Origin: Bifidobacterium aquikefiri
Lineage (GTDB): Bacteria; Actinomycetota; Actinomycetes; Actinomycetales; Bifidobacteriaceae
Direction of reading: 5' to 3'
Assembly: GCF_002259795.1 (NCBI RefSeq)
Contig: NZ_MWXA01000005.1
Location: 186,001 to 250,000 of the forward strand
Length of the DNA: 64,000 nt
Shown: one piece after another, positions 1-64,000 of the stretch
How the letters are laid out: every line of letters begins with the position of its first letter
How positions within the stretch are numbered: position 1 is the stretch's first letter
The notes under the pieces: model-generated
Told to the model about the DNA's origin: nothing
The model's input: only the letters and a program-made list of their open reading frames with translations
Database searches by the model: none
Translations under genes and position numbers: made by a program

Positions 1-505
1 CTGAGCGAACATTGTGGGCAGGAACGGCATTGCCGTCACCCCCCACGACAAGCTCGGTCGAGCCACCACCCAAATCAACCACCATATATGGTGGTTGGGG
101 CCGCGTCTGATCCTGCGTCGAATGCAAGGTTGCCGTAGCTCCCAGGAAACTCAACGCAGCCTCTTCAGATCCTGGAATCACCTCTGGTCTAACACCCAGA
201 ATTGATTCGACTTCATCTTCAAAATCATTGCGATTTGCGGCATCGCGAGTTGCCGAAGTAGCCACGAAACGCAGATCATCAACGTGATGCCTACTCAATA
301 CATCTGCAAATTCCTTGACTGCTGCATATGCACGCTGCAGAGCATCATCGGCGAATCTGCGGTTTTTATCGACACCTTGGCCGAGTCTGATGATTCGCAG
401 GATCCGCGGCGTTACCACATGCAGTCCATGCTCATCGACCTCAGCAATCATCAGTCGTATCGAATTGGTACCGCAGTCAACTCCGGCTATGGTCACTGAA
501 TCCAT
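1..505 (-). CDS. ppx: Ppx/GppA family phosphatase, 3' end cut by window
   Basis: Exopolyphosphatase / guanosine pentaphosphatase family, cytoplasmic, removing terminal phosphate from polyphosphate or pppGpp. Only about 168 N-terminal residues lie in the window; the C-terminus is beyond base 1. The start reads VDCGTNSIRLMIAE, the phosphate-1 loop of the actin-like fold, and close to the window edge VVDLGGGSTELVV forms the phosphate-2 loop. The ATG at 503-505 is preceded by GGAGGAG at six bases, a strong ribosome binding site. In actinobacteria this gene usually follows eno, ftsB and DUF501 on the same strand; here xylB on the opposite strand lies between DUF501 and it. Whether polyphosphate or pppGpp is the main substrate cannot be told from this fragment. 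Confidence 0.88.
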   Translation of the reverse strand, partial: MDSVTIAGVDCGTNSIRLMIAEVDEHGLHVVTPRILRIIRLGQGVDKNRRFADDALQRAYAAVKEFADVLSRHHVDDLRFVATSATRDAANRNDFEDEVESILGVRPEVIPGSEEAALSFLGATATLHSTQDQTRPQPPYMVVDLGGGSTELVVGGDGNAVPAHNVRS

Positions 506-592
506 CAGTTTCTCCTCCAACAATGCTGTTCATGCATGAACCAAGTCTAATATTGTTCAGCATCCTTCAGCATAGTCATATTCATCCTCAAT

Positions 593-648
593 GTGGCGAC
601 ACTGGATTGTGACGACACTGCGTTATGGTCACAACGCGTTATGGCCAC
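593..648. promoter_or_regulatory. Paired direct repeats upstream of xylB
   Basis: Bases 506-858 separate the divergent ppx and xylB genes and hold no gene. Inside lie two pairs of near-identical direct repeats, each pair offset by exactly 16 bases: GTGGCGACACTG (593-604) with GTGACGACACTG (609-620), and GCGTTATGGTCAC (620-632) with GCGTTATGGCCAC (636-648). The regular spacing suggests a regulator binding site, but no factor is identified. Confidence 0.35.
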
Positions 649-858
649 ACATCAGTGTTGCATTTACCATGAATGTGTTATCTATTCCATCATGAAGACA
701 GAACACCCCAGTAGGCCTGTGAATCTTGCAATATGCATGTTTTCATGAACCTTCTTGGCATATAGCCGAATATAATGAAATGGTTCAGGAATTCGGGGAA
801 TTACGGTTGCATTGCAGTCCTATTTCCCATTCTGGCAGCACATCAAAGGGGAAGATTC

Positions 859-2352
859 ATGACACAGGTACTTGTTGCAGGTATTGACACATCAACGCAA
901 TCGGTGAAGGTGCGAGTTACTGATGCCAACACCGGACGAATGGTGAGATTCGGACAGGCCAAGCATCCACATGGCACCAGCGTGAATCCACAGTTCTGGT
1001 GGGACGCGTTCCTTGAAGCAGCGCAACAGGCTGGAGGACTCGATGATGTCAGTGCATTGGCAGTCGGCGGTCAGCAACATGGCATGGTACTTCTTGATGC
1101 TCGTGGCAGAGTGGTAAGGGACGCATTGCTGTGGAACGACACACGTTCTGCACCTGATGCCGAACGGCTTATTGAAGAACTTGGAGAATCCGAAAAAACT
1201 GCCGATGAAAGCGATCTTGCCGATGATCCCATGATGCGTGGGCGTCAACGCTGGGTAAAGGCAGTGGGCTCATCTCTTGTCGCTTCATTGACAATAACCA
1301 AGATAGCCTGGGTTGCAGAGCACGAGCCTGAGCATGCGGATCGCGTTGCCGCTGTATGTCTTCCCCACGATTGGCTGAGTTGGAGAATCGCGGGCCACGG
1401 TCCAGTTGAAGAAGGCAAGACAGCCGACTTTGATGATCTGTTTACCGATCGTTCCGATGCTTCAGGAACGGGGTATTTTGATGCTGTGAGCAACTCATAT
1501 CGCATGGATTTGTTCAAGATGGCATTCAAGAGAGACAACGTCAGACTTCCGCGATTGGTCCAGTCACATGACGTTGCGGCCATGGCAGACCCATCCATTG
1601 CAGGAAAAGATGTTGAGGGTGGTTGCATCATCGCTCCAGGTGGTGGTGACAATGCCATGGCATCACTGGGGTTGAACATGAAGATCGGTGATGTCTCTAT
1701 CTCCTTGGGTACTTCTGGTGTTGCAGCAGCCATCGCGCCTGATCCGGTATATGACATGAGTGCATCCGTCACAGGATTTGCCGACTGCACCGATCACTGG
1801 CTGCCGCTCGCTTGTACCATCAATGGATCGCGAATCATTGATGCAGGCAGATCAATGCTCAATGTGGATTATCAGGAGCTTTCGGATCTTGCCCTGAAAT
1901 CACGGCCTGGAGCGGAGGGCATCACTTTGATTCCATATTTCGACGGTGAGCGCACACCGAATCGACCAGAGGCCAAAGGCACCCTGCACGGCATGACCAT
2001 GAACAATGTCAAGCCCGAAAACATCGCTCGCGCCTTTGTCGAATCATTGCTGTGCACACAGCGGGATTGTCTTGAATTAATCGAGGATCTCGGTGTGAAT
2101 GTTAAACGCATACTGCTAATTGGCGGCGGATCGAAAACACCAGCAGTGCGCGAATTGCTTCCTTCGATTCTTGGTTCTGCCGTTGCACTCCCCCATCCTG
2201 ATGAATATGTGGCCATTGGTGCGGCACGCCAGGCAGCATGGGTTCTTGATGGTTCAGATCAGGCACCAGAGTGGCCAGTTGCGATTGACGAGACATTATC
2301 CGGGGAACCAAACAACGACGTATTCCAGCAATACGCAAGCTATCGTGGCTGA
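859..2352 (+). CDS. xylB: Xylulokinase
   Basis: Phosphorylates D-xylulose with ATP to xylulose 5-phosphate, which in bifidobacteria feeds the phosphoketolase pathway. The protein has 497 residues, normal for the FGGY carbohydrate kinase family. The N-terminus VAGIDTSTQSVKV is the phosphate-binding loop of the actin-like fold, VGGQQHGMVLLD the usual xylulokinase substrate-site segment, LLWNDTRS a family motif, and LLIGGGSKTPAVRELL the C-terminal adenosine motif. The reading frame opens upstream at 775, but the ATG at 859 is chosen because AAAGGGGAAG precedes it and the family starts here. An acidic insertion around residues 115-130 (EKTADESDLADD) is longer than in many homologues. No xylose isomerase or pentose transporter is adjacent. 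Confidence 0.93.
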   Translation: MTQVLVAGIDTSTQSVKVRVTDANTGRMVRFGQAKHPHGTSVNPQFWWDAFLEAAQQAGGLDDVSALAVGGQQHGMVLLDARGRVVRDALLWNDTRSAPDAERLIEELGESEKTADESDLADDPMMRGRQRWVKAVGSSLVASLTITKIAWVAEHEPEHADRVAAVCLPHDWLSWRIAGHGPVEEGKTADFDDLFTDRSDASGTGYFDAVSNSYRMDLFKMAFKRDNVRLPRLVQSHDVAAMADPSIAGKDVEGGCIIAPGGGDNAMASLGLNMKIGDVSISLGTSGVAAAIAPDPVYDMSASVTGFADCTDHWLPLACTINGSRIIDAGRSMLNVDYQELSDLALKSRPGAEGITLIPYFDGERTPNRPEAKGTLHGMTMNNVKPENIARAFVESLLCTQRDCLELIEDLGVNVKRILLIGGGSKTPAVRELLPSILGSAVALPHPDEYVAIGAARQAAWVLDGSDQAPEWPVAIDETLSGEPNNDVFQQYASYRG

Positions 2353-2366
2353 TAGTTGAGCAACAG

Positions 2367-2404
2367 CAAGGGTTGCAGCTTCCACAACTGAGCTGTAACC
2401 CTTG
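2367..2404. terminator. Bidirectional terminator hairpin between xylB and DUF501 gene
   Basis: CAAGGGTTGCAGCT and AGCTGTAACCCTTG form 14-base arms with one mismatch around a 10-base loop, just past the xylB stop and between two convergent genes. The tract after it is not a clean T run, so termination efficiency is uncertain. Confidence 0.6.
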
Positions 2405-2437
2405 CGGCATTGCCTTGAACCTATGCCAGTATAGAGA

Positions 2438-3097
2438 TTAGAGAATGCTGCACCGGCACAAATTGCTATCGAATCGACCCGCTGCAGCGACCATGTTCAG
2501 AGCGATATCACCAATCGGATTGACTCCAGCACCCATGCATAGGCTCTGCCCCACCAAGGCATGAAGACATTTCACACGAACTGGCATGCCGCCTGCACTG
2601 ATCCCCCTGATATGGCTATCGTCATCACCGAGCAACTCGGCGAGCTGGGATCTGAAGAGCAGGTAAGCCTGATGAGCCTGCTCGTACGCTTCTTTCAACT
2701 GCTGATCCTGACAGACACGCTCCGATAATTGCCTCATCGTACCGTCAGCCTCAAGGCTGGATACGGCCTTCACTGCTTCAGGACTTGTAAGATAAAAAGT
2801 GGTAGGAAATGGAATGGAGCCATTGAGCAATGGTCGAGTCACCACGGCCAAAGGCCTTCCACATCGGCACCGCGCACCAACGGCAATCATGCCTCGTGGA
2901 TAGCGCGTCAATTGCCGTTCAACAAGCGCTATCTCTGCGCCTGTCGCAGGTGAGTTCAGTAACTCATTCAGTCGAACTCTCACTCTGGACTGCAATGGTT
3001 CACCAAGCATAGTCCCATGCTCATCAGCCTTGCATTGTTCCGATGCTCGTGTTCCGTGCAGCTCAGCACCGTTTGCAGAATTACCGTAATGCTTCAT
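2438..3097 (-). CDS. DUF501 domain protein
   Basis: A conserved actinobacterial protein of unknown function, 219 residues here. The DUF501 core runs from about residue 55: it contains RYPRGMIAVGARCRCGRPLAVV with a conserved Cys-x-Cys-Gly, then FPTTFYLTSPEAVKAVSSLEA, and near the C-terminus HIRGISAGGMPVRVKCLHAL. Late cysteines (NLCRCSIL) are also present. It follows the FtsB-like gene after a 61-base gap on the same strand, the order usual in actinobacteria. The start is uncertain: the ATG at 3097 has no clear ribosome binding site, and an internal ATG at 3007 (MLGEPLQSRV) would begin closer to the domain. A role near cell division is suggested only by position. Confidence 0.85.
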   Translation of the reverse strand: MKHYGNSANGAELHGTRASEQCKADEHGTMLGEPLQSRVRVRLNELLNSPATGAEIALVERQLTRYPRGMIAVGARCRCGRPLAVVTRPLLNGSIPFPTTFYLTSPEAVKAVSSLEADGTMRQLSERVCQDQQLKEAYEQAHQAYLLFRSQLAELLGDDDSHIRGISAGGMPVRVKCLHALVGQSLCMGAGVNPIGDIALNMVAAAGRFDSNLCRCSIL

Positions 3098-3158
3098 AAT
3101 CGATTGAATTGTACCTTATCGCATTTATATTGAAGACTCGCGTCGAGGATGAACGAGC

Positions 3159-3872
3159 TCAGTCTGATGAAGACGAAGATGGAGACGATTGCGTCGAACT
3201 GGAACTCGATTCTGCAGAACTCGTCGAAGATGCTCCCTTGGAGGAGCCAGTGGAAGGTTCAGTTGAAGATTGAGAGGACGATGATGTATCGCCCGAAGAT
3301 TTTCCAGCCTGTTTATCGGCTTTGTTGAAGGCATATGCAAGCTCGCTATACCACGGAAGCGTTGCTGCATCTGAAGAAGAGTCCTCTTGCTTAGCGTTCT
3401 TGTTCGTCTTGGTCCCGGTAACATCCTCGGGATGAAGCACTCTGACTGCTTCCTCTCCGGGGAACACAAAACCCAGCCGTTCTCTTGCCTGAGCGGTCAC
3501 ATAGGCCTTGTCGTTCCAGCGCGAGATTTGATTTTCCAAATCCTTCTTTTGCGCAACAAGACTGGCTTCCTGCTTGCGCAGACCATTAAGCTCTGAAAGA
3601 TTGATTGCATATGTATGGAAGGTCGAGACCAGTTCTACCGTACCCAAAAGGATGATGATCATTGCAATGAAGAAAGAGATCGGTCCGGAATTGCCGAGAG
3701 TGCGCGTAGATGAACGCTGTGATGAACGCAACGTATGATGCCGCTCGCTTTTCTTCGATGTGGCGGAGAACTGATGTGAGTATACCTTGGAGTCATCCGA
3801 GTTCGAAGCACGATGCTGACGTCCGGCCGTACCAGTGGAAATCCGTCCACCGCCCTTGGATGTCTTGCTCAT
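3159..3872 (-). CDS. FtsB/DivIC-type septum formation initiator
   Basis: Bitopic membrane protein of the divisome that pairs with FtsL-type partners through an extracytoplasmic coiled coil. It has 237 residues. A basic cytoplasmic N-terminus of about 65 residues is followed by one membrane segment (FFIAMIIILLGTVELVSTF), then a coiled coil (LNGLRKQEASLVAQKKDLEN) and the DivIC motif AYVTAQARERLGFVFPGEEA. The C-terminus is a serine/threonine-rich low-complexity tail of about 60 residues, likely a disordered extracytoplasmic extension. It lies between eno and the DUF501 gene on the same strand, the standard actinobacterial arrangement. Confidence 0.88.
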   Translation of the reverse strand: MSKTSKGGGRISTGTAGRQHRASNSDDSKVYSHQFSATSKKSERHHTLRSSQRSSTRTLGNSGPISFFIAMIIILLGTVELVSTFHTYAINLSELNGLRKQEASLVAQKKDLENQISRWNDKAYVTAQARERLGFVFPGEEAVRVLHPEDVTGTKTNKNAKQEDSSSDAATLPWYSELAYAFNKADKQAGKSSGDTSSSSQSSTEPSTGSSKGASSTSSAESSSSSTQSSPSSSSSD

Positions 3873-3948
3873 GATAAATCCCCAGCTTCTTTCAATGCTG
3901 CCATTATACGTTCACCTGCAGTGCACCTTGCCCGATGTGCTTGCCAAA

Positions 3949-3990
3949 TGAAAATACCCATCACACTCGACTGGGAAAGTGACGGGTATT
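3949..3990 (-). terminator. Terminator downstream of eno
   Basis: AATACCCATCAC (3953-3964) and GTGACGGGTATT (3979-3990) form 12-base arms with one mismatch. Read on the minus strand the stem is followed by TTTTCATTTGG, consistent with an intrinsic terminator after eno. Confidence 0.7.
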
Positions 3991-4035
3991 CTCTGGTTTC
4001 AAGTTTTGAGGTTGTTCCAAGCCCCAATGCAAAAA

Positions 4036-5340
<1,305 letters not shown>

Positions 5341-5494
5341 TTAAGACATTGTGTTGTTCTGACATCCCCCAGCGTAGTGCTTTTTATGGACGAGCAACGC
5401 GTGTTGCATATAAATTAATGTTAGCGCTCACATTTTATGGCGACGCGACTCTTCTTTCCGGCATGCGTCCCCGGGAAACAAACGTCCTCAGCGC

Positions 5495-8400
5495 TCAATG
5501 CTGGTGAGGATGCCACGCCAGGTCATCAATGAGCTGAGCTGTCCAGACCATGATCTGCTCAGAATCCATGGCTTGCTGACCAAGCGAACCGGCAAATGGA
5601 GCGGGAACGAGCAAGGTATGGGTGACTGGCCGATACTGAGAGCCTCGATAGATTCGCTGAATGCGCATGAGCACCGATTCCTGGGGATCGATCCTTGCAA
5701 TGCGAACATTTTTCCCTTGGCCGCCAATCTCTGTAATGCCAAGCTTCTGTGCCTTGAAACGAAGCCTTGCCACGTCGAATAAGGCTTCAAAATCCTGCGG
5801 AGGCGTTCCATAGCGGTCAGTGAGTTCCTCTCTGAGATCTTCGAGGTCCACCTCGTTCTTTGCTGCTGCAAGCTTTCGATATGCTTCCAAGCGCAGTTTG
5901 TCCGAATCGATATACTCCACAGGAATTGATGCTTCGATAGGCAGATCGATGGACACTGCCTGCTCTTCCTGCGCATCAGGCTCCTTGTAGTGCTCCACAG
6001 CCTCAGACACCATACGCACGTAGAGGTCGAATCCAACTCCTTCAATATGACCTGACTGTTCATCTCCGAGAAGATTGCCTGTTCCGCGCAGCTCGAGATC
6101 CTTCATGGCGACCTCGTAGCCGGAACCCAATGCAGTGTTCTGAGCAATCGTTGCAAGTCGATCATGAGCTGTCTGGGTCATGGGTTTGCTCGGATCATAG
6201 AGGAAGTAGGCATAGGCACGTTCCCTGCCTCGTCCCACACGGCCTCTGAGCTGATGCAGCTGGCTCAAGCCAAAACGGTCGGCATGATCGACAATCAGGG
6301 TATTCGCATTCGAAATATCCAACCCCGTTTCGATGATTGTCGTGCAAACCAGTACATCAATGTCTCTATGCCAGAAATCTCGGATGACGTGGTCAAGTTG
6401 ACGTTCACCCATCTTGCCGTTGGCGATGCCTATATTCGCCTCCGGAACCAGTTGCGCGATATGAGATGCCACGCTGTCGATATCCTCGACACGATTGTGC
6501 ACGTAGAAAACCTGACCTCCACGCAACAACTCCCGTTTTATCGCTGCCGTAAGCTGCGAATCTTCACTCGCACCAACATAGGTCAGAACAGGCAGACGAT
6601 CCTCAGGAGGTGTATCCAGAGTCGACATTTCACGGATGCCTGTTACTGCCATTTCCAAGGTTCTCGGAATTGGCGTGGCAGAAAGGCTCAATATATCCAC
6701 ATTGGTTCGCAATGCCTTGAGCGTTTCCTTGTGTTCAACCCCGAAGCGCTGCTCCTCATCAATGATGACAAGACCCAGATCCTTGAATTTTATCTTGGGG
6801 TTCAGCAATTTATGCGTACCGATTACCACATCCACGGTTCCATCGGCAAGACCTTGGGTAGCGGCTTTGATCTCCTTAGGCGTTTGGAACCGGCTCATGG
6901 CCGCTACATTAATGGGGAACCCCTCGAACCGCTCATTGAACGTCTCCTGATGCTGCTGCACGAGAAGTGTTGTTGGCACAAGCACGACAACCTGCTTGGA
7001 GTCCTGCACCGCCTTGAATGCTGCACGGACCGCTATCTCTGTCTTGCCGAAGCCCACATCTCCGCAGATCAGACGGTCCATGGGCATGGGCTGTTCCATA
7101 TCGTGCTTTACCTCGTCAATGGTGGTGAGCTGATCCGGAGTCTCCTGAAATGGGAAGGCGTCTTCCAGTTCCTTCTGCCATGGTGTGTCAGGACTGAAAG
7201 CGAAGCCTTTGGTACGCTGACGTGCCGAATAGAGCTTGACCAGGTCAGCGGCAATCTCGCGCACATGCTTACGAGCCTTGGCCTTGGTCGCCGCCCAATC
7301 TCCTCCACCGAGCTTGTTGAGCTTTGGAGCTTCGGCACCAATGTATTTGCTGATCTGATCGAGTTGGTCAGTTGGTACATACAGCTTGTCGGATGGAGCA
7401 TTGCGCTTGCTCGGCGCATATTCGATGACCAGGTATTCTCGCTGTGCACGCTGAGCACCCTTGCCAACGCTACGTTGCTTCATACCGATGAAACAACCGA
7501 CTCCATGTTGTTCATGCACAACGAAATCCCCGGGTTTAAGCTCCATGAGATCGATGCTTTTGCGACGACGTTTCGGTGTCTTCAACTGGCCCGATGCACT
7601 TGTTCTCCCGGTCAGATCGCGCTCGGTAAGGACTGCCAGCCTTGCCGCAGAGTCGACAAAGCCATTCGGAGTAAGCGAACGAATCGGAGTAAACGTTGTG
7701 ATGCCTGTTTCATTGATGGCGCGCTTGAGGCGCGACAACGTTCCCTGCGCCGCTGCAGTAAGGATAACGGTGAAACCCTGCCTTATCAGTCCGCTGATTC
7801 CCGAACTTGCCTTGTCCTCCTCTCCCCTGAAACTCTCTGGGTTCTGGGCATCGAGCTGATAATGACCATGAACATGTGAATCCACTCCGAAACCGGTGAG
7901 TCGAATGACTTCTTTGTGACCAAACTCCATGGCGGACAAGGTTTCGTCAAAATCGAGAAAACTCGCCTCATCAAAGGCTATCGGAGCGCCCGAACCATGA
8001 CCTGATGCGGCAACGTGCCAGCTTGCAGCCAGGAATTCATTGGCGGTCTTTGCCAGATCATCCGAAGATCTGCGCAAACGCTCCGGGTCATCCAACATGA
8101 CAATGGCGTCATCTGGCAACAGGTTCGGCACCTGCTCAAGATGATCAACCAATGCTGGCAACAGTGATTCCATACCTTCGACCGGTATGGCCTTGGAGAT
8201 TGATTCGAGCATATCCTCTGCATTGGGAATCTGACCAATGAGGGATGCGGCACGCTTACACACTTTTGGAGTAAGCTGCAATTCCCGACATGCAGTTGCC
8301 CAGATGCTCGGAATCGAATCTCCATAGGTGCGTTGATCCGAGGCGTTGAATTCATGAATGCCATCGACTTCATCACCAAAGAATTCGATACGTACGGGAT

Positions 8401-9094
8401 GCGCTGCAGTGGGTGGAAATACATCCAGGATTCCGCCACGAACTGCAAATTCCCCTCGATCCATGACCAAATCGACGCGAGAGTATGAATTTCTGACCAG
8501 CAATCGTGCCGCTTCATCCAGAGCGATCTCCCTGCCGGTCTCAAAGACCAACGGTTCCACGTCACCAAGACCAGCAACGACTGGCTGAATCAGTGACCGG
8601 ACTGGCATGATAAGGATGCGGATAGGGCCAAACATGCTGCTATTCGCCACTGGATGCTTCAAGCGGCGGAAGACGGCCATTCTGCTTGCAACTGTGTCGG
8701 CGCGCGGTGAAAGTCGCTCATGCGGCAAGGTTTCCCATGCATCCAACAGTGCAATCTCCTGTGGATCTCCTGGATACCAAGACCGGATTGCTCCTGCCAT
8801 TTCCTCGGCATCTCGGCCGGAAGCAGTTATGACGATAACGGTCTTTCTCGCCGCAGTTGCAGCAATGAGAGCGGGTCTCAGCCCTTCGGGAATGCCCAGG
8901 GTAGTTGATGGATTTGTCTTCGATTCCGAAATATCGGTCTCACCAGTCACCACTTCCTGGAAGATGGAATCGCGCTGCAAGTCCTCGAGTAGATAAGACA
9001 ACGATCCCTCAATGCGGGCACTTGGCAAGGCAGTGCGCCCTGTTCTGAAACCGGTGGTATGCGAAAGTGCCTGCTGTGTCACTTTATCGACCAT
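5495..9094 (-). CDS. mfd: Transcription-repair coupling factor Mfd
   Basis: ATP-dependent DNA translocase that removes RNA polymerase stalled at lesions and recruits UvrA. The protein is 1199 residues. Domains in order: a UvrB-like N-terminal region; the CarD-like RNA polymerase interaction domain near residues 495-560 (ELKPGDFVVHEQHGVGCFIG); the helicase part with Walker A GDVGFGKTEIAVRAA and DEEQ box VIIDEEQRFGVEH; the second RecA domain with VDHADRFGLSQLHQLRGRVG; and a C-terminal TRCF domain. The start is placed at the ATG of MVDKVTQ, not the longer frame opening at 9118, because AGGAG lies eight bases upstream and this ATG overlaps the pth stop by 11 bases, typical of translational coupling. 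Confidence 0.96.
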   Translation of the reverse strand: MVDKVTQQALSHTTGFRTGRTALPSARIEGSLSYLLEDLQRDSIFQEVVTGETDISESKTNPSTTLGIPEGLRPALIAATAARKTVIVITASGRDAEEMAGAIRSWYPGDPQEIALLDAWETLPHERLSPRADTVASRMAVFRRLKHPVANSSMFGPIRILIMPVRSLIQPVVAGLGDVEPLVFETGREIALDEAARLLVRNSYSRVDLVMDRGEFAVRGGILDVFPPTAAHPVRIEFFGDEVDGIHEFNASDQRTYGDSIPSIWATACRELQLTPKVCKRAASLIGQIPNAEDMLESISKAIPVEGMESLLPALVDHLEQVPNLLPDDAIVMLDDPERLRRSSDDLAKTANEFLAASWHVAASGHGSGAPIAFDEASFLDFDETLSAMEFGHKEVIRLTGFGVDSHVHGHYQLDAQNPESFRGEEDKASSGISGLIRQGFTVILTAAAQGTLSRLKRAINETGITTFTPIRSLTPNGFVDSAARLAVLTERDLTGRTSASGQLKTPKRRRKSIDLMELKPGDFVVHEQHGVGCFIGMKQRSVGKGAQRAQREYLVIEYAPSKRNAPSDKLYVPTDQLDQISKYIGAEAPKLNKLGGGDWAATKAKARKHVREIAADLVKLYSARQRTKGFAFSPDTPWQKELEDAFPFQETPDQLTTIDEVKHDMEQPMPMDRLICGDVGFGKTEIAVRAAFKAVQDSKQVVVLVPTTLLVQQHQETFNERFEGFPINVAAMSRFQTPKEIKAATQGLADGTVDVVIGTHKLLNPKIKFKDLGLVIIDEEQRFGVEHKETLKALRTNVDILSLSATPIPRTLEMAVTGIREMSTLDTPPEDRLPVLTYVGASEDSQLTAAIKRELLRGGQVFYVHNRVEDIDSVASHIAQLVPEANIGIANGKMGERQLDHVIRDFWHRDIDVLVCTTIIETGLDISNANTLIVDHADRFGLSQLHQLRGRVGRGRERAYAYFLYDPSKPMTQTAHDRLATIAQNTALGSGYEVAMKDLELRGTGNLLGDEQSGHIEGVGFDLYVRMVSEAVEHYKEPDAQEEQAVSIDLPIEASIPVEYIDSDKLRLEAYRKLAAAKNEVDLEDLREELTDRYGTPPQDFEALFDVARLRFKAQKLGITEIGGQGKNVRIARIDPQESVLMRIQRIYRGSQYRPVTHTLLVPAPFAGSLGQQAMDSEQIMVWTAQLIDDLAWHPHQH

Positions 9095-9683
9095 TGAATT
9101 TCTCCTGAGCCTGTCCAAGACCTTCGTTCATGATTGTTTCCACTGCGTCGGCGCCATCGCTGAGAAAGTCACACAACTGTGATTTCTGACTGGAGCTAAA
9201 GCCACCAAGAACCCAATTCACGGTCTTGGCGTGTGCGTCTCCTTGACGCGCTGCATGCCCAACGCCAAGCCTCACTCGAGAATATGCATTCGTCCCGAGT
9301 GAACGGTCAATGGATTTGATTCCATTGTGCCCACCGGCTGAACCGCCAGCCTTGACCTTGATGCGTCCGAATTCCAAATCCATGTCGTCGTGTATCGCAA
9401 TGACATGTTCCGGTGCAATGTCGTAATACGAACAGATGGAAGCGACGGCGTTGCCTGAGTCGTTCATGAATGTGAGCGGCTTGGTCAGGAAAAACTTGAG
9501 TGGAGCACCAGAAAGCCTCATTATGCCTTTGCCAAGCAAGGCAAGCCCCTTGTGATCGGAAAGTGACACGTTCCAACGCTCGGCCAGGATATCAGCACAC
9601 ATGAAACCCATATTGTGTCGGGTCCCCTCATAGCGTGAACCGGGATTTCCCAAACCTGCAATCAACCAAAAATCAGACGACAT
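9084..9683 (-). CDS. pth: Peptidyl-tRNA hydrolase
   Basis: Releases tRNA from peptidyl-tRNAs that drop off the ribosome. It is 199 residues long. Family hallmarks are in place: LGNPGSRYEGTRHNMGF carrying the catalytic histidine, KPLTFMNDSGNAV with the substrate-binding asparagine, and AIHDDMDLEFG with the aspartate that activates the histidine, followed by GGSAGGHNGIKSI. It precedes mfd with overlapping stop and start, so the two are probably cotranscribed and translationally coupled, an arrangement common in Gram-positive bacteria. Confidence 0.95.
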   Translation of the reverse strand: MSSDFWLIAGLGNPGSRYEGTRHNMGFMCADILAERWNVSLSDHKGLALLGKGIMRLSGAPLKFFLTKPLTFMNDSGNAVASICSYYDIAPEHVIAIHDDMDLEFGRIKVKAGGSAGGHNGIKSIDRSLGTNAYSRVRLGVGHAARQGDAHAKTVNWVLGGFSSSQKSQLCDFLSDGADAVETIMNEGLGQAQEKFNGR

Positions 9684-9759
9684 GCCTCAAAACCAATCTT
9701 TCTCGCACAAAACCTCTCAGATTGTACCAACTGGCATGACGCATTGCGCTTGAGGAATT

Positions 9760-9862
9760 GAGTTTTGTGGCAATCGCCAAGTATCAAAGCCAGATTTTGG
9801 CTTAAACAGGAAGGATTTTCAACGTTTTCGCGACTGTGTCCTTGGCAATTGCCACAAAACTC
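9760..9862. repeat. Hairpin repeat family, copy A
   Basis: First of four dispersed inverted repeats. Arms 9760-9781 and 9841-9862 (22 bases, one mismatch, core GTTTTGTGGCAAT / ATTGCCACAAAAC) enclose a 59-base loop with a small internal stem (AAGCCA / TGGCTT) and the motif AACGTTTT at 9821-9828. It sits directly downstream of the UPF0182 gene and upstream of pth on the minus strand. The other copies are at 28163-28282, 33111-33213 and 63395-63497. Confidence 0.85.
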
Positions 9863-9873
9863 GAAATTTCAAT

Positions 9874-12800
9874 TTATTCTGCGTTTACCGCGTCCTTGAT
9901 GGCCTGCTTCAACTGATCCTGGGCCTGACCATATGCATTGAAATCGCCCTTCTTCAGGGCATTTTCGGAATCTTCCATCGCCTGATTTGCCGCGTCAAGA
10001 GCTTTCTTCAGCTCAGCGTTATCTTTCGTTGAAGATTCTCCGCTCTTCGAACCACTTGACTCGGTTCCTTCCGAAGTGGAATCGGACTGCTGACCTGTCG
10101 CATTCTCGGCATCACCTGCTGATGCGCCAGAATTGCCGCCGAACACCTGATTCAGAGCTTCATCCAAGGTATTGGCAAAGCCCACCTGATCGCCAAAGGC
10201 GACAAGTACTTTCTTCAGCAATGGGAAGCTGGTGTTGCCGCTGGATTGAACATACACCGGCTCGACATACACCAGACCACCGCCAATGGGAAGCGTGAGC
10301 AGATTGCCACGCTTGACCGACGTGCTTCCTGATTCAAGAAGATTCAGTTCCTTGGAAACATCCGCATTCGCATTGAAGTTATTCTGTGCCTGCCCTGGTC
10401 CTGGAACATTCGCATCCTTCGGAAGTTCAAGAAGTCTGATGGTTCCATAGTTTGAACCAACTTTTCCGGCAGTGCTGCCGGCATCGGAATCAACGGAAAG
10501 GAATCCGGTGAGAATTTCTCTCGTGGAGCTACCCGCAGGGATATAGGTCGACGTTAACGAGAATAATGGTTTAGCGGTTCCCGGCGTTTTCATCGTCAAA
10601 TAGTACGGCGGCTGCAACACATTGTCTTCTTGATTCAGCTTGGATTCAACCGGGTCGATCGGCGTCTGCCAGAAGTCTTCTCCTGAGAAGAATTGATTTG
10701 CAGTATCCACATGGTATTTTGCGAGCAGCTGTCGCTGCACCTTGAACAGACTCTCCGGATAACGTAAGTGACTCATCAAGTCGCCAGAAATGCTTGAGAT
10801 TGGCTTGTATTGCCCGGGAAACACCTTTTCCCACGCCTTCAGCACAGGGTCTTGAGGGTCCCATGCGTACAGATTCACCGAACCATCGTAAGCATCGACG
10901 GTTGCCTTTACGGAATTACGGATGTAGTTGGCATTCTGTGATCCCAGTCCCTTGACGGTAGACGAAGTCTGCGTTGTGGAGTCCTTGGTTGCGGCACCAA
11001 GATCGACGGTTTGCGAATATGGATAATTCGCAGAGGTTGTATATCCATCAATGATCCACTTCACTCGCCCGTCGACGACTGCTGGATATACGCGACCGTC
11101 CAGGGTGAGGTAAGGCGCAACTTTGGCAACGCGTTCCTTTGGATTGCGGTCGTACAGAATCTGAGAATTCGGAGTAACACGGTCTGAAAACAGAATCTGG
11201 TCAGAACCAAAACGAATCGCATACATGAGACGCGAGAAAAGGTTGCCGACACTGGGACCACCATTGCCGGTGAAGGTGTTGGTTGCACCCTCGGAACCCT
11301 TGGGATAATCGAATTCCCAAGATTGTGTGCCCTTTGGCGAACCCACGATCGAATAGTCGGGAGCATTCGGCGAGAAATAGATCCTTGGCTCATAATGCTC
11401 GGAATCGGTGAGCTTTCCCTGCGTTGGAACTCCAGATTCGAAGAACTCAGGCTGACCGTCCGCGGTCACCTTGTTGCCATAGGCAGCCACGACGCCATAG
11501 CCATGCGTATATACCGTATGATCATTGACCCAGTTTCGATTGTCATTGCCCGCAAGATTCAATTCACGCGCACCGATCAGAGTATCCTGACTCCTGCCAT
11601 CAATGTCGTATTTATCGACTGCAAGCGTATCCTCGAAATTGTAATACTGTTTGGATTGCTGAAGCTGCCGGAACGTGGGAGAAACCACCTGTGGATCAAG
11701 CAGACGAATCTGCGCCGTTGTCTCGGCATCCTCGGCCAATGCGCCAGACTTACCGGTTGTCGTTGCCTGGTAATTCTCAACCTTCAACTTATTGAGTCCA
11801 AAGGCGGCGGTCGTTGCCGTTATATTTCTCTGGATATACGTGGATTCCGTCTCTTGCTCATTGGGATTCACCTTGAATCGTTGAATGATCATCGGAGCCA
11901 CGCCGGTCAGCATGATGCTCACCACCACAACGGTGGCTATCGCAATTGCAGGAACCTTCCATTCCTTCAGCACTGAGGATATGGTGACATTCGGCGAGGC
12001 GTTCTCACGAAGACTCTTCGCATTCATGATCCAGATACCCACAATCACGCCGAGCACCAAGGTGAGCACCGACATGATGATATTTGCGGGAATGGTGATA
12101 TGAACCGACGTATAGCCAGCGCCCGTGATGCGGTCGCTTTCCTCGGTCACGGTATTGAAGATGCCAAGGAGAATCCGCACCGACCAGACCACCATATTGA
12201 TAATGACCCAAGCACCAACCTGGTGACGTGCATGCTTGGTCATACTGATGATGCTGTGACCACGAATAGGCATGGTGAGACGAATACCACTCATAAGGAA
12301 GTGCGTGATCACAGAGAAGACCAATCCCGCCAAGAGCAACATGGCGAGGGCGCTCATGCAAAGCTGCAAGCCTGGAAGTATGAAGACGAAGAAGCCATCA
12401 TCAAGACCGAACTGCGGATCCTTCGTGCCAAACGACTGTGCGTGGAACATCATCACCAGCTGTGCCCAGTTCGTATTCAGACGAGAACCAAAGACAAGGC
12501 CGACTATCAGCGAAATGATGACAGCGGTACGACGAGCCACCGTTGAACTCACCGATTTACCCAGCTCGATGACATCACCCTTGACTCGTATGGTTGAGCC
12601 ATCGGGGTCGGCAGGACGGTTCCGAATCGCCATGGTTGCCGAACCATAGGTAATCAAAGCCATAACGATTGCATATGCCAACCACAGACCGACCTTTATA
12701 GCGAGCTGTATCCAAATCACCGATGCAAATCCAACCTGGGTGAACCACATGACCTCAGTGATGAAATGCGCCAGCAATGCAACGATTGCAAGCACAATAA

Positions 12801-13038
12801 CCACAGCAAGAACCAGACCGATAAGGATTTTTGCTCCAAGCGAATTGCCAAATGCACTGGACCGATGCGCAGTTATGCGGAAGGCTTTCTTGCTCCGCCG
12901 CGCACTGCCTGATGCACGATTATCGTCTCCATCTGTACGAATATCATCGACATGCGCCTCATCATTGCTTCCCCGCCGGGACCCACGCCCGTCTGAGGGA
13001 TCTTCGAACATATGCGAAAAACTACCAAAAAATGACAT
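9874..13038 (-). CDS. UPF0182 family large membrane protein
   Basis: Actinobacterial UPF0182 family, function unknown; 1054 residues, near the usual family length. A hydrophilic N-terminus of about 60 residues leads into several membrane segments within residues 70-350, such as ILIGLVLAVVIVLAIVALLA and VWIQLAIKVGLWLAYAIVMA-like stretches. A large soluble region of about 600 residues follows, presumably extracytoplasmic, with typical family segments PYLTLDGRVYPAVVDGRVKW and LRYPESLFKVQRQLLAKYH. The C-terminal 90 residues are low-complexity Ser/Gly/Asp and then helical (ALDAANQAMEDSENALKKGD). It stands alone between pth and the divergent GH3 gene. No clear ribosome binding site precedes the ATG. 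Confidence 0.9.
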   Translation of the reverse strand: MSFFGSFSHMFEDPSDGRGSRRGSNDEAHVDDIRTDGDDNRASGSARRSKKAFRITAHRSSAFGNSLGAKILIGLVLAVVIVLAIVALLAHFITEVMWFTQVGFASVIWIQLAIKVGLWLAYAIVMALITYGSATMAIRNRPADPDGSTIRVKGDVIELGKSVSSTVARRTAVIISLIVGLVFGSRLNTNWAQLVMMFHAQSFGTKDPQFGLDDGFFVFILPGLQLCMSALAMLLLAGLVFSVITHFLMSGIRLTMPIRGHSIISMTKHARHQVGAWVIINMVVWSVRILLGIFNTVTEESDRITGAGYTSVHITIPANIIMSVLTLVLGVIVGIWIMNAKSLRENASPNVTISSVLKEWKVPAIAIATVVVVSIMLTGVAPMIIQRFKVNPNEQETESTYIQRNITATTAAFGLNKLKVENYQATTTGKSGALAEDAETTAQIRLLDPQVVSPTFRQLQQSKQYYNFEDTLAVDKYDIDGRSQDTLIGARELNLAGNDNRNWVNDHTVYTHGYGVVAAYGNKVTADGQPEFFESGVPTQGKLTDSEHYEPRIYFSPNAPDYSIVGSPKGTQSWEFDYPKGSEGATNTFTGNGGPSVGNLFSRLMYAIRFGSDQILFSDRVTPNSQILYDRNPKERVAKVAPYLTLDGRVYPAVVDGRVKWIIDGYTTSANYPYSQTVDLGAATKDSTTQTSSTVKGLGSQNANYIRNSVKATVDAYDGSVNLYAWDPQDPVLKAWEKVFPGQYKPISSISGDLMSHLRYPESLFKVQRQLLAKYHVDTANQFFSGEDFWQTPIDPVESKLNQEDNVLQPPYYLTMKTPGTAKPLFSLTSTYIPAGSSTREILTGFLSVDSDAGSTAGKVGSNYGTIRLLELPKDANVPGPGQAQNNFNANADVSKELNLLESGSTSVKRGNLLTLPIGGGLVYVEPVYVQSSGNTSFPLLKKVLVAFGDQVGFANTLDEALNQVFGGNSGASAGDAENATGQQSDSTSEGTESSGSKSGESSTKDNAELKKALDAANQAMEDSENALKKGDFNAYGQAQDQLKQAIKDAVNAE

Positions 13039-13080
13039 AACTCAAGATTACATGAACCCCTCCAGATAGCATGGAACACT

Positions 13081-14364
13081 ATGGAAAAGCTGAAAAATGG
13101 ACAAATCTATGCTGTGTCTGTTCTGAAAGCACGGCTCGGACATTCGATCCTGAGACGCTTCATCGCATTCATCATCGCTACGATGATCACCATCGTTTTC
13201 AGTGCTTGCTCGACCGAACAGCGGGAACCAACTCCATCGCTGACGAGTCAAGGCACATCAACGAGCATCCATCTCGATGTCAAGAAACAAGGAGTTCCGG
13301 CACCACACCTTAACGATCAGCAGAAGGCAGCGTTACAGGCCAGCAAGCGAGTTTCCTCCATGTCGGTGCAGGATCAGGCAGCGCAATTGGTAATGATTCC
13401 ACTCCAAGCTGGCACAGCGGCCAATACGGTTCAAGATGACATTCAGAACAGACATATAGGGTCAGTCCTTCTCTTTGGAAACAGCACAGCTGGCGTTGCT
13501 GCGGTCCATGCTGAAACACAAACACTGCAGTCCTATGCGTCCAATGGCGATGGGCTGCTCATCGCAACTGACCAGGAGGGTGGCGCTGTCCAGCACCTCA
13601 AAGGCCCTGGATTCGCTCAGATGCCCAGCGCCGTCACTCAAGGTCAGATGGATACTCAAACCTTGCGAATCAATGCGAGATCGTGGGGCGCATCACTGCA
13701 ATCCGCGGGAGTGAATGTTGATTTTGCTCCATCTGTTGACACCGTACAGACTCAGCCACGTTCGAACAATGCTGCAATTGGAGCCCTCAATCGAGATTTC
13801 GGTCTCGATGCAAACGGCAATTCCTCACACGCCTCCGCCTTTATTCAGGGAATGGCCGATGCTGAAGTGTCGACTGCGATTAAGCACTACCCTGGACTTG
13901 GAGCGGTTGCTGGCAATACTGATTTCACCAATTCAGGAATCACCGATTCCACGACTACGCTGGATGGCCAAGAAATTTCCGCATTCGATGCGACGCTTAC
14001 GGCAAATCCCGCTATGGTCATGATGTCGCTTGCGACATATTCGAAGATCGACCCCGACAATCCCGCCGCATTCTCGTCCATCATCATGCAGCGCCATCTT
14101 AGAGACGAGAAGCACTTTCAGGGCATCATCGTTTCAGACTCTCTGTCAGCTCAGGCTTTGTCAAACATTGCAGTGAACGAACTCGGAGTTCGGTTCATTC
14201 AGGCAGGTGGCGATCTTGTTTGCGCAGACGCACCTGGATACATCGATACAATCCTGGATGGGATCATTGATAGGGCACAGAGAAATACGGACTTCGCCGA
14301 GCAGGTCAAGGCATCTGCCACTCGCGTACTCACCCTCAAATATGAGAAAAACCTGGTCCAATAA
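13081..14364 (+). CDS. Glycoside hydrolase family 3 lipoprotein (NagZ-like)
   Basis: Probable beta-N-acetylhexosaminidase-type GH3 enzyme anchored to the outer face of the membrane. The 427-residue precursor has a basic start, a hydrophobic stretch FIAFIIATMITIVFSA and a lipobox cysteine at residue 43 (FSAC). The GH3 N-terminal barrel shows ATDQEGGAVQHLKGPGF, the KHYPGLGAVAGNT motif that corresponds to the conserved KHFPGHG of the family, and IIVSDSLSAQAL with the aspartate nucleophile. There is no second GH3 domain, as expected for NagZ-like enzymes. Peptidoglycan fragments or surface glycans are likely substrates, by family. It is divergent from UPF0182 and convergent with the GT4 gene. Confidence 0.85.
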   Translation: MEKLKNGQIYAVSVLKARLGHSILRRFIAFIIATMITIVFSACSTEQREPTPSLTSQGTSTSIHLDVKKQGVPAPHLNDQQKAALQASKRVSSMSVQDQAAQLVMIPLQAGTAANTVQDDIQNRHIGSVLLFGNSTAGVAAVHAETQTLQSYASNGDGLLIATDQEGGAVQHLKGPGFAQMPSAVTQGQMDTQTLRINARSWGASLQSAGVNVDFAPSVDTVQTQPRSNNAAIGALNRDFGLDANGNSSHASAFIQGMADAEVSTAIKHYPGLGAVAGNTDFTNSGITDSTTTLDGQEISAFDATLTANPAMVMMSLATYSKIDPDNPAAFSSIIMQRHLRDEKHFQGIIVSDSLSAQALSNIAVNELGVRFIQAGGDLVCADAPGYIDTILDGIIDRAQRNTDFAEQVKASATRVLTLKYEKNLVQ

Positions 14365-14401
14365 TTCTCCGACCCACCACTCATGCCATATCTCGTGGCT
14401 C

Positions 14402-15562
14402 TCAGTGCTTTCTGATGCCGATCGCCTGATGATAAACCTCTTCGACCTGATCGGCTACGGTTGCAACATCATATGAGGTCAGTAGAGCCTGCTCTTCGTC
14501 ATGCACGTGTTCGGACCATGTATGATCCGTAAGTGCCTTGGCCATGCTCTCTGCAAGTGCCTGGGCTCGGCCTTCTCCCTTAACCGGGAACAGCGCATTC
14601 TCCTGGTTCATCAAGGTACTTCTATAGCCTGGATTGTCACCGGCAAGCACCACCTTCGAACCTGAGGCTATGGCCTCCAGCAACACGATGCCGAACGATT
14701 CTCCACCCGTTGACGGGAAGACTGCCACATCGGCACTTGCCAGCAATGACGGCTTGTCATGCTCCTCGATGAACCCAATAAAACTGCAATGCAACCGAAG
14801 GTCACTCGCCTGTTTTTTCGATTCTTCCAGCAGTGGTCCCTTGCCTGCAAAGGTGACATGCATACCTTCTGGAAAAAGATGATGACTCTCACCCCAATGC
14901 AATGCTTCAATCAACACCCCGGCACCCTTACGCTCAACGAAACGACCAAGGAACACCACATGTGGACCATTGCCATGGAACGCATCGATGGATCGCTGCC
15001 CGGCCTGTGCCTTGCGTTGCCTCAGATCCTTCACATCGACAGGGTTGGGTATGACACAACTATCGACATGCGCCGTGAGATGTGCATAATCCGCTGCAAC
15101 CTTGGAAACAGCAATGACCTCGTCAATTCGTCGATGCGTACGTGCATTGATTGTCCCGAGAATCTTTCCACCGATATATGAAAGCATGCCGGCAGGCGCA
15201 ATGTGATAGGTTGCCACAACGGCTATCGAATCCTCGGCACGAGTCAGGACCCTTCCCGCAAAAAGAGGACTGTAGGGTGCCTGAACATGAAGCACATCAA
15301 ATCGGCAGTCATCCAATACCTGCAGAATTGACGAAGACTTTGAAATAATAGGGATTCTCATTCTATTCCCGTTGAACGCCACCATCATATTGCGAGCCAA
15401 CGGATGAATGTGCTCGACAGGCCTATCCTCAGTCTGACCGACAAGATAATGGACTTCATTGCCTCGTCTGGCCAACTCCTTGCCAAGAGTAAGTATGTGT
15501 GCCTGAACGCCGTCCAAAACATCAAGTGTGTCATCAAAAACAAAGCCGATTCGCAACGTCAT
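14402..15562 (-). CDS. Glycosyltransferase family 4 protein
   Basis: GT-B fold glycosyltransferase of about 386 residues that moves a sugar from a nucleotide donor, probably onto a lipid or cell-wall glycan acceptor. Visible parts: RIGFVFDDTLDVLDGVQAHI at the N-terminus (acceptor domain, PimA/PimB-like glycine-rich opening), VVFLGRFVERKGAGVLIEAL (start of the donor domain) and the donor-binding E-x7-E region ESFGIVLLEAIASGSKVV. The reading frame opens upstream at 15622; I place the start at 15562 because the family begins just before RIGFVFDD, though neither start has a clear ribosome binding site. Actinobacterial homologues include mannosyltransferases of phosphatidylinositol mannoside synthesis; the exact substrate here is unknown. 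Confidence 0.82.
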   Translation of the reverse strand: MTLRIGFVFDDTLDVLDGVQAHILTLGKELARRGNEVHYLVGQTEDRPVEHIHPLARNMMVAFNGNRMRIPIISKSSSILQVLDDCRFDVLHVQAPYSPLFAGRVLTRAEDSIAVVATYHIAPAGMLSYIGGKILGTINARTHRRIDEVIAVSKVAADYAHLTAHVDSCVIPNPVDVKDLRQRKAQAGQRSIDAFHGNGPHVVFLGRFVERKGAGVLIEALHWGESHHLFPEGMHVTFAGKGPLLEESKKQASDLRLHCSFIGFIEEHDKPSLLASADVAVFPSTGGESFGIVLLEAIASGSKVVLAGDNPGYRSTLMNQENALFPVKGEGRAQALAESMAKALTDHTWSEHVHDEEQALLTSYDVATVADQVEEVYHQAIGIRKH

Positions 15563-15744
15563 GCGTTCGATGGTAGTACCACGCTTCGAAAGAGAACCGA
15601 GAATGAGCCAAGTCTCGCGCATAGTCAGGGCGGAATGCCTATCCCGTGCCAGACTTGGATGTGCGACTCACCGACTCTTCAGACCGACAATTGACTAGCA
15701 TTGCTAAGAAGGCATTGATTTCTGATTGGTTGCGAAAGGCTCCT

Positions 15745-16773
15745 ATGAATCCGACGATTGGCATAGTACTGCTCTATATACCTGTGTTGCTCTTTGGAGG
15801 ACTCTTTATTGTCTCCTTTTGGAGGGAGCCGCGTCAATTTCGAAATTCCATATACCTCAGTCTTTTCATTATCTGCCTCGCAACCAATCTCCTGATGGGA
15901 TTCGGTCAGGAATGGATGGTGCTGCCAATACTGGTTGCCATAACGATGTGTCCGATCATCGTAATCGTATTTCTTGGCATCAATTCAATCGTGGTCGCAC
16001 GGCATGAGGGATTATCGAAGACCACGATCCTTCCAGGTCTACTCGCATTCGCAATGATTCTGTTCTTTATCGCTTTCCCTGTGCTCACTGCTATTCATGC
16101 TCCACAGACCTTGGTCAGCATTGCAGGGCTGATGGTGCTCGAAGGGATATGGTTCTTTTTCACCTTCACCGCGCTCCTCGCCTACTCGTGGATATATCGA
16201 ATGCTGCCAAAACGCAGACGCTATGACTACATCATCATTCATGGTGCAGGTCTTCAAGGCACGGAACCAACTCCCCTTCTCAGGGGAAGAATCGACAAGG
16301 CAGTGCAACTCTGGAAACGGCAGCAGGGATACGGCAAGCTCATAGCTTCAGGAGGCCAGGGTGCGGACGAGCAAATCTCTGAAGCAGAGGCAATGAGTCG
16401 ATATATGCGACAAGAATGCGGTGTGCCTGCTGAAAATATCCTGCTCGAGAATCGATCAACCACAACAATGGAAAATCTCGTCTTTTCCAGATCCCTGATC
16501 ACCGAACTCTCAGACAACAACAACTATCGTTGCGCCTTGGTCACGAGCGATTACCATGTATTTCGCGCAGCTGAATATGCACATCGTCTGCATCTCAAAG
16601 CCGATGGAGTTGGCAGCCATACCAAAGGCTACTACTGGCCCACTGCCTTTATACGTGAATTCGTTGCGATTTCAATCAATCATCGATGGCCATACATCGT
16701 CATTGCATGCCTCTGGCTCATTTCATTGATGATTCAGACCTTTGGACCGGTATTGCCGCAATTCATCCACTGA
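15745..16773 (+). CDS. YdcF/SanA-like DUF218 membrane protein
   Basis: About 342 residues. The first roughly 160 residues form four to five membrane segments (for example GIVLLYIPVLLFGGLFIVSF and LLAFAMILFFIAFPVLTAI). The soluble C-terminal part is a DUF218 (YdcF/ElyC/SanA) domain: YDYIIIHGAGLQGTEPTPLL, KLIASGGQGADEQISEAEAM, ENRSTTTMENLVFSRSL and CALVTSDYHVFRAAEYA. Such proteins are linked to envelope polysaccharide or peptidoglycan homeostasis. The frame opens at 15646, but the ATG at 15745 with AAAGG upstream starts just before the first membrane segment. It is divergent from the GT4 gene. Confidence 0.85.
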   Translation: MNPTIGIVLLYIPVLLFGGLFIVSFWREPRQFRNSIYLSLFIICLATNLLMGFGQEWMVLPILVAITMCPIIVIVFLGINSIVVARHEGLSKTTILPGLLAFAMILFFIAFPVLTAIHAPQTLVSIAGLMVLEGIWFFFTFTALLAYSWIYRMLPKRRRYDYIIIHGAGLQGTEPTPLLRGRIDKAVQLWKRQQGYGKLIASGGQGADEQISEAEAMSRYMRQECGVPAENILLENRSTTTMENLVFSRSLITELSDNNNYRCALVTSDYHVFRAAEYAHRLHLKADGVGSHTKGYYWPTAFIREFVAISINHRWPYIVIACLWLISLMIQTFGPVLPQFIH

Positions 16774-16938
16774 TTTCATCATGGAGCACCATGCATCATG
16801 CACTTCACACCTGTCCTCGCATGGTAAAACATGTATACGCCCATTACACGATGGCATATCCGGCTATCGAGGCACGATCTGATACTCTTTTACCGTTTCT
16901 GCAGACAGTACGAGTGCAGCCAATCAACTCATGAAATT

Positions 16939-17424
16939 GGGGTTATAGGCTCAGAAGTATGGGTTTATGCCTTCGCTGGCGTGCTGGCGTGTAATTCGTT
17001 CCAGTCGATGCCATGCTCCGCTCCCGTCATTCCGAGCGAGCGGAGCGAGTCGATCAGATAGCCGACCTGCTGATAGCCCAAGGGCCGTCATCCCGAGCGA
17101 GCGCAGCGAGTCGAGGGATCTTGGCTGTCGATGCTTGCAAGGGTGAGATCTCTCGACTCGCTGCGCTCGCTCGAGATGACAAGGGAAGTGGATTCGGTCG
17201 GGGTGACGAGGGACGCGGGGATGGTTGGGATGGTTGGGATGGTTGGGATGGCGGGCATCGACATTGGATTGTTCCTGCTCTCCTGGTCCCGTTGCGATAC
17301 ATGATGGTGCCGCAATGCGGGTATGGGGTTGCTTTCATATCTTCCCAAGTCACTCAGGATTATCAACCAGCCCAAACCCCAGTTGGGAGAACGTCTCACG
17401 GCATGTTTCACACACTTTCATGCC
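16939..17424 (-). repeat. Composite intergenic repeat, copy 1 (IS-derived)
   Basis: The 0.9-kb gap 16774-17674 holds no gene but contains this element, which reappears in opposite orientation at 43646-44202. Shared segments include TGCTGGCGTGTAATTCGTTC (16982 on), the palindromic GAGCGAGCG blocks (17028-17180), and the stretch that encodes, on the minus strand from 17338, the remnant start MKATPYPHCGTIMYRNG. That peptide resembles the zinc-ribbon N-terminus of IS256-variant transposases but has lost its first cysteine. A GGGATGGTT run occurs at 17219-17253. The flanks 16774-16938 and 17425-17674 show nothing else. Confidence 0.75.
17087..17180. repeat. Large GAGCGAGCG palindrome inside composite repeat copy 1
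   Basis: Arms 17087-17120 and 17147-17180 are 34 bases long with two mismatches, built on GTCATCCCGAGCGAGCGCAG and its complement, around a 26-base loop. A further half unit lies at 17028-17055. The same unit is found at 43908-44004 in copy 2. Confidence 0.85.
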
Positions 17425-17674
17425 GTGCCGTTATACCAGCGTAAAAATTATAAAACAGGAGCAACACCCACTCCCACAAGAACTAGGAAACGATTTCCCA
17501 CACACCTCTGTGCCAATAGCCCTGAAATTACGTCACTCATGAAATTACGCATTGTGCAGCAATCTGAAAGTATCAGATCGAATTGTTTGCACCGTATGGA
17601 TTCCAATCCAACGAATATCAGAATCCTATACTCAATGCAATGCCGCACAATGCGCAATTTCGATGATTTTCAGG

Positions 17675-18709
17675 CTAAGCCTGTACCGCTCCCAACTTTA
17701 CCTGCTTGGTTCCCCGATGAATTGTCCCAGTATCTGAGTCTGCCTCGATGCCATGTTTTGCATCATGACGAACCCACCATGTCGATAGCACCGATCCTGA
17801 GATGTTGTGCCATACACTGAAGAACGTAGAGGGAATTGCAACGATTGGATTGGTGGCGAATGCCTGAAGGGCAAGGGTCGCACCCAATGCGGAATCCTGC
17901 ATGCCAACTTCGAAGGTAATTGCCTTCTGTTGCGCATAACGGAAACCTTTTGGATAAATCTTGTACATCAGCTTGCTGAACAGGAATCCAAGCGTATAAC
18001 CACTCAGGTTATGCAGCATCACGACGGGAAGCAGCAGTGCCGTCTCAGCGCTGAAGAGCTTCGCATTGTTGGCCGCGACGACAACGCCAATGATGATCAG
18101 AATTGCCACCTGTGAGACGGCTGGCAACGCAACCGTCACTTTCTGAACGTGCTTGCCGAAGATCGTATGGACGATGACGCCCAGTGCGACAGGAATCAGC
18201 ACGACCTGCACCGAGGTGAGGAACAGCTTCTCGACTGGAATCTGAACATATGAGCTGGCCAATGCACTCATAAGCAACGGAACCATGAACGGTGCACACA
18301 AAGTCGAGAGCAGACCAATGGAAACGTCCAAGGCGACATCTCCCTTGGAAAGGAACGACATCACGTTTGAGGATGTCCCCGATGGGCAGCAGCCCACAAG
18401 GATCACACCTACTGCAAGCATTCCGTTCAAGCGGAATATCCAGCACAGAAGGACCGCCAGCAGTGGCATGATCAAATAGTGTGCAACCGTGCCGACAATC
18501 ACCATCAGTGGCATGCGGATAATTCGCTTGAAATCCTCAATACTCAGCGTCATTCCCATTCCAAAAAGAATGATGCTGAGAAAATAATTAACGTAGCTCT
18601 TCGCCCACAGACTGGTCTGCGGCTCGAAGAAGTTGAGTATCGCCCAAAGCACGACTACAAGTGTGAACCACTTTGTCAGCCATGAGCTAAATTGCTGGAC
18701 TTTTGCCAT
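17675..18709 (-). CDS. BASS-family sodium-dependent transporter
   Basis: Bile acid:sodium symporter (BASS) family membrane protein, about 344 residues and nine to ten membrane segments. Typical family stretches are NYFLSIILFGMGMTLSIEDF near residue 45, VGVILVGCCPSGTSSNVMSF with the proline-glycine substrate/sodium crossover motif, and AFATNPIVAIPSTFFSVWHN with the C-terminal crossover helix. Bacterial members carry organic anions, including pantoate and other small acids, so a bile acid substrate should not be assumed. The ATG at 18709 is preferred over the GTG at 18721 because GGGAAGG lies at suitable distance. It is followed on the minus strand by the composite repeat region. Confidence 0.88.
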   Translation of the reverse strand: MAKVQQFSSWLTKWFTLVVVLWAILNFFEPQTSLWAKSYVNYFLSIILFGMGMTLSIEDFKRIIRMPLMVIVGTVAHYLIMPLLAVLLCWIFRLNGMLAVGVILVGCCPSGTSSNVMSFLSKGDVALDVSIGLLSTLCAPFMVPLLMSALASSYVQIPVEKLFLTSVQVVLIPVALGVIVHTIFGKHVQKVTVALPAVSQVAILIIIGVVVAANNAKLFSAETALLLPVVMLHNLSGYTLGFLFSKLMYKIYPKGFRYAQQKAITFEVGMQDSALGATLALQAFATNPIVAIPSTFFSVWHNISGSVLSTWWVRHDAKHGIEADSDTGTIHRGTKQVKLGAVQA

Positions 18710-18814
18710 TGTATTATCCACCTTCCCTTCTTAAAACCGGAAACGTACGCTGTTTCTCAGACCAAGGGAGGTGGATGACCGCTATGTGAACAAAGTTAAT
18801 AAATAAATATTAGT

Positions 18815-19288
18815 CTAGAGTTGAGCGACTATGTCCTTTTCGATGCTCTCAGGAGTGGTTGTCGGAGCGTAACGATTCACCACATTGCCATGCTTATCAA
18901 TCAAGAATTTCGTGAAATTCCATTTGATGCTTTTCATCCCAATGCCAGACTTCTGTTCCTTGAGCCACTCATAGAGTGGATCTGCATGGTCACCATTGAC
19001 GTCAATCTTTGCAAAGCGTGGGAACTCGGTGCCGTATTTCACACGGCAAAAGGATCCTATCTCTTCATCTGTTCCAGGTGCCTGACCATTGAACTGATTA
19101 CACGGAAAATCAAGGATCTCCAAGCCCTTCTCCTTGTACTCGTGATACAACTTCTCGAGTCCTTCATACTGTGGGGTAAACCCGCATTGTGTCGCCGTGT
19201 TCACAATGAGCAATACCTTGCCCTTGTAATCGTCGAGACTTACATCATTGCCCTTCGGATCCTTCACTGTGAAATCATAGACATTCAT
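18815..19288 (-). CDS. Glutathione peroxidase family protein
   Basis: Thiol peroxidase of the GPx fold, 157 residues, cysteine type. The peroxidatic cysteine is residue 35 in [11 protein letters not shown]; the conserved glutamine and tryptophan of the catalytic tetrad appear in [12 protein letters not shown] and [12 protein letters not shown]. Non-vertebrate enzymes of this kind usually take electrons from thioredoxin-like donors, not glutathione, and reduce hydrogen peroxide or lipid hydroperoxides. The gene sits upstream of the BASS transporter on the same strand with about 100 bases between them, containing no evident terminator. Confidence 0.93.
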
Positions 19289-19679
19289 GTTTGCTCCTTA
19301 CTGCTCGTCCAGCGTTCTGCACCACAAGTCGCCGTTGCTGTGCCCCGTTCACAACCGATGCCACAACCGACTGTGCTTTCCTTCATTATTCCTGCACTCA
19401 CCCCCATCCTCATCATTTTCAGCCGATAACATGAATCTGCCCATGCACCATCATGCAGACATGCCATCCATCGACCTCGCGTGTTTCCCAGACGGCTCGA
19501 CAGGAACCACATTCACGCAGGGGCGTCCTACGATCGTGAGGCTCATTCGAGGGGAAGCCGTACACGAAGCACAACCATACAATCTTGTACATGGTGTATT
19601 ATTTCGAATCGAACTAGAACCGAATCCGCCGACTCTCTTTTCTTCGCTAACTCAGAAATTTCCTACATCTGGAGCATGC
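19289..19679. other. Gap upstream of CPBP gene
   Basis: About 390 bases between the glutathione peroxidase start and the chosen start of the CPBP protease. The protease frame stays open through it from 19287, but the encoded stretch is rich in Pro, His and Ser and unlike the family, so I treat it as non-coding. It must hold the two divergent promoters. I see no repeat or hairpin. Confidence 0.5.
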
Positions 19680-20771
19680 ATGCCGTTCAGCCTCATCATT
19701 CGAGTGTTTCGTCCCAGTTCAGTCATTCGACACAGTGATCTTCTGAGCGATGATCATCCTCGATTCGACAATCCAGGGAAAGTTCCAGTGCGTTTACGCC
19801 CCTTTATGCGCCTTCTTGCGTTTTTTGGCATTCTCATCGCGATAACAGTTGGAACAGCCCTAGGATTGTCTGCCATCTGCTCAGCATTGGACATTGTCGT
19901 TTCCACTGAGCATCGCATGCTCATCGGTTTCACGGCCCAACTGTTCGGCGCCGTCATCGCATACGCGTTGGAGGCAGCTCTCATGGAACGCAGATGGATT
20001 CCATCTGAACTTGACCCCCGCAGGGTCGCTGACCTGTTCAAAGGCATGGCCGTTGCCGCATTGTGCACTGGTCTTACCATGGCAATCCTTGCAGCGTGCG
20101 GATTCTATAGGATCATGGCATTCGATGCTGCATACAATCCTTTGCTGGACATGCTCACTCTGGGATTGGGCGCAGGCATTGCCGAAGAGCTCATCATGCG
20201 CGGAATGGTCCTGCGTCTTCTGGAGGAATGGCTTGGTTCATGGTATGCGCTCGGCATTTCGGCATTGCTCTTCGGACTGGCGCACTGGGTCAACCAAGAT
20301 GGCAGTCTTTGGGGAGGCATAGCCATAGCGATCGAGGCTGGCCTTCTCTTTGGAGCCATCTACATGATCACTCGTTCCCTGTGGTGGTGCATTGGTCTGC
20401 ACATGGCTTGGAACGTCCTTGAAGGTCCCGTATTCGGATCGATAGTATCCGGCAGCGGCGAGCAACGATCCTGGTTCATTCCACAGTGGTCGGGACCTGA
20501 GATATTCACTGGCGGATCCTTTGGCATTGAAGCCAGCATCATCCCTGTCGTGCTGCTGGGAACGCTGTCGATGCTGATTCTCCTTGCAATCAAGCGCCAG
20601 GGCATGGTAATTCTTCCATCTTGGCAACGCAAAAAACGCCTGCAGCTGCCTCCTGGGCAGCTTGGAACCGAACATGTAAGCACAGAACCTTCCAACGTCG
20701 AGCTGGTCGGAAATGACCGCACAGACGCGATGAAAGCCACCTCAGAGGATGTCGGCCGCTTGATCGAGTGA
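19680..20771 (+). CDS. CPBP family intramembrane metalloprotease
   Basis: Multi-pass membrane protein of about 363 residues belonging to the CPBP (CAAX protease / bacteriocin-processing, Abi) family. All three motifs are present: [12 protein letters not shown] (Glu-Glu-x3-Arg), LLFGLAHWV (Phe-x3-His) and HMAWNVLEG (His-x3-Asn), so the metal-binding active site looks intact. Membrane segments include [20 protein letters not shown] and [17 protein letters not shown]-like stretches. The ATG at 19680 is chosen because GGAG lies five bases upstream and it precedes the first membrane region; the frame is open far upstream. Its 3' end overlaps pdxT on the opposite strand by 30 bases. The substrate is unknown. 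Confidence 0.85.
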
Positions 20772-21449
20772 ATGACCGCTCTCAGTCATGTTCACGAAAT
20801 AACGATGTACCGAAAGATCGTCGTTCAGTTCGGGATGGAACGAAGTGACCAGCATGTTGCCTTGCTGTGCCGCCACAATGTGCCCGTTGACCTCGGAGAG
20901 GATCTGCACGTTCTTCCCCACACTTTCGATGTAGGGCGCACGTATGAAGGTCATCGGAATGGTTCCGATGCCAGTCATCTCGGCATGAGTGAAGAAGGAG
21001 CCGAGCTGACGACCGTAGGCATTGCGCTTCGCTGTAATGTCCATCAGCGCAAGATGGGTGTCGCCATCCTCAACATGCTTGGCTAGCAGCAGAAGTCCGG
21101 CGCAGGTGCCGAATGTCGGCAGTCCACCGGCGACAAGCTGACGCAATGGTTCCAACATGTTCAGGTCACGCAGCAGTTTTCCCTGCACGGTTGATTCACC
21201 GCCTGGCAGAACCAAGCCAGTGAAGTGCTGTTCGAGATCTCCCCGCTGTTGAATTTCAACTGTACGAATGCCCAACTTGCCCAACATTTTTTCATGCTCG
21301 ATGAACGCACCCTGCAGAGCGAGCACTCCGATTACACGTGACGAGTCGCCAGAATCGTGCCCAACAGTGTCGCCAACATCGTGAGATTCGCTACCTGCAT
21401 CATCCCCTGCAGCATCTACCAGCGGCAAGTGTGCCTTAGTATCACTCAC
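20742..21449 (-). CDS. pdxT: Pyridoxal 5'-phosphate synthase glutaminase subunit PdxT
   Basis: Class I glutamine amidotransferase that supplies ammonia to PdxS for de novo vitamin B6 synthesis. It has 235 residues, longer than usual because about 37 extra N-terminal residues (acidic, Gly/Asp/Ser rich) precede the family start [15 protein letters not shown]. The nucleophile cysteine is in [13 protein letters not shown], the conserved glycine motif in [15 protein letters not shown], and the His-Glu pair in SFHPELNDD. It overlaps the pdxS stop by four bases (ATGA), so the two subunits are translationally coupled. An alternative later start cannot be excluded for the extension. Confidence 0.94.
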
Positions 21450-22321
21450 TTGCCACGCTCCGCCATCAGCAGCGCAATTTCGTTCTCGTTGATACCGACC
21501 ATCGCTTGACCGAGACCTTCGGAAACACGGGCTACCAAGTCAAAATCGTTATAGTTCGTCGTCGCCTGAACGATTGCAGAAGCACGCTGAGCAGGGTCTC
21601 CCGACTTGAAGATTCCTGAACCGACAAACACCCCTTCGGCACCAAGCTGCATCATCAACGACGCATCAGCAGGCGTTGCAACGCCACCTGCGGCAAAGTT
21701 CACCACAGGAAGTCGACCATTATCATGCACGGAACGAAGCAATTCCACAGGAACCTCAAGCTGCTTCGCCTTCTCGAAGAGTTCATCGTCGCGCAATCCG
21801 GCAACCTCGCGAATCTGACTGTTCATCTCACGCATATGGCGAACGGCCTGCACCACATCACCCGTTCCAGGCTCGCCCTTCGTACGTATCATCGAAGCAC
21901 CTTCGGCGATTCTGCGCAATGCCTCTCCCAGATTCTTTGCACCGCATACGAAAGGAACACTGAATGATGTTTTATCGATGTGATATGCATCATCCGCCGG
22001 TGTCAGCACTTCGGATTCATCGATGTAATCGATATCGATTGCCTGAAGAATCTGTGCCTCCACAAAGTGGCCGATGCGCACCTTTGCCATCACTGGAATT
22101 GACACAGCCTTCTGAATTCCATGTATCATCTTCGGATCGCTCATGCGCGACACGCCACCGGCAGCACGGATGTCCGCAGGGATTCGTTCCAATGCCATAA
22201 CAGCGCAAGCACCAGCATCCTGAGCGATAACGGCTTGCTCTGGCGTGGTTACATCCATGATGACCCCACCCTTGAGCATCTGGGCAAGATTCTTGTTCAA
22301 TTCATATCTATCATTTGTCAT
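21446..22321 (-). CDS. pdxS: Pyridoxal 5'-phosphate synthase subunit PdxS
   Basis: Synthase subunit that builds pyridoxal phosphate from ribose 5-phosphate, glyceraldehyde 3-phosphate and ammonia; forms a dodecamer with PdxT bound. The chosen 291-residue protein starts [14 protein letters not shown] and contains [13 protein letters not shown], the lysine-bearing [34 protein letters not shown] and [16 protein letters not shown], all standard. The frame opens seven codons earlier (22342), but the family start favours 22321. It heads the pdxS-pdxT operon. With pdxY elsewhere in the window, both de novo and salvage routes to B6 are encoded. Confidence 0.96.
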
Positions 22322-22363
22322 GAAAATAAGAATACCCATCATCGAGTTTCAAGCAAGAAACAT

Positions 22364-22397
22364 ATCAAAAAGCCTCAGGTGCATGCACCTGAGGCTT
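22364..22397 (-). terminator. Terminator downstream of ychF
   Basis: A perfect 28-base palindrome (22370-22397, half AAGCCTCAGGTGCA) is followed on the minus strand by TTTTTG. It lies just beyond the ychF stop and before the pdxS promoter region, a convincing intrinsic terminator. Confidence 0.85.
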
Positions 22398-22457
22398 GAA
22401 ATGGATCCTTGGGAAAGCTTCATCACTCATGAGCAGCCATGAAACATGCGCCGCAGT

Positions 22458-23543
22458 TCACACATTGAATTTGAATTCGACAATATCTCCCGGCTGCATC
22501 ACATAATCCTTGCCCTCAAGACGCATCTTTCCCTCATCTTTCACCTTGGCATAGGAACCAGATGCAACCAAATCATCGTATGAGACGATTTCTGCCTTGA
22601 TGAAGCCTTTTTCAAAGTCGGAGTGAATGACTCCTGCGGCCTGCGGAGCAGTCCAACCCTTATGAATCTGCCAGGCACGAACCTCTTTCACACCGGCGGT
22701 CAAGTATGTTTGGAGTCCGAGAATGTCAAATCCGACGCGTGCCAGCTGATCGAGACCAGATTCGGTCAACCCAGCGTCGTGCAGCATTTCCTCGGCATCG
22801 GCCTCATCGAGTTCAGTCAGATCAGACTCAAACTGTGCATTCAGGAATATGGAAGGTGCAGGGGTAACCGAAGCGGCAAGCTTTTCCTTCAATGCATCAT
22901 TCTGCAACTCATCATCGTCAACGTTGAATACATAGATGAAAGGCTTGGCTGTCATGAGATGCAAGTCAGCGATGTCTGCTTTGTCAATGCGCTTGTCATT
23001 CGCTGCATGATCGATGGTCTCGCCTCCGGCGAGGATTTCCTTGGCCTTCAACACCGCTTCCATCACGGACTTGTCGATCTTGTTGCCACGAAGATCCTTC
23101 TCCATCTTCGGCAGCGCATTCTCAATGGTCTGCAAGTCAGCAAGAATCAGCTCGGTGTTGATTGTATCGACATCGTCTGCCGGATCGACCTTGCCATTGA
23201 CATGCACGATGTCGTCATCTTCGAATGCACGAACAACCTCACATATGGCGTCTGCCTCACGAATGTTGGCAAGGAACTGATTGCCCAAGCCTTCGCCCTG
23301 TGACGCACCCTTGACGATGCCTGCAATATCGACGAATGTGACAGTCGCGGGAATGATCTTTTCGGTGCCCACCAGCTTCGCCAGAATTGGCAGACGCTTG
23401 TCTGGCAACGGAACGATGCCGGTGTTCGGCTCAATCGTTGCAAATGGATAATTTTCAGCCAGAACATTATTTCTGGTCAAAGCGTTGAATAAGGTGGACT
23501 TGCCGACGTTTGGCAGTCCGACGATTCCTATGGTTAATGACAT
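22458..23543 (-). CDS. ychF: Redox-regulated ATPase YchF
   Basis: Obg-like P-loop NTPase (YchF/OLA1) that prefers ATP, binds ribosomes and is linked to stress responses. The 361 residues show Walker [19 protein letters not shown] at the very N-terminus, the switch region [21 protein letters not shown], and the C-terminal TGS-like domain ending [14 protein letters not shown]. It is a single-gene unit with the strong palindromic terminator behind it. Confidence 0.95.
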
Positions 23544-23645
23544 GGCTTCCAGTCTAAGGCGAAGGCGGACGAAGTGGCGACCAAGTGCGCCACAATTCGT
23601 CTGTGCCCCTCCCCTTGCCTTATGTGTACCTTTATATCGTGGTGG

Positions 23646-24446
23646 CTATTTTCCGACAACGGCATCGACAGCCGAGAAGATTGATCCTCTGAAACCGTTC
23701 TGTTCCAGTGCAGACACACCCTTGATGGTGGTGCCACCCGGAGAGCATACGGCATCCTTGATAGCAGCAGGAATCTGACCCGTGGCAATTTGCAATGCAC
23801 CAGTGCCCTGCACCATCTTTCCGGCTAGACGATATGCAGTCTGACGCGGCAAGCCATATTTCACGCCTGCATCTGCCAGAGCTTCGATGAACATGGCCGC
23901 ATAGGCAGGACCACAACCCGCAACTACACTGCCAACTGACATCTGTGCCGTCTCTACGCGCTCGAACAGTGCGACAGGCTTGAACATGGCCTCCACAGTC
24001 AGCTTCTGACCATCATTGAGAGAGTCTTTGCCTTCTGCGATGACGACGCCTTGGCCGACTGCGATAGGTGTGTTTGGAATCGTGCAGATTACATGAGTCT
24101 CCGGCAGGAACAGTGACTGATATTGCTCAAGCGTCCAGCCTGAGGCGATGGAAATGATGAACTTGTCATCATGCGCCACCTCAGTTTTGATGGAATCAAT
24201 AACGGATTCAACGACATATGGCTTCACCGCAATAATCACAATGTCCGCAGAAATTGCAACCTCGGTCGCAGAGTGCAAGGGACGAGCACCAATCCGTGCC
24301 GTAGTCTTTTCAAGTTTATCAAAATGACCTGCACAAGCTACTATCTGGCCGCCTGTCACCACACCCTGATCGACAAAACCTTCAGCCATTGCCTGCGCCA
24401 TATTGCCATAGCCAATAAAACCGATGGTAAGTGAGCTCAAATCCAT
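23646..24446 (-). CDS. proC: Pyrroline-5-carboxylate reductase
   Basis: Last step of proline synthesis, reducing 1-pyrroline-5-carboxylate with NAD(P)H. With the start at 24446 the protein has 266 residues. The Rossmann motif IGFIGYGNMAQAMAEG is at the N-terminus, and the C-terminal dimerisation domain carries SVVAGCGPAYAAMFIEALADA and DAVCSPGGTTIKGVSALEQ, the ProC signature. The ATG at 24446 is preferred to the frame opening at 24485 because GAAAGGCG precedes it. It is divergent from the sensor kinase gene. Confidence 0.95.
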   Translation of the reverse strand: MDLSSLTIGFIGYGNMAQAMAEGFVDQGVVTGGQIVACAGHFDKLEKTTARIGARPLHSATEVAISADIVIIAVKPYVVESVIDSIKTEVAHDDKFIISIASGWTLEQYQSLFLPETHVICTIPNTPIAVGQGVVIAEGKDSLNDGQKLTVEAMFKPVALFERVETAQMSVGSVVAGCGPAYAAMFIEALADAGVKYGLPRQTAYRLAGKMVQGTGALQIATGQIPAAIKDAVCSPGGTTIKGVSALEQNGFRGSIFSAVDAVVGK

Positions 24447-24632
24447 AAGTCGCCTTTCTGCACTGTTCTGAATATTTCTGCACACGATATCCCGTGAAGT
24501 TGCAGGTCAACCCAGATATTCATCTTGCACAATTACTGTCACTAGCCAACGATAATCAATGTGAACGACCAGTAGAAGAATTCGTTAATACAGCATGTAA
24601 CGGTCGGGGCCGTTCATACTTTCATACGATTC

Positions 24633-27383
24633 ATGCAGACCACTAAGCTTGGTAACGTGCACTCTTTCATTCAGCGTTTTCGGTCTGCGCTCGGCAGCCA
24701 TCTTGTTCAGGACATCATTACAGGCATCCTGCTCACGGTGCTGTTCATATTGATGGTCAGCGATACCGGCGGCTCAGAAGGACTGCTGTTTGAATTCCCA
24801 GAATGGGCAATGATTCCCTGGGCGATTGCGCTTGGCGCTCCTTTGGGGATTCGACGCACATACCCACAGACTGCGGCCCTGATATTCGTTGCATTCGTCT
24901 TCATCCACCTTATCATTGGTCCAAGTGCCGTACCTTCAGATATGGCTTCCTTGGTGCTGCTCTATAGCGTGATTGTCTATGGCGATCCAAAACATACTCA
25001 CAAATTTCTTTCTCTCGCAGCGGTTATGGGTTTGCTCACGATAATCGAGGGAGCCACAGCCGAATCATTCGGTCCGCTACTGGCTCCTCAGCTCACGGAA
25101 TCAACGAAAACTGAAACGTATGCATGCGCATTGCCGAATAAAGCATTCCTTGACTCAGGCTGTCAGGATTCACTGAAAAGGATGGCGCTGCTCCTCACGA
25201 TTACCATCTCCATATCATTGATAAGCGTCATCTTCTTGGCATACTGGCAACGTGCACGGAGACATTCCATTGAGCTTCTACAAGAACGCAATCAGGCGTT
25301 ACTGTCTCGTCAGGATGAGGAACGGCAGATTGCCGTACTCGCAGAACGCGCTCGCATTGCGAGAGACATGCACGATGTAGTAGCGCACACACTCTCATCG
25401 ATAATCGTACAGTCAGATGCCGGAAGATATGCGGGAAAGCACGATGTAGACGTTGCAAGAACAACCATGCACAATATAGAGCATGAAGCGCGTTCTGCGC
25501 TCTCTGGTATGCAATCGCTGCTGGGAGTCATTACCCACGCTGCTGTTCACCATGAAGCGAGCAATACTGTGTCAGGCTCCGCAGATGCTTCCCAGACTGT
25601 TGGTCACTCCGCTGGACCGAAGCATGACAATAGTCGACAACCGGCTGCCTTTGAATCACATTCCCATGACGCTGCCAGGCAGTCCTCTGACACTTATGCC
25701 GGGTTGAGACACGAAACCGCCATCACGGTGGCAGAGACAAATCTCATTTCAACCACATATGCCGACATTCCCATGCTCATATCACATGCAAATGCCATCA
25801 GTCCACAATCTCACGTGAGCCGGAGGATCAGCGGCAAAGCATGCCCAGATTTACTTGCGACTGACTGCCAGGAAACGCTCTTCCGCATCGTTGAGGAAGC
25901 GCTGAGCAATGTCCGCAAGCATGCGGGTTCCGTGGTGAACGTGATAATCGATGAACAATGGTCGGATAATGAGATACATCTCAGCATTCGTGACGATGGA
26001 CGTGGCAAGCATGCGAGCGCAGACGGTCATACGCCTGGCTTTGGATTGCGTGGCATGAGGGAACGCGTGGAGGCTTGCAACGGCTCATTCCGCGCGGGAG
26101 CGATTTCTTCGGGAGGCTTTGAAATAGTCGTATCTCTTCCACTCGTTCGAATTGGTGTTCAAGAATCCTCTGGCATCCAGACCTTCATACATCAGGCTCA
26201 GTTGGTTATCGATCTGTTCCGTTCACAGCCTCTGCATGTTCATGACATCAACCCTTCGCGCAAACCGAATCTGATCGAGCGATTCTCACAGTGGACTCAG
26301 CGTCATTATGTCTTGGTCGATACGGTTGGCGCCGTTGTCATGTGGGTATTTTTCCTAGCGGTTCAGCTTTCCAACAAGACGTATCTGTTCTATTCGTCTT
26401 CTTCTGCGCTTCCCTCCAGCAAGGTTCTCACGCTGATTACCAGTGTCATGACCTTGCCGCTCTGCACGCGTAGACGTTTTCCTTTCATCACCGCAGCATT
26501 CGTGTCTGTCTGCTGCACGGTTCAACTCCTGTTCGTTCCCGGTGTTTTTGCCGTAAACATATATGCTGCCGTATATCTCTCATCTGCAATCATGTATGGG
26601 AAGAGATCGGATATGGTGAAAGTATTGGGTATTGCCGGTTTCGACTCAGTGTTGCTTGGCCTGCAGGCATATTTTGCAACCGCAGATATCGGCAGGAGTT
26701 TGTTTGACATTGCGCATGACGCAATACTTGGACTCAGCATTGATGCGAACATGCATTCGATTCGCAGTGGGATAGTCACCGTCATCTCCATGCTGCTGCT
26801 GTGTGGAGGGTCTGCAGCTTGTGCACTGTGGGCACGCGCGCGAGGTAATAATGTGCTTGTTCTGCAGGAGCGCGAGGATGCGATCCTACTTGAGCAGCAG
26901 CGTCAAATGGTATTGAGCGCCGACAATGAGCGTAATCGCATTGCATCAATCGTTCAGCAGGAGGTTACGAACACTTTGATGTCTGTTGTCAATCAAGCCG
27001 AGCGTGGCTTGCGAACTATTGATGCCTTGCCGCAGCAAGATACCGGTGGTGACTGTGTTGAGGCGCATGATGGTCATGCCAACGAAGGTCTCCTTGATGA
27101 GGCGTTCGGCGCGATTGGTCGTCAAGGACGCACCGCGTTGGCACATATGAGAACATTATTGGGCATACTTCGCACAACCGGATTCAGCGATACAGATTCA
27201 GGCAAGAAGTTGGATGTTGCCAATGGCAGCCTGCCCAGTTCAGAGTTGAAACCCGCGGCCTCACTCGATGCACAGCTTCGCGAATCACAACTTCGTGAGT
27301 CACAGCTACAAGAAACGAAGCACATCAACCATCATGACACTGCGGGAAGCGCAATCGAAAAGCGAAACCTAAGGAAGCGATGA
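24633..27383 (+). CDS. Sensor histidine kinase with a duplicated, degenerate second half
   Basis: NarL-class sensor kinase (HisKA_3 family), 916 residues, about twice the usual length. Part 1: membrane segments (residues about 25-210), dimerisation/phosphoacceptor helix ERARIARDMHDVVAHTLSSI with His247, then a HATPase domain with N box FRIVEEALSNVRKHAG and glycine boxes RDDGRGKHAS and GFGLRGMRERVEACNG (residues about 405-500). Part 2: a second membrane block whose PLCTRRRFPFITAAF echoes PLGIRRTYPQTAALIF of part 1, then ERNRIASIVQQEVTNTLMSV, where Gln775 replaces the histidine, and no second HATPase. The end carries short repeats (LRESQLRESQLQE). The regulator gene starts four bases after the stop, so the pair is an operon. 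The signal is unknown; the neighbouring ABC exporter may be its target. Confidence 0.9.
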   Translation: MQTTKLGNVHSFIQRFRSALGSHLVQDIITGILLTVLFILMVSDTGGSEGLLFEFPEWAMIPWAIALGAPLGIRRTYPQTAALIFVAFVFIHLIIGPSAVPSDMASLVLLYSVIVYGDPKHTHKFLSLAAVMGLLTIIEGATAESFGPLLAPQLTESTKTETYACALPNKAFLDSGCQDSLKRMALLLTITISISLISVIFLAYWQRARRHSIELLQERNQALLSRQDEERQIAVLAERARIARDMHDVVAHTLSSIIVQSDAGRYAGKHDVDVARTTMHNIEHEARSALSGMQSLLGVITHAAVHHEASNTVSGSADASQTVGHSAGPKHDNSRQPAAFESHSHDAARQSSDTYAGLRHETAITVAETNLISTTYADIPMLISHANAISPQSHVSRRISGKACPDLLATDCQETLFRIVEEALSNVRKHAGSVVNVIIDEQWSDNEIHLSIRDDGRGKHASADGHTPGFGLRGMRERVEACNGSFRAGAISSGGFEIVVSLPLVRIGVQESSGIQTFIHQAQLVIDLFRSQPLHVHDINPSRKPNLIERFSQWTQRHYVLVDTVGAVVMWVFFLAVQLSNKTYLFYSSSSALPSSKVLTLITSVMTLPLCTRRRFPFITAAFVSVCCTVQLLFVPGVFAVNIYAAVYLSSAIMYGKRSDMVKVLGIAGFDSVLLGLQAYFATADIGRSLFDIAHDAILGLSIDANMHSIRSGIVTVISMLLLCGGSAACALWARARGNNVLVLQEREDAILLEQQRQMVLSADNERNRIASIVQQEVTNTLMSVVNQAERGLRTIDALPQQDTGGDCVEAHDGHANEGLLDEAFGAIGRQGRTALAHMRTLLGILRTTGFSDTDSGKKLDVANGSLPSSELKPAASLDAQLRESQLRESQLQETKHINHHDTAGSAIEKRNLRKR

Positions 27384-27386
27384 ATC

Positions 27387-28154
27387 ATGTACAAAGGTGA
27401 CGAAATAATCACGGTCAGCGTTGCAGACGATCAGGAATTGGTTCGAGCCGGTTTCGCCATGGTCATCAATTCTCAACCTGACATGCAAGTCGTAAGCCAG
27501 GCTGACGACGGAAACCAGATAGTTGACCAGTGTAATCAACTTCATCCAGATGTGGTGTTGATGGACGTTCGCATGCCTGGTCTTGACGGCATATCTGCCA
27601 CAGAACGGATAACCGCATATGCAGAGCACGGCGATACGCACGTAATCATTCTTACGACTTTCGATCTGGATGAATATGTCATGTCTGCAATTAAAGCTGG
27701 AGCTTCTGGATTTTTGCTGAAGGATACCGAACCCGAGACCCTGCTGTCTTCAATTCGAACCGTGTATCAAGGCAACGCAATCATTGCTCCAAGTGCAACC
27801 AAACGTCTGGTCGAGCACATGATGGAAACGGGTTTCACCGAGGATTCTTGGAATACTGGCAATGACGTCGCATCCAAAAGAACAGGCTCGCAGGCGCTGG
27901 ACTCCAATTCATCTTCACTTTCATCGTCGCTGGTGGAGACATATCAAGATCCAGAACTTTCAGAGCTTACCGAGCGCGAGCGCGAGGTTCTTGTTGAAAT
28001 TTCCCATGGTCTCAGCAATCAGGAGATTGCTGAGCAACTATTCATCAGCCTGCCGACCGTGAAAACGCACGTCGCACATATTCTGCAGAAGATTCATGCC
28101 CGTGACCGCGTTCAGGCAGTCGTTTTTGCCTACGAAAACCACCTGATTTCATAG
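27387..28154 (+). CDS. LuxR/NarL-family response regulator
   Basis: Two-component response regulator of 255 residues, partner of the kinase just upstream. The receiver domain has the acidic pocket VADDQELVRAGFA, phosphoacceptor Asp60 in VVLMDVRMPGLDG, and the conserved lysine in GFLLKDTEPETLL. A longer than usual Ser-rich linker (about residues 155-190) leads to the GerE-type helix-turn-helix LTEREREVLVEISHGLSNQE and FISLPTVKTHVAHILQKI. It ends next to hairpin repeat copy B and is convergent with the ABC permease gene. Confidence 0.94.
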   Translation: MYKGDEIITVSVADDQELVRAGFAMVINSQPDMQVVSQADDGNQIVDQCNQLHPDVVLMDVRMPGLDGISATERITAYAEHGDTHVIILTTFDLDEYVMSAIKAGASGFLLKDTEPETLLSSIRTVYQGNAIIAPSATKRLVEHMMETGFTEDSWNTGNDVASKRTGSQALDSNSSSLSSSLVETYQDPELSELTEREREVLVEISHGLSNQEIAEQLFISLPTVKTHVAHILQKIHARDRVQAVVFAYENHLIS

Positions 28155-28162
28155 CATCATGC

Positions 28163-28282
28163 GAGATTTCGAGTTTTGTTGCCTTTTCCCATGTACCAGA
28201 CGAATATCGGCTATATTCATTCATTATTTCACGGGAAAAGCCTGTGATGCTTCCCAAAAGGCAACAAAACTCGAAACCTCGG
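28163..28282. repeat. Hairpin repeat family, copy B
   Basis: Arms 28163-28188 and 28257-28282 are 26 bases with one mismatch, containing CGAGTTTTGTTGCC and its complement. The 68-base loop has its own TTTTCCC / GGGAAAA stem and lacks the AACGTTTT motif of the other copies. It fills the gap between the convergent response regulator and ABC permease genes, so it may serve as a terminator for both. Confidence 0.85.
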
Positions 28283-28309
28283 TTGTTTTTTCACTTTCAG
28301 CCCTGCAGG

Positions 28310-30931
28310 TTAAGCCTCAGCGAGTGCACTCACTGGCGAAACTTTGGTCGCGCGTCGGGCGGGGATGATGCTGGATAACAACGCAGCTGCCAACGCGATA
28401 ATCACAATCGTGCAGGCCATGCGCCAATCGAATGGGAATGCTACCGTGCCGAAGGAAGCAAAGACAACGTATGATCCCAACCATCCAAATAAGGTCCCTG
28501 CGATGATTCCGCTTACGCCACTGCCAAGCGAGATGAGAATCGCTTCAACTGCCAGTGAACGCCGCAGTTGAGCTTTTGTCATGCCGATCGCTCGCAAGGT
28601 TGCCGACTCCTTCTGACGCTCAATGACCGACAGACTCAAAGTATTCGTCACCCCTATCAAGGCGATGACCACGGCAACGGCCAGCAAGGCAACGAGAATC
28701 ATCAACACCGAATTCACCATCTTTTCCCAAAGTGCACGCTCGGCAATCGACCCAATCACGTTTACGCTTGCGTAGGAAGACAATGCATTCTTCACATTGT
28801 CGACTAGGTTGGCAGTACTTGCAGTACCATCGCTCTTCACCCAAATCTGATTGCTGACATGATTGAGTTTCATCGAGTCAAACGTGTGTTCCGATACGAC
28901 ACCATAGAGACCATGGGTGCTATCAATGCCACGATATTCCCCAAGTTTCAGAGGAATCTCCCTCGAACTGGAATTACCCGAGGAGATGGGGAGCGAGCGT
29001 TGCTTCGCCAATGTCGCATCGCTTTTTGCGGAAGTTGATGACAATATCAGATTGCCATTGTCCAACTCCTGGGCATTGATCATGCCATGCATTACATCGG
29101 TAATGGTGCTCGGGTTCACACCATAGATATCAATCGACGCGCTCTTATATTTTCCGCTGGCGATAGTTGCGGTTGCGCTACTGACCAATTCTGCCTTGCC
29201 AACTCCTTCTGCCTTTTCAACCTTGTGTAAGGCGGAAGTATCCAAAGATTGGCCAACAGCCTGAATGTCGACACTGTAATGCGAATCCAGCACAGTACCC
29301 ATCGTCGCCTTTGCACTTGCAGCTCCAATCCCAAGGCAAGAAACCAGGGTCACACCTATGAGCAAGGCTGAACCGGTTGCAGCAACACGACGAGGATTCT
29401 TCTGAATATTCGCACTGGCAAGAGTGGAAGCCGCACCTATGTGAGAGATAATTGCTCCGACTGCTCTGAGCACTGCAGGAATCCATATGCGTGAAGTAAG
29501 CAGCATACTGATGAAACAGAAAATCACACCTGCTATAGCAACGAGTACAAGGGTTTCAGAGTCATTATCCGAAATTTGCGAGCCATGTGTGGAAGCATAG
29601 GTCCGGTAGATTGCGAAGCAGCTTAGCGCAACGCCAGCAAGTAACAGCAAGAGTCCAAAGATAATCCTCGTCTTGTTCGAACGTTTGTTCTCGGAAGCTT
29701 CAAGAGGCTGCAGAGCTTCAAGGGGCGTTACCTTGGTTGCCATTCGAGCTGAACTCATGGACGCGATGGTCGTTGCAATCAGAGCGAAGACGATGGGGAT
29801 TATGACAACCTGCCAGCTTGGAATCAGTGCAAAGGAAAGACCGCCGAGCTTTGCTCCAGCAAGCCCAAGCATGGACATAAGCCCGATGGCACATACAACA
29901 CCAAGCACCGATCCAGCAAATCCAAGAACCAACGATTCAAGAAGGACAGACCGATAGAGCTGACCTTTTTTGGCACCGATTGTTCTGAGCAGTGCCAGGG
30001 TTCTGCGCCTTTGCGCAACCATTACCTGGAAGGTGTTGCCAATCACCAGACTGGCAACGAACATAGCAAGAATACCAAAAACGAGCACGAAGGTTGTGAT
30101 GATGTTGGTTCCCCCATCCCCGAGCTGTTTGATTTGCTGATCCTGCAAAGCTTGCTTTGACTGCACTGCGAAGCCTTGTGGTAGAACGCTCTTGACATTG
30201 TTAATCACTTGTGATTCGGCCGTACCGGCAGAGGGATGTATCTTGAGAAAGATTTCAGATGTATAGAGATCATCGAATCCAGTCGAGATGCCCTGGACCG
30301 TTGATATATCAGATTCGCTCAGCACACATGCACCTCGATAATAGGAGAACGCTCCGGCATCATCACGAGTAATGCCAACCACTTTCATGTTAGAAAGGGA
30401 TCCACTCGTGCCGTACAAGCTGGTTTCGGCAGAAGTGCTGGCGCTCACCGTTGAACCTATTGAAAGCTTGAGCTGCTTGGCGACGCTATCCGCAATTGCG
30501 ATCTGTCCAGAGACCTTTGGCCACACTCCTGAGGTAAGCTGCAGAGGCACCATCGACGAAGGATTCGCAGATGCAATGGCAACGCTGGAAGCGTGCTTAA
30601 GTCCTTCTCGCCCAAGCTTTGCATTAATTTCCAAGGGTGTAGAAACATCAGTTCTTACACCTTCGACCCCTTTGAGATTCTTGAGTTCGTTAAGTCGGAA
30701 ATCTGCAACAGTAGACAAAGCTCCACTGTCGTTAGCAGATGAGTCCTTCTGAATCACCCCATAGTTTGCCTCGCCGAAATTGGCGGAAACCTGCTTTCGC
30801 AGCGAATAGTTTAAGGTGTTACTGAATAGGAAGGTACATGAAATAAACATGGAGCCGACCAGAATGGCAATGCCGGCGGGAATGAGCATTGTCAGATTTC
30901 GTTTCATTAATTGCATGGTTACTGACCACAT
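28310..30931 (-). CDS. FtsX/MacB-like ABC transporter permease
   Basis: Large permease of 873 residues with the MacB/LolC/FtsX fold: one N-terminal membrane helix (LIPAGIAILVGSMFISCTFLF), an extracytoplasmic MacB periplasmic-core-like domain, three central helices including FVLVFGILAMFVASLVIGNT, a further pair of helices and second external domain, then three C-terminal helices (ILVALLAVAVVIALIGVTNT and later). FtsX segments ERQKESATLRAIGMTKAQLR and QRRRTLALLRTIGAKKGQL show the duplicated core. AAGGACACC precedes the ATG. It is encoded 75 bases after the ATPase gene on the same strand. Such exporters move antimicrobial peptides, lipoproteins or signals; the substrate here is unknown. Confidence 0.9.
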   Translation of the reverse strand: MWSVTMQLMKRNLTMLIPAGIAILVGSMFISCTFLFSNTLNYSLRKQVSANFGEANYGVIQKDSSANDSGALSTVADFRLNELKNLKGVEGVRTDVSTPLEINAKLGREGLKHASSVAIASANPSSMVPLQLTSGVWPKVSGQIAIADSVAKQLKLSIGSTVSASTSAETSLYGTSGSLSNMKVVGITRDDAGAFSYYRGACVLSESDISTVQGISTGFDDLYTSEIFLKIHPSAGTAESQVINNVKSVLPQGFAVQSKQALQDQQIKQLGDGGTNIITTFVLVFGILAMFVASLVIGNTFQVMVAQRRRTLALLRTIGAKKGQLYRSVLLESLVLGFAGSVLGVVCAIGLMSMLGLAGAKLGGLSFALIPSWQVVIIPIVFALIATTIASMSSARMATKVTPLEALQPLEASENKRSNKTRIIFGLLLLLAGVALSCFAIYRTYASTHGSQISDNDSETLVLVAIAGVIFCFISMLLTSRIWIPAVLRAVGAIISHIGAASTLASANIQKNPRRVAATGSALLIGVTLVSCLGIGAASAKATMGTVLDSHYSVDIQAVGQSLDTSALHKVEKAEGVGKAELVSSATATIASGKYKSASIDIYGVNPSTITDVMHGMINAQELDNGNLILSSTSAKSDATLAKQRSLPISSGNSSSREIPLKLGEYRGIDSTHGLYGVVSEHTFDSMKLNHVSNQIWVKSDGTASTANLVDNVKNALSSYASVNVIGSIAERALWEKMVNSVLMILVALLAVAVVIALIGVTNTLSLSVIERQKESATLRAIGMTKAQLRRSLAVEAILISLGSGVSGIIAGTLFGWLGSYVVFASFGTVAFPFDWRMACTIVIIALAAALLSSIIPARRATKVSPVSALAEA

Positions 30932-31006
30932 AATGGTGTCCTTATATTACTCTTGTATACGACGTAATGGTGCGAAAAGATGCCTCGCAACGATGATGGT
31001 CAGTAG

Positions 31007-31849
31007 TCAGCGAATCAGTGCCGAATTGACTTGGGATGTAACGGTTTGTTGGGCGAGTGAACGGCGGCGTTCCTGCATCAAGAGATCGTTCATGCGGTCA
31101 GGATTGGGGTTCGTCTCGTCGGCAACGATGTTTCCATCGGCGAAAACGATGGCACGATCTGCATATGAGGCAGCGACGGCATCATGCGTCACCATGATGA
31201 TGGTCTGACCAAAGTCAGTCACGGACTTTTTCAGAAAGCCCAGAACCTCTGCACTCGAAACGGAGTCGAGATTGCCGGTCGGTTCGTCGGCAAAAACTAC
31301 GTCAGGTTTGGTTATCAGGGCACGGGCAATGGCCACACGCTGCTGCTGACCGCCAGAGAGTTCATTTGGCCTGTGACTCAAGCGATCTTTCAAACCCAGT
31401 GTTTCAGTGAGCATACGAAACCATTGCTTGTCGACTTTGCCACCCGAAAGGGTCAAGGGCATAAGAATGTTCTGTTTGGCCGTGAACATAGGAAGAAGAT
31501 TGAAACTTTGGAAAATAAAACCGATTCGATGTCTGCGAAGCATGGTCAGATCAGTGTCGTTCATCGATGTGATGTCGAACCCCGAGAAGACGATTTTGCC
31601 ATGCGAAACTGAATCCAATCCTGCGAGTGTGTGCATCAGTGTTGATTTTCCCGAACCGGAAGGTCCCATGATTGCCGTGAACTTGCCACGTTCAAATGCG
31701 ACATTTACTCCGCGAAGCGCATGCACGGTATTCTCTCCGCTTCCATAATCCTTGACTACATCAATCGTTTCAATCGCGGTATCGCGGTGCATTCCATTGC
31801 TAGGATTCGCTAAAGAATTCTTAGCATATGTTGGATTCACAGTGCTCAT
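31007..31849 (-). CDS. ABC transporter ATP-binding protein, MacB/LolD type
   Basis: ATPase subunit for the permease downstream. About 280 residues: Walker [20 protein letters not shown]-loop [17 protein letters not shown], signature [16 protein letters not shown], Walker [18 protein letters not shown] and switch histidine VTHDAVAAS. The start at 31849 ([11 protein letters not shown]) has AGAGGAG seven to eight bases upstream and is preferred to the frame opening at 31879. The two genes lie beside a two-component system, an arrangement common for peptide-stress exporters. Confidence 0.93.
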
Positions 31850-32095
31850 CTTCATTCTCCTCTTGTGTATAACGCTCAATCTGCGCTTGCATAAGCCAAG
31901 GATATGAAATATCAGGTCATATCAATATCGGGCAAAAGACTGATATTGCAGGCGAAATAGTGGAGTTTTCAGGATTCTTGCGTACTTTTCTCATACTTAA
32001 GGATGAAATGCCCACCAACAGAGGGTGGGTCGCGCGCGAAATGCGTAGCGTGTAGGATGAGCGTTCACATACTCTGAGGGATTGAGAGGTTGTAC

Positions 32096-33040
32096 ATGGC
32101 GAGCATTGTTCTCGGGATTGCTGATCCGACACGATTGTTTGGGGAGAACGTTCAGGATTCAACGAAGCCGCTGGTTACGATTGTTGGCGCGCATGAGCGC
32201 GTGGTAAGTCCTTTTGACTATGCGGTGACGCGCGGCGATGGAATTTTTGAGGCGACCACAGTGTGGCGCGGAACGGCGATTTCCTTGCAGGCCCATCTGC
32301 GTAGACTTGCACATTCTGCTGCTTTGATGGAATTACCGAAACCGAATATTGTCGAGTTTTCTCGAGCGGTTGATGAGGTGATCTCCCACTATGATGATCC
32401 TGAACCTGGTCCAATTCTACGCATTCTGATCTCGCGCGGCTTGGATGCGGACACAGGTGTTGGTCGTGCCGGCAATGGTCTGCCCCATGTCTGGATGTTT
32501 CTTGATGCCCAGGGAGCGTTGCATGAAACCGATCCAATCACATTGACCGCCCTGAACCGTGGATATTCCTCTGACATCACCTTACGTGCCCCCTGGCTTC
32601 TCAATGGCGCAAAGACTCTGAGCTATGCAGTCAATATGGCGATGCACCGGGAATGTGCCCGGCGCCATGTCGATGATGCCGTGACGGTTACCGAGGATGG
32701 CTTTGTTTTGGAATGCCCAAATTCTTCAATCGTTGCCCAGTATGGCAATCGTCTTGTAACGCCGAATCCGAATATCGGCATTCTTCATGGGACCAGCCAG
32801 CGTGAACTGTTTTCATTCAATCAGCAGGAAGGTGGAAGCTGGGAATATGCGAAACTCCCCTATGCCCGTTTGCAGGAGGCGGATCATATTTTCATGACCC
32901 ACGGAGGCTGGGTCATACCAGTATCCAGCATTGATGATCGCACATATTCCGTTGACCCCGGGTTCGTCCAGAATGCGAATGATGCAATCCATTCTGGGCG
33001 TACAGAGGCTGAGGCGCTGCGCATAAACCCAAACCATTGA
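32096..33040 (+). CDS. Class IV aminotransferase (4-amino-4-deoxychorismate lyase or BCAT-like)
   Basis: Pyridoxal-phosphate enzyme of fold type IV, 314 residues. Typical points are VTRGDGIFEATTVWRG near residue 45, the likely PLP lysine in LLNGAKTLSYAVNMAMHREC, DDAVTVTEDGFVLECPNSSI and TPNPNIGILHGTSQREL. The lysine context and length favour aminodeoxychorismate lyase (PabC, folate synthesis) over a branched-chain aminotransferase, but this is an inference. The ATG at 32096 follows GAGAGG; the frame can be read from a TTG two codons earlier. It stands alone, with hairpin repeat copy C after it. Confidence 0.83.
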   Translation: MASIVLGIADPTRLFGENVQDSTKPLVTIVGAHERVVSPFDYAVTRGDGIFEATTVWRGTAISLQAHLRRLAHSAALMELPKPNIVEFSRAVDEVISHYDDPEPGPILRILISRGLDADTGVGRAGNGLPHVWMFLDAQGALHETDPITLTALNRGYSSDITLRAPWLLNGAKTLSYAVNMAMHRECARRHVDDAVTVTEDGFVLECPNSSIVAQYGNRLVTPNPNIGILHGTSQRELFSFNQQEGGSWEYAKLPYARLQEADHIFMTHGGWVIPVSSIDDRTYSVDPGFVQNANDAIHSGRTEAEALRINPNH

Positions 33041-33110
33041 TATTTTCTCTGTAAAATGGCAGATCACACAGAATTCAACCCTGAATTCGCTAGCATGAAC
33101 CGCTAATTTA

Positions 33111-33213
33111 TTATTTTGTTGCCTATGTTCCGGAAAATCATCGATTTTGGGTTTTCCACGACCGTAGTTTCAACGTTTTTGAGCCATGATTGAAAACATA
33201 GGCAACAAAATAA
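33111..33213. repeat. Hairpin repeat family, copy C
   Basis: Perfect 19-base arms 33111-33129 (TTATTTTGTTGCCTATGTT) and 33195-33213 enclose a 65-base loop with GGAAAA / TTTTCC and the motif AACGTTTTT at 33172-33180. It lies between convergent genes, after the aminotransferase and before the metY stop. Confidence 0.85.
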
Positions 33214-33319
33214 ATCTCTTCGCTGAAAAAGCGGAAAAATAATGCAAAAATGGAGTGCTTGCGGAGCCTATGACCTCACTAAGCTCAGAAAACACCCCAT
33301 TGATGAAACTGCGTATAGT

Positions 33320-34630
33320 TTACTCGGCCAGACCGGACTCCTTCAGAGCAGCGAAACCGCCCTTCAGATCGTCGAAGATGTCATCGATGTTTTCCGTGCC
33401 AATAGACAGACGAATCGTTCCGGCATGGATGCCCTGATCCTCCAGTTCCTCGGGAGTCTCCTGCGAGTGTGTGGTGGATGCAGGGTGAATGACGAGCGAC
33501 TTGACATCAGCCACGTTCGCGAGCAGCGAGAAGAGGTGCAGATTGTCAATGAAGACACGCGCCGCATCCTTGCCTCCCTTCACGTCGAAGGTGAAGATCG
33601 AGCCGGCGCCCTTGGGGAAATAGCGCTGATAGAGTTCATGGTCGCGCCGTCCAGGAATCGAGGGATGTCGTACCGCCTCGACTTCAGGAACGGTCTGCAG
33701 ATATTCAACGACCTTCAACGCATTTTCAACATGACGTTCGACGCGAAGCGACAGGGTCTCTGTGCCTTGCAGCAGCAGGAACGCAGCGAATGGAGACAAG
33801 GTCGAACCGGTGTCACGCAGCAGAATCGCACGAATGCGCGTCACGTAGGCTGCAGGGCCAAGCGCCTCGAAGAAGTTCAGTCCGTGATAGCTCGGGTCGG
33901 CCTCGGTCAGCGTCGGGAACTTGCCGGGAACTTCGTTCCAGTTGAACGTGCCGCCCTCGACGACCACACCGCCAAGTGTGGTTCCGTGCCCGCCGATGAA
34001 CTTCGTCGCCGACTCGACGACGACATCCGCTCCATGCTCGAGTGGGCGGAACAGGTATGGCGTCGCAAAGGTGTTGTCGACGATCACAGGAAGATGATGC
34101 TTGTGTGCGATGGCGCTGATCGCTTCAAAATCAGGCAGGTCGGCGTTCGGATTGCCAAAGGTCTCGAAATATACGAGCTTCGTGTTGTCTTGAATCGCAT
34201 TCTCGAAATTCTGAGGGTCTTCGGGGTCAACGAAGGTCGTTGAGATGCCGTCGCGAATCAGCGTGTGCTTGAACAGGTTGAAGGTGCCACCATAGATGTT
34301 CTTGCTGGATACGATATGGTCGCCGGACTGCGTGATGTTGCGAACCGAATATTCGACCGCAGCTGCACCCGATGCCACGGCGAGACCTGCCGTGCCGCCT
34401 TCAAGCGCTGTGATTCTGTCCTCGAACACTCCTTGAGTGGAGTTCGTCAGACGACCGTAGATGTTGCCTGGATCCTGAAGTCCAAAGCGAGCCTCGGCGT
34501 GGTCGAAATTATGGAAGACATAGCTTGTCGTTGCATAGATCGGGACTGCGCGTGAATCGGTCGCCGGGTCTGCCTCTTCCTGTCCAACGTGAAGTTGGAG
34601 TGTCTCAAAACGGTACTTCTTATCTGCCAT
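33320..34630 (-). CDS. metY: O-acetylhomoserine aminocarboxypropyltransferase / sulfhydrylase
   Basis: Cys/Met-metabolism PLP enzyme of fold type I, 436 residues. It makes homocysteine from O-acetylhomoserine and sulfide, or related reactions. Family segments: [60 protein letters not shown], the PLP lysine in [19 protein letters not shown], and [13 protein letters not shown]. The start at 34630 ([11 protein letters not shown]) is backed by AAGGAG six bases upstream. It is a single-gene unit, divergent from pdxY; I looked for a SAM riboswitch upstream and did not recognise one. Confidence 0.93.
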
Positions 34631-34928
34631 TGCTGCTCCTTGCATGGTTTCAATACATACTCACATATTCAATATCGACAACCATCACTGGAAGTCGTGT
34701 CAAATGTGAGATTATGTGGTTGCAAAGCCAAGCGCAAGCCAGAAACGCGTATCGGTTATTGCAATTCTTTATAACGTATGGAAGTTTCGCTCAGCACAAG
34801 GGTTAACGCCCTTCCCTTACACCAACACCAGAGAAACATGAAAGCACACAAACTGCGCTATTGTTGCTGTGTGAAGGCGGATACTTAAACAGATCCTACT
34901 CACAAGCAACAAGGATACAAAGATACCG
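34631..34928. other. Divergent promoter region of metY and pdxY
   Basis: About 300 bases without a gene between divergent metY and pdxY. Both promoters must lie here. I see no convincing riboswitch, long hairpin or repeat, only a short weak stem CACACAA/TTGCTGTGTG near 34847-34874. Confidence 0.4.
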
Positions 34929-35807
34929 ATGACTAACGATGTAACTCTTTTTAATCGCGACCCGAAATACATTCCACGCGTCGCGGCTGTACACGACATG
35001 TGTGGCTATGGCAAATGCTCACTGACCGCTGCCATTCCGATTCTTTCTGCCGCAGGATGCGACGTTTGCCCAGTACCAACAGCTTTGTTCAGCGCCCACA
35101 CCATGTACAAAGACTTCACTTTCCATGACACGACTGACATACTGCCGGGCTATCTGGATGCATGGCGAAAGGAAGATGTCGAGCTCGATGCCGTATACAG
35201 CGGGTTTCTCGGAAGCGCGGACCAGGTAAGTATCATTCAGCGTCTCTACACTGAATACCCACAGTCCCTACGCCTTGTTGATCCGGTGATGGGCGATGCG
35301 GGCAAGATGTATCCTACCTATACCAAAGAGCTGTGCGATGCTATGGGAAGGCTTGCCAACGGTGCTGACATTCTGATGCCGAATCTCACTGAAGCCAGCA
35401 TTCTGACCGGTCGTGACTACCCCGGTCAGAATATCGGGGATAGGGAAGTCACCTCATGGGTGCAGGCTTTGCTTGATCTTGGCGCAAAGAACGTTGTGCT
35501 GAAAGGCATCGACAGAAATGATGGTTCAATTCGTAACTATGTGGCATCCGCCAGACTCGGCGATGCCAGCCATATGGTCGAGCTTGAACACGAGAAACTG
35601 CCATTCATGATTCACGGAACAGGAGACGCTTTCGCATCCTCACTCTGTGGCGCAATCATGGCAGGGAAGAATCTCGCCGAAAGCGCTCGCATTGCCGGTG
35701 AATTCGTTCGTTCGGCAATGATAAGCACACGCAATCAGCCGCATTACCAAGAACGTGGCGTCAGCTTTGAACTTAATCTCGCCGAATTGACATCATTGGT
35801 TCAGTAA
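34929..35807 (+). CDS. pdxY: Pyridoxamine/pyridoxal kinase
   Basis: Salvage kinase phosphorylating pyridoxal with ATP, ribokinase-like fold, 292 residues. Supporting segments: VAAVHDMCGYGKCSLTAAIP (substrate loop), YSGFLGSADQVSIIQRL, VDPVMGDAGKMYPTY and the C-terminal MIHGTGDAFASSLCGAIMAG, where GTGD carries the catalytic aspartate. The cysteine in GYGKCSLT fits bifidobacterial and clostridial PdxY-type kinases. AAGGA lies upstream of the ATG. A strong hairpin follows the gene. Confidence 0.92.
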   Translation: MTNDVTLFNRDPKYIPRVAAVHDMCGYGKCSLTAAIPILSAAGCDVCPVPTALFSAHTMYKDFTFHDTTDILPGYLDAWRKEDVELDAVYSGFLGSADQVSIIQRLYTEYPQSLRLVDPVMGDAGKMYPTYTKELCDAMGRLANGADILMPNLTEASILTGRDYPGQNIGDREVTSWVQALLDLGAKNVVLKGIDRNDGSIRNYVASARLGDASHMVELEHEKLPFMIHGTGDAFASSLCGAIMAGKNLAESARIAGEFVRSAMISTRNQPHYQERGVSFELNLAELTSLVQ

Positions 35808-35856
35808 TGCATTGGGGGCAACGGAAAGTCGTTGACCTTGCCCACTTGTTTTCACC

Positions 35857-35930
35857 ACCCATGTCGCGCATGCATTGGATTCTCGCTGAAATTATGCTGA
35901 GAATCATGCATGCGCAGACATGGGTTCTTT
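35857..35930 (+). terminator. Long terminator hairpin after pdxY
   Basis: Arms from 35857 (ACCCATGTC, GCGCATGCAT) and ending 35925 (ATGCATGCGC, GACATGGGT) pair over nearly 28 bases with small bulges around the loop GCTGAAATTATGCT, then TCTTTG. The rest of the gap 35808-36086 shows nothing else. Confidence 0.75.
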
Positions 35931-36086
35931 GTATTGTGACTCCCCTGCAGATTAGCCAAGCCAAGAATGTGGATATTGTATGGAATACTCCGAATGCATC
36001 CACCATCATATTGCGCGAATCCACATTCGACCACATTCACAAGATTCATTCTCTACAAACATCTTTCACATGGTCAACTGGGATGC

Positions 36087-36521
36087 ATGAACATACAACT
36101 TGCAGAAAGCACACACCTGACTTCAAGTCCTTCGCCGGATGAATTGCTGGAACCGGGCTTGAGTCCAAGATCTCTGGGAATTCTCGGAGAAAGTTACGCC
36201 GAGCATTGGTTGACCTGCCGAAGCTGGCGTATTCTCGGCAGGAACTGGCACTCACGATATGGAGAGCTCGACATAATCGCCCTCGACACCGATGGAGTGA
36301 TTGTCTTTGTGGAGGTGAAAACACGCCGTAACCGAAGGTTCGGCAATCCTCAGGAGGCCGTCGAGTATAAAAAACAACGAAGTCTTCGACGTGCAGGATC
36401 ACAATGGCTTTTCGACAAATCGCACCGCATTATTCATACTGGCGTGCGCTTTGACGTGATTGCAATCTCAGTGCTTGGCAAAACCGTGTATGTGAATCAT
36501 GTTCGGAACGCATTCGCATGA
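36087..36521 (+). CDS. yraN: YraN family (UPF0102) endonuclease-like protein
   Basis: Small protein of the UPF0102/YraN family, 144 residues with a PD-(D/E)XK nuclease-like fold, function not established. It shows LGESYAEHWLTCRSWRILGRN, the active-site-like RYGELDIIALDTDGVIVFVE followed by VKTRRNRRFG, and EAVEYKKQRSLRRAG. The ATG at 36087 fits the family length; the frame is open upstream. It overlaps yifB by four bases (ATGA). In actinobacteria yraN, yifB and dprA form a conserved operon, as here. Confidence 0.88.
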   Translation: MNIQLAESTHLTSSPSPDELLEPGLSPRSLGILGESYAEHWLTCRSWRILGRNWHSRYGELDIIALDTDGVIVFVEVKTRRNRRFGNPQEAVEYKKQRSLRRAGSQWLFDKSHRIIHTGVRFDVIAISVLGKTVYVNHVRNAFA

Positions 36522-38110
36522 GAATCGGAACTTCACTCTCCATTGGCTTGGTCGGCTTGAAGGCATGCCCCATAGCGATTCAATCGTTTATCTCGCCTGG
36601 ACTACCCTACTTTTCCATCATCGGTTTGCCAGACACCTCAGTTTCCGAAGCACGCGAACGGGTGAAATCAGCCTGTTCATCAGTCGGATTTTCATGGCCT
36701 GAGACACGAATCACCGTCAACCTATCTCCCGCATCCATACCAAAGAAAGGATCGTCATATGATTTGGCAATTGCTCTGAGCATCTTGTCTGCCGGCTCAT
36801 TCATTCCACCTGAAGCCGTTGAAGACGAACTTGCTATCGGAGAATTGAACCTCGATGGCAGCGTGCTCCATGTCAATGGTGTGCTGCCCATGATATTGCA
36901 TGCCAAGGCTCGAGGCATTCGCAAGGTGTTCGTTCCATATACCAATGAAGCCGAGGCTTCCATAGTTCCAAACATGGAAATAACTGGTGTCAGGCATCTT
37001 GGTGAACTTGTTGAGATGCGAGGCGGTAAAGCGATATATCGCGTACAGAATCAACCAAGAACGACACCGTTTGGCTCCGAGAGAGTATTGGCGGGTGAGT
37101 CTCGTGATTCATCCAACACATCCGATTCAGCGACATTGCCCGATCACTCATCGCATGATTATACGAAGCTTGACATGAGCCAGGTCCTTGGTCAGGAGCA
37201 GGCAAAATGGGCATTGACCGTTGCCGCGGCAGGTGGCCATCACATGATCATGACAGGACCCCCGGGTTCAGGCAAGAGCATGCTGGCTTCACGCCTGCCA
37301 ACAATACTTCCTCCACTCAGCGAGGATGAACAGCTGGAAGTGGCATCGATACGTTCCCTCTGTGGAAATCTTCATCAGTTTGGAATAACAGACATTCCAC
37401 CTTTCGTTGCACCACATCACACGGCTTCAACCGCTTCACTGGTTGGTGGCGGCAGTGGCATTGCCTTGCCTGGTGCCATAACGAGAGCTCACCGGGGTGT
37501 GCTGTTCATGGATGAAGCGCCTGAATTCTCTCCGCGCACCTTACAGACATTACGAGAGCCGTTGGAAACTGGCTTGATTGCACTGTCCCGCGCCAAAGGC
37601 ACAGCATTCTTTCCAGCCAGATTTCAGCTGATCATGGCAGCGAACCCCTGCCCTTGTGGTTTTGACTTTGGCAATGGTGAACGCTGCACATGCTCGGTGA
37701 AAGAGCGAACGCGATATTGGAATCGCCTATCGGGGCCAATTTTGGACCGAATCGATATACAGTCACAAATTTGCGAAGTATCGGAGATGATTGAATTGCC
37801 ATCTTCCACCGTGTCTTCCAGTGAAACCATACGCAATGTAGTGCTGACAGCTCGGAATTGTGCGAAGGAGCGCTTCCACAGCTTTGGTTGGAATTGCAAT
37901 GCCGATGCGAGCGGCGAATGGTTGCGAAAGCATACATCAAAGAGGGCACTTTCCGTGGTCAACACGGTATTGGGTAAGGGCGGACTAAGCATGCGCGGTG
38001 CTGATCGATCGATTCGTTTATGTTGGACACTCGCAGATCTGAATGGCCACACCAGTCCGAATATGTCCGATATCGAGTCAAGCATTCAACTCAGAACGAG
38101 GCTCTCATGA
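36518..38110 (+). CDS. yifB: YifB family magnesium-chelatase-like AAA+ ATPase
   Basis: ComM/YifB family protein, 530 residues. In naturally competent bacteria ComM is a helicase that promotes branch migration during transformation. The N-terminal Lon-protease-like domain includes GLPDTSVSEARERVKSA and ITVNLSPASIPKKGSSYDLA; the AAA+ core has Walker A MTGPPGSGKSMLASRLP, Walker B GVLFMDEAPEFSP, and a four-cysteine cluster AANPCPCGFDFGNGERCTCS. It overlaps yraN upstream and dprA downstream by ATGA, so all three are translationally coupled. Confidence 0.94.
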   Translation: MRIGTSLSIGLVGLKACPIAIQSFISPGLPYFSIIGLPDTSVSEARERVKSACSSVGFSWPETRITVNLSPASIPKKGSSYDLAIALSILSAGSFIPPEAVEDELAIGELNLDGSVLHVNGVLPMILHAKARGIRKVFVPYTNEAEASIVPNMEITGVRHLGELVEMRGGKAIYRVQNQPRTTPFGSERVLAGESRDSSNTSDSATLPDHSSHDYTKLDMSQVLGQEQAKWALTVAAAGGHHMIMTGPPGSGKSMLASRLPTILPPLSEDEQLEVASIRSLCGNLHQFGITDIPPFVAPHHTASTASLVGGGSGIALPGAITRAHRGVLFMDEAPEFSPRTLQTLREPLETGLIALSRAKGTAFFPARFQLIMAANPCPCGFDFGNGERCTCSVKERTRYWNRLSGPILDRIDIQSQICEVSEMIELPSSTVSSSETIRNVVLTARNCAKERFHSFGWNCNADASGEWLRKHTSKRALSVVNTVLGKGGLSMRGADRSIRLCWTLADLNGHTSPNMSDIESSIQLRTRLS

Positions 38111-39795
38111 ACAACTCAACGAAGAGTGACTCCTCCCCATCGCCAGACGAAATTCCCAGAGCAACTGTTGGAGCGAGCGTAGCAAAGGAAGGCAGCATGG
38201 AACAAAGCAATGAAGGCGTAAGCACCGTTGCTGAACACCCTGTTCATGAAAACGCCACTGACGAAAGCACGATCGGCGAAGACACAGTAGCTAGGGCACT
38301 GCTCTCGTATTGCTGCGATGGACCTGACCCAGTCATGCATGCACTGCTGTTGGGTGGCATACAGGCGATCGTCCTGTGGTCACTCTTGGCCGAGTATGGC
38401 GCACGAGTAGTACAGAGCAATCACACATCTCACTCCTTGCCGAGAACAATACATCATGCATTCATCAAGGGAATGGAAATGAAGAATCAATGTCAGACCA
38501 AGCCTTCCGTACAGCGTCTCTACGATGCCCTCGTTCGCTGGGAAAGTCGCAAAGAGATGCTCGGATTTGATGCCACTCTCGATTTACAATCCGACACAGT
38601 TCAGGATTGGGTGACGGCTCAGCACTCTATGTGGGTCATTGCTCCAGGTCATCCCAGTTGGCCTTATCAGCTGCATGACTTGCCCAACACCATTGGATGG
38701 TCTTCTCCAATGTGCCTGTGGGGACAAGGTTCAACGGAAGCAATGACTCGTTGCGCTCATCCGGTTGCCATTGTAGGTTCACGTCAGATCGATGACTATG
38801 GCCGACACATGGCGATGCAGGTCGGAAGACTGGTCTCTTCCCTTGGACATACCGTCATATCTGGCGGAGCTCTTGGTGCCGATGCCTTCGCCCACTGGGG
38901 TGCCGTTCAATATCAGGAATCGAATGAATCCTTCAGTGGATCCGAGATTGAACCTGGGAGTACCATTGCCGTGTTCGCAGGAGGACTGAATCATATTGGA
39001 CCCTCATCCAATCAACGTCTGTTCGAGCGTATCAAGGCAAATCACGGCGCTCTGATCAGTGAACTTAGTCCCGACTCAATTCCTGAGGCACGAAGATTTC
39101 TGCTGCGGAATAGAATCATTGCGGCGATGTCGCAGCAGATAATCGTTACCCAGGCCAGAACGAGGTCAGGAGCCCTGAACACTGCAAATTGGGGAGCGAA
39201 CCTTTTACGTGAGGTATATGCCATTCCAGGAGATATTGAACACCCAAACAATGCTGGCTGTAACGCACTCATTCGTGATGCCAAGGCAAGCATAGTGACC
39301 TCGATGGAAGACATAGCCCAGATCTGTCCTAAACCCCATATGTCTACAACAGTTGCAGAAACAGAGTCCTTGGAAGCATCAACGCTACATTCAATCGAAT
39401 CACGCAGCAGTAAGGGCATTGATCGCGCTCAAGCTTCCTTGACTGGCAGTCTCGCAAAGAAGGGAACCACAGACAAGAAAGCAAGAAGCGCGAGAGTGGT
39501 CCCGAGCCATTCGCGCAGGGACTCATCAGAAGCTTCTGATCGAAAGCTACTGGCCAAAACGAATCCGATGCCCTCAACATTGAACGAGGAACAACGGCAC
39601 GTGTTGGACTTCATCCGGTGCCATATGCTTGAATCGAAAGTTGCTACGGCAGATAACCTACTCAATCAGCTCAATTCAAGAGGACGTGCTGTCAGACTCA
39701 CGCCAGCAGACATTGCAAGAATCCTTGGATCACTGGAAATTGTGGGACTCATTGAGCAAAACATTTCAGGAAGCCTGAGAATCAGAGATGCATAG
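38107..39795 (+). CDS. dprA: DNA-processing protein DprA
   Basis: Loads RecA onto incoming single-stranded DNA during transformation. The chosen 562-residue product is longer than typical DprA (about 300-400): a polar N-terminus of about 55 residues, a SAM-like region, then the Rossmann domain with PVAIVGSRQIDDYGRHMA, VISGGALGADAFAHWGA, IAVFAGGLNHIGP and RNRIIAAMSQQIIVTQARTR, a Ser/Lys-rich linker (about residues 415-490), and a C-terminal winged-helix domain. The ATG at 38107 overlaps the yifB stop. With comEC and comEA in the same window, a DNA-uptake set is present. Confidence 0.93.
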   Translation: MNNSTKSDSSPSPDEIPRATVGASVAKEGSMEQSNEGVSTVAEHPVHENATDESTIGEDTVARALLSYCCDGPDPVMHALLLGGIQAIVLWSLLAEYGARVVQSNHTSHSLPRTIHHAFIKGMEMKNQCQTKPSVQRLYDALVRWESRKEMLGFDATLDLQSDTVQDWVTAQHSMWVIAPGHPSWPYQLHDLPNTIGWSSPMCLWGQGSTEAMTRCAHPVAIVGSRQIDDYGRHMAMQVGRLVSSLGHTVISGGALGADAFAHWGAVQYQESNESFSGSEIEPGSTIAVFAGGLNHIGPSSNQRLFERIKANHGALISELSPDSIPEARRFLLRNRIIAAMSQQIIVTQARTRSGALNTANWGANLLREVYAIPGDIEHPNNAGCNALIRDAKASIVTSMEDIAQICPKPHMSTTVAETESLEASTLHSIESRSSKGIDRAQASLTGSLAKKGTTDKKARSARVVPSHSRRDSSEASDRKLLAKTNPMPSTLNEEQRHVLDFIRCHMLESKVATADNLLNQLNSRGRAVRLTPADIARILGSLEIVGLIEQNISGSLRIRDA

Positions 39796-39846
39796 ATAAC
39801 GCCCGCTTGCGGGATATTCACAGGTCATGGATCCAAGCCAGAGTCA

Positions 39847-40197
39847 CTATGCCTTCCACTGGCAGCGAGCCAAATCAACCAACCAGCCATCCGCGCCCGC
39901 AGGCTTTGACTCGTTATCCTTGGGAGGAATAAAGCTAATCCCCTCGGCTTCCAACAGCTCCCGCTGCCTTTCTGGCCCACCAAAGGCGAAGCCGGGAGCG
40001 AGAGATCCGTCACGAAAAACCACACGATGGCAAGGTATGATCCCTGGCTTCGGATTGCTGTGTAGAGCGTAGCCAACGACTCTTGCATTACGAGGATTAC
40101 CCGCCAAGGCAGCTATCTGGCCATACGTGGCAACCGAACCTCGCGGAATTCGACACACCTGCTCATAGACTCGCTCAGAAAAATTCAACTCTGTCAT
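39847..40197 (-). CDS. MGMT-fold methyltransferase, single-domain
   Basis: 116-residue protein with only the C-terminal DNA-binding domain of O6-alkylguanine-DNA alkyltransferases. FSERVYEQVCRIPRGSVATYG and the active-site loop GIIPCHRVVFRDGSLAPGFA are clear. The acceptor cysteine is kept (PCHRV), unlike alkyltransferase-like (ATL) proteins that have tryptophan there, so direct repair activity is possible. ATL proteins share the short length, and many bacteria carry this kind of YbaZ/MGMT-fold protein. It is convergent with dprA and divergent from the methyltransferase gene. Confidence 0.88.
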   Translation of the reverse strand: MTELNFSERVYEQVCRIPRGSVATYGQIAALAGNPRNARVVGYALHSNPKPGIIPCHRVVFRDGSLAPGFAFGGPERQRELLEAEGISFIPPKDNESKPAGADGWLVDLARCQWKA

Positions 40198-40301
40198 GCA
40201 TTCATTCTGAGCTCACTAATCGACAAGAAGCCTGCAGCGCAAGTCGATATCCGTCAGTGAATCCGCTTGAAATTCCGCCATGAACGCTACAGTGGTGACT
40301 T

Positions 40302-40979
40302 ATGAATAAGACATCATATACGAATCTCGCCAAAGCATGGGAATTTGCCGAGGACGTTGCTTTTTCGCAACAGGATTCCATACTTGTTGAGGCCCGGAAA
40401 GATGCCGAGCAGGCCGGCTTTCCACAAGGTTCAGCCACTCAGGCTCGTTTTTTAAAATTGCTCGTACAACTGACAGGCTCATCTTCGATCATCGTTGCGG
40501 GTACTGGTGCCGTGGTGGAAAGCTGTGAGCTTGTTTCCGGTCTCAATGGTTCAGGCCTGTTGACGGAGGTTGATTCATCGCTGCAGGGTGGCAAACTCAT
40601 CAAGAAAATCTTCAATGCACTTGATGAAGTTACCGATACCACACTGCGAGCGGTGAATGCCCCGGCTGAGATTTTCCTTCCGAGACTGAACGCGGACGAC
40701 TACGATCTCATTGTCGTCAATGGTGACATCGGCAACTATGAGGCAAGTCTGAAAGAAGCTCCAAGATTGCTGAAACCCCAAGGCTTGCTCATTTTCACTG
40801 ACATGTTTGGATTCTCAGCTGACAATTCCAACGGAGGTATGCTCAACCCTGTCGATCGTTCCGAGCGAACCGTGCGTTTGCGCGAGCTGCTTGATTCCAT
40901 CAACCACAATGAATCCCTGGATCAGACGTTGCTCCCGATAGGTACAGGGCTGCTCATCATCACCCTCAACCAACGATGA
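40302..40979 (+). CDS. O-methyltransferase family 3 protein
   Basis: SAM-dependent O-methyltransferase-like protein of 225 residues. The Rossmann core shows SSIIVAGTGAVVESCELVSG in the SAM-binding position, LTEVDSSLQGGKLIKKIFNA, YDLIVVNGDIGNYEASLKEA and LLKPQGLLIFTDMFGFSADN. Motif I is degenerate compared with the usual LEIGTGTGYS, so catalysis is not certain. Actinobacterial homologues are annotated as O-methyltransferases with unknown substrate. No operon partner is visible. Confidence 0.75.
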   Translation: MNKTSYTNLAKAWEFAEDVAFSQQDSILVEARKDAEQAGFPQGSATQARFLKLLVQLTGSSSIIVAGTGAVVESCELVSGLNGSGLLTEVDSSLQGGKLIKKIFNALDEVTDTTLRAVNAPAEIFLPRLNADDYDLIVVNGDIGNYEASLKEAPRLLKPQGLLIFTDMFGFSADNSNGGMLNPVDRSERTVRLRELLDSINHNESLDQTLLPIGTGLLIITLNQR

Positions 40980-41024
40980 TCGTCAGCAAACGTCCAGACA
41001 TTGCACGAGCAGCATGTGAATCTT

Positions 41025-41861
41025 TCAGTGTCGAGGCCTTACGGCACTTGTAGCAACTTTTACAGCCTCGTCAGTGTCGTCGGTCATCACCACCAGATCT
41101 GGATCGAGATTGGAAATCATTCCTCGATCCTTCAATGTGGTCGTCACCCACTCGAACAAACCTTTCCAATATTCAGTGTCGAAGAGGACAACGGGAATCG
41201 TCGTCACTTTATGTGTCTGCACCAGAGTGAGCAATTCAAACATTTCGTCAAGCGTGCCGAATCCGCCAGGGCAGATAATAACGCCCGATGAGTATTTGAC
41301 AAACATGGTTTTGCGAACGAAGAAGTAGCGGAAACTCATACCAAGGTTGATCCATTCATTCAAACCCTGTTCATGCGGAAGCTCTATCCCAAGTCCTATC
41401 GAAGTTCCCCCGACAGTGGATGCACCTTTGTTGGCTGCCTCCATTACTCCAGGACCACCACCGGTGATCACTGCAAGACCTCGCTTCGCAACTTCCGCAC
41501 CCATCGTTTCAGCCGCCTTATATGCAGGATCAGTTTTTGGTGTGCGCGCAGAACCAAAAATGGAAACAGCTGGACCGATTTCAGCCAATGCACCAAATCC
41601 ATCAACGAATTCGGCCTGGATCCTGAGGACTCGCCAAGGATCCATGTGTAGCCAGTCTGTGGAAAAACCAGGTGCGAGAAGATTCCCAGTCGTGTTATCC
41701 TTCGGAATCATCGGCCCGCGCATCATAACAGGACCACGATAGTACGTTTCACCAAGCACAGAGGGGTTCAAATCACCACCAGAGTCATTGGATTGGGATT
41801 CTTGCTTCGTCGATGCTTCGTTGTTTTGCATTTTTCCTGAATTACTGACTTTTTTCACCAT
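41025..41861 (-). CDS. LOG-family Rossmann protein (TIGR00730)
   Basis: Probable nucleotide monophosphate phosphoribohydrolase of the LOG family, 278 residues. Both family motifs are present: VITGGGPGVMEAANKGAS and CPGGFGTLDEMFELLTLVQ (PGGxGTxxE). SIFGSARTPKTDPAY is also characteristic. About 55 disordered N-terminal residues precede the domain. Related proteins cleave cytokinin riboside monophosphates or pyrimidine/purine nucleotides to base and ribose 5-phosphate. The gene is convergent with the O-methyltransferase gene. Confidence 0.9.
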   Translation of the reverse strand: MVKKVSNSGKMQNNEASTKQESQSNDSGGDLNPSVLGETYYRGPVMMRGPMIPKDNTTGNLLAPGFSTDWLHMDPWRVLRIQAEFVDGFGALAEIGPAVSIFGSARTPKTDPAYKAAETMGAEVAKRGLAVITGGGPGVMEAANKGASTVGGTSIGLGIELPHEQGLNEWINLGMSFRYFFVRKTMFVKYSSGVIICPGGFGTLDEMFELLTLVQTHKVTTIPVVLFDTEYWKGLFEWVTTTLKDRGMISNLDPDLVVMTDDTDEAVKVATSAVRPRH

Positions 41862-42034
41862 ACCGGACCCTTCACCATGTAGAAACGAGCCTTACCACAG
41901 CAATCCTATCGTCAATGAAGACGATTGTGCTCAGAAAACAACCTAGCTCATAGCCAAGGGGCTGAGTGTACTACTTTGCGAGCTCCAAGGATCGTGGCAC
42001 GTAATCGCACGGTTATGCCCGAAGCACCGACTGT

Positions 42035-43213
42035 TCAGCGTCTTGCAACGGCAGTGGCAATACGTTCCATGGCCTCGGTGAGGAACGATGCCGGGCATGC
42101 CATATTCACGCGCTCGAATCCACTCCCCGAATTGCCAAACAAAATACCTTCATCCATAAAGACTCTTGCCTTCGTCCGCATGAAGTTCTTCAATTCTTCA
42201 TTGTTCATACCCAGACCATTGCAATCGAGCCACGCGAGATAGGTTCCTTCCGGCTCAATCAATGAAATATCATGCTGTGAGTTGGCAAAATCTCTGACAA
42301 TGTTCAGATTTTTTGCCAAATACTTTCGCAAATCATCCAACCATTGCTCTCCGTGCTCATACGCAGCCTGACAAGCCACATATCCGAAGTGATTGACAGT
42401 GAGTCCTCCAACATTTGCAACCGCAATGTCGAAGTCCCGTTTCAGTGCAGAATTCTTGATGATGACATTCGAACAGGCAAGGCCTGCCAAATTGAAGGTC
42501 TTTGTCGGAGCGGTAAATTCCATGCAATGCTGTGCAACTTCATCACTCAAGTTTGACATCATCGTGACTTCATGACCTTGATAGGTAAAATCGGCATGAA
42601 TCTCATCAGCAAGAATGGTGACACCATTTCTCAAACAAATATCGGCGAGCTTCGTCAGCTCGTCCTTGGTCCACACACGGCCCACGGGATTATGCGGATT
42701 GCAGACGAGCATCGCCTTGCAGCGAGGATCTGCGGCCTTGCTTTCAAGATCTTCGAAGTCCATCGAATAGTATCCGCTTGAATCGCGAACCAGTTCATTA
42801 TCGAGAATGGTTAACCCTGTATGTTCAGCAGCATAGGTGAAAGGATAATACACCGGACGTTGCAGAATGACCTTGTCTCCGGGGCGTGTAGTTGCTCGAA
42901 GTGCCGCGAGCACAGCGGGCATTACCGCTGCGGTGGTAGTGACATATTCAGGCTTGACTTCAAGATGGTGGTGTCTGCTCATCCATGAGCCAAGCGCATC
43001 ATAATATTCGGTGGGAATATGGTCATAGCCGAGAATGTCATGCTTGGCAGAGTCTACAATCGCGTCAGTTACCGCGGGGCAGGTAGGAAATTCCATGTCT
43101 GCAATCGACAAAGCCAAAACATCCTCGCAGCCATCACCCATCTCATCCTGTATGATTTGCCATTTTTCGGATGTATCCTTGCGGCGATCCACCAACGTAT
43201 CAAAATCAACCAT
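42035..43213 (-). CDS. MalY/PatB family PLP-dependent aminotransferase / C-S lyase
   Basis: Fold type I PLP enzyme, 392 residues, probably a cystathionine beta-lyase of the MalY/PatB type. Typical are DVLALSIADMEFPTCPAVTD, ILQRPVYYPFTYAAEHTGL, AMLVCNPHNPVGRVWTKDEL, ILADEIHADFTYQGHEV and the PLP lysine in EFTAPTKTFNLAGLACSN. The start at 43213 (MVDFDTLVDRRKD) fits the family; the open frame runs 77 codons further upstream without similarity to the family. With metY in the window it suggests transsulfuration chemistry. It is divergent from tRNA-Arg. Confidence 0.9.
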   Translation of the reverse strand: MVDFDTLVDRRKDTSEKWQIIQDEMGDGCEDVLALSIADMEFPTCPAVTDAIVDSAKHDILGYDHIPTEYYDALGSWMSRHHHLEVKPEYVTTTAAVMPAVLAALRATTRPGDKVILQRPVYYPFTYAAEHTGLTILDNELVRDSSGYYSMDFEDLESKAADPRCKAMLVCNPHNPVGRVWTKDELTKLADICLRNGVTILADEIHADFTYQGHEVTMMSNLSDEVAQHCMEFTAPTKTFNLAGLACSNVIIKNSALKRDFDIAVANVGGLTVNHFGYVACQAAYEHGEQWLDDLRKYLAKNLNIVRDFANSQHDISLIEPEGTYLAWLDCNGLGMNNEELKNFMRTKARVFMDEGILFGNSGSGFERVNMACPASFLTEAMERIATAVARR

Positions 43214-43429
43214 AGTAGTTATCTCATGCCCCTTTTTGAATCTCAGACTTACGACCCCGGGAGAACCGCAGTCTGGGTATGAACCCACATATCCTACATC
43301 TAAATGATAACAATTTTCATACCATAACTGTGGAGTGAGACGACATGCCGCGAGACACACTAGTTTGCCAAAAATAGAATCCCGGGTTATCCTAATTGAG
43401 TTGCCTAAATCAAGTGATTCAAGCAATAT

Positions 43430-43503
43430 GCGCCAGTAGCCCAATGGATTAGAGCAGCTGACTACGGATCAGCAGGTTGCAGGTTCGAATCCTGTCTGGC
43501 GCA
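43430..43503 (+). tRNA. tRNA-Arg (anticodon ACG)
   Basis: The acceptor stem GCGCCAG pairs with CTGGCGC at the 3' side, the anticodon arm GCTGA-CTACGGA-TCAGC gives ACG, and the T arm carries TTCGAAT. Total 74 bases, CCA not encoded. The start of the MalY-type gene lies on the other strand upstream, and a terminator follows directly. Confidence 0.96.
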
Positions 43504-43510
43504 CAAGCTC

Positions 43511-43546
43511 AAACCCCTCCGCCGTAAGGCTTGGAGGGGTTTGTTT
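43511..43546 (+). terminator. Terminator of tRNA-Arg
   Basis: AAACCCCTCC (43511-43520) and GGAGGGGTTT (43533-43542) pair perfectly around GCCGTAAGGCTT, followed by GTTTCTTCTC. Intrinsic terminator immediately after tRNA-Arg. Confidence 0.88.
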
Positions 43547-43645
43547 CTTCTCGATCCCCACAAATTTACAGTCCCATTGCCGGGTTATATAGGCAAAAAA
43601 GTATGTCCAATCGTTACCCGCTGACTGCTGCGCATGTGGGCTATA

Positions 43646-44202
43646 GGCACGAAGTGTGTGTGAAACAGGCCGTGAGACGTTCTCCTGACTAGGGGTTTGG
43701 ACTGATTGATAATCCTGTTTGACCTTGGGGAGGCATGAAAGCAACCCTGTGCCCGTATTGCGGCACCATCATGCATCGCAACATAACCACGAGAGCAGGA
43801 ACAACCCGATGTCGATGCCCGCCATCCCCACCTCTCTTGTCACCCCTACCTCTCTTGTCATCTCGACCGAATCCGCCTCCCCTGTCATCCCAACCGAATC
43901 CGCCTCTCTTGTCATCTCGAACGAGCGCAGCGAGTCGAGAGATCTCACCCTTGCAAGCATCAACAGCCAAGATCCCTCGACTCGCTCCGCTCGCTCGGGA
44001 TGACAATGGTGTTGTCGTTCATACGGCCGACTCGCTGCGCTCGCTCGGGATGACGATGGAACATACAGCTTTGTCAAGTTCATACGACCGACCCGCTGCG
44101 CTCGCTCGGGATGACAGGAGAGGAGCATGACATCGACTGGAACGAATTACACGCCAGCACGCCAACAAAGGCATAAACCCACACTTCAGTGCCGATAACC
44201 CG
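43646..44202 (+). repeat. Composite intergenic repeat, copy 2 (IS-derived)
   Basis: Inverted-orientation partner of 16939-17424, starting about 100 bases beyond the tRNA-Arg terminator. On the plus strand from 43735 it encodes MKATLCPYCGTIMHRN...TTRCRCPPS, which keeps the CxxC and CxC cysteines of an IS256-variant transposase zinc ribbon; then coding sense is lost in repeats of CCCCTGTCATCCC type and GAGCGAGCG palindromes (43908-44122). No intact transposase follows. Confidence 0.78.
43908..44004. repeat. Large GAGCGAGCG palindrome inside composite repeat copy 2
   Basis: The same palindromic unit as 17087-17180: arms start GTCATCTCGAACGAGCGCAG and end GCTCGCTCGGGATGAC, with the loop TCACCCTTGCAAGCATCAAC. 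Two further half units with the core CTGCGCTCGCTCGGGATGAC follow at about 44035-44054 and 44096-44112. Confidence 0.82.
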
Positions 44203-44210
44203 CGCATGTT

Positions 44211-44351
44211 GCGTAGGTTGTGCTTTGGAAGTCGTTTCTCGAGCAAACTCAAGTGAAAACTGACTGCAAAAGCACAACCTATGCACCATGCGCACCATGC
44301 GTTCGCCTATCCCGTTATGCAAGACATTGCGTCTCACATCACGGGATAGGC
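44211..44351. repeat. Two inverted repeats upstream of the FMN reductase gene
   Basis: GCGTAGGTTGTGCTTT (44211-44226) pairs with 44269-44284, 16 bases with one mismatch; GCCTATCCCGT (44305-44315) pairs perfectly with 44341-44351. They occupy the gap between composite repeat copy 2 and the reductase gene and could be terminators, leader structures or the ends of a vanished insertion element. Confidence 0.6.
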
Positions 44352-44440
44352 ATGCTTTCAATCCCCAGTATGGTGCAGTATCATAAAAATTAAAATCGCG
44401 GCTACGCATTCAACCATATGCTGTTTGGCAAGGGGACACC

Positions 44441-44989
44441 ATGAAAATCGCAATCATCTTGGGCAGCACCAGACCTACCCGCATCAGTCCAACACTGGGG
44501 ACATGGATCGCCGATGCTTTGAGAGGTCATGGCCTCGATGTCGAAATCATCGATTTGATACAGGTTGATTTACCATTCCTCAACGAACCCGAACAGCCGT
44601 CACTGCACCTCTACCGCAATGAAAGCACGAAACGCTGGAGTGAAATCGTTTCTCAATATGACGGTTTTATTCTCCTGTCTGCCCAGTACAACTGGGGTTA
44701 TCCTGGAGTACTGAAAAACGCGCTTGATACCCTCTATGACGAATGGCGTGGAAAGCCCGTTTCGGTCGTCACATATGGTGGCCATGGAGGATTCCAAGCC
44801 GCCCTCGCCTTGGGATTGGTATTACGAGGATTACGCATGCGTACTCTTGCCACAAACCCTCAAATCACTATCCATGACGATATCGATCGTGACGCTGAGG
44901 GCAAGCTCACCGATGTTGACCGTATGATGAAGCCCTACGAAACGGCTTTTGCCAACGTTGCACAGGAATTTTTGACCCTCCAATCCTAA
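44441..44989 (+). CDS. NADPH-dependent FMN reductase family protein
   Basis: Flavodoxin-like NAD(P)H:quinone or FMN reductase, 182 residues. The FMN phosphate loop reads IILGSTRPTRISPTLGTWI, then LLSAQYNWGYPGVLKNALDT and VSVVTYGGHGGFQAALAL contact the isoalloxazine ring in this family. AAGGGGACACC precedes the ATG. It stands alone; the substrate (quinone, azo dye, chromate or free flavin) cannot be told. A gap of about 230 bases follows with no gene seen. Confidence 0.9.
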   Translation: MKIAIILGSTRPTRISPTLGTWIADALRGHGLDVEIIDLIQVDLPFLNEPEQPSLHLYRNESTKRWSEIVSQYDGFILLSAQYNWGYPGVLKNALDTLYDEWRGKPVSVVTYGGHGGFQAALALGLVLRGLRMRTLATNPQITIHDDIDRDAEGKLTDVDRMMKPYETAFANVAQEFLTLQS

Positions 44990-45216
44990 AAACACAGGAT
45001 GTCATGCACAGCATTCGACACACAGGATGCGTGTACACAGGCAGAATCTCATGTATTTGAGAGGTACTATCGCGCCTTCATTATTCTTACACCGCAGCCA
45101 CCACAATCACAACAAGCCCTGATATCCTCCCGCAGCCCATCGCTCATGCCACACAGCGTTATCATTCGGCATGAATGCCGATTCTTTCGATATGCGATTA
45201 ACAACTTCGCAACCCA

Positions 45217-46389
45217 TTAACCTAAGATAAGCCCGGATTGAGTCCACTGCTCCATGCTGGCTGCGGCGGCTCCTTTTGCCCAGAAGGAGAACTGCATCTC
45301 TTGCAGTTTCACTTCGACGGGTGGACTGTTCCAATGCCTGTATTGTGTCAGCAAACGACGAAAGTTATCTTCAAAAACTTCAAGAAGACGCACACCATCG
45401 CCCGAAACGATGACTGCATCGGGATCGATGAAAGCAATCGCAGAACGAACCAGCCTGGCTACAGCTTTCACAGCATCATCGGCTATCATGGTCTCCGGCT
45501 GAGAACCAGATGCAGCCCGGCCAATAAAGGTGTCATAATCTTCGTCAATGCCGTGGTTTTCACGCAAATTTTGCAAAATACAGGTGCTTGATGCATACGC
45601 ACGAGCACAACCGACATGTCCACTCTCACATCGTGGACCAGTGGCTGTGATCTGCTGATGGCCTATCATTCCAGCTGAACCATGTTCACCTGATACGACA
45701 GCACCGCCTTGCACCATGCAGGCGCCCAATCCACTTCCAATGCAGAGCAGCACGAAACTGTTGCACCCGCGCCCAGCACCCCACCAAGCTTCAGCCTGAG
45801 CAAACGCGTTCACGTCATTGCTGACGGTTACGGGAATACCGAGGACTTCGTGCAGTTTGTCACCGAAATCAACATCGTTCCATTCCAGAATTCCGGAAGC
45901 AACAATTCTACTGTCTACAACGCGTCCGCCAACGCCTATCCCCACCCCTGAGATAGGACAGTGCTGCGTCAAGCGGCTGATCTGCAAAACCAGAATTGCA
46001 ATTACGGCATCAACGGAATCGTCTGGAATCTGAACTTCGTCCTGATCCAAAACCTTTCCACTCAAATTCACAACAACGGCATATGAAGTGTCACCCGTTA
46101 TTTTCACACCGACAAAAGCGGTGAAGTCAGGAACAATGGCAACCCTATAGGCTGGCTTGCCGATGGTGTAGTCGGCATTGAAGCCATCAAGAATCTGAAT
46201 TGCACCCATCTGAAGCAAAGGAGTCAACAACCGTGTAGCAGTCGCCTGGCTCATCGACAGTTCGGATCCCAGCTGACCACGAGTCGCTGGCCCATTCACA
46301 ATCAGGCGGTGCAGCATTCTCGCCGTTTTTGTCTTGGACACATCAATATTGTAACCATGTTGTTTTGCTGATGCTGGTGAGTTTTTCAT
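45217..46389 (-). CDS. ROK family transcriptional regulator
   Basis: 390-residue repressor with an N-terminal winged helix (RMLHRLIVNGPATRGQLGSE, MSQATATRLLTPLLQMGAIQ) and a ROK sugar-kinase-like domain. The kinase-type ATP motif is degraded (FVGVKITGDTSYAVVVNLSG), and the zinc-binding stretch CESGHVGCARAYASS is present but lacks the full CxCGxxGC. This is a sensor, not a kinase. It lies 43 bases after the GPH transporter gene on the same strand, so transporter and regulator are probably one operon; the perfect palindrome at 48030-48062 upstream of the transporter is a candidate operator. Confidence 0.88.
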   Translation of the reverse strand: MKNSPASAKQHGYNIDVSKTKTARMLHRLIVNGPATRGQLGSELSMSQATATRLLTPLLQMGAIQILDGFNADYTIGKPAYRVAIVPDFTAFVGVKITGDTSYAVVVNLSGKVLDQDEVQIPDDSVDAVIAILVLQISRLTQHCPISGVGIGVGGRVVDSRIVASGILEWNDVDFGDKLHEVLGIPVTVSNDVNAFAQAEAWWGAGRGCNSFVLLCIGSGLGACMVQGGAVVSGEHGSAGMIGHQQITATGPRCESGHVGCARAYASSTCILQNLRENHGIDEDYDTFIGRAASGSQPETMIADDAVKAVARLVRSAIAFIDPDAVIVSGDGVRLLEVFEDNFRRLLTQYRHWNSPPVEVKLQEMQFSFWAKGAAAASMEQWTQSGLILG

Positions 46390-46432
46390 AGCCTACTGTG
46401 TCCAGTCTGATGTCATATATCGATGGTCCGCA

Positions 46433-47851
46433 TCACGCAAACTTGGTTTCAAGTTCATGCACGATCTCGGCATGTCTGCGTTCGGTAAGCGTTATCTTTA
46501 CCGCGAAAATAATCGCAGCGACGATTACGAACACCATCGGAATATAGAGCATGAAGACCTTGAAGTGCAATATGCCGGATGCGGTGATATCTGCCGCTGT
46601 GGCAGCTCCGGTCATTCCTGCTCCAAGGGCAGCTATGCCGACGATTCCATTCGAGAATGCTCCCCCAAGCTTGTCGAGCAAGGGACGAATGGTCAAGGTC
46701 ACCGACTCATTTCTGGTACCGTTGCGCAACTGCCCGTATTCAACGCAGTCAGAGATCGTCATCAATGTTGCCAGAAAGACCAAAGGCTGAGCAACATACA
46801 GCAGGCCAGTCGAAACCAACGTCAGTCCAACGTTATTCCCAGAGAAGTTGTAGAGGATATAGCCGATGACCATCACACCGATCGAACTTACATAAACCCA
46901 TTTGCGTGTGATCAGATTCTGCAAGGTTGGAAACATCAGCACTGCAACGATACCCAACACTGCCTCGACCACACCTACCATCGAATACTCGTCAGGTTTA
47001 TCCATCACATAGCGGAAGTAATACACAATCATCGAATTGGTAATGGCAAAACCAAGAGCAAAAAGGAAATACGAGCTCGCAAGCCACATCAACTGATCAT
47101 TGCGTCCAAGAATCTGGAAGATATCCTTAAACGAAGTCTTCTTGACATTCTTGCGAATCGCACTCTTGCCTTCTTGCGTGCCCCAACATGTTAATAGTGC
47201 ACCGATCAATGAAAGCGCTGAAATGAAGATAGCAAATCCGAGCCATCCTGCACGTGTCTGTGTGTCATCAGTGCTGCCGGTCAGCCAGCGTGAAATCCAA
47301 ATATTGATCGGTACCAGAACGATTGCTGTACCTGTCGAACCTAGTGTGGAACCGAAACGAGCAACAGTTCCAATCTTCGTTCTATCCGAAGAGTTCAAAC
47401 TGAGAGATGGCAGCAGACCCCAAAAAGCAACATCCAGAGCAGAATATGAAAAATCAGCGATAATAAACACAATCGCAAACAGAACCAGATACAGATTTGG
47501 ATTCGACTCCGTCAAACCGAAGAAATTCGAGAAGATCATGATCAGGGTAATCGAACTGACGATTGCTCCGCCAAAAATCCATGGCTTGAACTTTCCCCAT
47601 TTGGTCTTCGTATTGTCGATCATCGCACCTATCAATGGATCGAAGAAAATTTCAATCACCCGGATGATCACAATCATCGTCGTGATGAATCCGACCATCC
47701 AACCGTTGATTTGCTTGCCATCTGAACCTTCCAGCAATTGACTGGTAATGAAGGTAATGAAATAGGTTGTCAGTGCTGCATAGAACGCATCATGTCCGAA
47801 AGCGCCAAATGCATACGTTACCGATTGCTTCACTTTATTCATGTTCGCCAC
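46433..47851 (-). CDS. GPH-family sugar:cation symporter
   Basis: Glycoside-pentoside-hexuronide:cation symporter (MFS-related), 472 residues, about twelve membrane segments. Family features: YAFGAFGHDAFYAALTTYF at the N-terminus, the FDPLIGAMIDNTKTKWGKFKPW loop (partly), and a late SDCVEYGQLRNGTRNESV. It imports an unknown glycoside, pentoside or hexuronide. Start is a GTG at 47851 or an ATG at 47842; neither has a strong ribosome binding site. No glycosidase is adjacent, unusual for this family in bifidobacteria. Confidence 0.9.
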   Translation of the reverse strand: MANMNKVKQSVTYAFGAFGHDAFYAALTTYFITFITSQLLEGSDGKQINGWMVGFITTMIVIIRVIEIFFDPLIGAMIDNTKTKWGKFKPWIFGGAIVSSITLIMIFSNFFGLTESNPNLYLVLFAIVFIIADFSYSALDVAFWGLLPSLSLNSSDRTKIGTVARFGSTLGSTGTAIVLVPINIWISRWLTGSTDDTQTRAGWLGFAIFISALSLIGALLTCWGTQEGKSAIRKNVKKTSFKDIFQILGRNDQLMWLASSYFLFALGFAITNSMIVYYFRYVMDKPDEYSMVGVVEAVLGIVAVLMFPTLQNLITRKWVYVSSIGVMVIGYILYNFSGNNVGLTLVSTGLLYVAQPLVFLATLMTISDCVEYGQLRNGTRNESVTLTIRPLLDKLGGAFSNGIVGIAALGAGMTGAATAADITASGILHFKVFMLYIPMVFVIVAAIIFAVKITLTERRHAEIVHELETKFA

Positions 47852-48189
47852 TTGATCTAGGCCGAAGTAGCAGCATCATGCATCCCTGCATAACCGCTGT
47901 TCACTCCAACTCAGTGCTGCTCCTTTTCAACGTCTGCGACACAACTTCATGCCGCCATATCCTTTACTTCCTTGTAGATATGAAGAGAACCATCGTTATC
48001 GAATCACTCCGGTGTGCTTGCATACCGAACCTTAGTAATTTTCATCATGAAAATTACTAAGGTAATTCCGTAGTGTACCACGATAAGATTTGAGCTATTA
48101 TGGGCGATTTTGTTCGGAATATGATAAATATTTGGTCGCTTCTGACGAACGGTACTATTCTTCGCTGACTCGATACCATGGCTTGCCAA
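47852..48189. other. Upstream region of the GPH transporter
   Basis: About 340 bases without a gene. It contains the 33-bp palindrome at 48030-48062 and otherwise nothing I can assign. The promoter of the transporter-regulator operon should be here, reading on the minus strand. Confidence 0.4.
48030..48062. promoter_or_regulatory. Perfect 33-bp palindrome, candidate ROK operator
   Basis: Perfect 16-base arms CCTTAGTAATTTTCAT and ATGAAAATTACTAAGG flank a single C. It is AT-rich, unlike a terminator stem, and lies about 180 bases upstream of the GPH transporter start. The TTAGTAA...TTACTAA ends resemble binding sites of ROK/XylR-type repressors. Likely operator for the ROK regulator encoded in the same operon. 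Confidence 0.6.
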
Positions 48190-48468
48190 TCATGGAACGC
48201 CAGACTTACGCGACATGATGCGCCAAGTCGATCCGTGGCCTGCGAAAAAAGCCGATGCCGCCTGTAAAATCTCGTTCGTACCATGCAGCTCGGCATTCTC
48301 GCGCCGTAGTCTCTTCAACTCCGCGAACTCGCCAGGATTCGCGCTCTTCTCCCGGTCTGCCCGCTCATTCCACCGACGCAGTGTCTCCGCCGCGATGCCA
48401 AGATTCCTCGCTACCGTTTCCACCGCTTTCGTCTCAGACGTGTGATTCTCACGGCAATCAGCCAACAA
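48190..48468 (-). pseudogene. IS3-family transposase OrfA remnant
   Basis: The frame encodes ETVARNLGIAAETLRRWNER and AELKRLRRENAELHGTNEIL followed by QAASAFFA, the helix-turn-helix and leucine-zipper part of an IS3-type OrfA. The normal N-terminal part is missing and the end drifts into unrelated sequence (GHGSTWRIMSRKSGVP). No OrfB with a DDE domain follows. This is a dead fragment next to the AT-rich island that begins with the LacI gene. Confidence 0.8.
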
Positions 48469-48588
48469 AGCCGACGCCCGATACCTTCAACTCTAATGAA
48501 CATCTTCCAGACACAATCCCATCATTCCTTATCAAGGAAAAACAGGAGCAAAACCAGACCACATCAGTAGTTGCTAAAAAGTAGCGTT

Positions 48589-49602
48589 TCACGTCGAGGA
48601 ACGGACAACCAACCTTGGCGTGAGCAATATCTTCGCAACCGCATTGCTTGGCCTCGAATCGTGCGAGTGCAACAGATGCCACGTCTCGGAAGCAATTTCA
48701 GAGTATGGCTGATGAATTGTGGTCAAAGAAGGCCGAGCTACCTTGGCAAATGCAGTATCGTCAAACCCGCTTATAGCTATTTCTTCGGGAACATTCAAAC
48801 CTGCAGTCCTAATTGCATTCAATGCACCAAGTGCAATCATGTCGCTCGAACACGCCAATGCCCTCGGTATATCTCCTGAGCTAACAATCTTCTCTATTGC
48901 TGCTTGTCCCCATTCCATATTGTGTTCTCCAAGTTGTATCCATGATTGCTTTGTGATGATGCCTTCGGCCTGGCAATGTTTTTTAAATGCGGATAAACGA
49001 TCTGCCGCAGATGAGTCTGTTGCGTGGGTGCCGATGAAACCGGCTGTTTTGAAGCCTCTAGATCTAAAATGGGAAACTATGAGTTTCATCGCTAAATCAT
49101 CGTTGATTCCTACCCAATTAGAAATCGGGCTACTGACTCTTTGATCTACCTGAACGACCATGGCTTGCGCCGATGCTTGTGATATTGTTTCGGTACTTTT
49201 TTCGATATCGGCGGGTGATATCACTATTCCCGACACTTCATGGTTGAGTAAGGACACAACCTTGTCATGTTCAACGGTTGGATCTCCTTCGGAGGAACAC
49301 AATACTAAATTGAATCCGTCAACGCTAATGACCTTTTCAAAGTATTTTGCTAATGAAGAAAAGAATGGGTTCTCCAAAGTTGGCATCACCATCCCAACCG
49401 TATCTGTTCTGCGTGATCTTAATGCGCTTGCAAAAGGATTTCGTTTATATCCCAGTGCTTTTGCCGCAGAAAGAACACGTTCACGCTTTTCCTGGTTGAC
49501 GCGGCCTGTTTGTGTAAGGACTCTTGAAACAGTGGCAATTGATACATTCGAGGCCTTTGCGACATCAGAAATCAATACTCTGTGCTCTGCCTTTGCACGC
49601 AT
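48589..49602 (-). CDS. LacI family transcriptional regulator
   Basis: 337-residue repressor. The N-terminal helix-turn-helix is VLISDVAKASNVSIATVSRV with the hinge helix segment KRNPFASALRSRRTDTVGMV; the rest is a periplasmic-binding-protein-like effector domain (ISGFDDTAFAKVARPSLTTI near the end). GGAGG lies five bases before the ATG at 49602, which is preferred to the frame opening at 49617. It is divergent from the ABC/amidase operon and is its likely regulator; LacI-type sites usually have a central CG such as the one at 49767-49780. Confidence 0.93.
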   Translation of the reverse strand: MRAKAEHRVLISDVAKASNVSIATVSRVLTQTGRVNQEKRERVLSAAKALGYKRNPFASALRSRRTDTVGMVMPTLENPFFSSLAKYFEKVISVDGFNLVLCSSEGDPTVEHDKVVSLLNHEVSGIVISPADIEKSTETISQASAQAMVVQVDQRVSSPISNWVGINDDLAMKLIVSHFRSRGFKTAGFIGTHATDSSAADRLSAFKKHCQAEGIITKQSWIQLGEHNMEWGQAAIEKIVSSGDIPRALACSSDMIALGALNAIRTAGLNVPEEIAISGFDDTAFAKVARPSLTTIHQPYSEIASETWHLLHSHDSRPSNAVAKILLTPRLVVRSST

Positions 49603-49766
49603 TCTTCCTCCACACAATCTGTACCTAGGACATTGCGAGTCTATCGCGCCCTACATAATTGAATACGATTACATAATATCTGATGGTTAACATAAATATC
49701 CAATTAAAAAGTTGTTTACAATGTTGAAATTTTAATGAAAAAAATCGGAATACTATTTCAAGAATA

Positions 49767-49780
49767 AGAAAACGTTTACA
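49767..49780. promoter_or_regulatory. LacI-type operator half-site pair before the binding-protein gene
   Basis: AGAAAACGTTTACA has a central CG and one good half (CGTTTACA) of the LacI-family consensus TGTAAACGTTTACA; five of seven bases match in the other half. It overlaps the region just before the ribosome binding site AAAGGAAAG of the lipoprotein gene at 49792. A second half-like TTGTTTACA lies at 49712-49720. Confidence 0.5.
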
Positions 49781-49791
49781 AAAGGAAAGAT

Positions 49792-50817
49792 ATGAAAGCA
49801 TTAAAAGCTATATCCACATCCGCTTTGGTCACTGCTTTAATTGTTGCGCTAGCAGGGTGTGGCGCAAATCAATCTGCTTCTGAACCTTCAACATCTGATG
49901 GATTGGTCACTGTCAAGATGGTGCAGGAATGGCCAACGGGAGATGCCCAGTGGATCCCTTGGGTAGTCGCGAAAGAAAAGGGGTATTACAAGGCAGCAGG
50001 CATTAATCTCGATATTCAGGTGCCTCCAAATACTTCAGCTACCATGCAATATTTGGGTACCGGAAGATCAGATATTGCTTTCGCTGGATCCATTGATGTC
50101 GTCTCGGCGGTCGCTGAAGATGCTCCCGTGATTAGTATTGCAAAATACGGAAGCATGAATAATGCTGGAATTATTGCACTCAAGGGTAAACCGACAAATC
50201 CAAAAGAGCTTAAGGGCAAGACCATTGGTACCTATGGGGATGCTTGGAGTAAAGCACAGTTGGAAATAATGCTCAAAAATGTTGGTTTAACAATAGACGA
50301 TGTCCATCTTGTCACAGCAACTGATGATGATGTCCCTCTCCTTATGCAGAAAAAGGTTGATGCAATTACAGGCACACAAATGGCTGAGGGAAGCGAGTTG
50401 AAATCCTTAGGTGTGACGAATTATGAAATGAGCTATGGGAAAGATTTTGGTGTTCCTAATGCTCCCGTTCTGAATTTAGCAGCGAACAAAACATGGCTGG
50501 AAAAGAATAAAACTCTTGCAAAGGCATTTATCAAGGCCACGGTAAAGGGAATCAATTATGCTCGATCACATAAAACTGAAGCTGTATCAATATTCCTGAA
50601 AGCATATCCTAAAGCCGAAACAGAGCAGTTCGCCACTCAACAGTGGGAGGATACTTCCGCACTCTTCGGAGCCGAAAATGTGACGGTGAAAAGTTCAGAT
50701 TTAGCTCAGAAGAAATCTGTATGGAAAAGCCTTGTTTCTGCTGCAGCCAAATACAAAATCGTAGATCAAACACAACAGGCTTCTACATATTTCACCAATG
50801 AATTGACAGAGGAATAA
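49792..50817 (+). CDS. ABC substrate-binding lipoprotein, NMT1/SsuA-type
   Basis: Solute-binding protein of the NMT1/ThiY/SsuA/TauA superfamily, 341 residues, anchored by a lipobox cysteine at residue 23 (VALAGC). After the signal peptide it shows EWPTGDAQWIPWVVAKEKGY, MQYLGTGRSDIAFAGSIDVV, LKGKTIGTYGDAWSKAQLEI and DAITGTQMAEGSE, the usual pattern of this fold. Members bind sulfonates, nitrate, taurine or formylaminopyrimidines; the ligand here is unknown. First gene of an operon of six on the plus strand, divergent from lacI. The gene is visibly AT-rich compared with the flanks. Confidence 0.88.
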   Translation: MKALKAISTSALVTALIVALAGCGANQSASEPSTSDGLVTVKMVQEWPTGDAQWIPWVVAKEKGYYKAAGINLDIQVPPNTSATMQYLGTGRSDIAFAGSIDVVSAVAEDAPVISIAKYGSMNNAGIIALKGKPTNPKELKGKTIGTYGDAWSKAQLEIMLKNVGLTIDDVHLVTATDDDVPLLMQKKVDAITGTQMAEGSELKSLGVTNYEMSYGKDFGVPNAPVLNLAANKTWLEKNKTLAKAFIKATVKGINYARSHKTEAVSIFLKAYPKAETEQFATQQWEDTSALFGAENVTVKSSDLAQKKSVWKSLVSAAAKYKIVDQTQQASTYFTNELTEE

Positions 50818-50818
50818 A

Positions 50819-51565
50819 ATGAAAATTCTTTTAGCCGGTGAATCTTGGACTACGGTTTCAACTCATATCAAAGGTTTCGATACCTTTACTACATCAGTCT
50901 ATGAGGAAGGTTGCACAGAATTTCTCAATGCCATACATCGCGAAGGCATTGAGTATGACTTCATTCCCAATCATTTAGCTGCAACGAAGTTCCCCAATAC
51001 TCTCGAAGAGATGAATAAATATGATGTGATTGTACTGAGTGATATCGGAGCGAATACACTGCTGCTACCCCCCAGTGTTTTTAACAGTCAACAGAAACAT
51101 CCCAATCGATTGAATGCCATCGCCGAATGGGTAAAACAGGGTGGAAGCTTTTTAATGGTTGGTGGCTATCTTAGCTTCCAGGGCATCGAAGCCAAGGCTC
51201 AATACCATCGCACAGCCATTGAGAATATTCTCCCTGTCGAACTTCTTGAAGGCGATGACAGAGTGGAAGCCCCACAAGGGATGATTCCTCACGTTGAGGA
51301 CCCATCATTTTTTTCGAAGATCGACGCGCAGTGGCCAAGCATTCTTGGTTATCAGGTACTTGTTGCAAAGAAAAATACGAAAACGATCCTCACGATTGGC
51401 GAGCAAAAGCATCCTTTATTGGTGGTTGGTGAAATCGGTAAAGGACGCAGCGCAGCGTTTGCAACAGATATGGGACCACATTGGCTTTCAAAAGAATTCA
51501 TGGATTGGCAAGGCTATTCAAAGCTTTGGCTCGGGATTTTATCATGGCTAGTAAGGAGAAAATAG
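50819..51565 (+). CDS. GATase1-like protein (PF07090 type)
   Basis: 248-residue protein with the class I glutamine amidotransferase-like fold of the putative cytoplasmic GATase1_like family. It reads MKILLAGESWTTVSTHIKGF, YDVIVLSDIGANTLLLPPSV, WVKQGGSFLMVGGYLSFQGI and KGRSAAFATDMGPHWLS. The catalytic cysteine of true glutamine amidotransferases is not at the usual nucleophile elbow, where GGYLSF is found, so glutaminase activity is doubtful. It begins one base after the binding-protein stop, so it belongs to the operon. Its role in the pathway is unknown. Confidence 0.75.
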   Translation: MKILLAGESWTTVSTHIKGFDTFTTSVYEEGCTEFLNAIHREGIEYDFIPNHLAATKFPNTLEEMNKYDVIVLSDIGANTLLLPPSVFNSQQKHPNRLNAIAEWVKQGGSFLMVGGYLSFQGIEAKAQYHRTAIENILPVELLEGDDRVEAPQGMIPHVEDPSFFSKIDAQWPSILGYQVLVAKKNTKTILTIGEQKHPLLVVGEIGKGRSAAFATDMGPHWLSKEFMDWQGYSKLWLGILSWLVRRK

Positions 51566-51566
51566 A

Positions 51567-52253
51567 ATGAGCGATCACGATAAGGTCAATATTGCATTAA
51601 GCAATAAACCCCCGCAAGGGCTGGTGACAGCTCAAAGAATGGCAATAGAGTCTGCAGAGAAAATCGTTCATGAAACTATGCCTGGCGAAACCGAGAAAGG
51701 TGTGCTTTCCCGCCTGGAAAACTGCGCAAGGGCAAAGGGGGCAGTAGGTTTCTGGACTCCCACAGTAGTGGGTTTTGGCCCAGGCTCATTGAGCTGTTTT
51801 CCAACAGACAAACCATCAGACAGACCGCTTTGGAATATCGATATTGGGCATGTTGATGTGCATCCTGTGACGGAAGAGGGATGGTGGGGAGATTGTACTA
51901 GAACGATCGTTGTGGGAAATCATCCCAGACACCACGAAATTTTGAGTACATTGTCTCGAATACACCATGAGGTTCTATCGTCTTTGGAGCCAGAGATGCG
52001 TGCCTGTGATGCTTTTCAACTCTTTGAAAGGAAGTTGAAAACGACGCCATATCGCCTTTTGGATCGTCTTGAAAATATTGGCCATTCGTTATCGCAAGGG
52101 GGATCATATGAGGATGGATATCTCAATAGATGGAATAAATCTGTCTTAAAGGGTGCCTGGGCTTTCGAACCATTCATCGGTACAGATCTATACGGTGCGA
52201 AAATTGAAGATGTTATGTGGTTTGGTCCTTCTTCGTGTGTTTGGGTGAAATGA
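51567..52253 (+). CDS. Short M24 (pita-bread) metallopeptidase-like protein
   Basis: 228 residues with only the catalytic pita-bread domain and no N-terminal prolidase/creatinase domain. All five metal ligands of the M24 family are in place: Asp92 (NIDIGHVD), Asp109 (WWGDCTRT), His173 (ENIGHSLSQ), Glu201 (WAFEPFIG) and Glu214 (AKIEDVMW). The protein is therefore probably a di-metal hydrolase, acting on a small amide or imide bond rather than a peptide given its neighbours. It starts one base after the previous stop and ends one base before the ATPase gene. Confidence 0.8.
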   Translation: MSDHDKVNIALSNKPPQGLVTAQRMAIESAEKIVHETMPGETEKGVLSRLENCARAKGAVGFWTPTVVGFGPGSLSCFPTDKPSDRPLWNIDIGHVDVHPVTEEGWWGDCTRTIVVGNHPRHHEILSTLSRIHHEVLSSLEPEMRACDAFQLFERKLKTTPYRLLDRLENIGHSLSQGGSYEDGYLNRWNKSVLKGAWAFEPFIGTDLYGAKIEDVMWFGPSSCVWVK

Positions 52254-52254
52254 C

Positions 52255-53010
52255 ATGACAGAAAAATTACTCATTGACAATGTGTCAAAAACCTTCAATG
52301 GCAAGATTTCTCTTGATACGACTTCTTTATCCGTTTCTGATGGTGAACTTATAACAATAGTAGGACCATCAGGATGCGGCAAAAGCACGCTGTTTAACAT
52401 CATTTCTGGAGTTCTGCAGCCAACGGAGGGCAATGTAATTATCAACGATAAAGACGTAACCAACGTCCCAGGAAACGTTGGCTATATGATGCAGAAAGAT
52501 CTTTTGCTGCCTTGGAAATCGACTCTTGAAAATATCTTGACGGGTGTATCTTTAACCAGAAAACCAACGAAAGAAGACTTGGAACTAGCCATCAGCATGG
52601 CACAAGAGTATGGCTTAGGCGATTATCTAGACAATTTTCCGCATTCGATGAGTGGTGGAATGAGACAACGGGCAGCATTTCTGAGAACACTCATGTTTGA
52701 TAGAGACGTGCTTCTGCTGGATGAACCTTTCGGTGCCCTTGACAGCCAGACGCGATTGTCAATGCAGGAATGGCTGTTGAAAGTCTGGGCAGAACAGCGC
52801 AGGACTGTGCTTTTTGTCACTCATGATGTTGAAGAAGCTGTTTTTCTGGCTGACAGAGTTGTGGTGATGACTCCAAGACCCGGGCGCATAGAAAAGATCA
52901 TTGATATCGATCTACCAAGACCAAGGACTAGGACCATTTTGACAGATCAAAAGTTCGTCGAATATAAACGAATGATTCTGAATTTGATTTATGGTGGTGG
53001 AAAGGAATGA
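52255..53010 (+). CDS. ABC transporter ATP-binding protein, SsuB/TauB type
   Basis: 251-residue ATPase. Walker A is IVGPSGCGKSTLFNIISG, Q-loop YMMQKDLLLPWKSTLENI, signature MSGGMRQRAAFLRTL, Walker B RDVLLLDEPFGALDSQT, switch histidine FVTHDVEEAVFLADRVVVM. The short LLPWKS after the Q is typical of the nitrate/sulfonate/taurine subfamily and matches the NMT1-type binding protein and the permease downstream. Confidence 0.93.
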   Translation: MTEKLLIDNVSKTFNGKISLDTTSLSVSDGELITIVGPSGCGKSTLFNIISGVLQPTEGNVIINDKDVTNVPGNVGYMMQKDLLLPWKSTLENILTGVSLTRKPTKEDLELAISMAQEYGLGDYLDNFPHSMSGGMRQRAAFLRTLMFDRDVLLLDEPFGALDSQTRLSMQEWLLKVWAEQRRTVLFVTHDVEEAVFLADRVVVMTPRPGRIEKIIDIDLPRPRTRTILTDQKFVEYKRMILNLIYGGGKE

Positions 53011-53014
53011 GATT

Positions 53015-53872
53015 ATGAGCAACGAAAAACCTAAAACAATCAGTTCAATTTCTGATTCAAACTCATCAAGTATTTTTTATCCCATTATTTCTATCATTGG
53101 TCTGATTTTCTTATGGTGGGCGGTGGTTGAGGCATTTGACATTCCTGAATATGTCTTGCCTGGGCCTTTTGCAACGTTTCATGAAATAATCTTAGACTGG
53201 CCTGAACTCTGGCATGGTTTCACAAGTACCGGGCAAGAGTTTGTGTATGGTTTCATTATCGGTTCGCTTGTTGGATTTGTTCTTGCAGTGATTATGGCCA
53301 ATTCTAAACTCTTGAACAAGATATTGTATCCAATCATGATAGTAAGCCAGGCAATTCCGGTAATAGCCATTGGAGCTGCACTCGTCATTTGGCTTGGATT
53401 TGGTCTAGCTCCGAAGCTAGTCATTATCGCTCTTATTGTTTTCTTCCCTGTACTGATTAATGTACTGGACGGATTGCAGTCGGTTGATGTGGACATGCTG
53501 AATTTGTCAAAGGCAATGGGCGCTAACCGGTGGAGAATATTCTTGACTGTTCAATTGCCCGCCACATATGTGCCTCTTTTTTCGGCACTGAAAATGTCTG
53601 CTACTTTCAGTGTGACTGGGGCGGTTCTTGCTGAACAGACTGCTTCAAGTCAAGCTGGACTTGGCCAGTATATGATGGCCCAGGCCTCAAGGTTAAATAC
53701 AAAGGGCACTTTTGCGGCAATTATATTATTTGCCATCATGGGTCTTCTCGCATTCTCCCTGGTGTCGGTATGGGAGAGGCTGGCCACCCCTTGGAAGCAG
53801 CATTCAAAGGTACCGTTCTATCGACAGGCAAGGATTGCTCACAGAGACATACCGTCATCGCAGGTCAAATGA
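53015..53872 (+). CDS. ABC transporter permease, SsuC/TauC type
   Basis: 285 residues, six predicted membrane segments. The EAA-like coupling loop NLSKAMGANRWRIFLTVQLP and the preceding SQAIPVIAIGAALVIWLGFG are typical of the SsuC/TauC/ThiX group. The ATG at 53015 has AAAGGA upstream; the frame opens eight codons earlier inside the ATPase gene. With the two genes before it the transporter is complete: lipoprotein, ATPase and one permease working as a homodimer. Confidence 0.92.
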   Translation: MSNEKPKTISSISDSNSSSIFYPIISIIGLIFLWWAVVEAFDIPEYVLPGPFATFHEIILDWPELWHGFTSTGQEFVYGFIIGSLVGFVLAVIMANSKLLNKILYPIMIVSQAIPVIAIGAALVIWLGFGLAPKLVIIALIVFFPVLINVLDGLQSVDVDMLNLSKAMGANRWRIFLTVQLPATYVPLFSALKMSATFSVTGAVLAEQTASSQAGLGQYMMAQASRLNTKGTFAAIILFAIMGLLAFSLVSVWERLATPWKQHSKVPFYRQARIAHRDIPSSQVK

Positions 53873-53973
53873 TCTTTATGATTTCGTGATCAGTATACAC
53901 AAGTGGTGTAACGCCAAAGCATATATTTGTGAGTCTCGGATTTCACTGTGTTACAGGATGTGAAAGGAACATT

Positions 53974-54813
53974 ATGGTAAAGGTTGCATCGATACAGTTT
54001 GAGCCCAGATTAGGCAATGTTCAATGGAATGGAGAAACCACGGTTTCCAAAATTCATGAATCAGCCGATTCAGGAGCTAAAATTATCGTGATGCCAGAAC
54101 TGGCCGCTTGTGGTTATATGTTTAGAGACAAAGAGGAACTCAAAGCATCGTCTGATGATTTGTCTGGTACGCAGAGAGAATCCACTGTTATGGCTTGGAG
54201 ATCCGTTGCCATGAAGCGACAGGTTCTAGTCATTGGCGGATTCGCACATCGTGTGCATGAGGAAATTTTCAATGCGTCTATTGCAATCTTGCCGGACGGA
54301 AAATTTTATATCTATCATAAACTTCATCTCTGGGGTGCTGAGAAAGAAATTTTCTCTCCGGGTGAGAATTTATTGATGCCGTTTGAAACCCCGTATGGGA
54401 AATTGGCAATGTTGATCTGTTACGATATTTGGTTTCCTGAAACGGTCCGCGCCCTTGCTCTGAATGGCGCCGAGGTTCTTTGTGTCCCAACCAATTGGGT
54501 TCCAATGCGTCATATGACGGCATCCGAACTAGGACTTGCACCAATGCTCATGCAAACGAACAGTCTTGTCAATGGCATCTACTCCATAGCGGCTGATCGG
54601 ATTGGAACCGAGAGAGGGCAAGATTTCATTGGACAAAGTGTAATTGTGGGAAATGATGGATTGATACTTTCGGGGCCGGCCAGTCCAAACGAGTCTTCGA
54701 TAATGTATGCCAGCATTAACCCTGAAAACATAGAGAAGGAAAGAAATTGGAGTAAATGGAACAACCCAATTAATGATCGAAGACGAGACATTCTTAAACT
54801 CTCAATTGATTGA
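53974..54813 (+). CDS. Carbon-nitrogen hydrolase (nitrilase superfamily)
   Basis: 279-residue amidase of the nitrilase superfamily. The catalytic triad is visible: Glu42 in VMPELAACGY, Lys116 in YIYHKLHLWG and Cys149 in MLICYDIWFPE. AAAGGA precedes the ATG at 53974; about 100 bases separate it from the permease with no terminator, so it may still belong to the operon. Members cleave carbamoyl, amide or nitrile groups (for example N-carbamoylputrescine or omega-amides). It is convergent with the M20 gene, 21 bases away. Confidence 0.9.
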   Translation: MVKVASIQFEPRLGNVQWNGETTVSKIHESADSGAKIIVMPELAACGYMFRDKEELKASSDDLSGTQRESTVMAWRSVAMKRQVLVIGGFAHRVHEEIFNASIAILPDGKFYIYHKLHLWGAEKEIFSPGENLLMPFETPYGKLAMLICYDIWFPETVRALALNGAEVLCVPTNWVPMRHMTASELGLAPMLMQTNSLVNGIYSIAADRIGTERGQDFIGQSVIVGNDGLILSGPASPNESSIMYASINPENIEKERNWSKWNNPINDRRRDILKLSID

Positions 54814-54834
54814 GTAACTTGATCTTGGTGCGTT

Positions 54835-55956
54835 TCATAAAGCGACGATTGACGAGAAGGCCTGGCAAGCGCGAGAGAGCTGCTCGCTCTCTACAAATTC
54901 ATCGGCAGCGTGAACCACTGATGGGTTACCAGGCCCTAAAACGATTATTGGACAATCTTTCGGCGTTGCCGGTTCTAGTATGCTTGCATCGGTGAAATAT
55001 GGAACGGTGCCGTTGCCAAATAAGCCAAATCTTTCAATCAATGCATGAGCAAGAGGCAGCTTTGGATTTGTCCAAACAGGATTTAACCTCAATATGGTCT
55101 GTACCTCACTAATGCCCCTAAACGATGTAAACCAATCTTGCATGGGAGCAATGTTTTCCTTCACTATTCTGTAATCGAAAATAGCCTTGCAACAATCCGG
55201 CACAATATTATTCGCAATGCCGGAGTTGATAAGGTCTGGGCTAAGAGTCTCCTTCCCTAGATATTGGTCTATCTGATATGGAGCCGAATCAAGGCTTGCG
55301 ATGACTTTTGACATTGAACAAATTGCATTACTGCCCAACTGAGGAGAGGAAGCATGTGCAGATTTCCCTTTTGAAGTGATTGAAAACCATGCTGCGCCCC
55401 TATGCCCTAGCGCTGCTTTCATATTGGTAGATTCGGCAACAATCACGATTTTAGGTTGCAATTCGGAAAGTGTTTTAAACGCTGAAGGGGCACCCAAGCA
55501 GCCAAGCTCTTCATCGCATGTAACTATGAGTGCTGCGCTCCTTGAATGCGAAGCTGCATAAGCAAGTGCAATCATGCCTGCAACTAAGCCAGATTTCATA
55601 TCGCTTGTTCCACGTCCATAAATCTTCCCATCGATCTCTACTGGTTTGGTGGGTTCTGCAATTGACCAGGCTTCCTGATTCAGAGGAACTGTGTCGATAT
55701 GGGCTAAAAATAGCACAGGTCGAGCTTGACTGTTGGAAGTGTGAGCATACAAGAATGGGAATTTTGTCTTGCGGTCTACGCGTACGCTGCAGTTTGCTTG
55801 GGTAAGCCAGTCCGCAATTACCCGTAATGCTTGCTCCTGCGTTGCTGATCCGCTTATTGTATTTATGCTGATTAATTCTTTAAAGATGCTTTCCCATTGA
55901 TTTTCAATATCATTATCTGAATTTGTATTCAACATGGAACAATTATCTTTCACCAT
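54835..55956 (-). CDS. M20 family amidohydrolase (ArgE/DapE-like)
   Basis: About 373 residues, metal-dependent hydrolase of the M20 family that removes acyl groups from amino acids or related amines. Metal and catalytic motifs: LFLAHIDTVP, YGRGTSDMKSGLVAG, TCDEELGCLGAP, VAESTNMKAALGHRG, and the late VVHAADEFVESEQL. The start is uncertain: ATG at 55956 has GGGA upstream, ATG at 55935 and the frame opening at 55995 are alternatives. It is transcribed from next to the tRNA-Asn terminator toward the amidase operon, and completes the hydrolase set of the island. Confidence 0.85.
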   Translation of the reverse strand: MVKDNCSMLNTNSDNDIENQWESIFKELISINTISGSATQEQALRVIADWLTQANCSVRVDRKTKFPFLYAHTSNSQARPVLFLAHIDTVPLNQEAWSIAEPTKPVEIDGKIYGRGTSDMKSGLVAGMIALAYAASHSRSAALIVTCDEELGCLGAPSAFKTLSELQPKIVIVAESTNMKAALGHRGAAWFSITSKGKSAHASSPQLGSNAICSMSKVIASLDSAPYQIDQYLGKETLSPDLINSGIANNIVPDCCKAIFDYRIVKENIAPMQDWFTSFRGISEVQTILRLNPVWTNPKLPLAHALIERFGLFGNGTVPYFTDASILEPATPKDCPIIVLGPGNPSVVHAADEFVESEQLSRACQAFSSIVAL

Positions 55957-56000
55957 TATTCCCAGCGTGTGAATCAAATGATGTGAATTGCACAATGGAA

Positions 56001-56034
56001 GGAAAAGACTCCAAAGCTCAATTGCTTCGGAGTC
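56001..56034 (-). terminator. Terminator of tRNA-Asn
   Basis: On the minus strand ACTCCGAAGC and GCTTTGGAGT pair around AATTGA (56008-56033) and are followed by CTTTTCC. Intrinsic terminator downstream of tRNA-Asn. Confidence 0.75.
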
Positions 56035-56069
56035 CTGTCTTTTCTACTGCTGGCTACCGCTTCATATGG

Positions 56070-56142
<73 letters not shown>

Positions 56143-56325
56143 ATGTCGTGTGTGGCATCCGCCGCACACAAGAAATAGATATTACCTTCTTCTTTTACTG
56201 AATGCAAATCAGCGAGTCTCGAGAATTTTGCGTGTCGCAGCAACTACCTCACAGGAGGAAGTTCCAGAACCTAGGAACTTGCATGACAATGCGAGTGCAT
56301 ACAGGTGAACGCAGCCGTCACATTG

Positions 56326-57417
56326 TTACATCACGATTTTGTCCATTGGCATGGCTGAATCAATACCAAAATCTGGATCGGAGGGGCAAACCCCTGCGTC
56401 TACGAGATTGACGCCAAGCATGGCTACCATCGCTCCATTATCTGTGCACAAAGCAATCCGAGGAATGCGAACGGCAACACCATGACGTTCGCCTTCTTCT
56501 ATGAGCCGAGCCCGCAACTGAGAATTTGCAGAAAACCCGCCTCCGACAATCAAGGTATCAGAATCATATTGCTTGCAACCTGCAATGGCTTTCTTGGCCA
56601 AGACACCGGCTACTGAATCAGCCAACGATGCACAGACGTCGTCAACGGGAATCTCCTTGCCTAGCGCCTGCTGGCCTTCCACCCAGCGAGCAACTGCGGT
56701 TTTTACACCGGAAAAACTGAAATCGTATGGGTGCTCTGCAGCGGACTTGCCCTGTGTCAGCCCTTGAGGAACATGGATCGCATGTGGGTTGCCGAGCTGA
56801 CCATGCCGATCGATATGAGGCCCACCGGGATAGGGGAAGCCAAGCAGACGTGCTATCTTGTCGAAGCACTCCCCCGCAGCATCGTCAAGCGTCGTACCGA
56901 CAACATCGACATGCTTCGCCACATCCTGAACATGGAGCAATGAGGTGTGTCCACCTGAGACTATCAGCGCCAATACGTCCTCTGGAAAGTCCCCAAACTG
57001 TAACTGAGTCACGGCAATATGACCGATAACATGGTTGATCCCATACAGTGGCTTACTGCAAGCCGCTGCCAATGCCTTTGCGCCGGAAACACCAACAGCA
57101 AGGCACCCCGCAAGGCCTGGACCGGCAGAGACCGCTATGGCATCAATATCGTCAAGTGTCAGGTTTGCATCGCTCAAGGCCTTGGATACAACGGGAATGA
57201 ATGCCTCAGCGTGCGCTCTCGATGCGATCTCTGGAATGACTCCGCCATAGCGTGCATGTTGCTCCATCGAGGAGGCAACCACGTTCGAAACCAAGCTTCT
57301 GCCTCGAACGATTGCTGCTGCGGTCTCGTCACAGGTCGATTCGATTCCCAGCACCACTGTGCTGCTCTGCATGTCCGAGACGAGATCACGTGCATCTAGC
57401 CTTGCTGTTCCTGACAT
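56326..57417 (-). CDS. tsaD: tRNA N6-adenosine threonylcarbamoyltransferase TsaD
   Basis: Transfers the threonylcarbamoyl group to A37 of ANN-decoding tRNAs, with TsaB and TsaE. 363 residues of the Kae1/Qri7 family: VLGIESTCDETAAAIV at the start, metal-binding INHVIGHIAVTQL, LIVSGGHTSLLHV, KIARLLGFPYPGGP and the nucleotide motif LIVGGGFSANSQLRARL. The ATG at 57417 overlaps the rimI stop (TGATG); a GTG one codon earlier is an alternative. Last gene of the tsaE-tsaB-rimI-tsaD operon. Confidence 0.96.
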   Translation of the reverse strand: MSGTARLDARDLVSDMQSSTVVLGIESTCDETAAAIVRGRSLVSNVVASSMEQHARYGGVIPEIASRAHAEAFIPVVSKALSDANLTLDDIDAIAVSAGPGLAGCLAVGVSGAKALAAACSKPLYGINHVIGHIAVTQLQFGDFPEDVLALIVSGGHTSLLHVQDVAKHVDVVGTTLDDAAGECFDKIARLLGFPYPGGPHIDRHGQLGNPHAIHVPQGLTQGKSAAEHPYDFSFSGVKTAVARWVEGQQALGKEIPVDDVCASLADSVAGVLAKKAIAGCKQYDSDTLIVGGGFSANSQLRARLIEEGERHGVAVRIPRIALCTDNGAMVAMLGVNLVDAGVCPSDPDFGIDSAMPMDKIVM

Positions 57418-57944
57418 CACTCATCACCCTTCGTCACTGCTGGTCTTGCCACTGTAGCCTGCCATTCGTTGATATCCAACGCCATCGTATAAGCGTCAAT
57501 GCCTTCTGGCTGATAATAATGCTTGCGTAATCCTATTCGTTCAAACCCAAAAGCCTGATATATCGCAATAGCGATGTCGTTGTCCACTCGAACCTCAAGC
57601 AACATTCTTCGAACTCCCTGCGTGGCTGCCTGCCGGAGCAGGGTTTCGAGAATCGCTGTTCCAATTCCCTGCCGCTGATATGGCTCATCTACACCTATGG
57701 TCATCAGTTCGGCATCATCACCGTCATACCAAAAGCCTCCATAACCTCGTATTTTGGCATCGGCAGCGATTTGAGGATTGCTGTATTTCGCACCCTCAAC
57801 ATCAGCAATATCAACGATATAGGTTCGCGCTGGAGCGTTCAACTCCTGACGAATCATCGCGTAGCTCCACGCGCCCTTGCCAAACAGACGCGCCTCGATA
57901 GGTACGATCTGGCGGATGTCGGACTCTTGAATTGCACGAATCAT
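57417..57944 (-). CDS. rimI: Ribosomal-protein-alanine N-acetyltransferase RimI
   Basis: GNAT-fold acetyltransferase of 175 residues that acetylates the N-terminal alanine of ribosomal protein S18 and possibly others. The acetyl-CoA loop is MTIGVDEPYQRQGIGTAILE (Q/RxxGxG/A), followed by LLEVRVDNDIAIAIYQAFGF, the conserved Asn/Tyr motif of the family. It overlaps both neighbours by a few bases in the t6A operon, the usual place of rimI in actinobacteria. Confidence 0.92.
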   Translation of the reverse strand: MIRAIQESDIRQIVPIEARLFGKGAWSYAMIRQELNAPARTYIVDIADVEGAKYSNPQIAADAKIRGYGGFWYDGDDAELMTIGVDEPYQRQGIGTAILETLLRQAATQGVRRMLLEVRVDNDIAIAIYQAFGFERIGLRKHYYQPEGIDAYTMALDINEWQATVARPAVTKGDE

Positions 57945-58888
57945 CAGGCATTCACCACTCGCTTGAGTGGACTCGGCACCTGCACATCAGGACGTCTGAC
58001 ATACAGCGGATTTGCCGCAATATCGTCACCATGCGCTCTGTGTGCGAGGGCAAGCCCTGCAAACGTCTGCATACCGCTAGACCCTGCTTCAAGCAGCGAC
58101 CCATCATGCATCGAGTGAATGTGTGCAATGCCCTGCAAGATGGCTGCATAGCGCTCAATGCCATGTCCCATTACATCAAGCTTGATATTGTCTCCTGATT
58201 CATGAGCAATATCGGCGATGTAGGTATTCACACGAGCAACGATGTTATCTGGATAATCGATATCTATGGGCATTGATGTATTGATAGATTTCAAAAGTTT
58301 CGTTGACTGGTCTGCACTCTCGGTGCTGCTCTGAGCAGGTCCTGAAAGCTCCAATAGAGCCGGGGCAACCTGATAAAGCGCAAAATACAACTGTTTACGA
58401 CGGGCATCATTTACCGCCAGAACAAGATGCGTTGCTGCATCGACATTGTCAATGTCGTCTGATTCCTGGAGTGGTGAATCATCTGCATCGTTATGTGATG
58501 TCAAGCCATCTGGCACGGTAAATCTCTGGTTTGCCATCCAAAACGCTTCAGGCTCCAGAACGTTCTGTCCGATGAGTGATGCACCGGTGGCAAAAGCCAA
58601 AGCCTTTGCTGTGACGATTCCAGCACGCAATCCCGTAAATGGCGCAGGTCCAATACCAACGACGATCGTGGCGATGTCGCTCACAGTCAATCCAGCGCGT
58701 GATACCGCCTCATTGATGTTAGGTTCGAGATGTTCGACATGCGATCGTGAATCATGTTCTGAAATGGGTTCTTGCCCGACAATTCCAACAGTCGAGCCAA
58801 ATGATGTATCAATGACCAGAGTTGGAGCTGACGAATCGTGACTTGTGCTGTTGTGATTCACAACATTCTCTTCTCGTGTTGCATTCAT
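57944..58888 (-). CDS. tsaB: tRNA threonylcarbamoyladenosine synthesis protein TsaB
   Basis: Inactive TsaD paralogue that scaffolds TsaD and TsaE. 314 residues, longer than the typical 220-230 because of a polar N-terminus and an insertion (about residues 120-145, DDSPLQESDDIDNVDAATH). Family core: LVIDTSFGSTVGIVG, IVVGIGPAPFTGLRAGIVTA and KALAFATGASLIG. It overlaps tsaE upstream by four bases and abuts rimI. Confidence 0.92.
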   Translation of the reverse strand: MNATREENVVNHNSTSHDSSAPTLVIDTSFGSTVGIVGQEPISEHDSRSHVEHLEPNINEAVSRAGLTVSDIATIVVGIGPAPFTGLRAGIVTAKALAFATGASLIGQNVLEPEAFWMANQRFTVPDGLTSHNDADDSPLQESDDIDNVDAATHLVLAVNDARRKQLYFALYQVAPALLELSGPAQSSTESADQSTKLLKSINTSMPIDIDYPDNIVARVNTYIADIAHESGDNIKLDVMGHGIERYAAILQGIAHIHSMHDGSLLEAGSSGMQTFAGLALAHRAHGDDIAANPLYVRRPDVQVPSPLKRVVNA

Positions 58889-59517
58889 GATTCCAACGCC
58901 TCCCGCAGCCCATGCATTCTATCAGTCCAAGCAGAACCCACTCCCCGTATCAAGACCTCGCGGGTTCCTTCACTGCATAACTCATCACCGCTCTGAGAAA
59001 ACCCATCCATCTCCACGCCAGATGGACGATCAATGTGGATTTCCAACCGTTCCGGTGCAAGCTCCTGTGCCATCTGTTCACCCCACTCCATCAGTACAAC
59101 ACTGGATTGACCCGGACTCTCCAATTCCTCATCAAGACCCAAGGATTCAAGTTCGTCGAGCAAACGGTTACGAATGCCGTCACCTGGCTCATACCCTTCG
59201 CTTCCCAGACGATATGCATCGACATGAATCAAATGTGCCGGGCTTCGATCTGCGAAACTGCCATTCAACTCCCTTGCAATGGTGAATGTTGGGGAAACGA
59301 TCGGCTTATCGATGCCAAGTCCCTTGCCAAAGCCTTGAGCCAATGTGGTCTTCCCAGCGCCAAGCGGACCCGAAAGCACGATGACATCCCCGCCCAGAAT
59401 GAGACGGGCAAGATTGTATCCCAGATTTCTCATATCGGTGTCTGTAGGAACTTCAATCCGTATGACACCCTCCGTATCAAGGGATCCAGCACTCAGCATC
59501 TCGTTGTTATTTCTCAT
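58885..59517 (-). CDS. tsaE: tRNA threonylcarbamoyladenosine synthesis ATPase TsaE
   Basis: P-loop ATPase that drives turnover of the TsaB-TsaD complex. 210 residues: Walker A VLSGPLGAGKTTLAQGFGKG, switch region PIVSPTFTIARELNG, and LIHVDAYRLGSEGYEPGDGI. The segment SSVVLMEWGEQM holds the conserved Glu-Trp. A C-terminal extension of about 30 residues is family-variable. It overlaps holA (stop) and tsaB (start), suggesting coupled translation. Confidence 0.93.
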   Translation of the reverse strand: MRNNNEMLSAGSLDTEGVIRIEVPTDTDMRNLGYNLARLILGGDVIVLSGPLGAGKTTLAQGFGKGLGIDKPIVSPTFTIARELNGSFADRSPAHLIHVDAYRLGSEGYEPGDGIRNRLLDELESLGLDEELESPGQSSVVLMEWGEQMAQELAPERLEIHIDRPSGVEMDGFSQSGDELCSEGTREVLIRGVGSAWTDRMHGLREALES

Positions 59518-60536
59518 GATCTGTATCGCCCCTGATTCCTTGAGTCCCCTACCCCATGTATTTCTCTACCTTTTGCGGATATTGCGCCAATCGCCCGTTC
59601 AAGAGCATAGACCGGGTCGCCGCCATTACTCTTGCACTGCTCATCAGCCCATGCAAGACTTTCAATGCATCTGCCCAGCCCCTCTGAAGACCAGCCTGAA
59701 AGTTCTCGACCTGCTGCTCTCAACTGCCATGGGCTTGCCTTGGCTTCTGCCTGTGAAATTGTGCCATGCCGGATGGCCGATGCCTTAGCCATGGTGCGCA
59801 GTTTCAATCCCAAAGCGCCTATCAGCGCCAAAGGGGCGACACCCTGCTCTATGGCCGCACGAAGCCCAAGCACAGCACCGGTCACATCACCCGCAACTGC
59901 CTTATCGGCAACTGCAAAGCCAGTCACCTGTGGGTCAGAGATCAAATAGCTATCAGCCGTCGCACGAGAGATGGGATCCTCATCGAAGTCAAAACAGAGC
60001 TGCGAGCACATTGATGCCAGCTCACCCGTTCTCTCGCCAAGCACATTGACCAATTGCTGTGCTGCCGATGGCTCGATATGACGCTGCTGCTGCTCAAACA
60101 ATGAATAGACGAAGTTGATCTTGGCATCGAACTTCTTGAGATCGGGAACCATCACAACCTCAGCACCCTTGTTCTTCAACGTGCTTATCAGACGCTTGCC
60201 CTTGTTGCCGCCTTCATGTTGACATATGACCACACTGGAATCCTGAGGATGTCTGGTGGCCTCAACACAGAATGTTTCAAGTGCCTTTCCCAATGCTTCG
60301 CCGGCGCGCTGCAGATTACGAAGAACGACAATCGAAACATCGCTCAGCAACGTGGGACTTACTGCCTCATCAAAACTGTATGAATCGCAGTCCGCTGCAT
60401 CCAGTTCGATGACCTCTGCATCCGGTCTGGCAACGCATGCTCTATGCTCCGCTTCGCGAACGTTGCGATGGTTGAGGTATTCATCTCCCCCGACGACCAA
60501 TATCACCGTCGAAGCCTGACTCCTCTTTTTTGCCAT
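59514..60536 (-). CDS. holA: DNA polymerase III subunit delta
   Basis: Clamp-loader subunit that opens the sliding clamp, 340 residues. The delta fold is recognisable from STVILVVGGDEYLNHRNVRE at the N-terminus, VSPTLLSDVSIVVLRNLQRA, and the C-terminal collar region ALIGALGLKLRTMAKASAIR with CIESLAWADEQCKSNGGDPV. GGAG precedes the ATG. It lies 15 bases after comEC and overlaps tsaE, in line with the common comEA-comEC-holA order. Confidence 0.92.
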   Translation of the reverse strand: MAKKRSQASTVILVVGGDEYLNHRNVREAEHRACVARPDAEVIELDAADCDSYSFDEAVSPTLLSDVSIVVLRNLQRAGEALGKALETFCVEATRHPQDSSVVICQHEGGNKGKRLISTLKNKGAEVVMVPDLKKFDAKINFVYSLFEQQQRHIEPSAAQQLVNVLGERTGELASMCSQLCFDFDEDPISRATADSYLISDPQVTGFAVADKAVAGDVTGAVLGLRAAIEQGVAPLALIGALGLKLRTMAKASAIRHGTISQAEAKASPWQLRAAGRELSGWSSEGLGRCIESLAWADEQCKSNGGDPVYALERAIGAISAKGREIHGVGDSRNQGRYRS

Positions 60537-60551
60537 GACTCCAATTTCTCG

Positions 60552-62525
60552 TTATCGCTGGACATGATGCTTGGCGCGGAAGAACTTGCGTGGATACCTG
60601 GAAGTCCTATGACGTAGGCGTGAAATTCGGTACTCTGGCGAATCCTTGAAGTCAAGCATCGCAATCGTTGGAGCCCACCATAATCTGATTGGATCCAACT
60701 TCGATTTTTCAAATCTTGTGCCTCGATAGCTGCTGAATTCAGCTTCTACCTTGACTTTTGCTTCATGAATTCTTCCTCTTAATCTTGCAATGCCATAGCA
60801 ACTCGCAACGATACCTATTTCACAGCCAGCAGCCATGACTGCCCCCGGAATCCCCTGTGCCCAAGGCAACGTTGCCCAGTGCGGTTCCGAACACATCGCG
60901 GCCCAACGATCGATGATGGAAGTCGCGCAACTCGCCGACCATACCAACAACCATCCGAGTTGAGGCGCACACCACGAAACCAATACAGCCAACAAGCCAC
61001 AGACCGTTGCAAAACCGGCAAACGGTGCCACTACAAGATTGGCTGGGATGGATAGCACGGTAATTTCTGGCTGTAGAAGAATCTGAATTGGCAGTGTGAG
61101 CGCCTGAGCGGATAGAGCGATGGATACCATCTGAGCCATGCTTATTGGCATTATTCTGCGCAGGCTGGCAGTTAATCCGTTGGCCCACAGCCCTATCCCC
61201 AGCACAGCAGCACAGGAGAGCGCAAATCCATAGCTTGCCGCGAGTGTCGGTCTGACAATGAGAACAAAGGAGACGATGATGTTCAACTGTTGCACGCTCT
61301 GACCTTTTCTTCCGACAATCATCGCCAATGAGGCAAGACTTGCAGTCGTTGCCGCTGCTCGCAGCACTGAATCCGATGGAAACACAAGCCAGCCTAATAT
61401 GACGCTGAAGATGCTGTGCATGATGGCGATTGGAAGCCTGGGAAGTCTGGACAACGCTCGAATCCAGCGACATAGGGTTGCTATCAAGGCAAAGTGGCCG
61501 CCCGAGACCGCCATGAGGTGTATGATTCCGGCTGATCTGAACTGATGTTTACTGCGTTGAACAAATCGCTCATCTAGCTCTGTACTTCCAGCTGATGTCT
61601 CATCGCTCAATTTCATCTCGGTCAGCGTACCCAAGGTGAGTCCCGTTACCAGCAATCGCCCCTGATCGCTCAGTCCTGTGACTACCTTGGCGAAACTTCT
61701 ATGCATTGCATTGATTATCCGCCAATGCGGCGGTGGCTTATTGATCTCGGCTGGCCGTGTCTCGGCAGTGAACCATAATTCCTCGCTTCCCCATGACGAT
61801 TGTTTCAAGGTGCCGAACACCTTATACGTCCCGCCTCGCTCAAGCCTTACAGCTTCACCTTTGATAAAGAGGTTCACTGTTGCTGATCCCTGTGTGCCGA
61901 CGTGGTTGTATGCGATGGCAATAAGTCTTCCATGTGCCATGACATCGTATTCCAAGCGTACGGAACGCTGCCAGGGTTCTTCGAGTTTCATCACTGCCAT
62001 TATGGTCAGGTTGTCAGATTGCGCAAGTGCCGTTTCCGCTCCGATTGACTGCGTTGCTGTGGCCTCGTAATTCAATGGATTGCTGGCCTGCGTCATGATT
62101 GTCAACAGCAGACACGATGTGACTGCCATCATCACTGCTGCCATGAGTGTGAGAAAGGAAGGAATCAGTCTCACAAGGTGGGTACAGCGCCAATGTTTTC
62201 GTGCTTGCAGCACGATGAGGACGATGATGAGTGACGAGATACACAGCATCAGTGGCATTGATCCGAGTCCGTGCGCTTGAGCAATGCCAAAAGTTCTGGA
62301 TGAATCCCGTTCCGTGACATCGTAATTGAGTATCAGCGGCAGAAGCAGCTCAGTCAACCAGATGGTAATGGCTATGGGCAGCATGCGTAGATCATGATTG
62401 CCGTTGATGCGATCTTCAACGCTGCTCAATAACGAGCTGAATCGGTGCCGCTGCTCGGCCTTTTCATTGTATGATCGGTGCCTTCGCTTCCGAAGCATTG
62501 CATCGTCAGGAAACGCATGCTTCAT
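60552..62525 (-). CDS. comEC: ComEC/Rec2 DNA-uptake channel, lacking the metallo-beta-lactamase domain
   Basis: Competence membrane channel of 657 residues. An N-terminal membrane pair, an external region with RSVRLEYDVMAHGRLIAI and TVNLFIKGEAVRLERGGTYK (DUF4131/OB-like), then the competence core: RSAGIIHLMAVSGGHFALIA is the ComEC signature, followed by IAIMHSIFSVILGWLVFPSD and more helices to about residue 570. The C-terminus is a basic tail without any HxHxDH motif, so the metallo-beta-lactamase-like nuclease domain found in many ComEC proteins is absent. It overlaps comEA by four bases. Confidence 0.92.
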   Translation of the reverse strand: MKHAFPDDAMLRKRRHRSYNEKAEQRHRFSSLLSSVEDRINGNHDLRMLPIAITIWLTELLLPLILNYDVTERDSSRTFGIAQAHGLGSMPLMLCISSLIIVLIVLQARKHWRCTHLVRLIPSFLTLMAAVMMAVTSCLLLTIMTQASNPLNYEATATQSIGAETALAQSDNLTIMAVMKLEEPWQRSVRLEYDVMAHGRLIAIAYNHVGTQGSATVNLFIKGEAVRLERGGTYKVFGTLKQSSWGSEELWFTAETRPAEINKPPPHWRIINAMHRSFAKVVTGLSDQGRLLVTGLTLGTLTEMKLSDETSAGSTELDERFVQRSKHQFRSAGIIHLMAVSGGHFALIATLCRWIRALSRLPRLPIAIMHSIFSVILGWLVFPSDSVLRAAATTASLASLAMIVGRKGQSVQQLNIIVSFVLIVRPTLAASYGFALSCAAVLGIGLWANGLTASLRRIMPISMAQMVSIALSAQALTLPIQILLQPEITVLSIPANLVVAPFAGFATVCGLLAVLVSWCAPQLGWLLVWSASCATSIIDRWAAMCSEPHWATLPWAQGIPGAVMAAGCEIGIVASCYGIARLRGRIHEAKVKVEAEFSSYRGTRFEKSKLDPIRLWWAPTIAMLDFKDSPEYRISRLRHRTSRYPRKFFRAKHHVQR

Positions 62526-63313
62526 TGGATTCTCACTTGAGGACGCAATTTTTCCAACGTTTTCGCACCTATGCCACTGACTTCGAGGAGTTCATCAACG
62601 CTACGGAATGAACCGACGCTTTTTCTGTATTCGAGAATGCGTTCTGCCATAACAGGACCCACACCATTGAGAGTCATCAGTTGCGTTGCATCTGCCATAT
62701 TGAGATTGATTCGATTGTCAATGTCGGATGGGTTCTGCGCTTGTGCATCTTGCACCGATTCACCTGAAGCATTGGCATCAGGCTCTGTGCTAATTTCTGT
62801 GTCTTGTGAGTTGGAAATCTGAGCATCATGTGCTTGAGGCTCTATGTCGTCGCTTTCGGTCGATTCGTCAGATTCAGCATCGACACCCTGTGCCTCATCT
62901 GGTGAGGCATTGCCCATGTCTTGAACAAGTTCCGCAAGATTCTCGCTGTTTCCATAGTTGATTCTCTGCCGAATGAGCAAGGTCAGACTTGTAGCCAAGG
63001 CGCAGCTGAGAATCAAAATCACCATGATCGCCTGCGCCTGATTCAACACAAGACGTGGCCGGTCTCGTATTGTCTCTGCTAGAGGTGATAACGGACCAGA
63101 CGCACCAGTGATGCGTGTGCCGTCAACCTGTGCATAATCCTCGCCAGACAACACAGGCAGGGAGGTTAACTCGCTGAGAAAGATATCGGAATCATCCGAA
63201 GGATGATTGTCCACTGAACCATTGGTTACAATGTTGCATCGTTCATTGATGCGATTGAGTCGTATTGTGTGAGGGTCCATCGTTTCATCGTCATCGAAAG
63301 CCCCTGCATGCAC
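62522..63313 (-). CDS. comEA: ComEA-like helix-hairpin-helix DNA-binding protein
   Basis: Membrane-anchored DNA receptor for uptake, 263 residues. A cytoplasmic N-terminus of about 90 residues, one membrane segment (AIMVILILSCALATSLTLLI), an acidic low-complexity linker, and the C-terminal double helix-hairpin-helix NLNMADATQLMTLNGVGPVM plus LLEVSGIGAKTLEKLRP. The SLBB domain seen in some ComEA proteins is not apparent. It is the first gene of the comEA-comEC-holA-tsa cluster. Confidence 0.92.
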   Translation of the reverse strand: MHAGAFDDDETMDPHTIRLNRINERCNIVTNGSVDNHPSDDSDIFLSELTSLPVLSGEDYAQVDGTRITGASGPLSPLAETIRDRPRLVLNQAQAIMVILILSCALATSLTLLIRQRINYGNSENLAELVQDMGNASPDEAQGVDAESDESTESDDIEPQAHDAQISNSQDTEISTEPDANASGESVQDAQAQNPSDIDNRINLNMADATQLMTLNGVGPVMAERILEYRKSVGSFRSVDELLEVSGIGAKTLEKLRPQVRIQ

Positions 63314-63394
63314 AAATGTTCACGACATTGTGGTCAAATGTGACGTGTGTGGCCTGGAAATCTGAAATTATCAGGCCAGATTGAACGAAATATC

Positions 63395-63497
63395 GAGTTG
63401 TGTGGCAATTGCGGAGCATAAAATCCGCATTTGCGTTAATTTATAAGGCCAAACCAACGTTTTTCACGATGGATGCCTCGCAATTGCCACAAAACTC
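63395..63497. repeat. Hairpin repeat family, copy D
   Basis: Arms 63395-63419 and 63473-63497 (25 bases, three mismatches, core TGTGGCAATTGCG / CGCAATTGCCACA) enclose a 53-base loop with AACGTTTTT at 63456-63464. It lies downstream of leuS and upstream of comEA on the minus strand. Confidence 0.85.
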
Positions 63498-63525
63498 AAA
63501 ATCTCGGCAATGATTTGTCACTGAT

Positions 63526-64000
63526 TCAGAGTTGAGGCACCACGGAGACAATCTTTGGAGCCTTGACGATTACCTTGCGCGGCGGCTTGCCACCAAGGTG
63601 ATCCTGTACAGCAGGAAGTGCCAACGCCAAAGCCTGCAGCTCATCTGCCGAAATGTCGGGTGAAACCTCAAGCTTTCCACGGATCTTGCCTTTCACCTGT
63701 ACAACGGCAGTGACATTGTCCTTACCGAGATATTGCTCTTTGGCGACTGGCCACTGTGTTGAGGAAAGAGAATCGGCATGACCAAGCTTCTCCCAAAGCT
63801 CCTCACAGATATGCGGTGCAACCGGGGCAAGCATGACCACCAATGGCTCAACGACTGAACGCGGAACAGCCTTCAGTGAGGTCAGATGATTGTTCAGCAC
63901 GATGAGTCGAGAGATGGCGGTATTGGGCCGCATTGCCTCCATCTCTTCAGTCACGTCATGAATCGTGTTGTGCAGTAGCTTCAAGGTCTTGAGATCAGGC
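63526..64000 (-). CDS. leuS: Leucyl-tRNA synthetase, C-terminal part only
   Basis: Only about 157 C-terminal residues of leucyl-tRNA synthetase are in the window; the rest lies beyond base 64000. The visible part is the anticodon-binding helical domain (VVMLAPVAPHICEELWEKLG, SLSSTQWPVAKE) and the small C-terminal domain for the tRNA elbow (VQVKGKIRGKLEVSPDISAD, PPRKVIVKAPKIVSVVPQL). It charges tRNA-Leu in translation. Hairpin repeat copy D follows the stop. Confidence 0.94.
   Translation of the reverse strand, partial: PDLKTLKLLHNTIHDVTEEMEAMRPNTAISRLIVLNNHLTSLKAVPRSVVEPLVVMLAPVAPHICEELWEKLGHADSLSSTQWPVAKEQYLGKDNVTAVVQVKGKIRGKLEVSPDISADELQALALALPAVQDHLGGKPPRKVIVKAPKIVSVVPQL

Follow-up and report, generated by a model that had tools for sequence, protein, structure and literature searches.

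We found that eight genes of Bifidobacterium aquikefiri, lying within the 64 kb stretch of DNA analysed here (the window), look built to import and hydrolyse a nitrogen compound, as far as their layout tells. Our best explanation, held tentatively and at a little under an even chance, is a horizontally acquired, probably LacI-controlled operon that takes up and hydrolyses a small N-heterocycle-like compound with an amide group, probably resembling a nucleobase or pyrimidine. Such an operon would be a sugar-free branch within a broader family of nucleoside-type catabolic clusters.

Layout and origin of the island

The island comprises a divergent LacI gene, a plus-strand series encoding a solute-binding protein (SBP), a GATase1-like protein (GAT), an M24 enzyme, the importer ATPase and permease and a nitrilase, and a convergent M20 gene (Table 1). 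All eight are open and each carries, in a Pfam profile search, the domain named in the preliminary description, whose gene coordinates, divergent LacI and convergent M20 were borne out. The intergenic gaps are 1 bp for SBP-GAT, GAT-M24 and M24-ATPase, 5 bp for ATPase-permease, 101 bp for permease-nitrilase and 21 bp for nitrilase-M20, with the permease and nitrilase starts of Table 1 picked by eye. Because the gaps from SBP to permease are this short, these five genes can be read as a single unit, of which the nitrilase, 101 bp behind, is a less certain member.

Table 1. Positions in the window of the island genes, candidate operators and acquired stretch
Feature	Position	Strand	Basis or remark
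Whole acquired stretch	48082..55987	.	Limits set by sequence in common with congener G015
Transposase fragment (HTH_Tnp_1)	48190..48468	−	Close to left edge of acquired stretch
LacI-family repressor, divergent	48589..49617	−	Nearest NCBIfam model RbsR
LacI operator-like site TGTAATCGTATTCA	49660..49673	−	At most one mismatch to TGTAANCGNTTNCA
LacI operator-like site TGTAAACGTTTTCT	49767..49780	−	At most one mismatch to TGTAANCGNTTNCA; closely upstream of SBP gene
NMT1/THI5-like SBP of ABC importer	49792..50817	+	Pfam domain and structure relatives
GATase1_like protein (PF07090), without nucleophile cysteine	50819..51565	+	Pfam; structure relatives 2gk3, 3soz
Stand-alone M24 (pita-bread) metallohydrolase	51567..52253	+	Pfam; presumed metal ligands; structure model
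ABC importer ATPase	52255..53010	+	Pfam/NCBIfam models
ABC importer permease	53016..53872	+	ORF open from 52991; start by eye
Nitrilase-superfamily C-N hydrolase	53974..54813	+	ORF open from 53929; start by eye
M20 (ArgE/DapE-type) metallohydrolase, convergent	54835..55956	−	Boundary is an internal ATG; longest ORF begins at 55995 (TTG)

The GC content of the island is 43.8% (0.438), against 50.9% (0.509) in the rest of the window, and the lowest value in a sample of 80 stretches, each 7.4 kb long and drawn from roughly the first 47 kb, was 0.497. Mean GC3 is 0.41 in the six island ORFs of at least 250 aa and 0.53 (sd 0.04) in 30 other long, mechanically chosen ORFs, one of which has a GC3 as low as the highest island ORF. 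The site adjoins tRNA-Asn and is variable among congeners. In G015 both flanks are present, shared up to 48081 on the transporter side and from 55988 on the tRNA-Asn side, and an empty insertion site was rejected for this genome, since 4.3 kb of different DNA lies between them; a second congener (G018, 18 kb taken) aligned on the tRNA-Asn side only. A search for mobile-element ends at the island found only short, chance-like repeats. The low GC and the variable site beside tRNA-Asn support horizontal acquisition in B. aquikefiri, as had been proposed from the AT-rich composition; AT-richness is no trait of the cluster in general, since the copy in Bifidobacterium psychraerophilum (57.9% GC) matches its flanks (58.6%).

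Protein families and control signals

The importer is complete, with an SBP matching NMT1 (PF09084, 8e-47; 160.3 bits, above the gathering cut-off of 20.5), an ATPase matching ABC_tran (4e-31) and a permease matching BPD_transp_1 (2e-27). The earlier label of SsuABC-type proved too narrow, the SBP scoring 77.2 bits against the SsuA model TIGR01728, far under its cut-off of 163.5. Its nearest solved relatives are 4NMY, bound to thiamin according to extracts of PMC10586155, and 3IX1, deposited as formyl-aminopyrimidine-binding; the similarity is too low for a ligand to be carried over.

GAT matches PF07090 at 2e-99 (332.6 bits; gathering cut-off 27), and partial-profile matches to this family (positions 87-246; frames of at least 685 aa and one of 67 aa) were set aside as another protein type. 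At the nucleophile elbow, which we place from the GGYxSF motif, Tyr117 stands where the catalytic cysteine of a class I glutamine amidotransferase is expected, in 32 of 32 aligned homologues. Because of this replacement GAT is predicted to be no glutaminase and is best left out of the count of amidases. Its residues D146-D147-R148/E150 are conserved. Three C-N bond hydrolases had been proposed; M24, nitrilase and M20 all keep their presumed catalytic residues.

M24 matches PF00557 (2e-15) and has the five presumed metal ligands of its family (D97, D109, H173, E201, E214). A structure predicted from 15 sequences (pLDDT 93) has the prolidase/creatinase/ectoine-hydrolase fold; it replaced a poor first model from two sequences (pLDDT 48). 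The nitrilase matches CN_hydrolase (PF00795, 9e-45) and belongs to the nitrilase superfamily, with Glu57, Lys131 and Cys164 (longer-ORF numbering), which we take to be the Glu-Lys-Cys catalytic residues, kept in 15 of 15 sequences. It stays below the cut-offs for N-carbamoylputrescine amidase (TIGR03381, 120.4 against 410.25 bits) and archaeal nitrilase (NF040852, 147.3 against 500 bits). M20 matches PF01546 (2e-25) and the M20 dimerisation domain, and is an M20 metallohydrolase in which H99, D101, D132, E162, E163 and H362, presumably the metal-ligand and catalytic residues, are kept in 21 of 21; its score against the ArgE/DapE family deacylase model TIGR01910 is 168.6 bits, under the cut-off of 217.6.

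The LacI protein carries a LacI domain (2e-15) and Peripla_BP_3, and its nearest NCBIfam model is RbsR (192 bits, below the cut-off of 382). According to PMC4746261, nucleoside genes of bifidobacteria are predicted targets of RbsR paralogues; the RbsR2/RbsR3 operator TGATAAAACGTTTTATCA given there differs from the candidate operators here. The two sites of Table 1 are the only matches to TGTAANCGNTTNCA with at most one mismatch in the 64 kb, the motif having been picked after inspecting sites in relatives; two or more such matches per 64 kb occur in 28 of 100 shuffles, so the count alone is not unusual, and neither are the five matches at up to two mismatches in L005 (as many in 24 of 200 shuffles). 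Two related loci, L025 and L026, each have an exact TGTAATCGATTACA site plus another that departs from it at one position, and B. psychraerophilum has a one-mismatch site within its LacI-SBP gap. What weight the sites carry comes not from counts but from one-mismatch sites sitting in LacI-SBP gaps, and LacI probably controls the operon. Consensus scans gave no excess over chance for promoters (11 against 14.7) or terminators (5 against 7.4). No TPP riboswitch was found at the gathering threshold in the window from 40 to 64 kb or at seven related loci, and riboswitch control of the operon was therefore rejected.

Recurrence and gene neighbours in other bacteria

All eight genes are also present in B. 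psychraerophilum, with identities of 70% (SBP), 62% (GAT), 69% (M24), 75% (ATPase), 70% (permease), 41% (nitrilase), 33% (M20) and 47% (LacI, divergent there too), and with M20 adjoining LacI rather than convergent. The core set also occurs in Mycobacterium, Wenjunlia, Rhizobiales and Klebsiella/Raoultella plasmids, and thus in Actinomycetota, Alpha- and Gammaproteobacteria, in several gene orders. The combination is not confined to this one genome. The E. coli genomes searched contain nothing close to the version on the Klebsiella plasmids, and literature searches of open-licence full texts found no description of the gene set. Since it recurs across phyla, the set is more than chance, and the island looks like a real pathway.

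We tallied genes within 7.5 kb of M24 in 24 loci encoding this subfamily. Every locus has an importer close by (NMT1-type 17, ECF 6, BMP as sole importer in L008), and L017 has both NMT1 and BMP importers. GAT is present in 20, and nitrilase in 16, which are 16 of the 17 NMT1-type loci and none of the seven others; a PfkB-type kinase is present in eight, namely all seven non-NMT1 loci and one of the 17 NMT1-type loci (Fisher p = 2e-5 for nitrilase and for kinase against importer type, with relatedness of loci ignored). M20 occurs in 13 loci, every one NMT1-type, nucleoside hydrolase in four, one of them NMT1-type, and TenA in none of the 24. Among 29 GAT loci without M24, we counted an Rbs importer in 18, PTE in 18, kinase in 17, M20 in eight, TenA and BtpA in six each, nucleoside hydrolase in four and nitrilase in none. 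These labels were given by similarity to seed proteins (threshold 1e-8) and are no curated names. Pfam confirms sampled members of the partner families, and the one TenA-like protein tested from the congeners' Rbs-type clusters is below its Pfam cut-off (17.6 against 22 bits).

The locus set is a convenience sample including close relatives (L033 and L034 are identical over the cluster; L103/L104 and L102/L105 are nearly so), with L007 dropped as a duplicate of L005 and L037 (GAT plus kinase match) excluded from the 29-locus tally. Of 193 plasmid records with a GAT match, seven were taken from that search (H1, H3, H6, H8, H12, H14, H16); Shinella matches H42-H44 and Klebsiella H47 are outside the locus set. 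Residue alignments and trees cover 35 loci, and the M24, GAT and M20 trees mix importer types: the M24s of ECF and BMP loci fall within the actinobacterial M24s of NMT1-type loci (99/96), one rhizobial GAT from an Rbs-type locus clusters with the GATs of the NMT1-type loci in Shinella and Neorhizobium (97/88), and the window M20 groups with M20s of two congeners' Rbs-type clusters and of NMT1-type clusters (97/100). The M20s of Shinella and Neorhizobium are of hydantoinase/carbamoylase type (TIGR01879, 367 and 364 bits; cut-off 204), and the Neorhizobium locus has hydantoinase and Asp/Glu/hydantoin racemase family genes nearby.

Candidate substrates and known systems

Under the preferred reading, the lipoprotein SBP would capture the compound and the ATPase and permease import it; the di-metal M24 enzyme would cleave a C-N bond, possibly opening or trimming a ring, the nitrilase-superfamily enzyme may hydrolyse a carboxamide or ureide to release ammonia, and M20 may strip an N-acyl, N-formyl or N-carbamoyl group. 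GAT, common to nucleoside-type clusters, would perform a shared step, and the compound or a product would release LacI. In the ECF and BMP relatives a PfkB-type kinase, and in some cases a nucleoside hydrolase, takes the nitrilase's place, as would be expected if these import the glycosylated form. The inferred substrate class is an amide-bearing, sugar-free base, handled by one branch of a nucleoside-like catabolic system. The link to nucleosides is one of association, because within 7.5 kb of M24 the window cluster has neither the nucleoside hydrolase nor the sugar kinase present in some sister clusters. Against it also stand the low counts of nucleoside hydrolase (4 of 24 and 4 of 29 loci) and the difference of the operator-like sites from the published RbsR2/RbsR3 operator. 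That enzyme lineages mix between clusters may be due to promiscuous families instead of one substrate class.

The preliminary interpretation is upheld in part. An amide, ureide or cyclic imide had been proposed as substrate; the genomic company of the relatives points more to a nucleoside-like compound, and the rhizobial carbamoylase-type M20 leaves room for a ureide step. That the genes degrade a free ureide, hydantoin or cyclic imide step by step for nitrogen, with no nucleoside link, is unlikely. In its favour, nitrilase, M20 and M24 all come from families containing C-N hydrolases and keep presumed catalytic residues, and the rhizobial M20s with the nearby hydantoinase and racemase genes favour ureides. 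Against it, the eight genes include no cyclic-ureide hydrolase, the M20 here is ArgE/DapE-like, and GAT and M24 are repeatedly found next to kinases and, at some loci, next to nucleoside hydrolases. Salvage of the thiamin pyrimidine FAMP is distinctly unlikely. Nitrilase, M24 and GAT are not known to have a role in that pathway, TenA is missing from all 24 M24 clusters, no TPP riboswitch was found at the loci searched, SBP similarity is too low for ligand transfer, and one host TenA gene already adjoins a ThiD-like kinase (read by eye). In its favour are the ligands of the nearest solved SBPs (thiamin in 4NMY and, by deposited name, FAMP in 3IX1), a genome without a ThiC match (the same search matches 13 of 14 control genomes), three TenA-family genes elsewhere in the genome, outside the operon, and the pairing of M20 with a TenA-like gene in Rbs-type clusters of two congeners; PMC5635689 describes FAMP as a substrate of bacterial YlmB and gives TenA proteins a part in its salvage.

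It is improbable that the compound taken up and hydrolysed is a modified peptide, an opine or an amino-acid conjugate, with M24 as dipeptidase and M20 as deacylase. That the island is a chance patch of unrelated genes assembled by insertions is very improbable indeed: the foreign composition, the transposase fragment by the edge, the variable site, and nitrilase and M20 genes that differ from their B. psychraerophilum counterparts much more than the transporter genes do would suit it, but recurrence in several phyla and gene orders argues against it.

A broader form of the nucleoside-type reading is speculative and has a low chance of being right. It would be a hitherto unrecognised catabolic route, spread across phyla, for nucleosides and their bases that carry damage or a modification, such as modified pyrimidines and lesion products of the formamidopyrimidine or hydantoin type. 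A common GAT/M24/M20 core would be joined to interchangeable importers: NMT1 with nitrilase for the free base and, for the glycoside, an ECF, BMP or ribose-type importer together with kinase, nucleoside hydrolase, PTE, BtpA and TenA. If true, it would give the orphan family PF07090 its first function and be a salvage or detoxification route carried on islands and plasmids in several bacterial groups. The solved PF07090 proteins (2gk3, 3soz) and the stand-alone M24 subfamily have no functional name in the sources searched; our comparison sets both in a recurring catabolic context, offers a falsifiable rule, in which nitrilase goes with the NMT1 importer and kinase with the other types, and narrows the ligand candidates to a short list.

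Among known systems, the SsuABC/TauABC sulfonate importers share the importer architecture, and the island ATPase and permease score against Ssu/Tau models, but all scores are under cut-off and no sulfur-metabolism domain occurs among the eight genes. Ectoine hydrolase DoeA/EutD and creatinase share the pita-bread fold and presumed five metal-ligand positions with the island M24, which is a stand-alone catalytic domain of 228 residues, whereas their chains have about 400 (13-15% identity). The PF07090 structures 3SOZ (STM1381) and 2GK3 match GAT over nearly the full length (5e-66 and 5e-69); they are deposited as 'cytoplasmic proteins', names that give no function, and the single paper that a literature search gave for STM1381 is a secretion-signal prediction. 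The ThiXYZ-type importer with YlmB/TenA, a system of FAMP salvage (partly after PMC5635689), shares an NMT1/THI5-like SBP, ATPase, single permease and M20 hydrolase, whereas the island has no TenA, shows no TPP riboswitch at the gathering threshold and adds M24, GAT, nitrilase and a divergent LacI. The bifidobacterial nucleoside utilisation clusters of the RbsR2/RbsR3 regulons (PMC4746261) are alike in that the island LacI is nearest RbsR models and that relatives of the island's GAT, M20 and M24 have ribokinase or PfkB kinases as neighbours, in some cases a nucleoside hydrolase too, along with importers of the nucleoside or ribose type. They differ in that kinase and nucleoside hydrolase are both missing from the window cluster and that its sites resemble TGTAANCGNTTNCA, not TGATAAAACGTTTTATCA.

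Layout and acquisition of the island

Analysis of the window sequence bears out the eight genes and the domains named in the preliminary description, and the island is a real, conserved and horizontally acquired catabolic operon. The LacI gene (minus strand) is divergent from the plus-strand genes for the solute-binding protein (SBP), GATase1-like protein (PF07090), M24 protein, ATPase, permease and nitrilase, and the minus-strand M20 gene is convergent. The first five plus-strand genes lie 1, 1, 1 and 5 bp apart and very probably form a single transcript, to which the nitrilase gene, 101 bp beyond the permease gene, likely but not certainly belongs, with gap sizes depending on permease and nitrilase starts picked by eye. 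The M20 gene, 21 bp from the nitrilase gene, would need a separate putative promoter on the tRNA-Asn gene side.

Horizontal transfer, also proposed in that description, is well supported because three observations agree: GC is 0.438 in the island stretch versus 0.509 in the remaining window, with GC3 far lower than in 30 other long ORFs of the window; the congener G015 aligns on both flanks, up to 48081 and again from 55988, around 4.3 kb of different DNA; and a transposase fragment is located close to the left edge. Among 98 other relatives, a high-identity M24 gene was found in B. psychraerophilum only, one further genome giving a weak match (E 4e-6). The window copy is the sole GATase1-like match of its genome (2,408,364 bases, 18 contigs). 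The inverted repeat listed in the table is possibly an operator of the adjoining ROK regulator.

Coordinates of the island and of features discussed beside it
Feature	Sequence	Coordinates	Description
Importer-hydrolase island	window	48589-55956	eight genes
Inverted repeat	window	48029-48063	perfect, 17 nt, 1-nt centre; upstream of GPH-type transporter gene
GPH-type transporter-like stretches	G015, L155	2085-3468; 9543-11188	both resemble the island-flanking GPH-type transporter gene of the window
Klebsiella/Raoultella version	L034	6064-12327	plasmid-borne cluster
ECF S component	L011	3386-4036	best match CD3073 family, at 108 bits short of the 180 cut-off; also in relatives
TenA-family gene	own genome, L161	7543-10010	region with the gene beside a ThiD-like kinase and a HAD-like protein (read by eye)
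Distant TenA-family gene	own genome, contig C12, L160	7623-8351	after ribose-type SBP/ATPase/permease set

Distribution and candidate operators

All eight genes are present in a B. psychraerophilum cluster, with 62-75% identity for the transporter genes, GATase1-like and M24, 47% for LacI, 41% for nitrilase and 33% for M20, which there lies beside LacI; the GC of this cluster equals that of its flanks. The M24-bearing cluster is widespread yet rare: M24-based searches returned 12 loci in GTDB contigs, 9 plasmid records, 7 of 297 genomes in the order of the Rhizobiales centre (centre counted in), 1 of 201 in the family of the Mycobacterium centre (the centre itself) and, at E <= 1e-15, 1 of 396 in the phylum draw (the own genome). 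Additionally, three plasmid records, of which two are typed as conjugative, share the Klebsiella/Raoultella version at 100% identity over 6,264 bases, and no near match was found in E. coli genomes, which points to recent spread.

The window's two best TGTAANCGNTTNCA matches (1 mismatch each) both fall within the LacI-SBP gap, and the same gap in B. psychraerophilum holds a 1-mismatch TGTAANCGNTTNCA site. In the congeners G018 and G015, the LacI-importer gaps of Rbs-type clusters (GATase1-like loci with a ribose-type importer) each carry one exact TGTAATCGATTACA and a second with one change. The evidence for these candidate operators is their position in the gaps, the match counts themselves being within chance. 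The window LacI protein is closest to RbsR models, with a score under the cut-off; PMC4746261 predicts RbsR paralogues as regulators of bifidobacterial nucleoside genes, and the operator given there differs from the window LacI candidate sites. In the rhizobial loci L031, L032, L102-L106, L111 and L114, which include NMT1-type as well as Rbs-type clusters, the place of LacI is taken by a cupin-HTH regulator.

Importer types and accompanying enzymes

Counting genes within 7.5 kb of M24, we observed an importer at all 24 loci (17 NMT1-type, 6 ECF and one with BMP as sole importer; L017 combines NMT1 and BMP) and a GATase1-like gene at 20. Nitrilase occurs at 16/17 NMT1 loci versus 0/7 others, whereas a PfkB-type kinase occurs at 7/7 non-NMT1 loci versus 1/17, the exception being Wenjunlia, where PfkB was confirmed. 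The Fisher values for these two associations (2e-5 each) take no account of shared descent and near-duplicates, and we therefore offer the pattern as a hypothesis for a balanced survey. M20 is found at 13 of the 24 loci, exclusively NMT1 ones, and is ArgE/DapE-like or, in rhizobial versions, carbamoylase-like (by model match in Shinella and Neorhizobium, elsewhere by similarity to the Shinella protein). The CD3073-like ECF S component is accompanied by BtpA, PfkB and the GATase1-like/M24 pair, company that may aid its ligand assignment. L008 and L017 each hold two M24 paralogues, and the second copies form a separate long-branched clade, which suggests a second step or a heteromer.

Among 29 GATase1-like loci without M24, none carries nitrilase. 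Their recurrent partners are ribose-type importers and the phosphotriesterase family (18 loci each), kinase (17), M20 (8), TenA and BtpA (6 each) and nucleoside hydrolase (4); two of the TenA calls, both from congeners, depend on a protein that scored under the Pfam cut-off where tested. The cluster types are intermixed in the gene trees, and the branches described next are well supported; many others are weak, there are some long rows, and the window's row is not reliably placed in the nitrilase tree. ECF- and BMP-type M24 proteins nest within actinobacterial NMT1-type ones, one rhizobial Rbs-type GATase1-like protein groups with two NMT1-type proteins, and the window M20 joins its counterparts from the NMT1-type clusters in B. 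psychraerophilum and Mycobacterium and from the Rbs-type clusters in two congeners.

Substrate readings and known systems

A shared enzyme core acting on related compounds would be the simplest account of this mixing, some compounds being taken up with a sugar, in clusters with a kinase and sometimes a nucleoside hydrolase, and others without one, in clusters with the NMT1 importer and nitrilase. We tentatively favour an amide-bearing, nucleobase- or pyrimidine-like substrate over its rivals. A free ureide or imide seems unlikely. Salvage of the thiamin pyrimidine is improbable, yet has in its favour three TenA-family genes and no ThiC match in the own genome, which is possibly a thiamin-pyrimidine auxotroph with salvage. 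An amino-acid conjugate is the least probable of these substrates.

No description of this gene set was found in open-licence texts, which argues weakly for its novelty. The own genome's ribose-type importer set with a TenA-family gene resembles Rbs-type clusters. Overall, all island components belong to known families, and what is new is their combination and the importer-dependent pattern.
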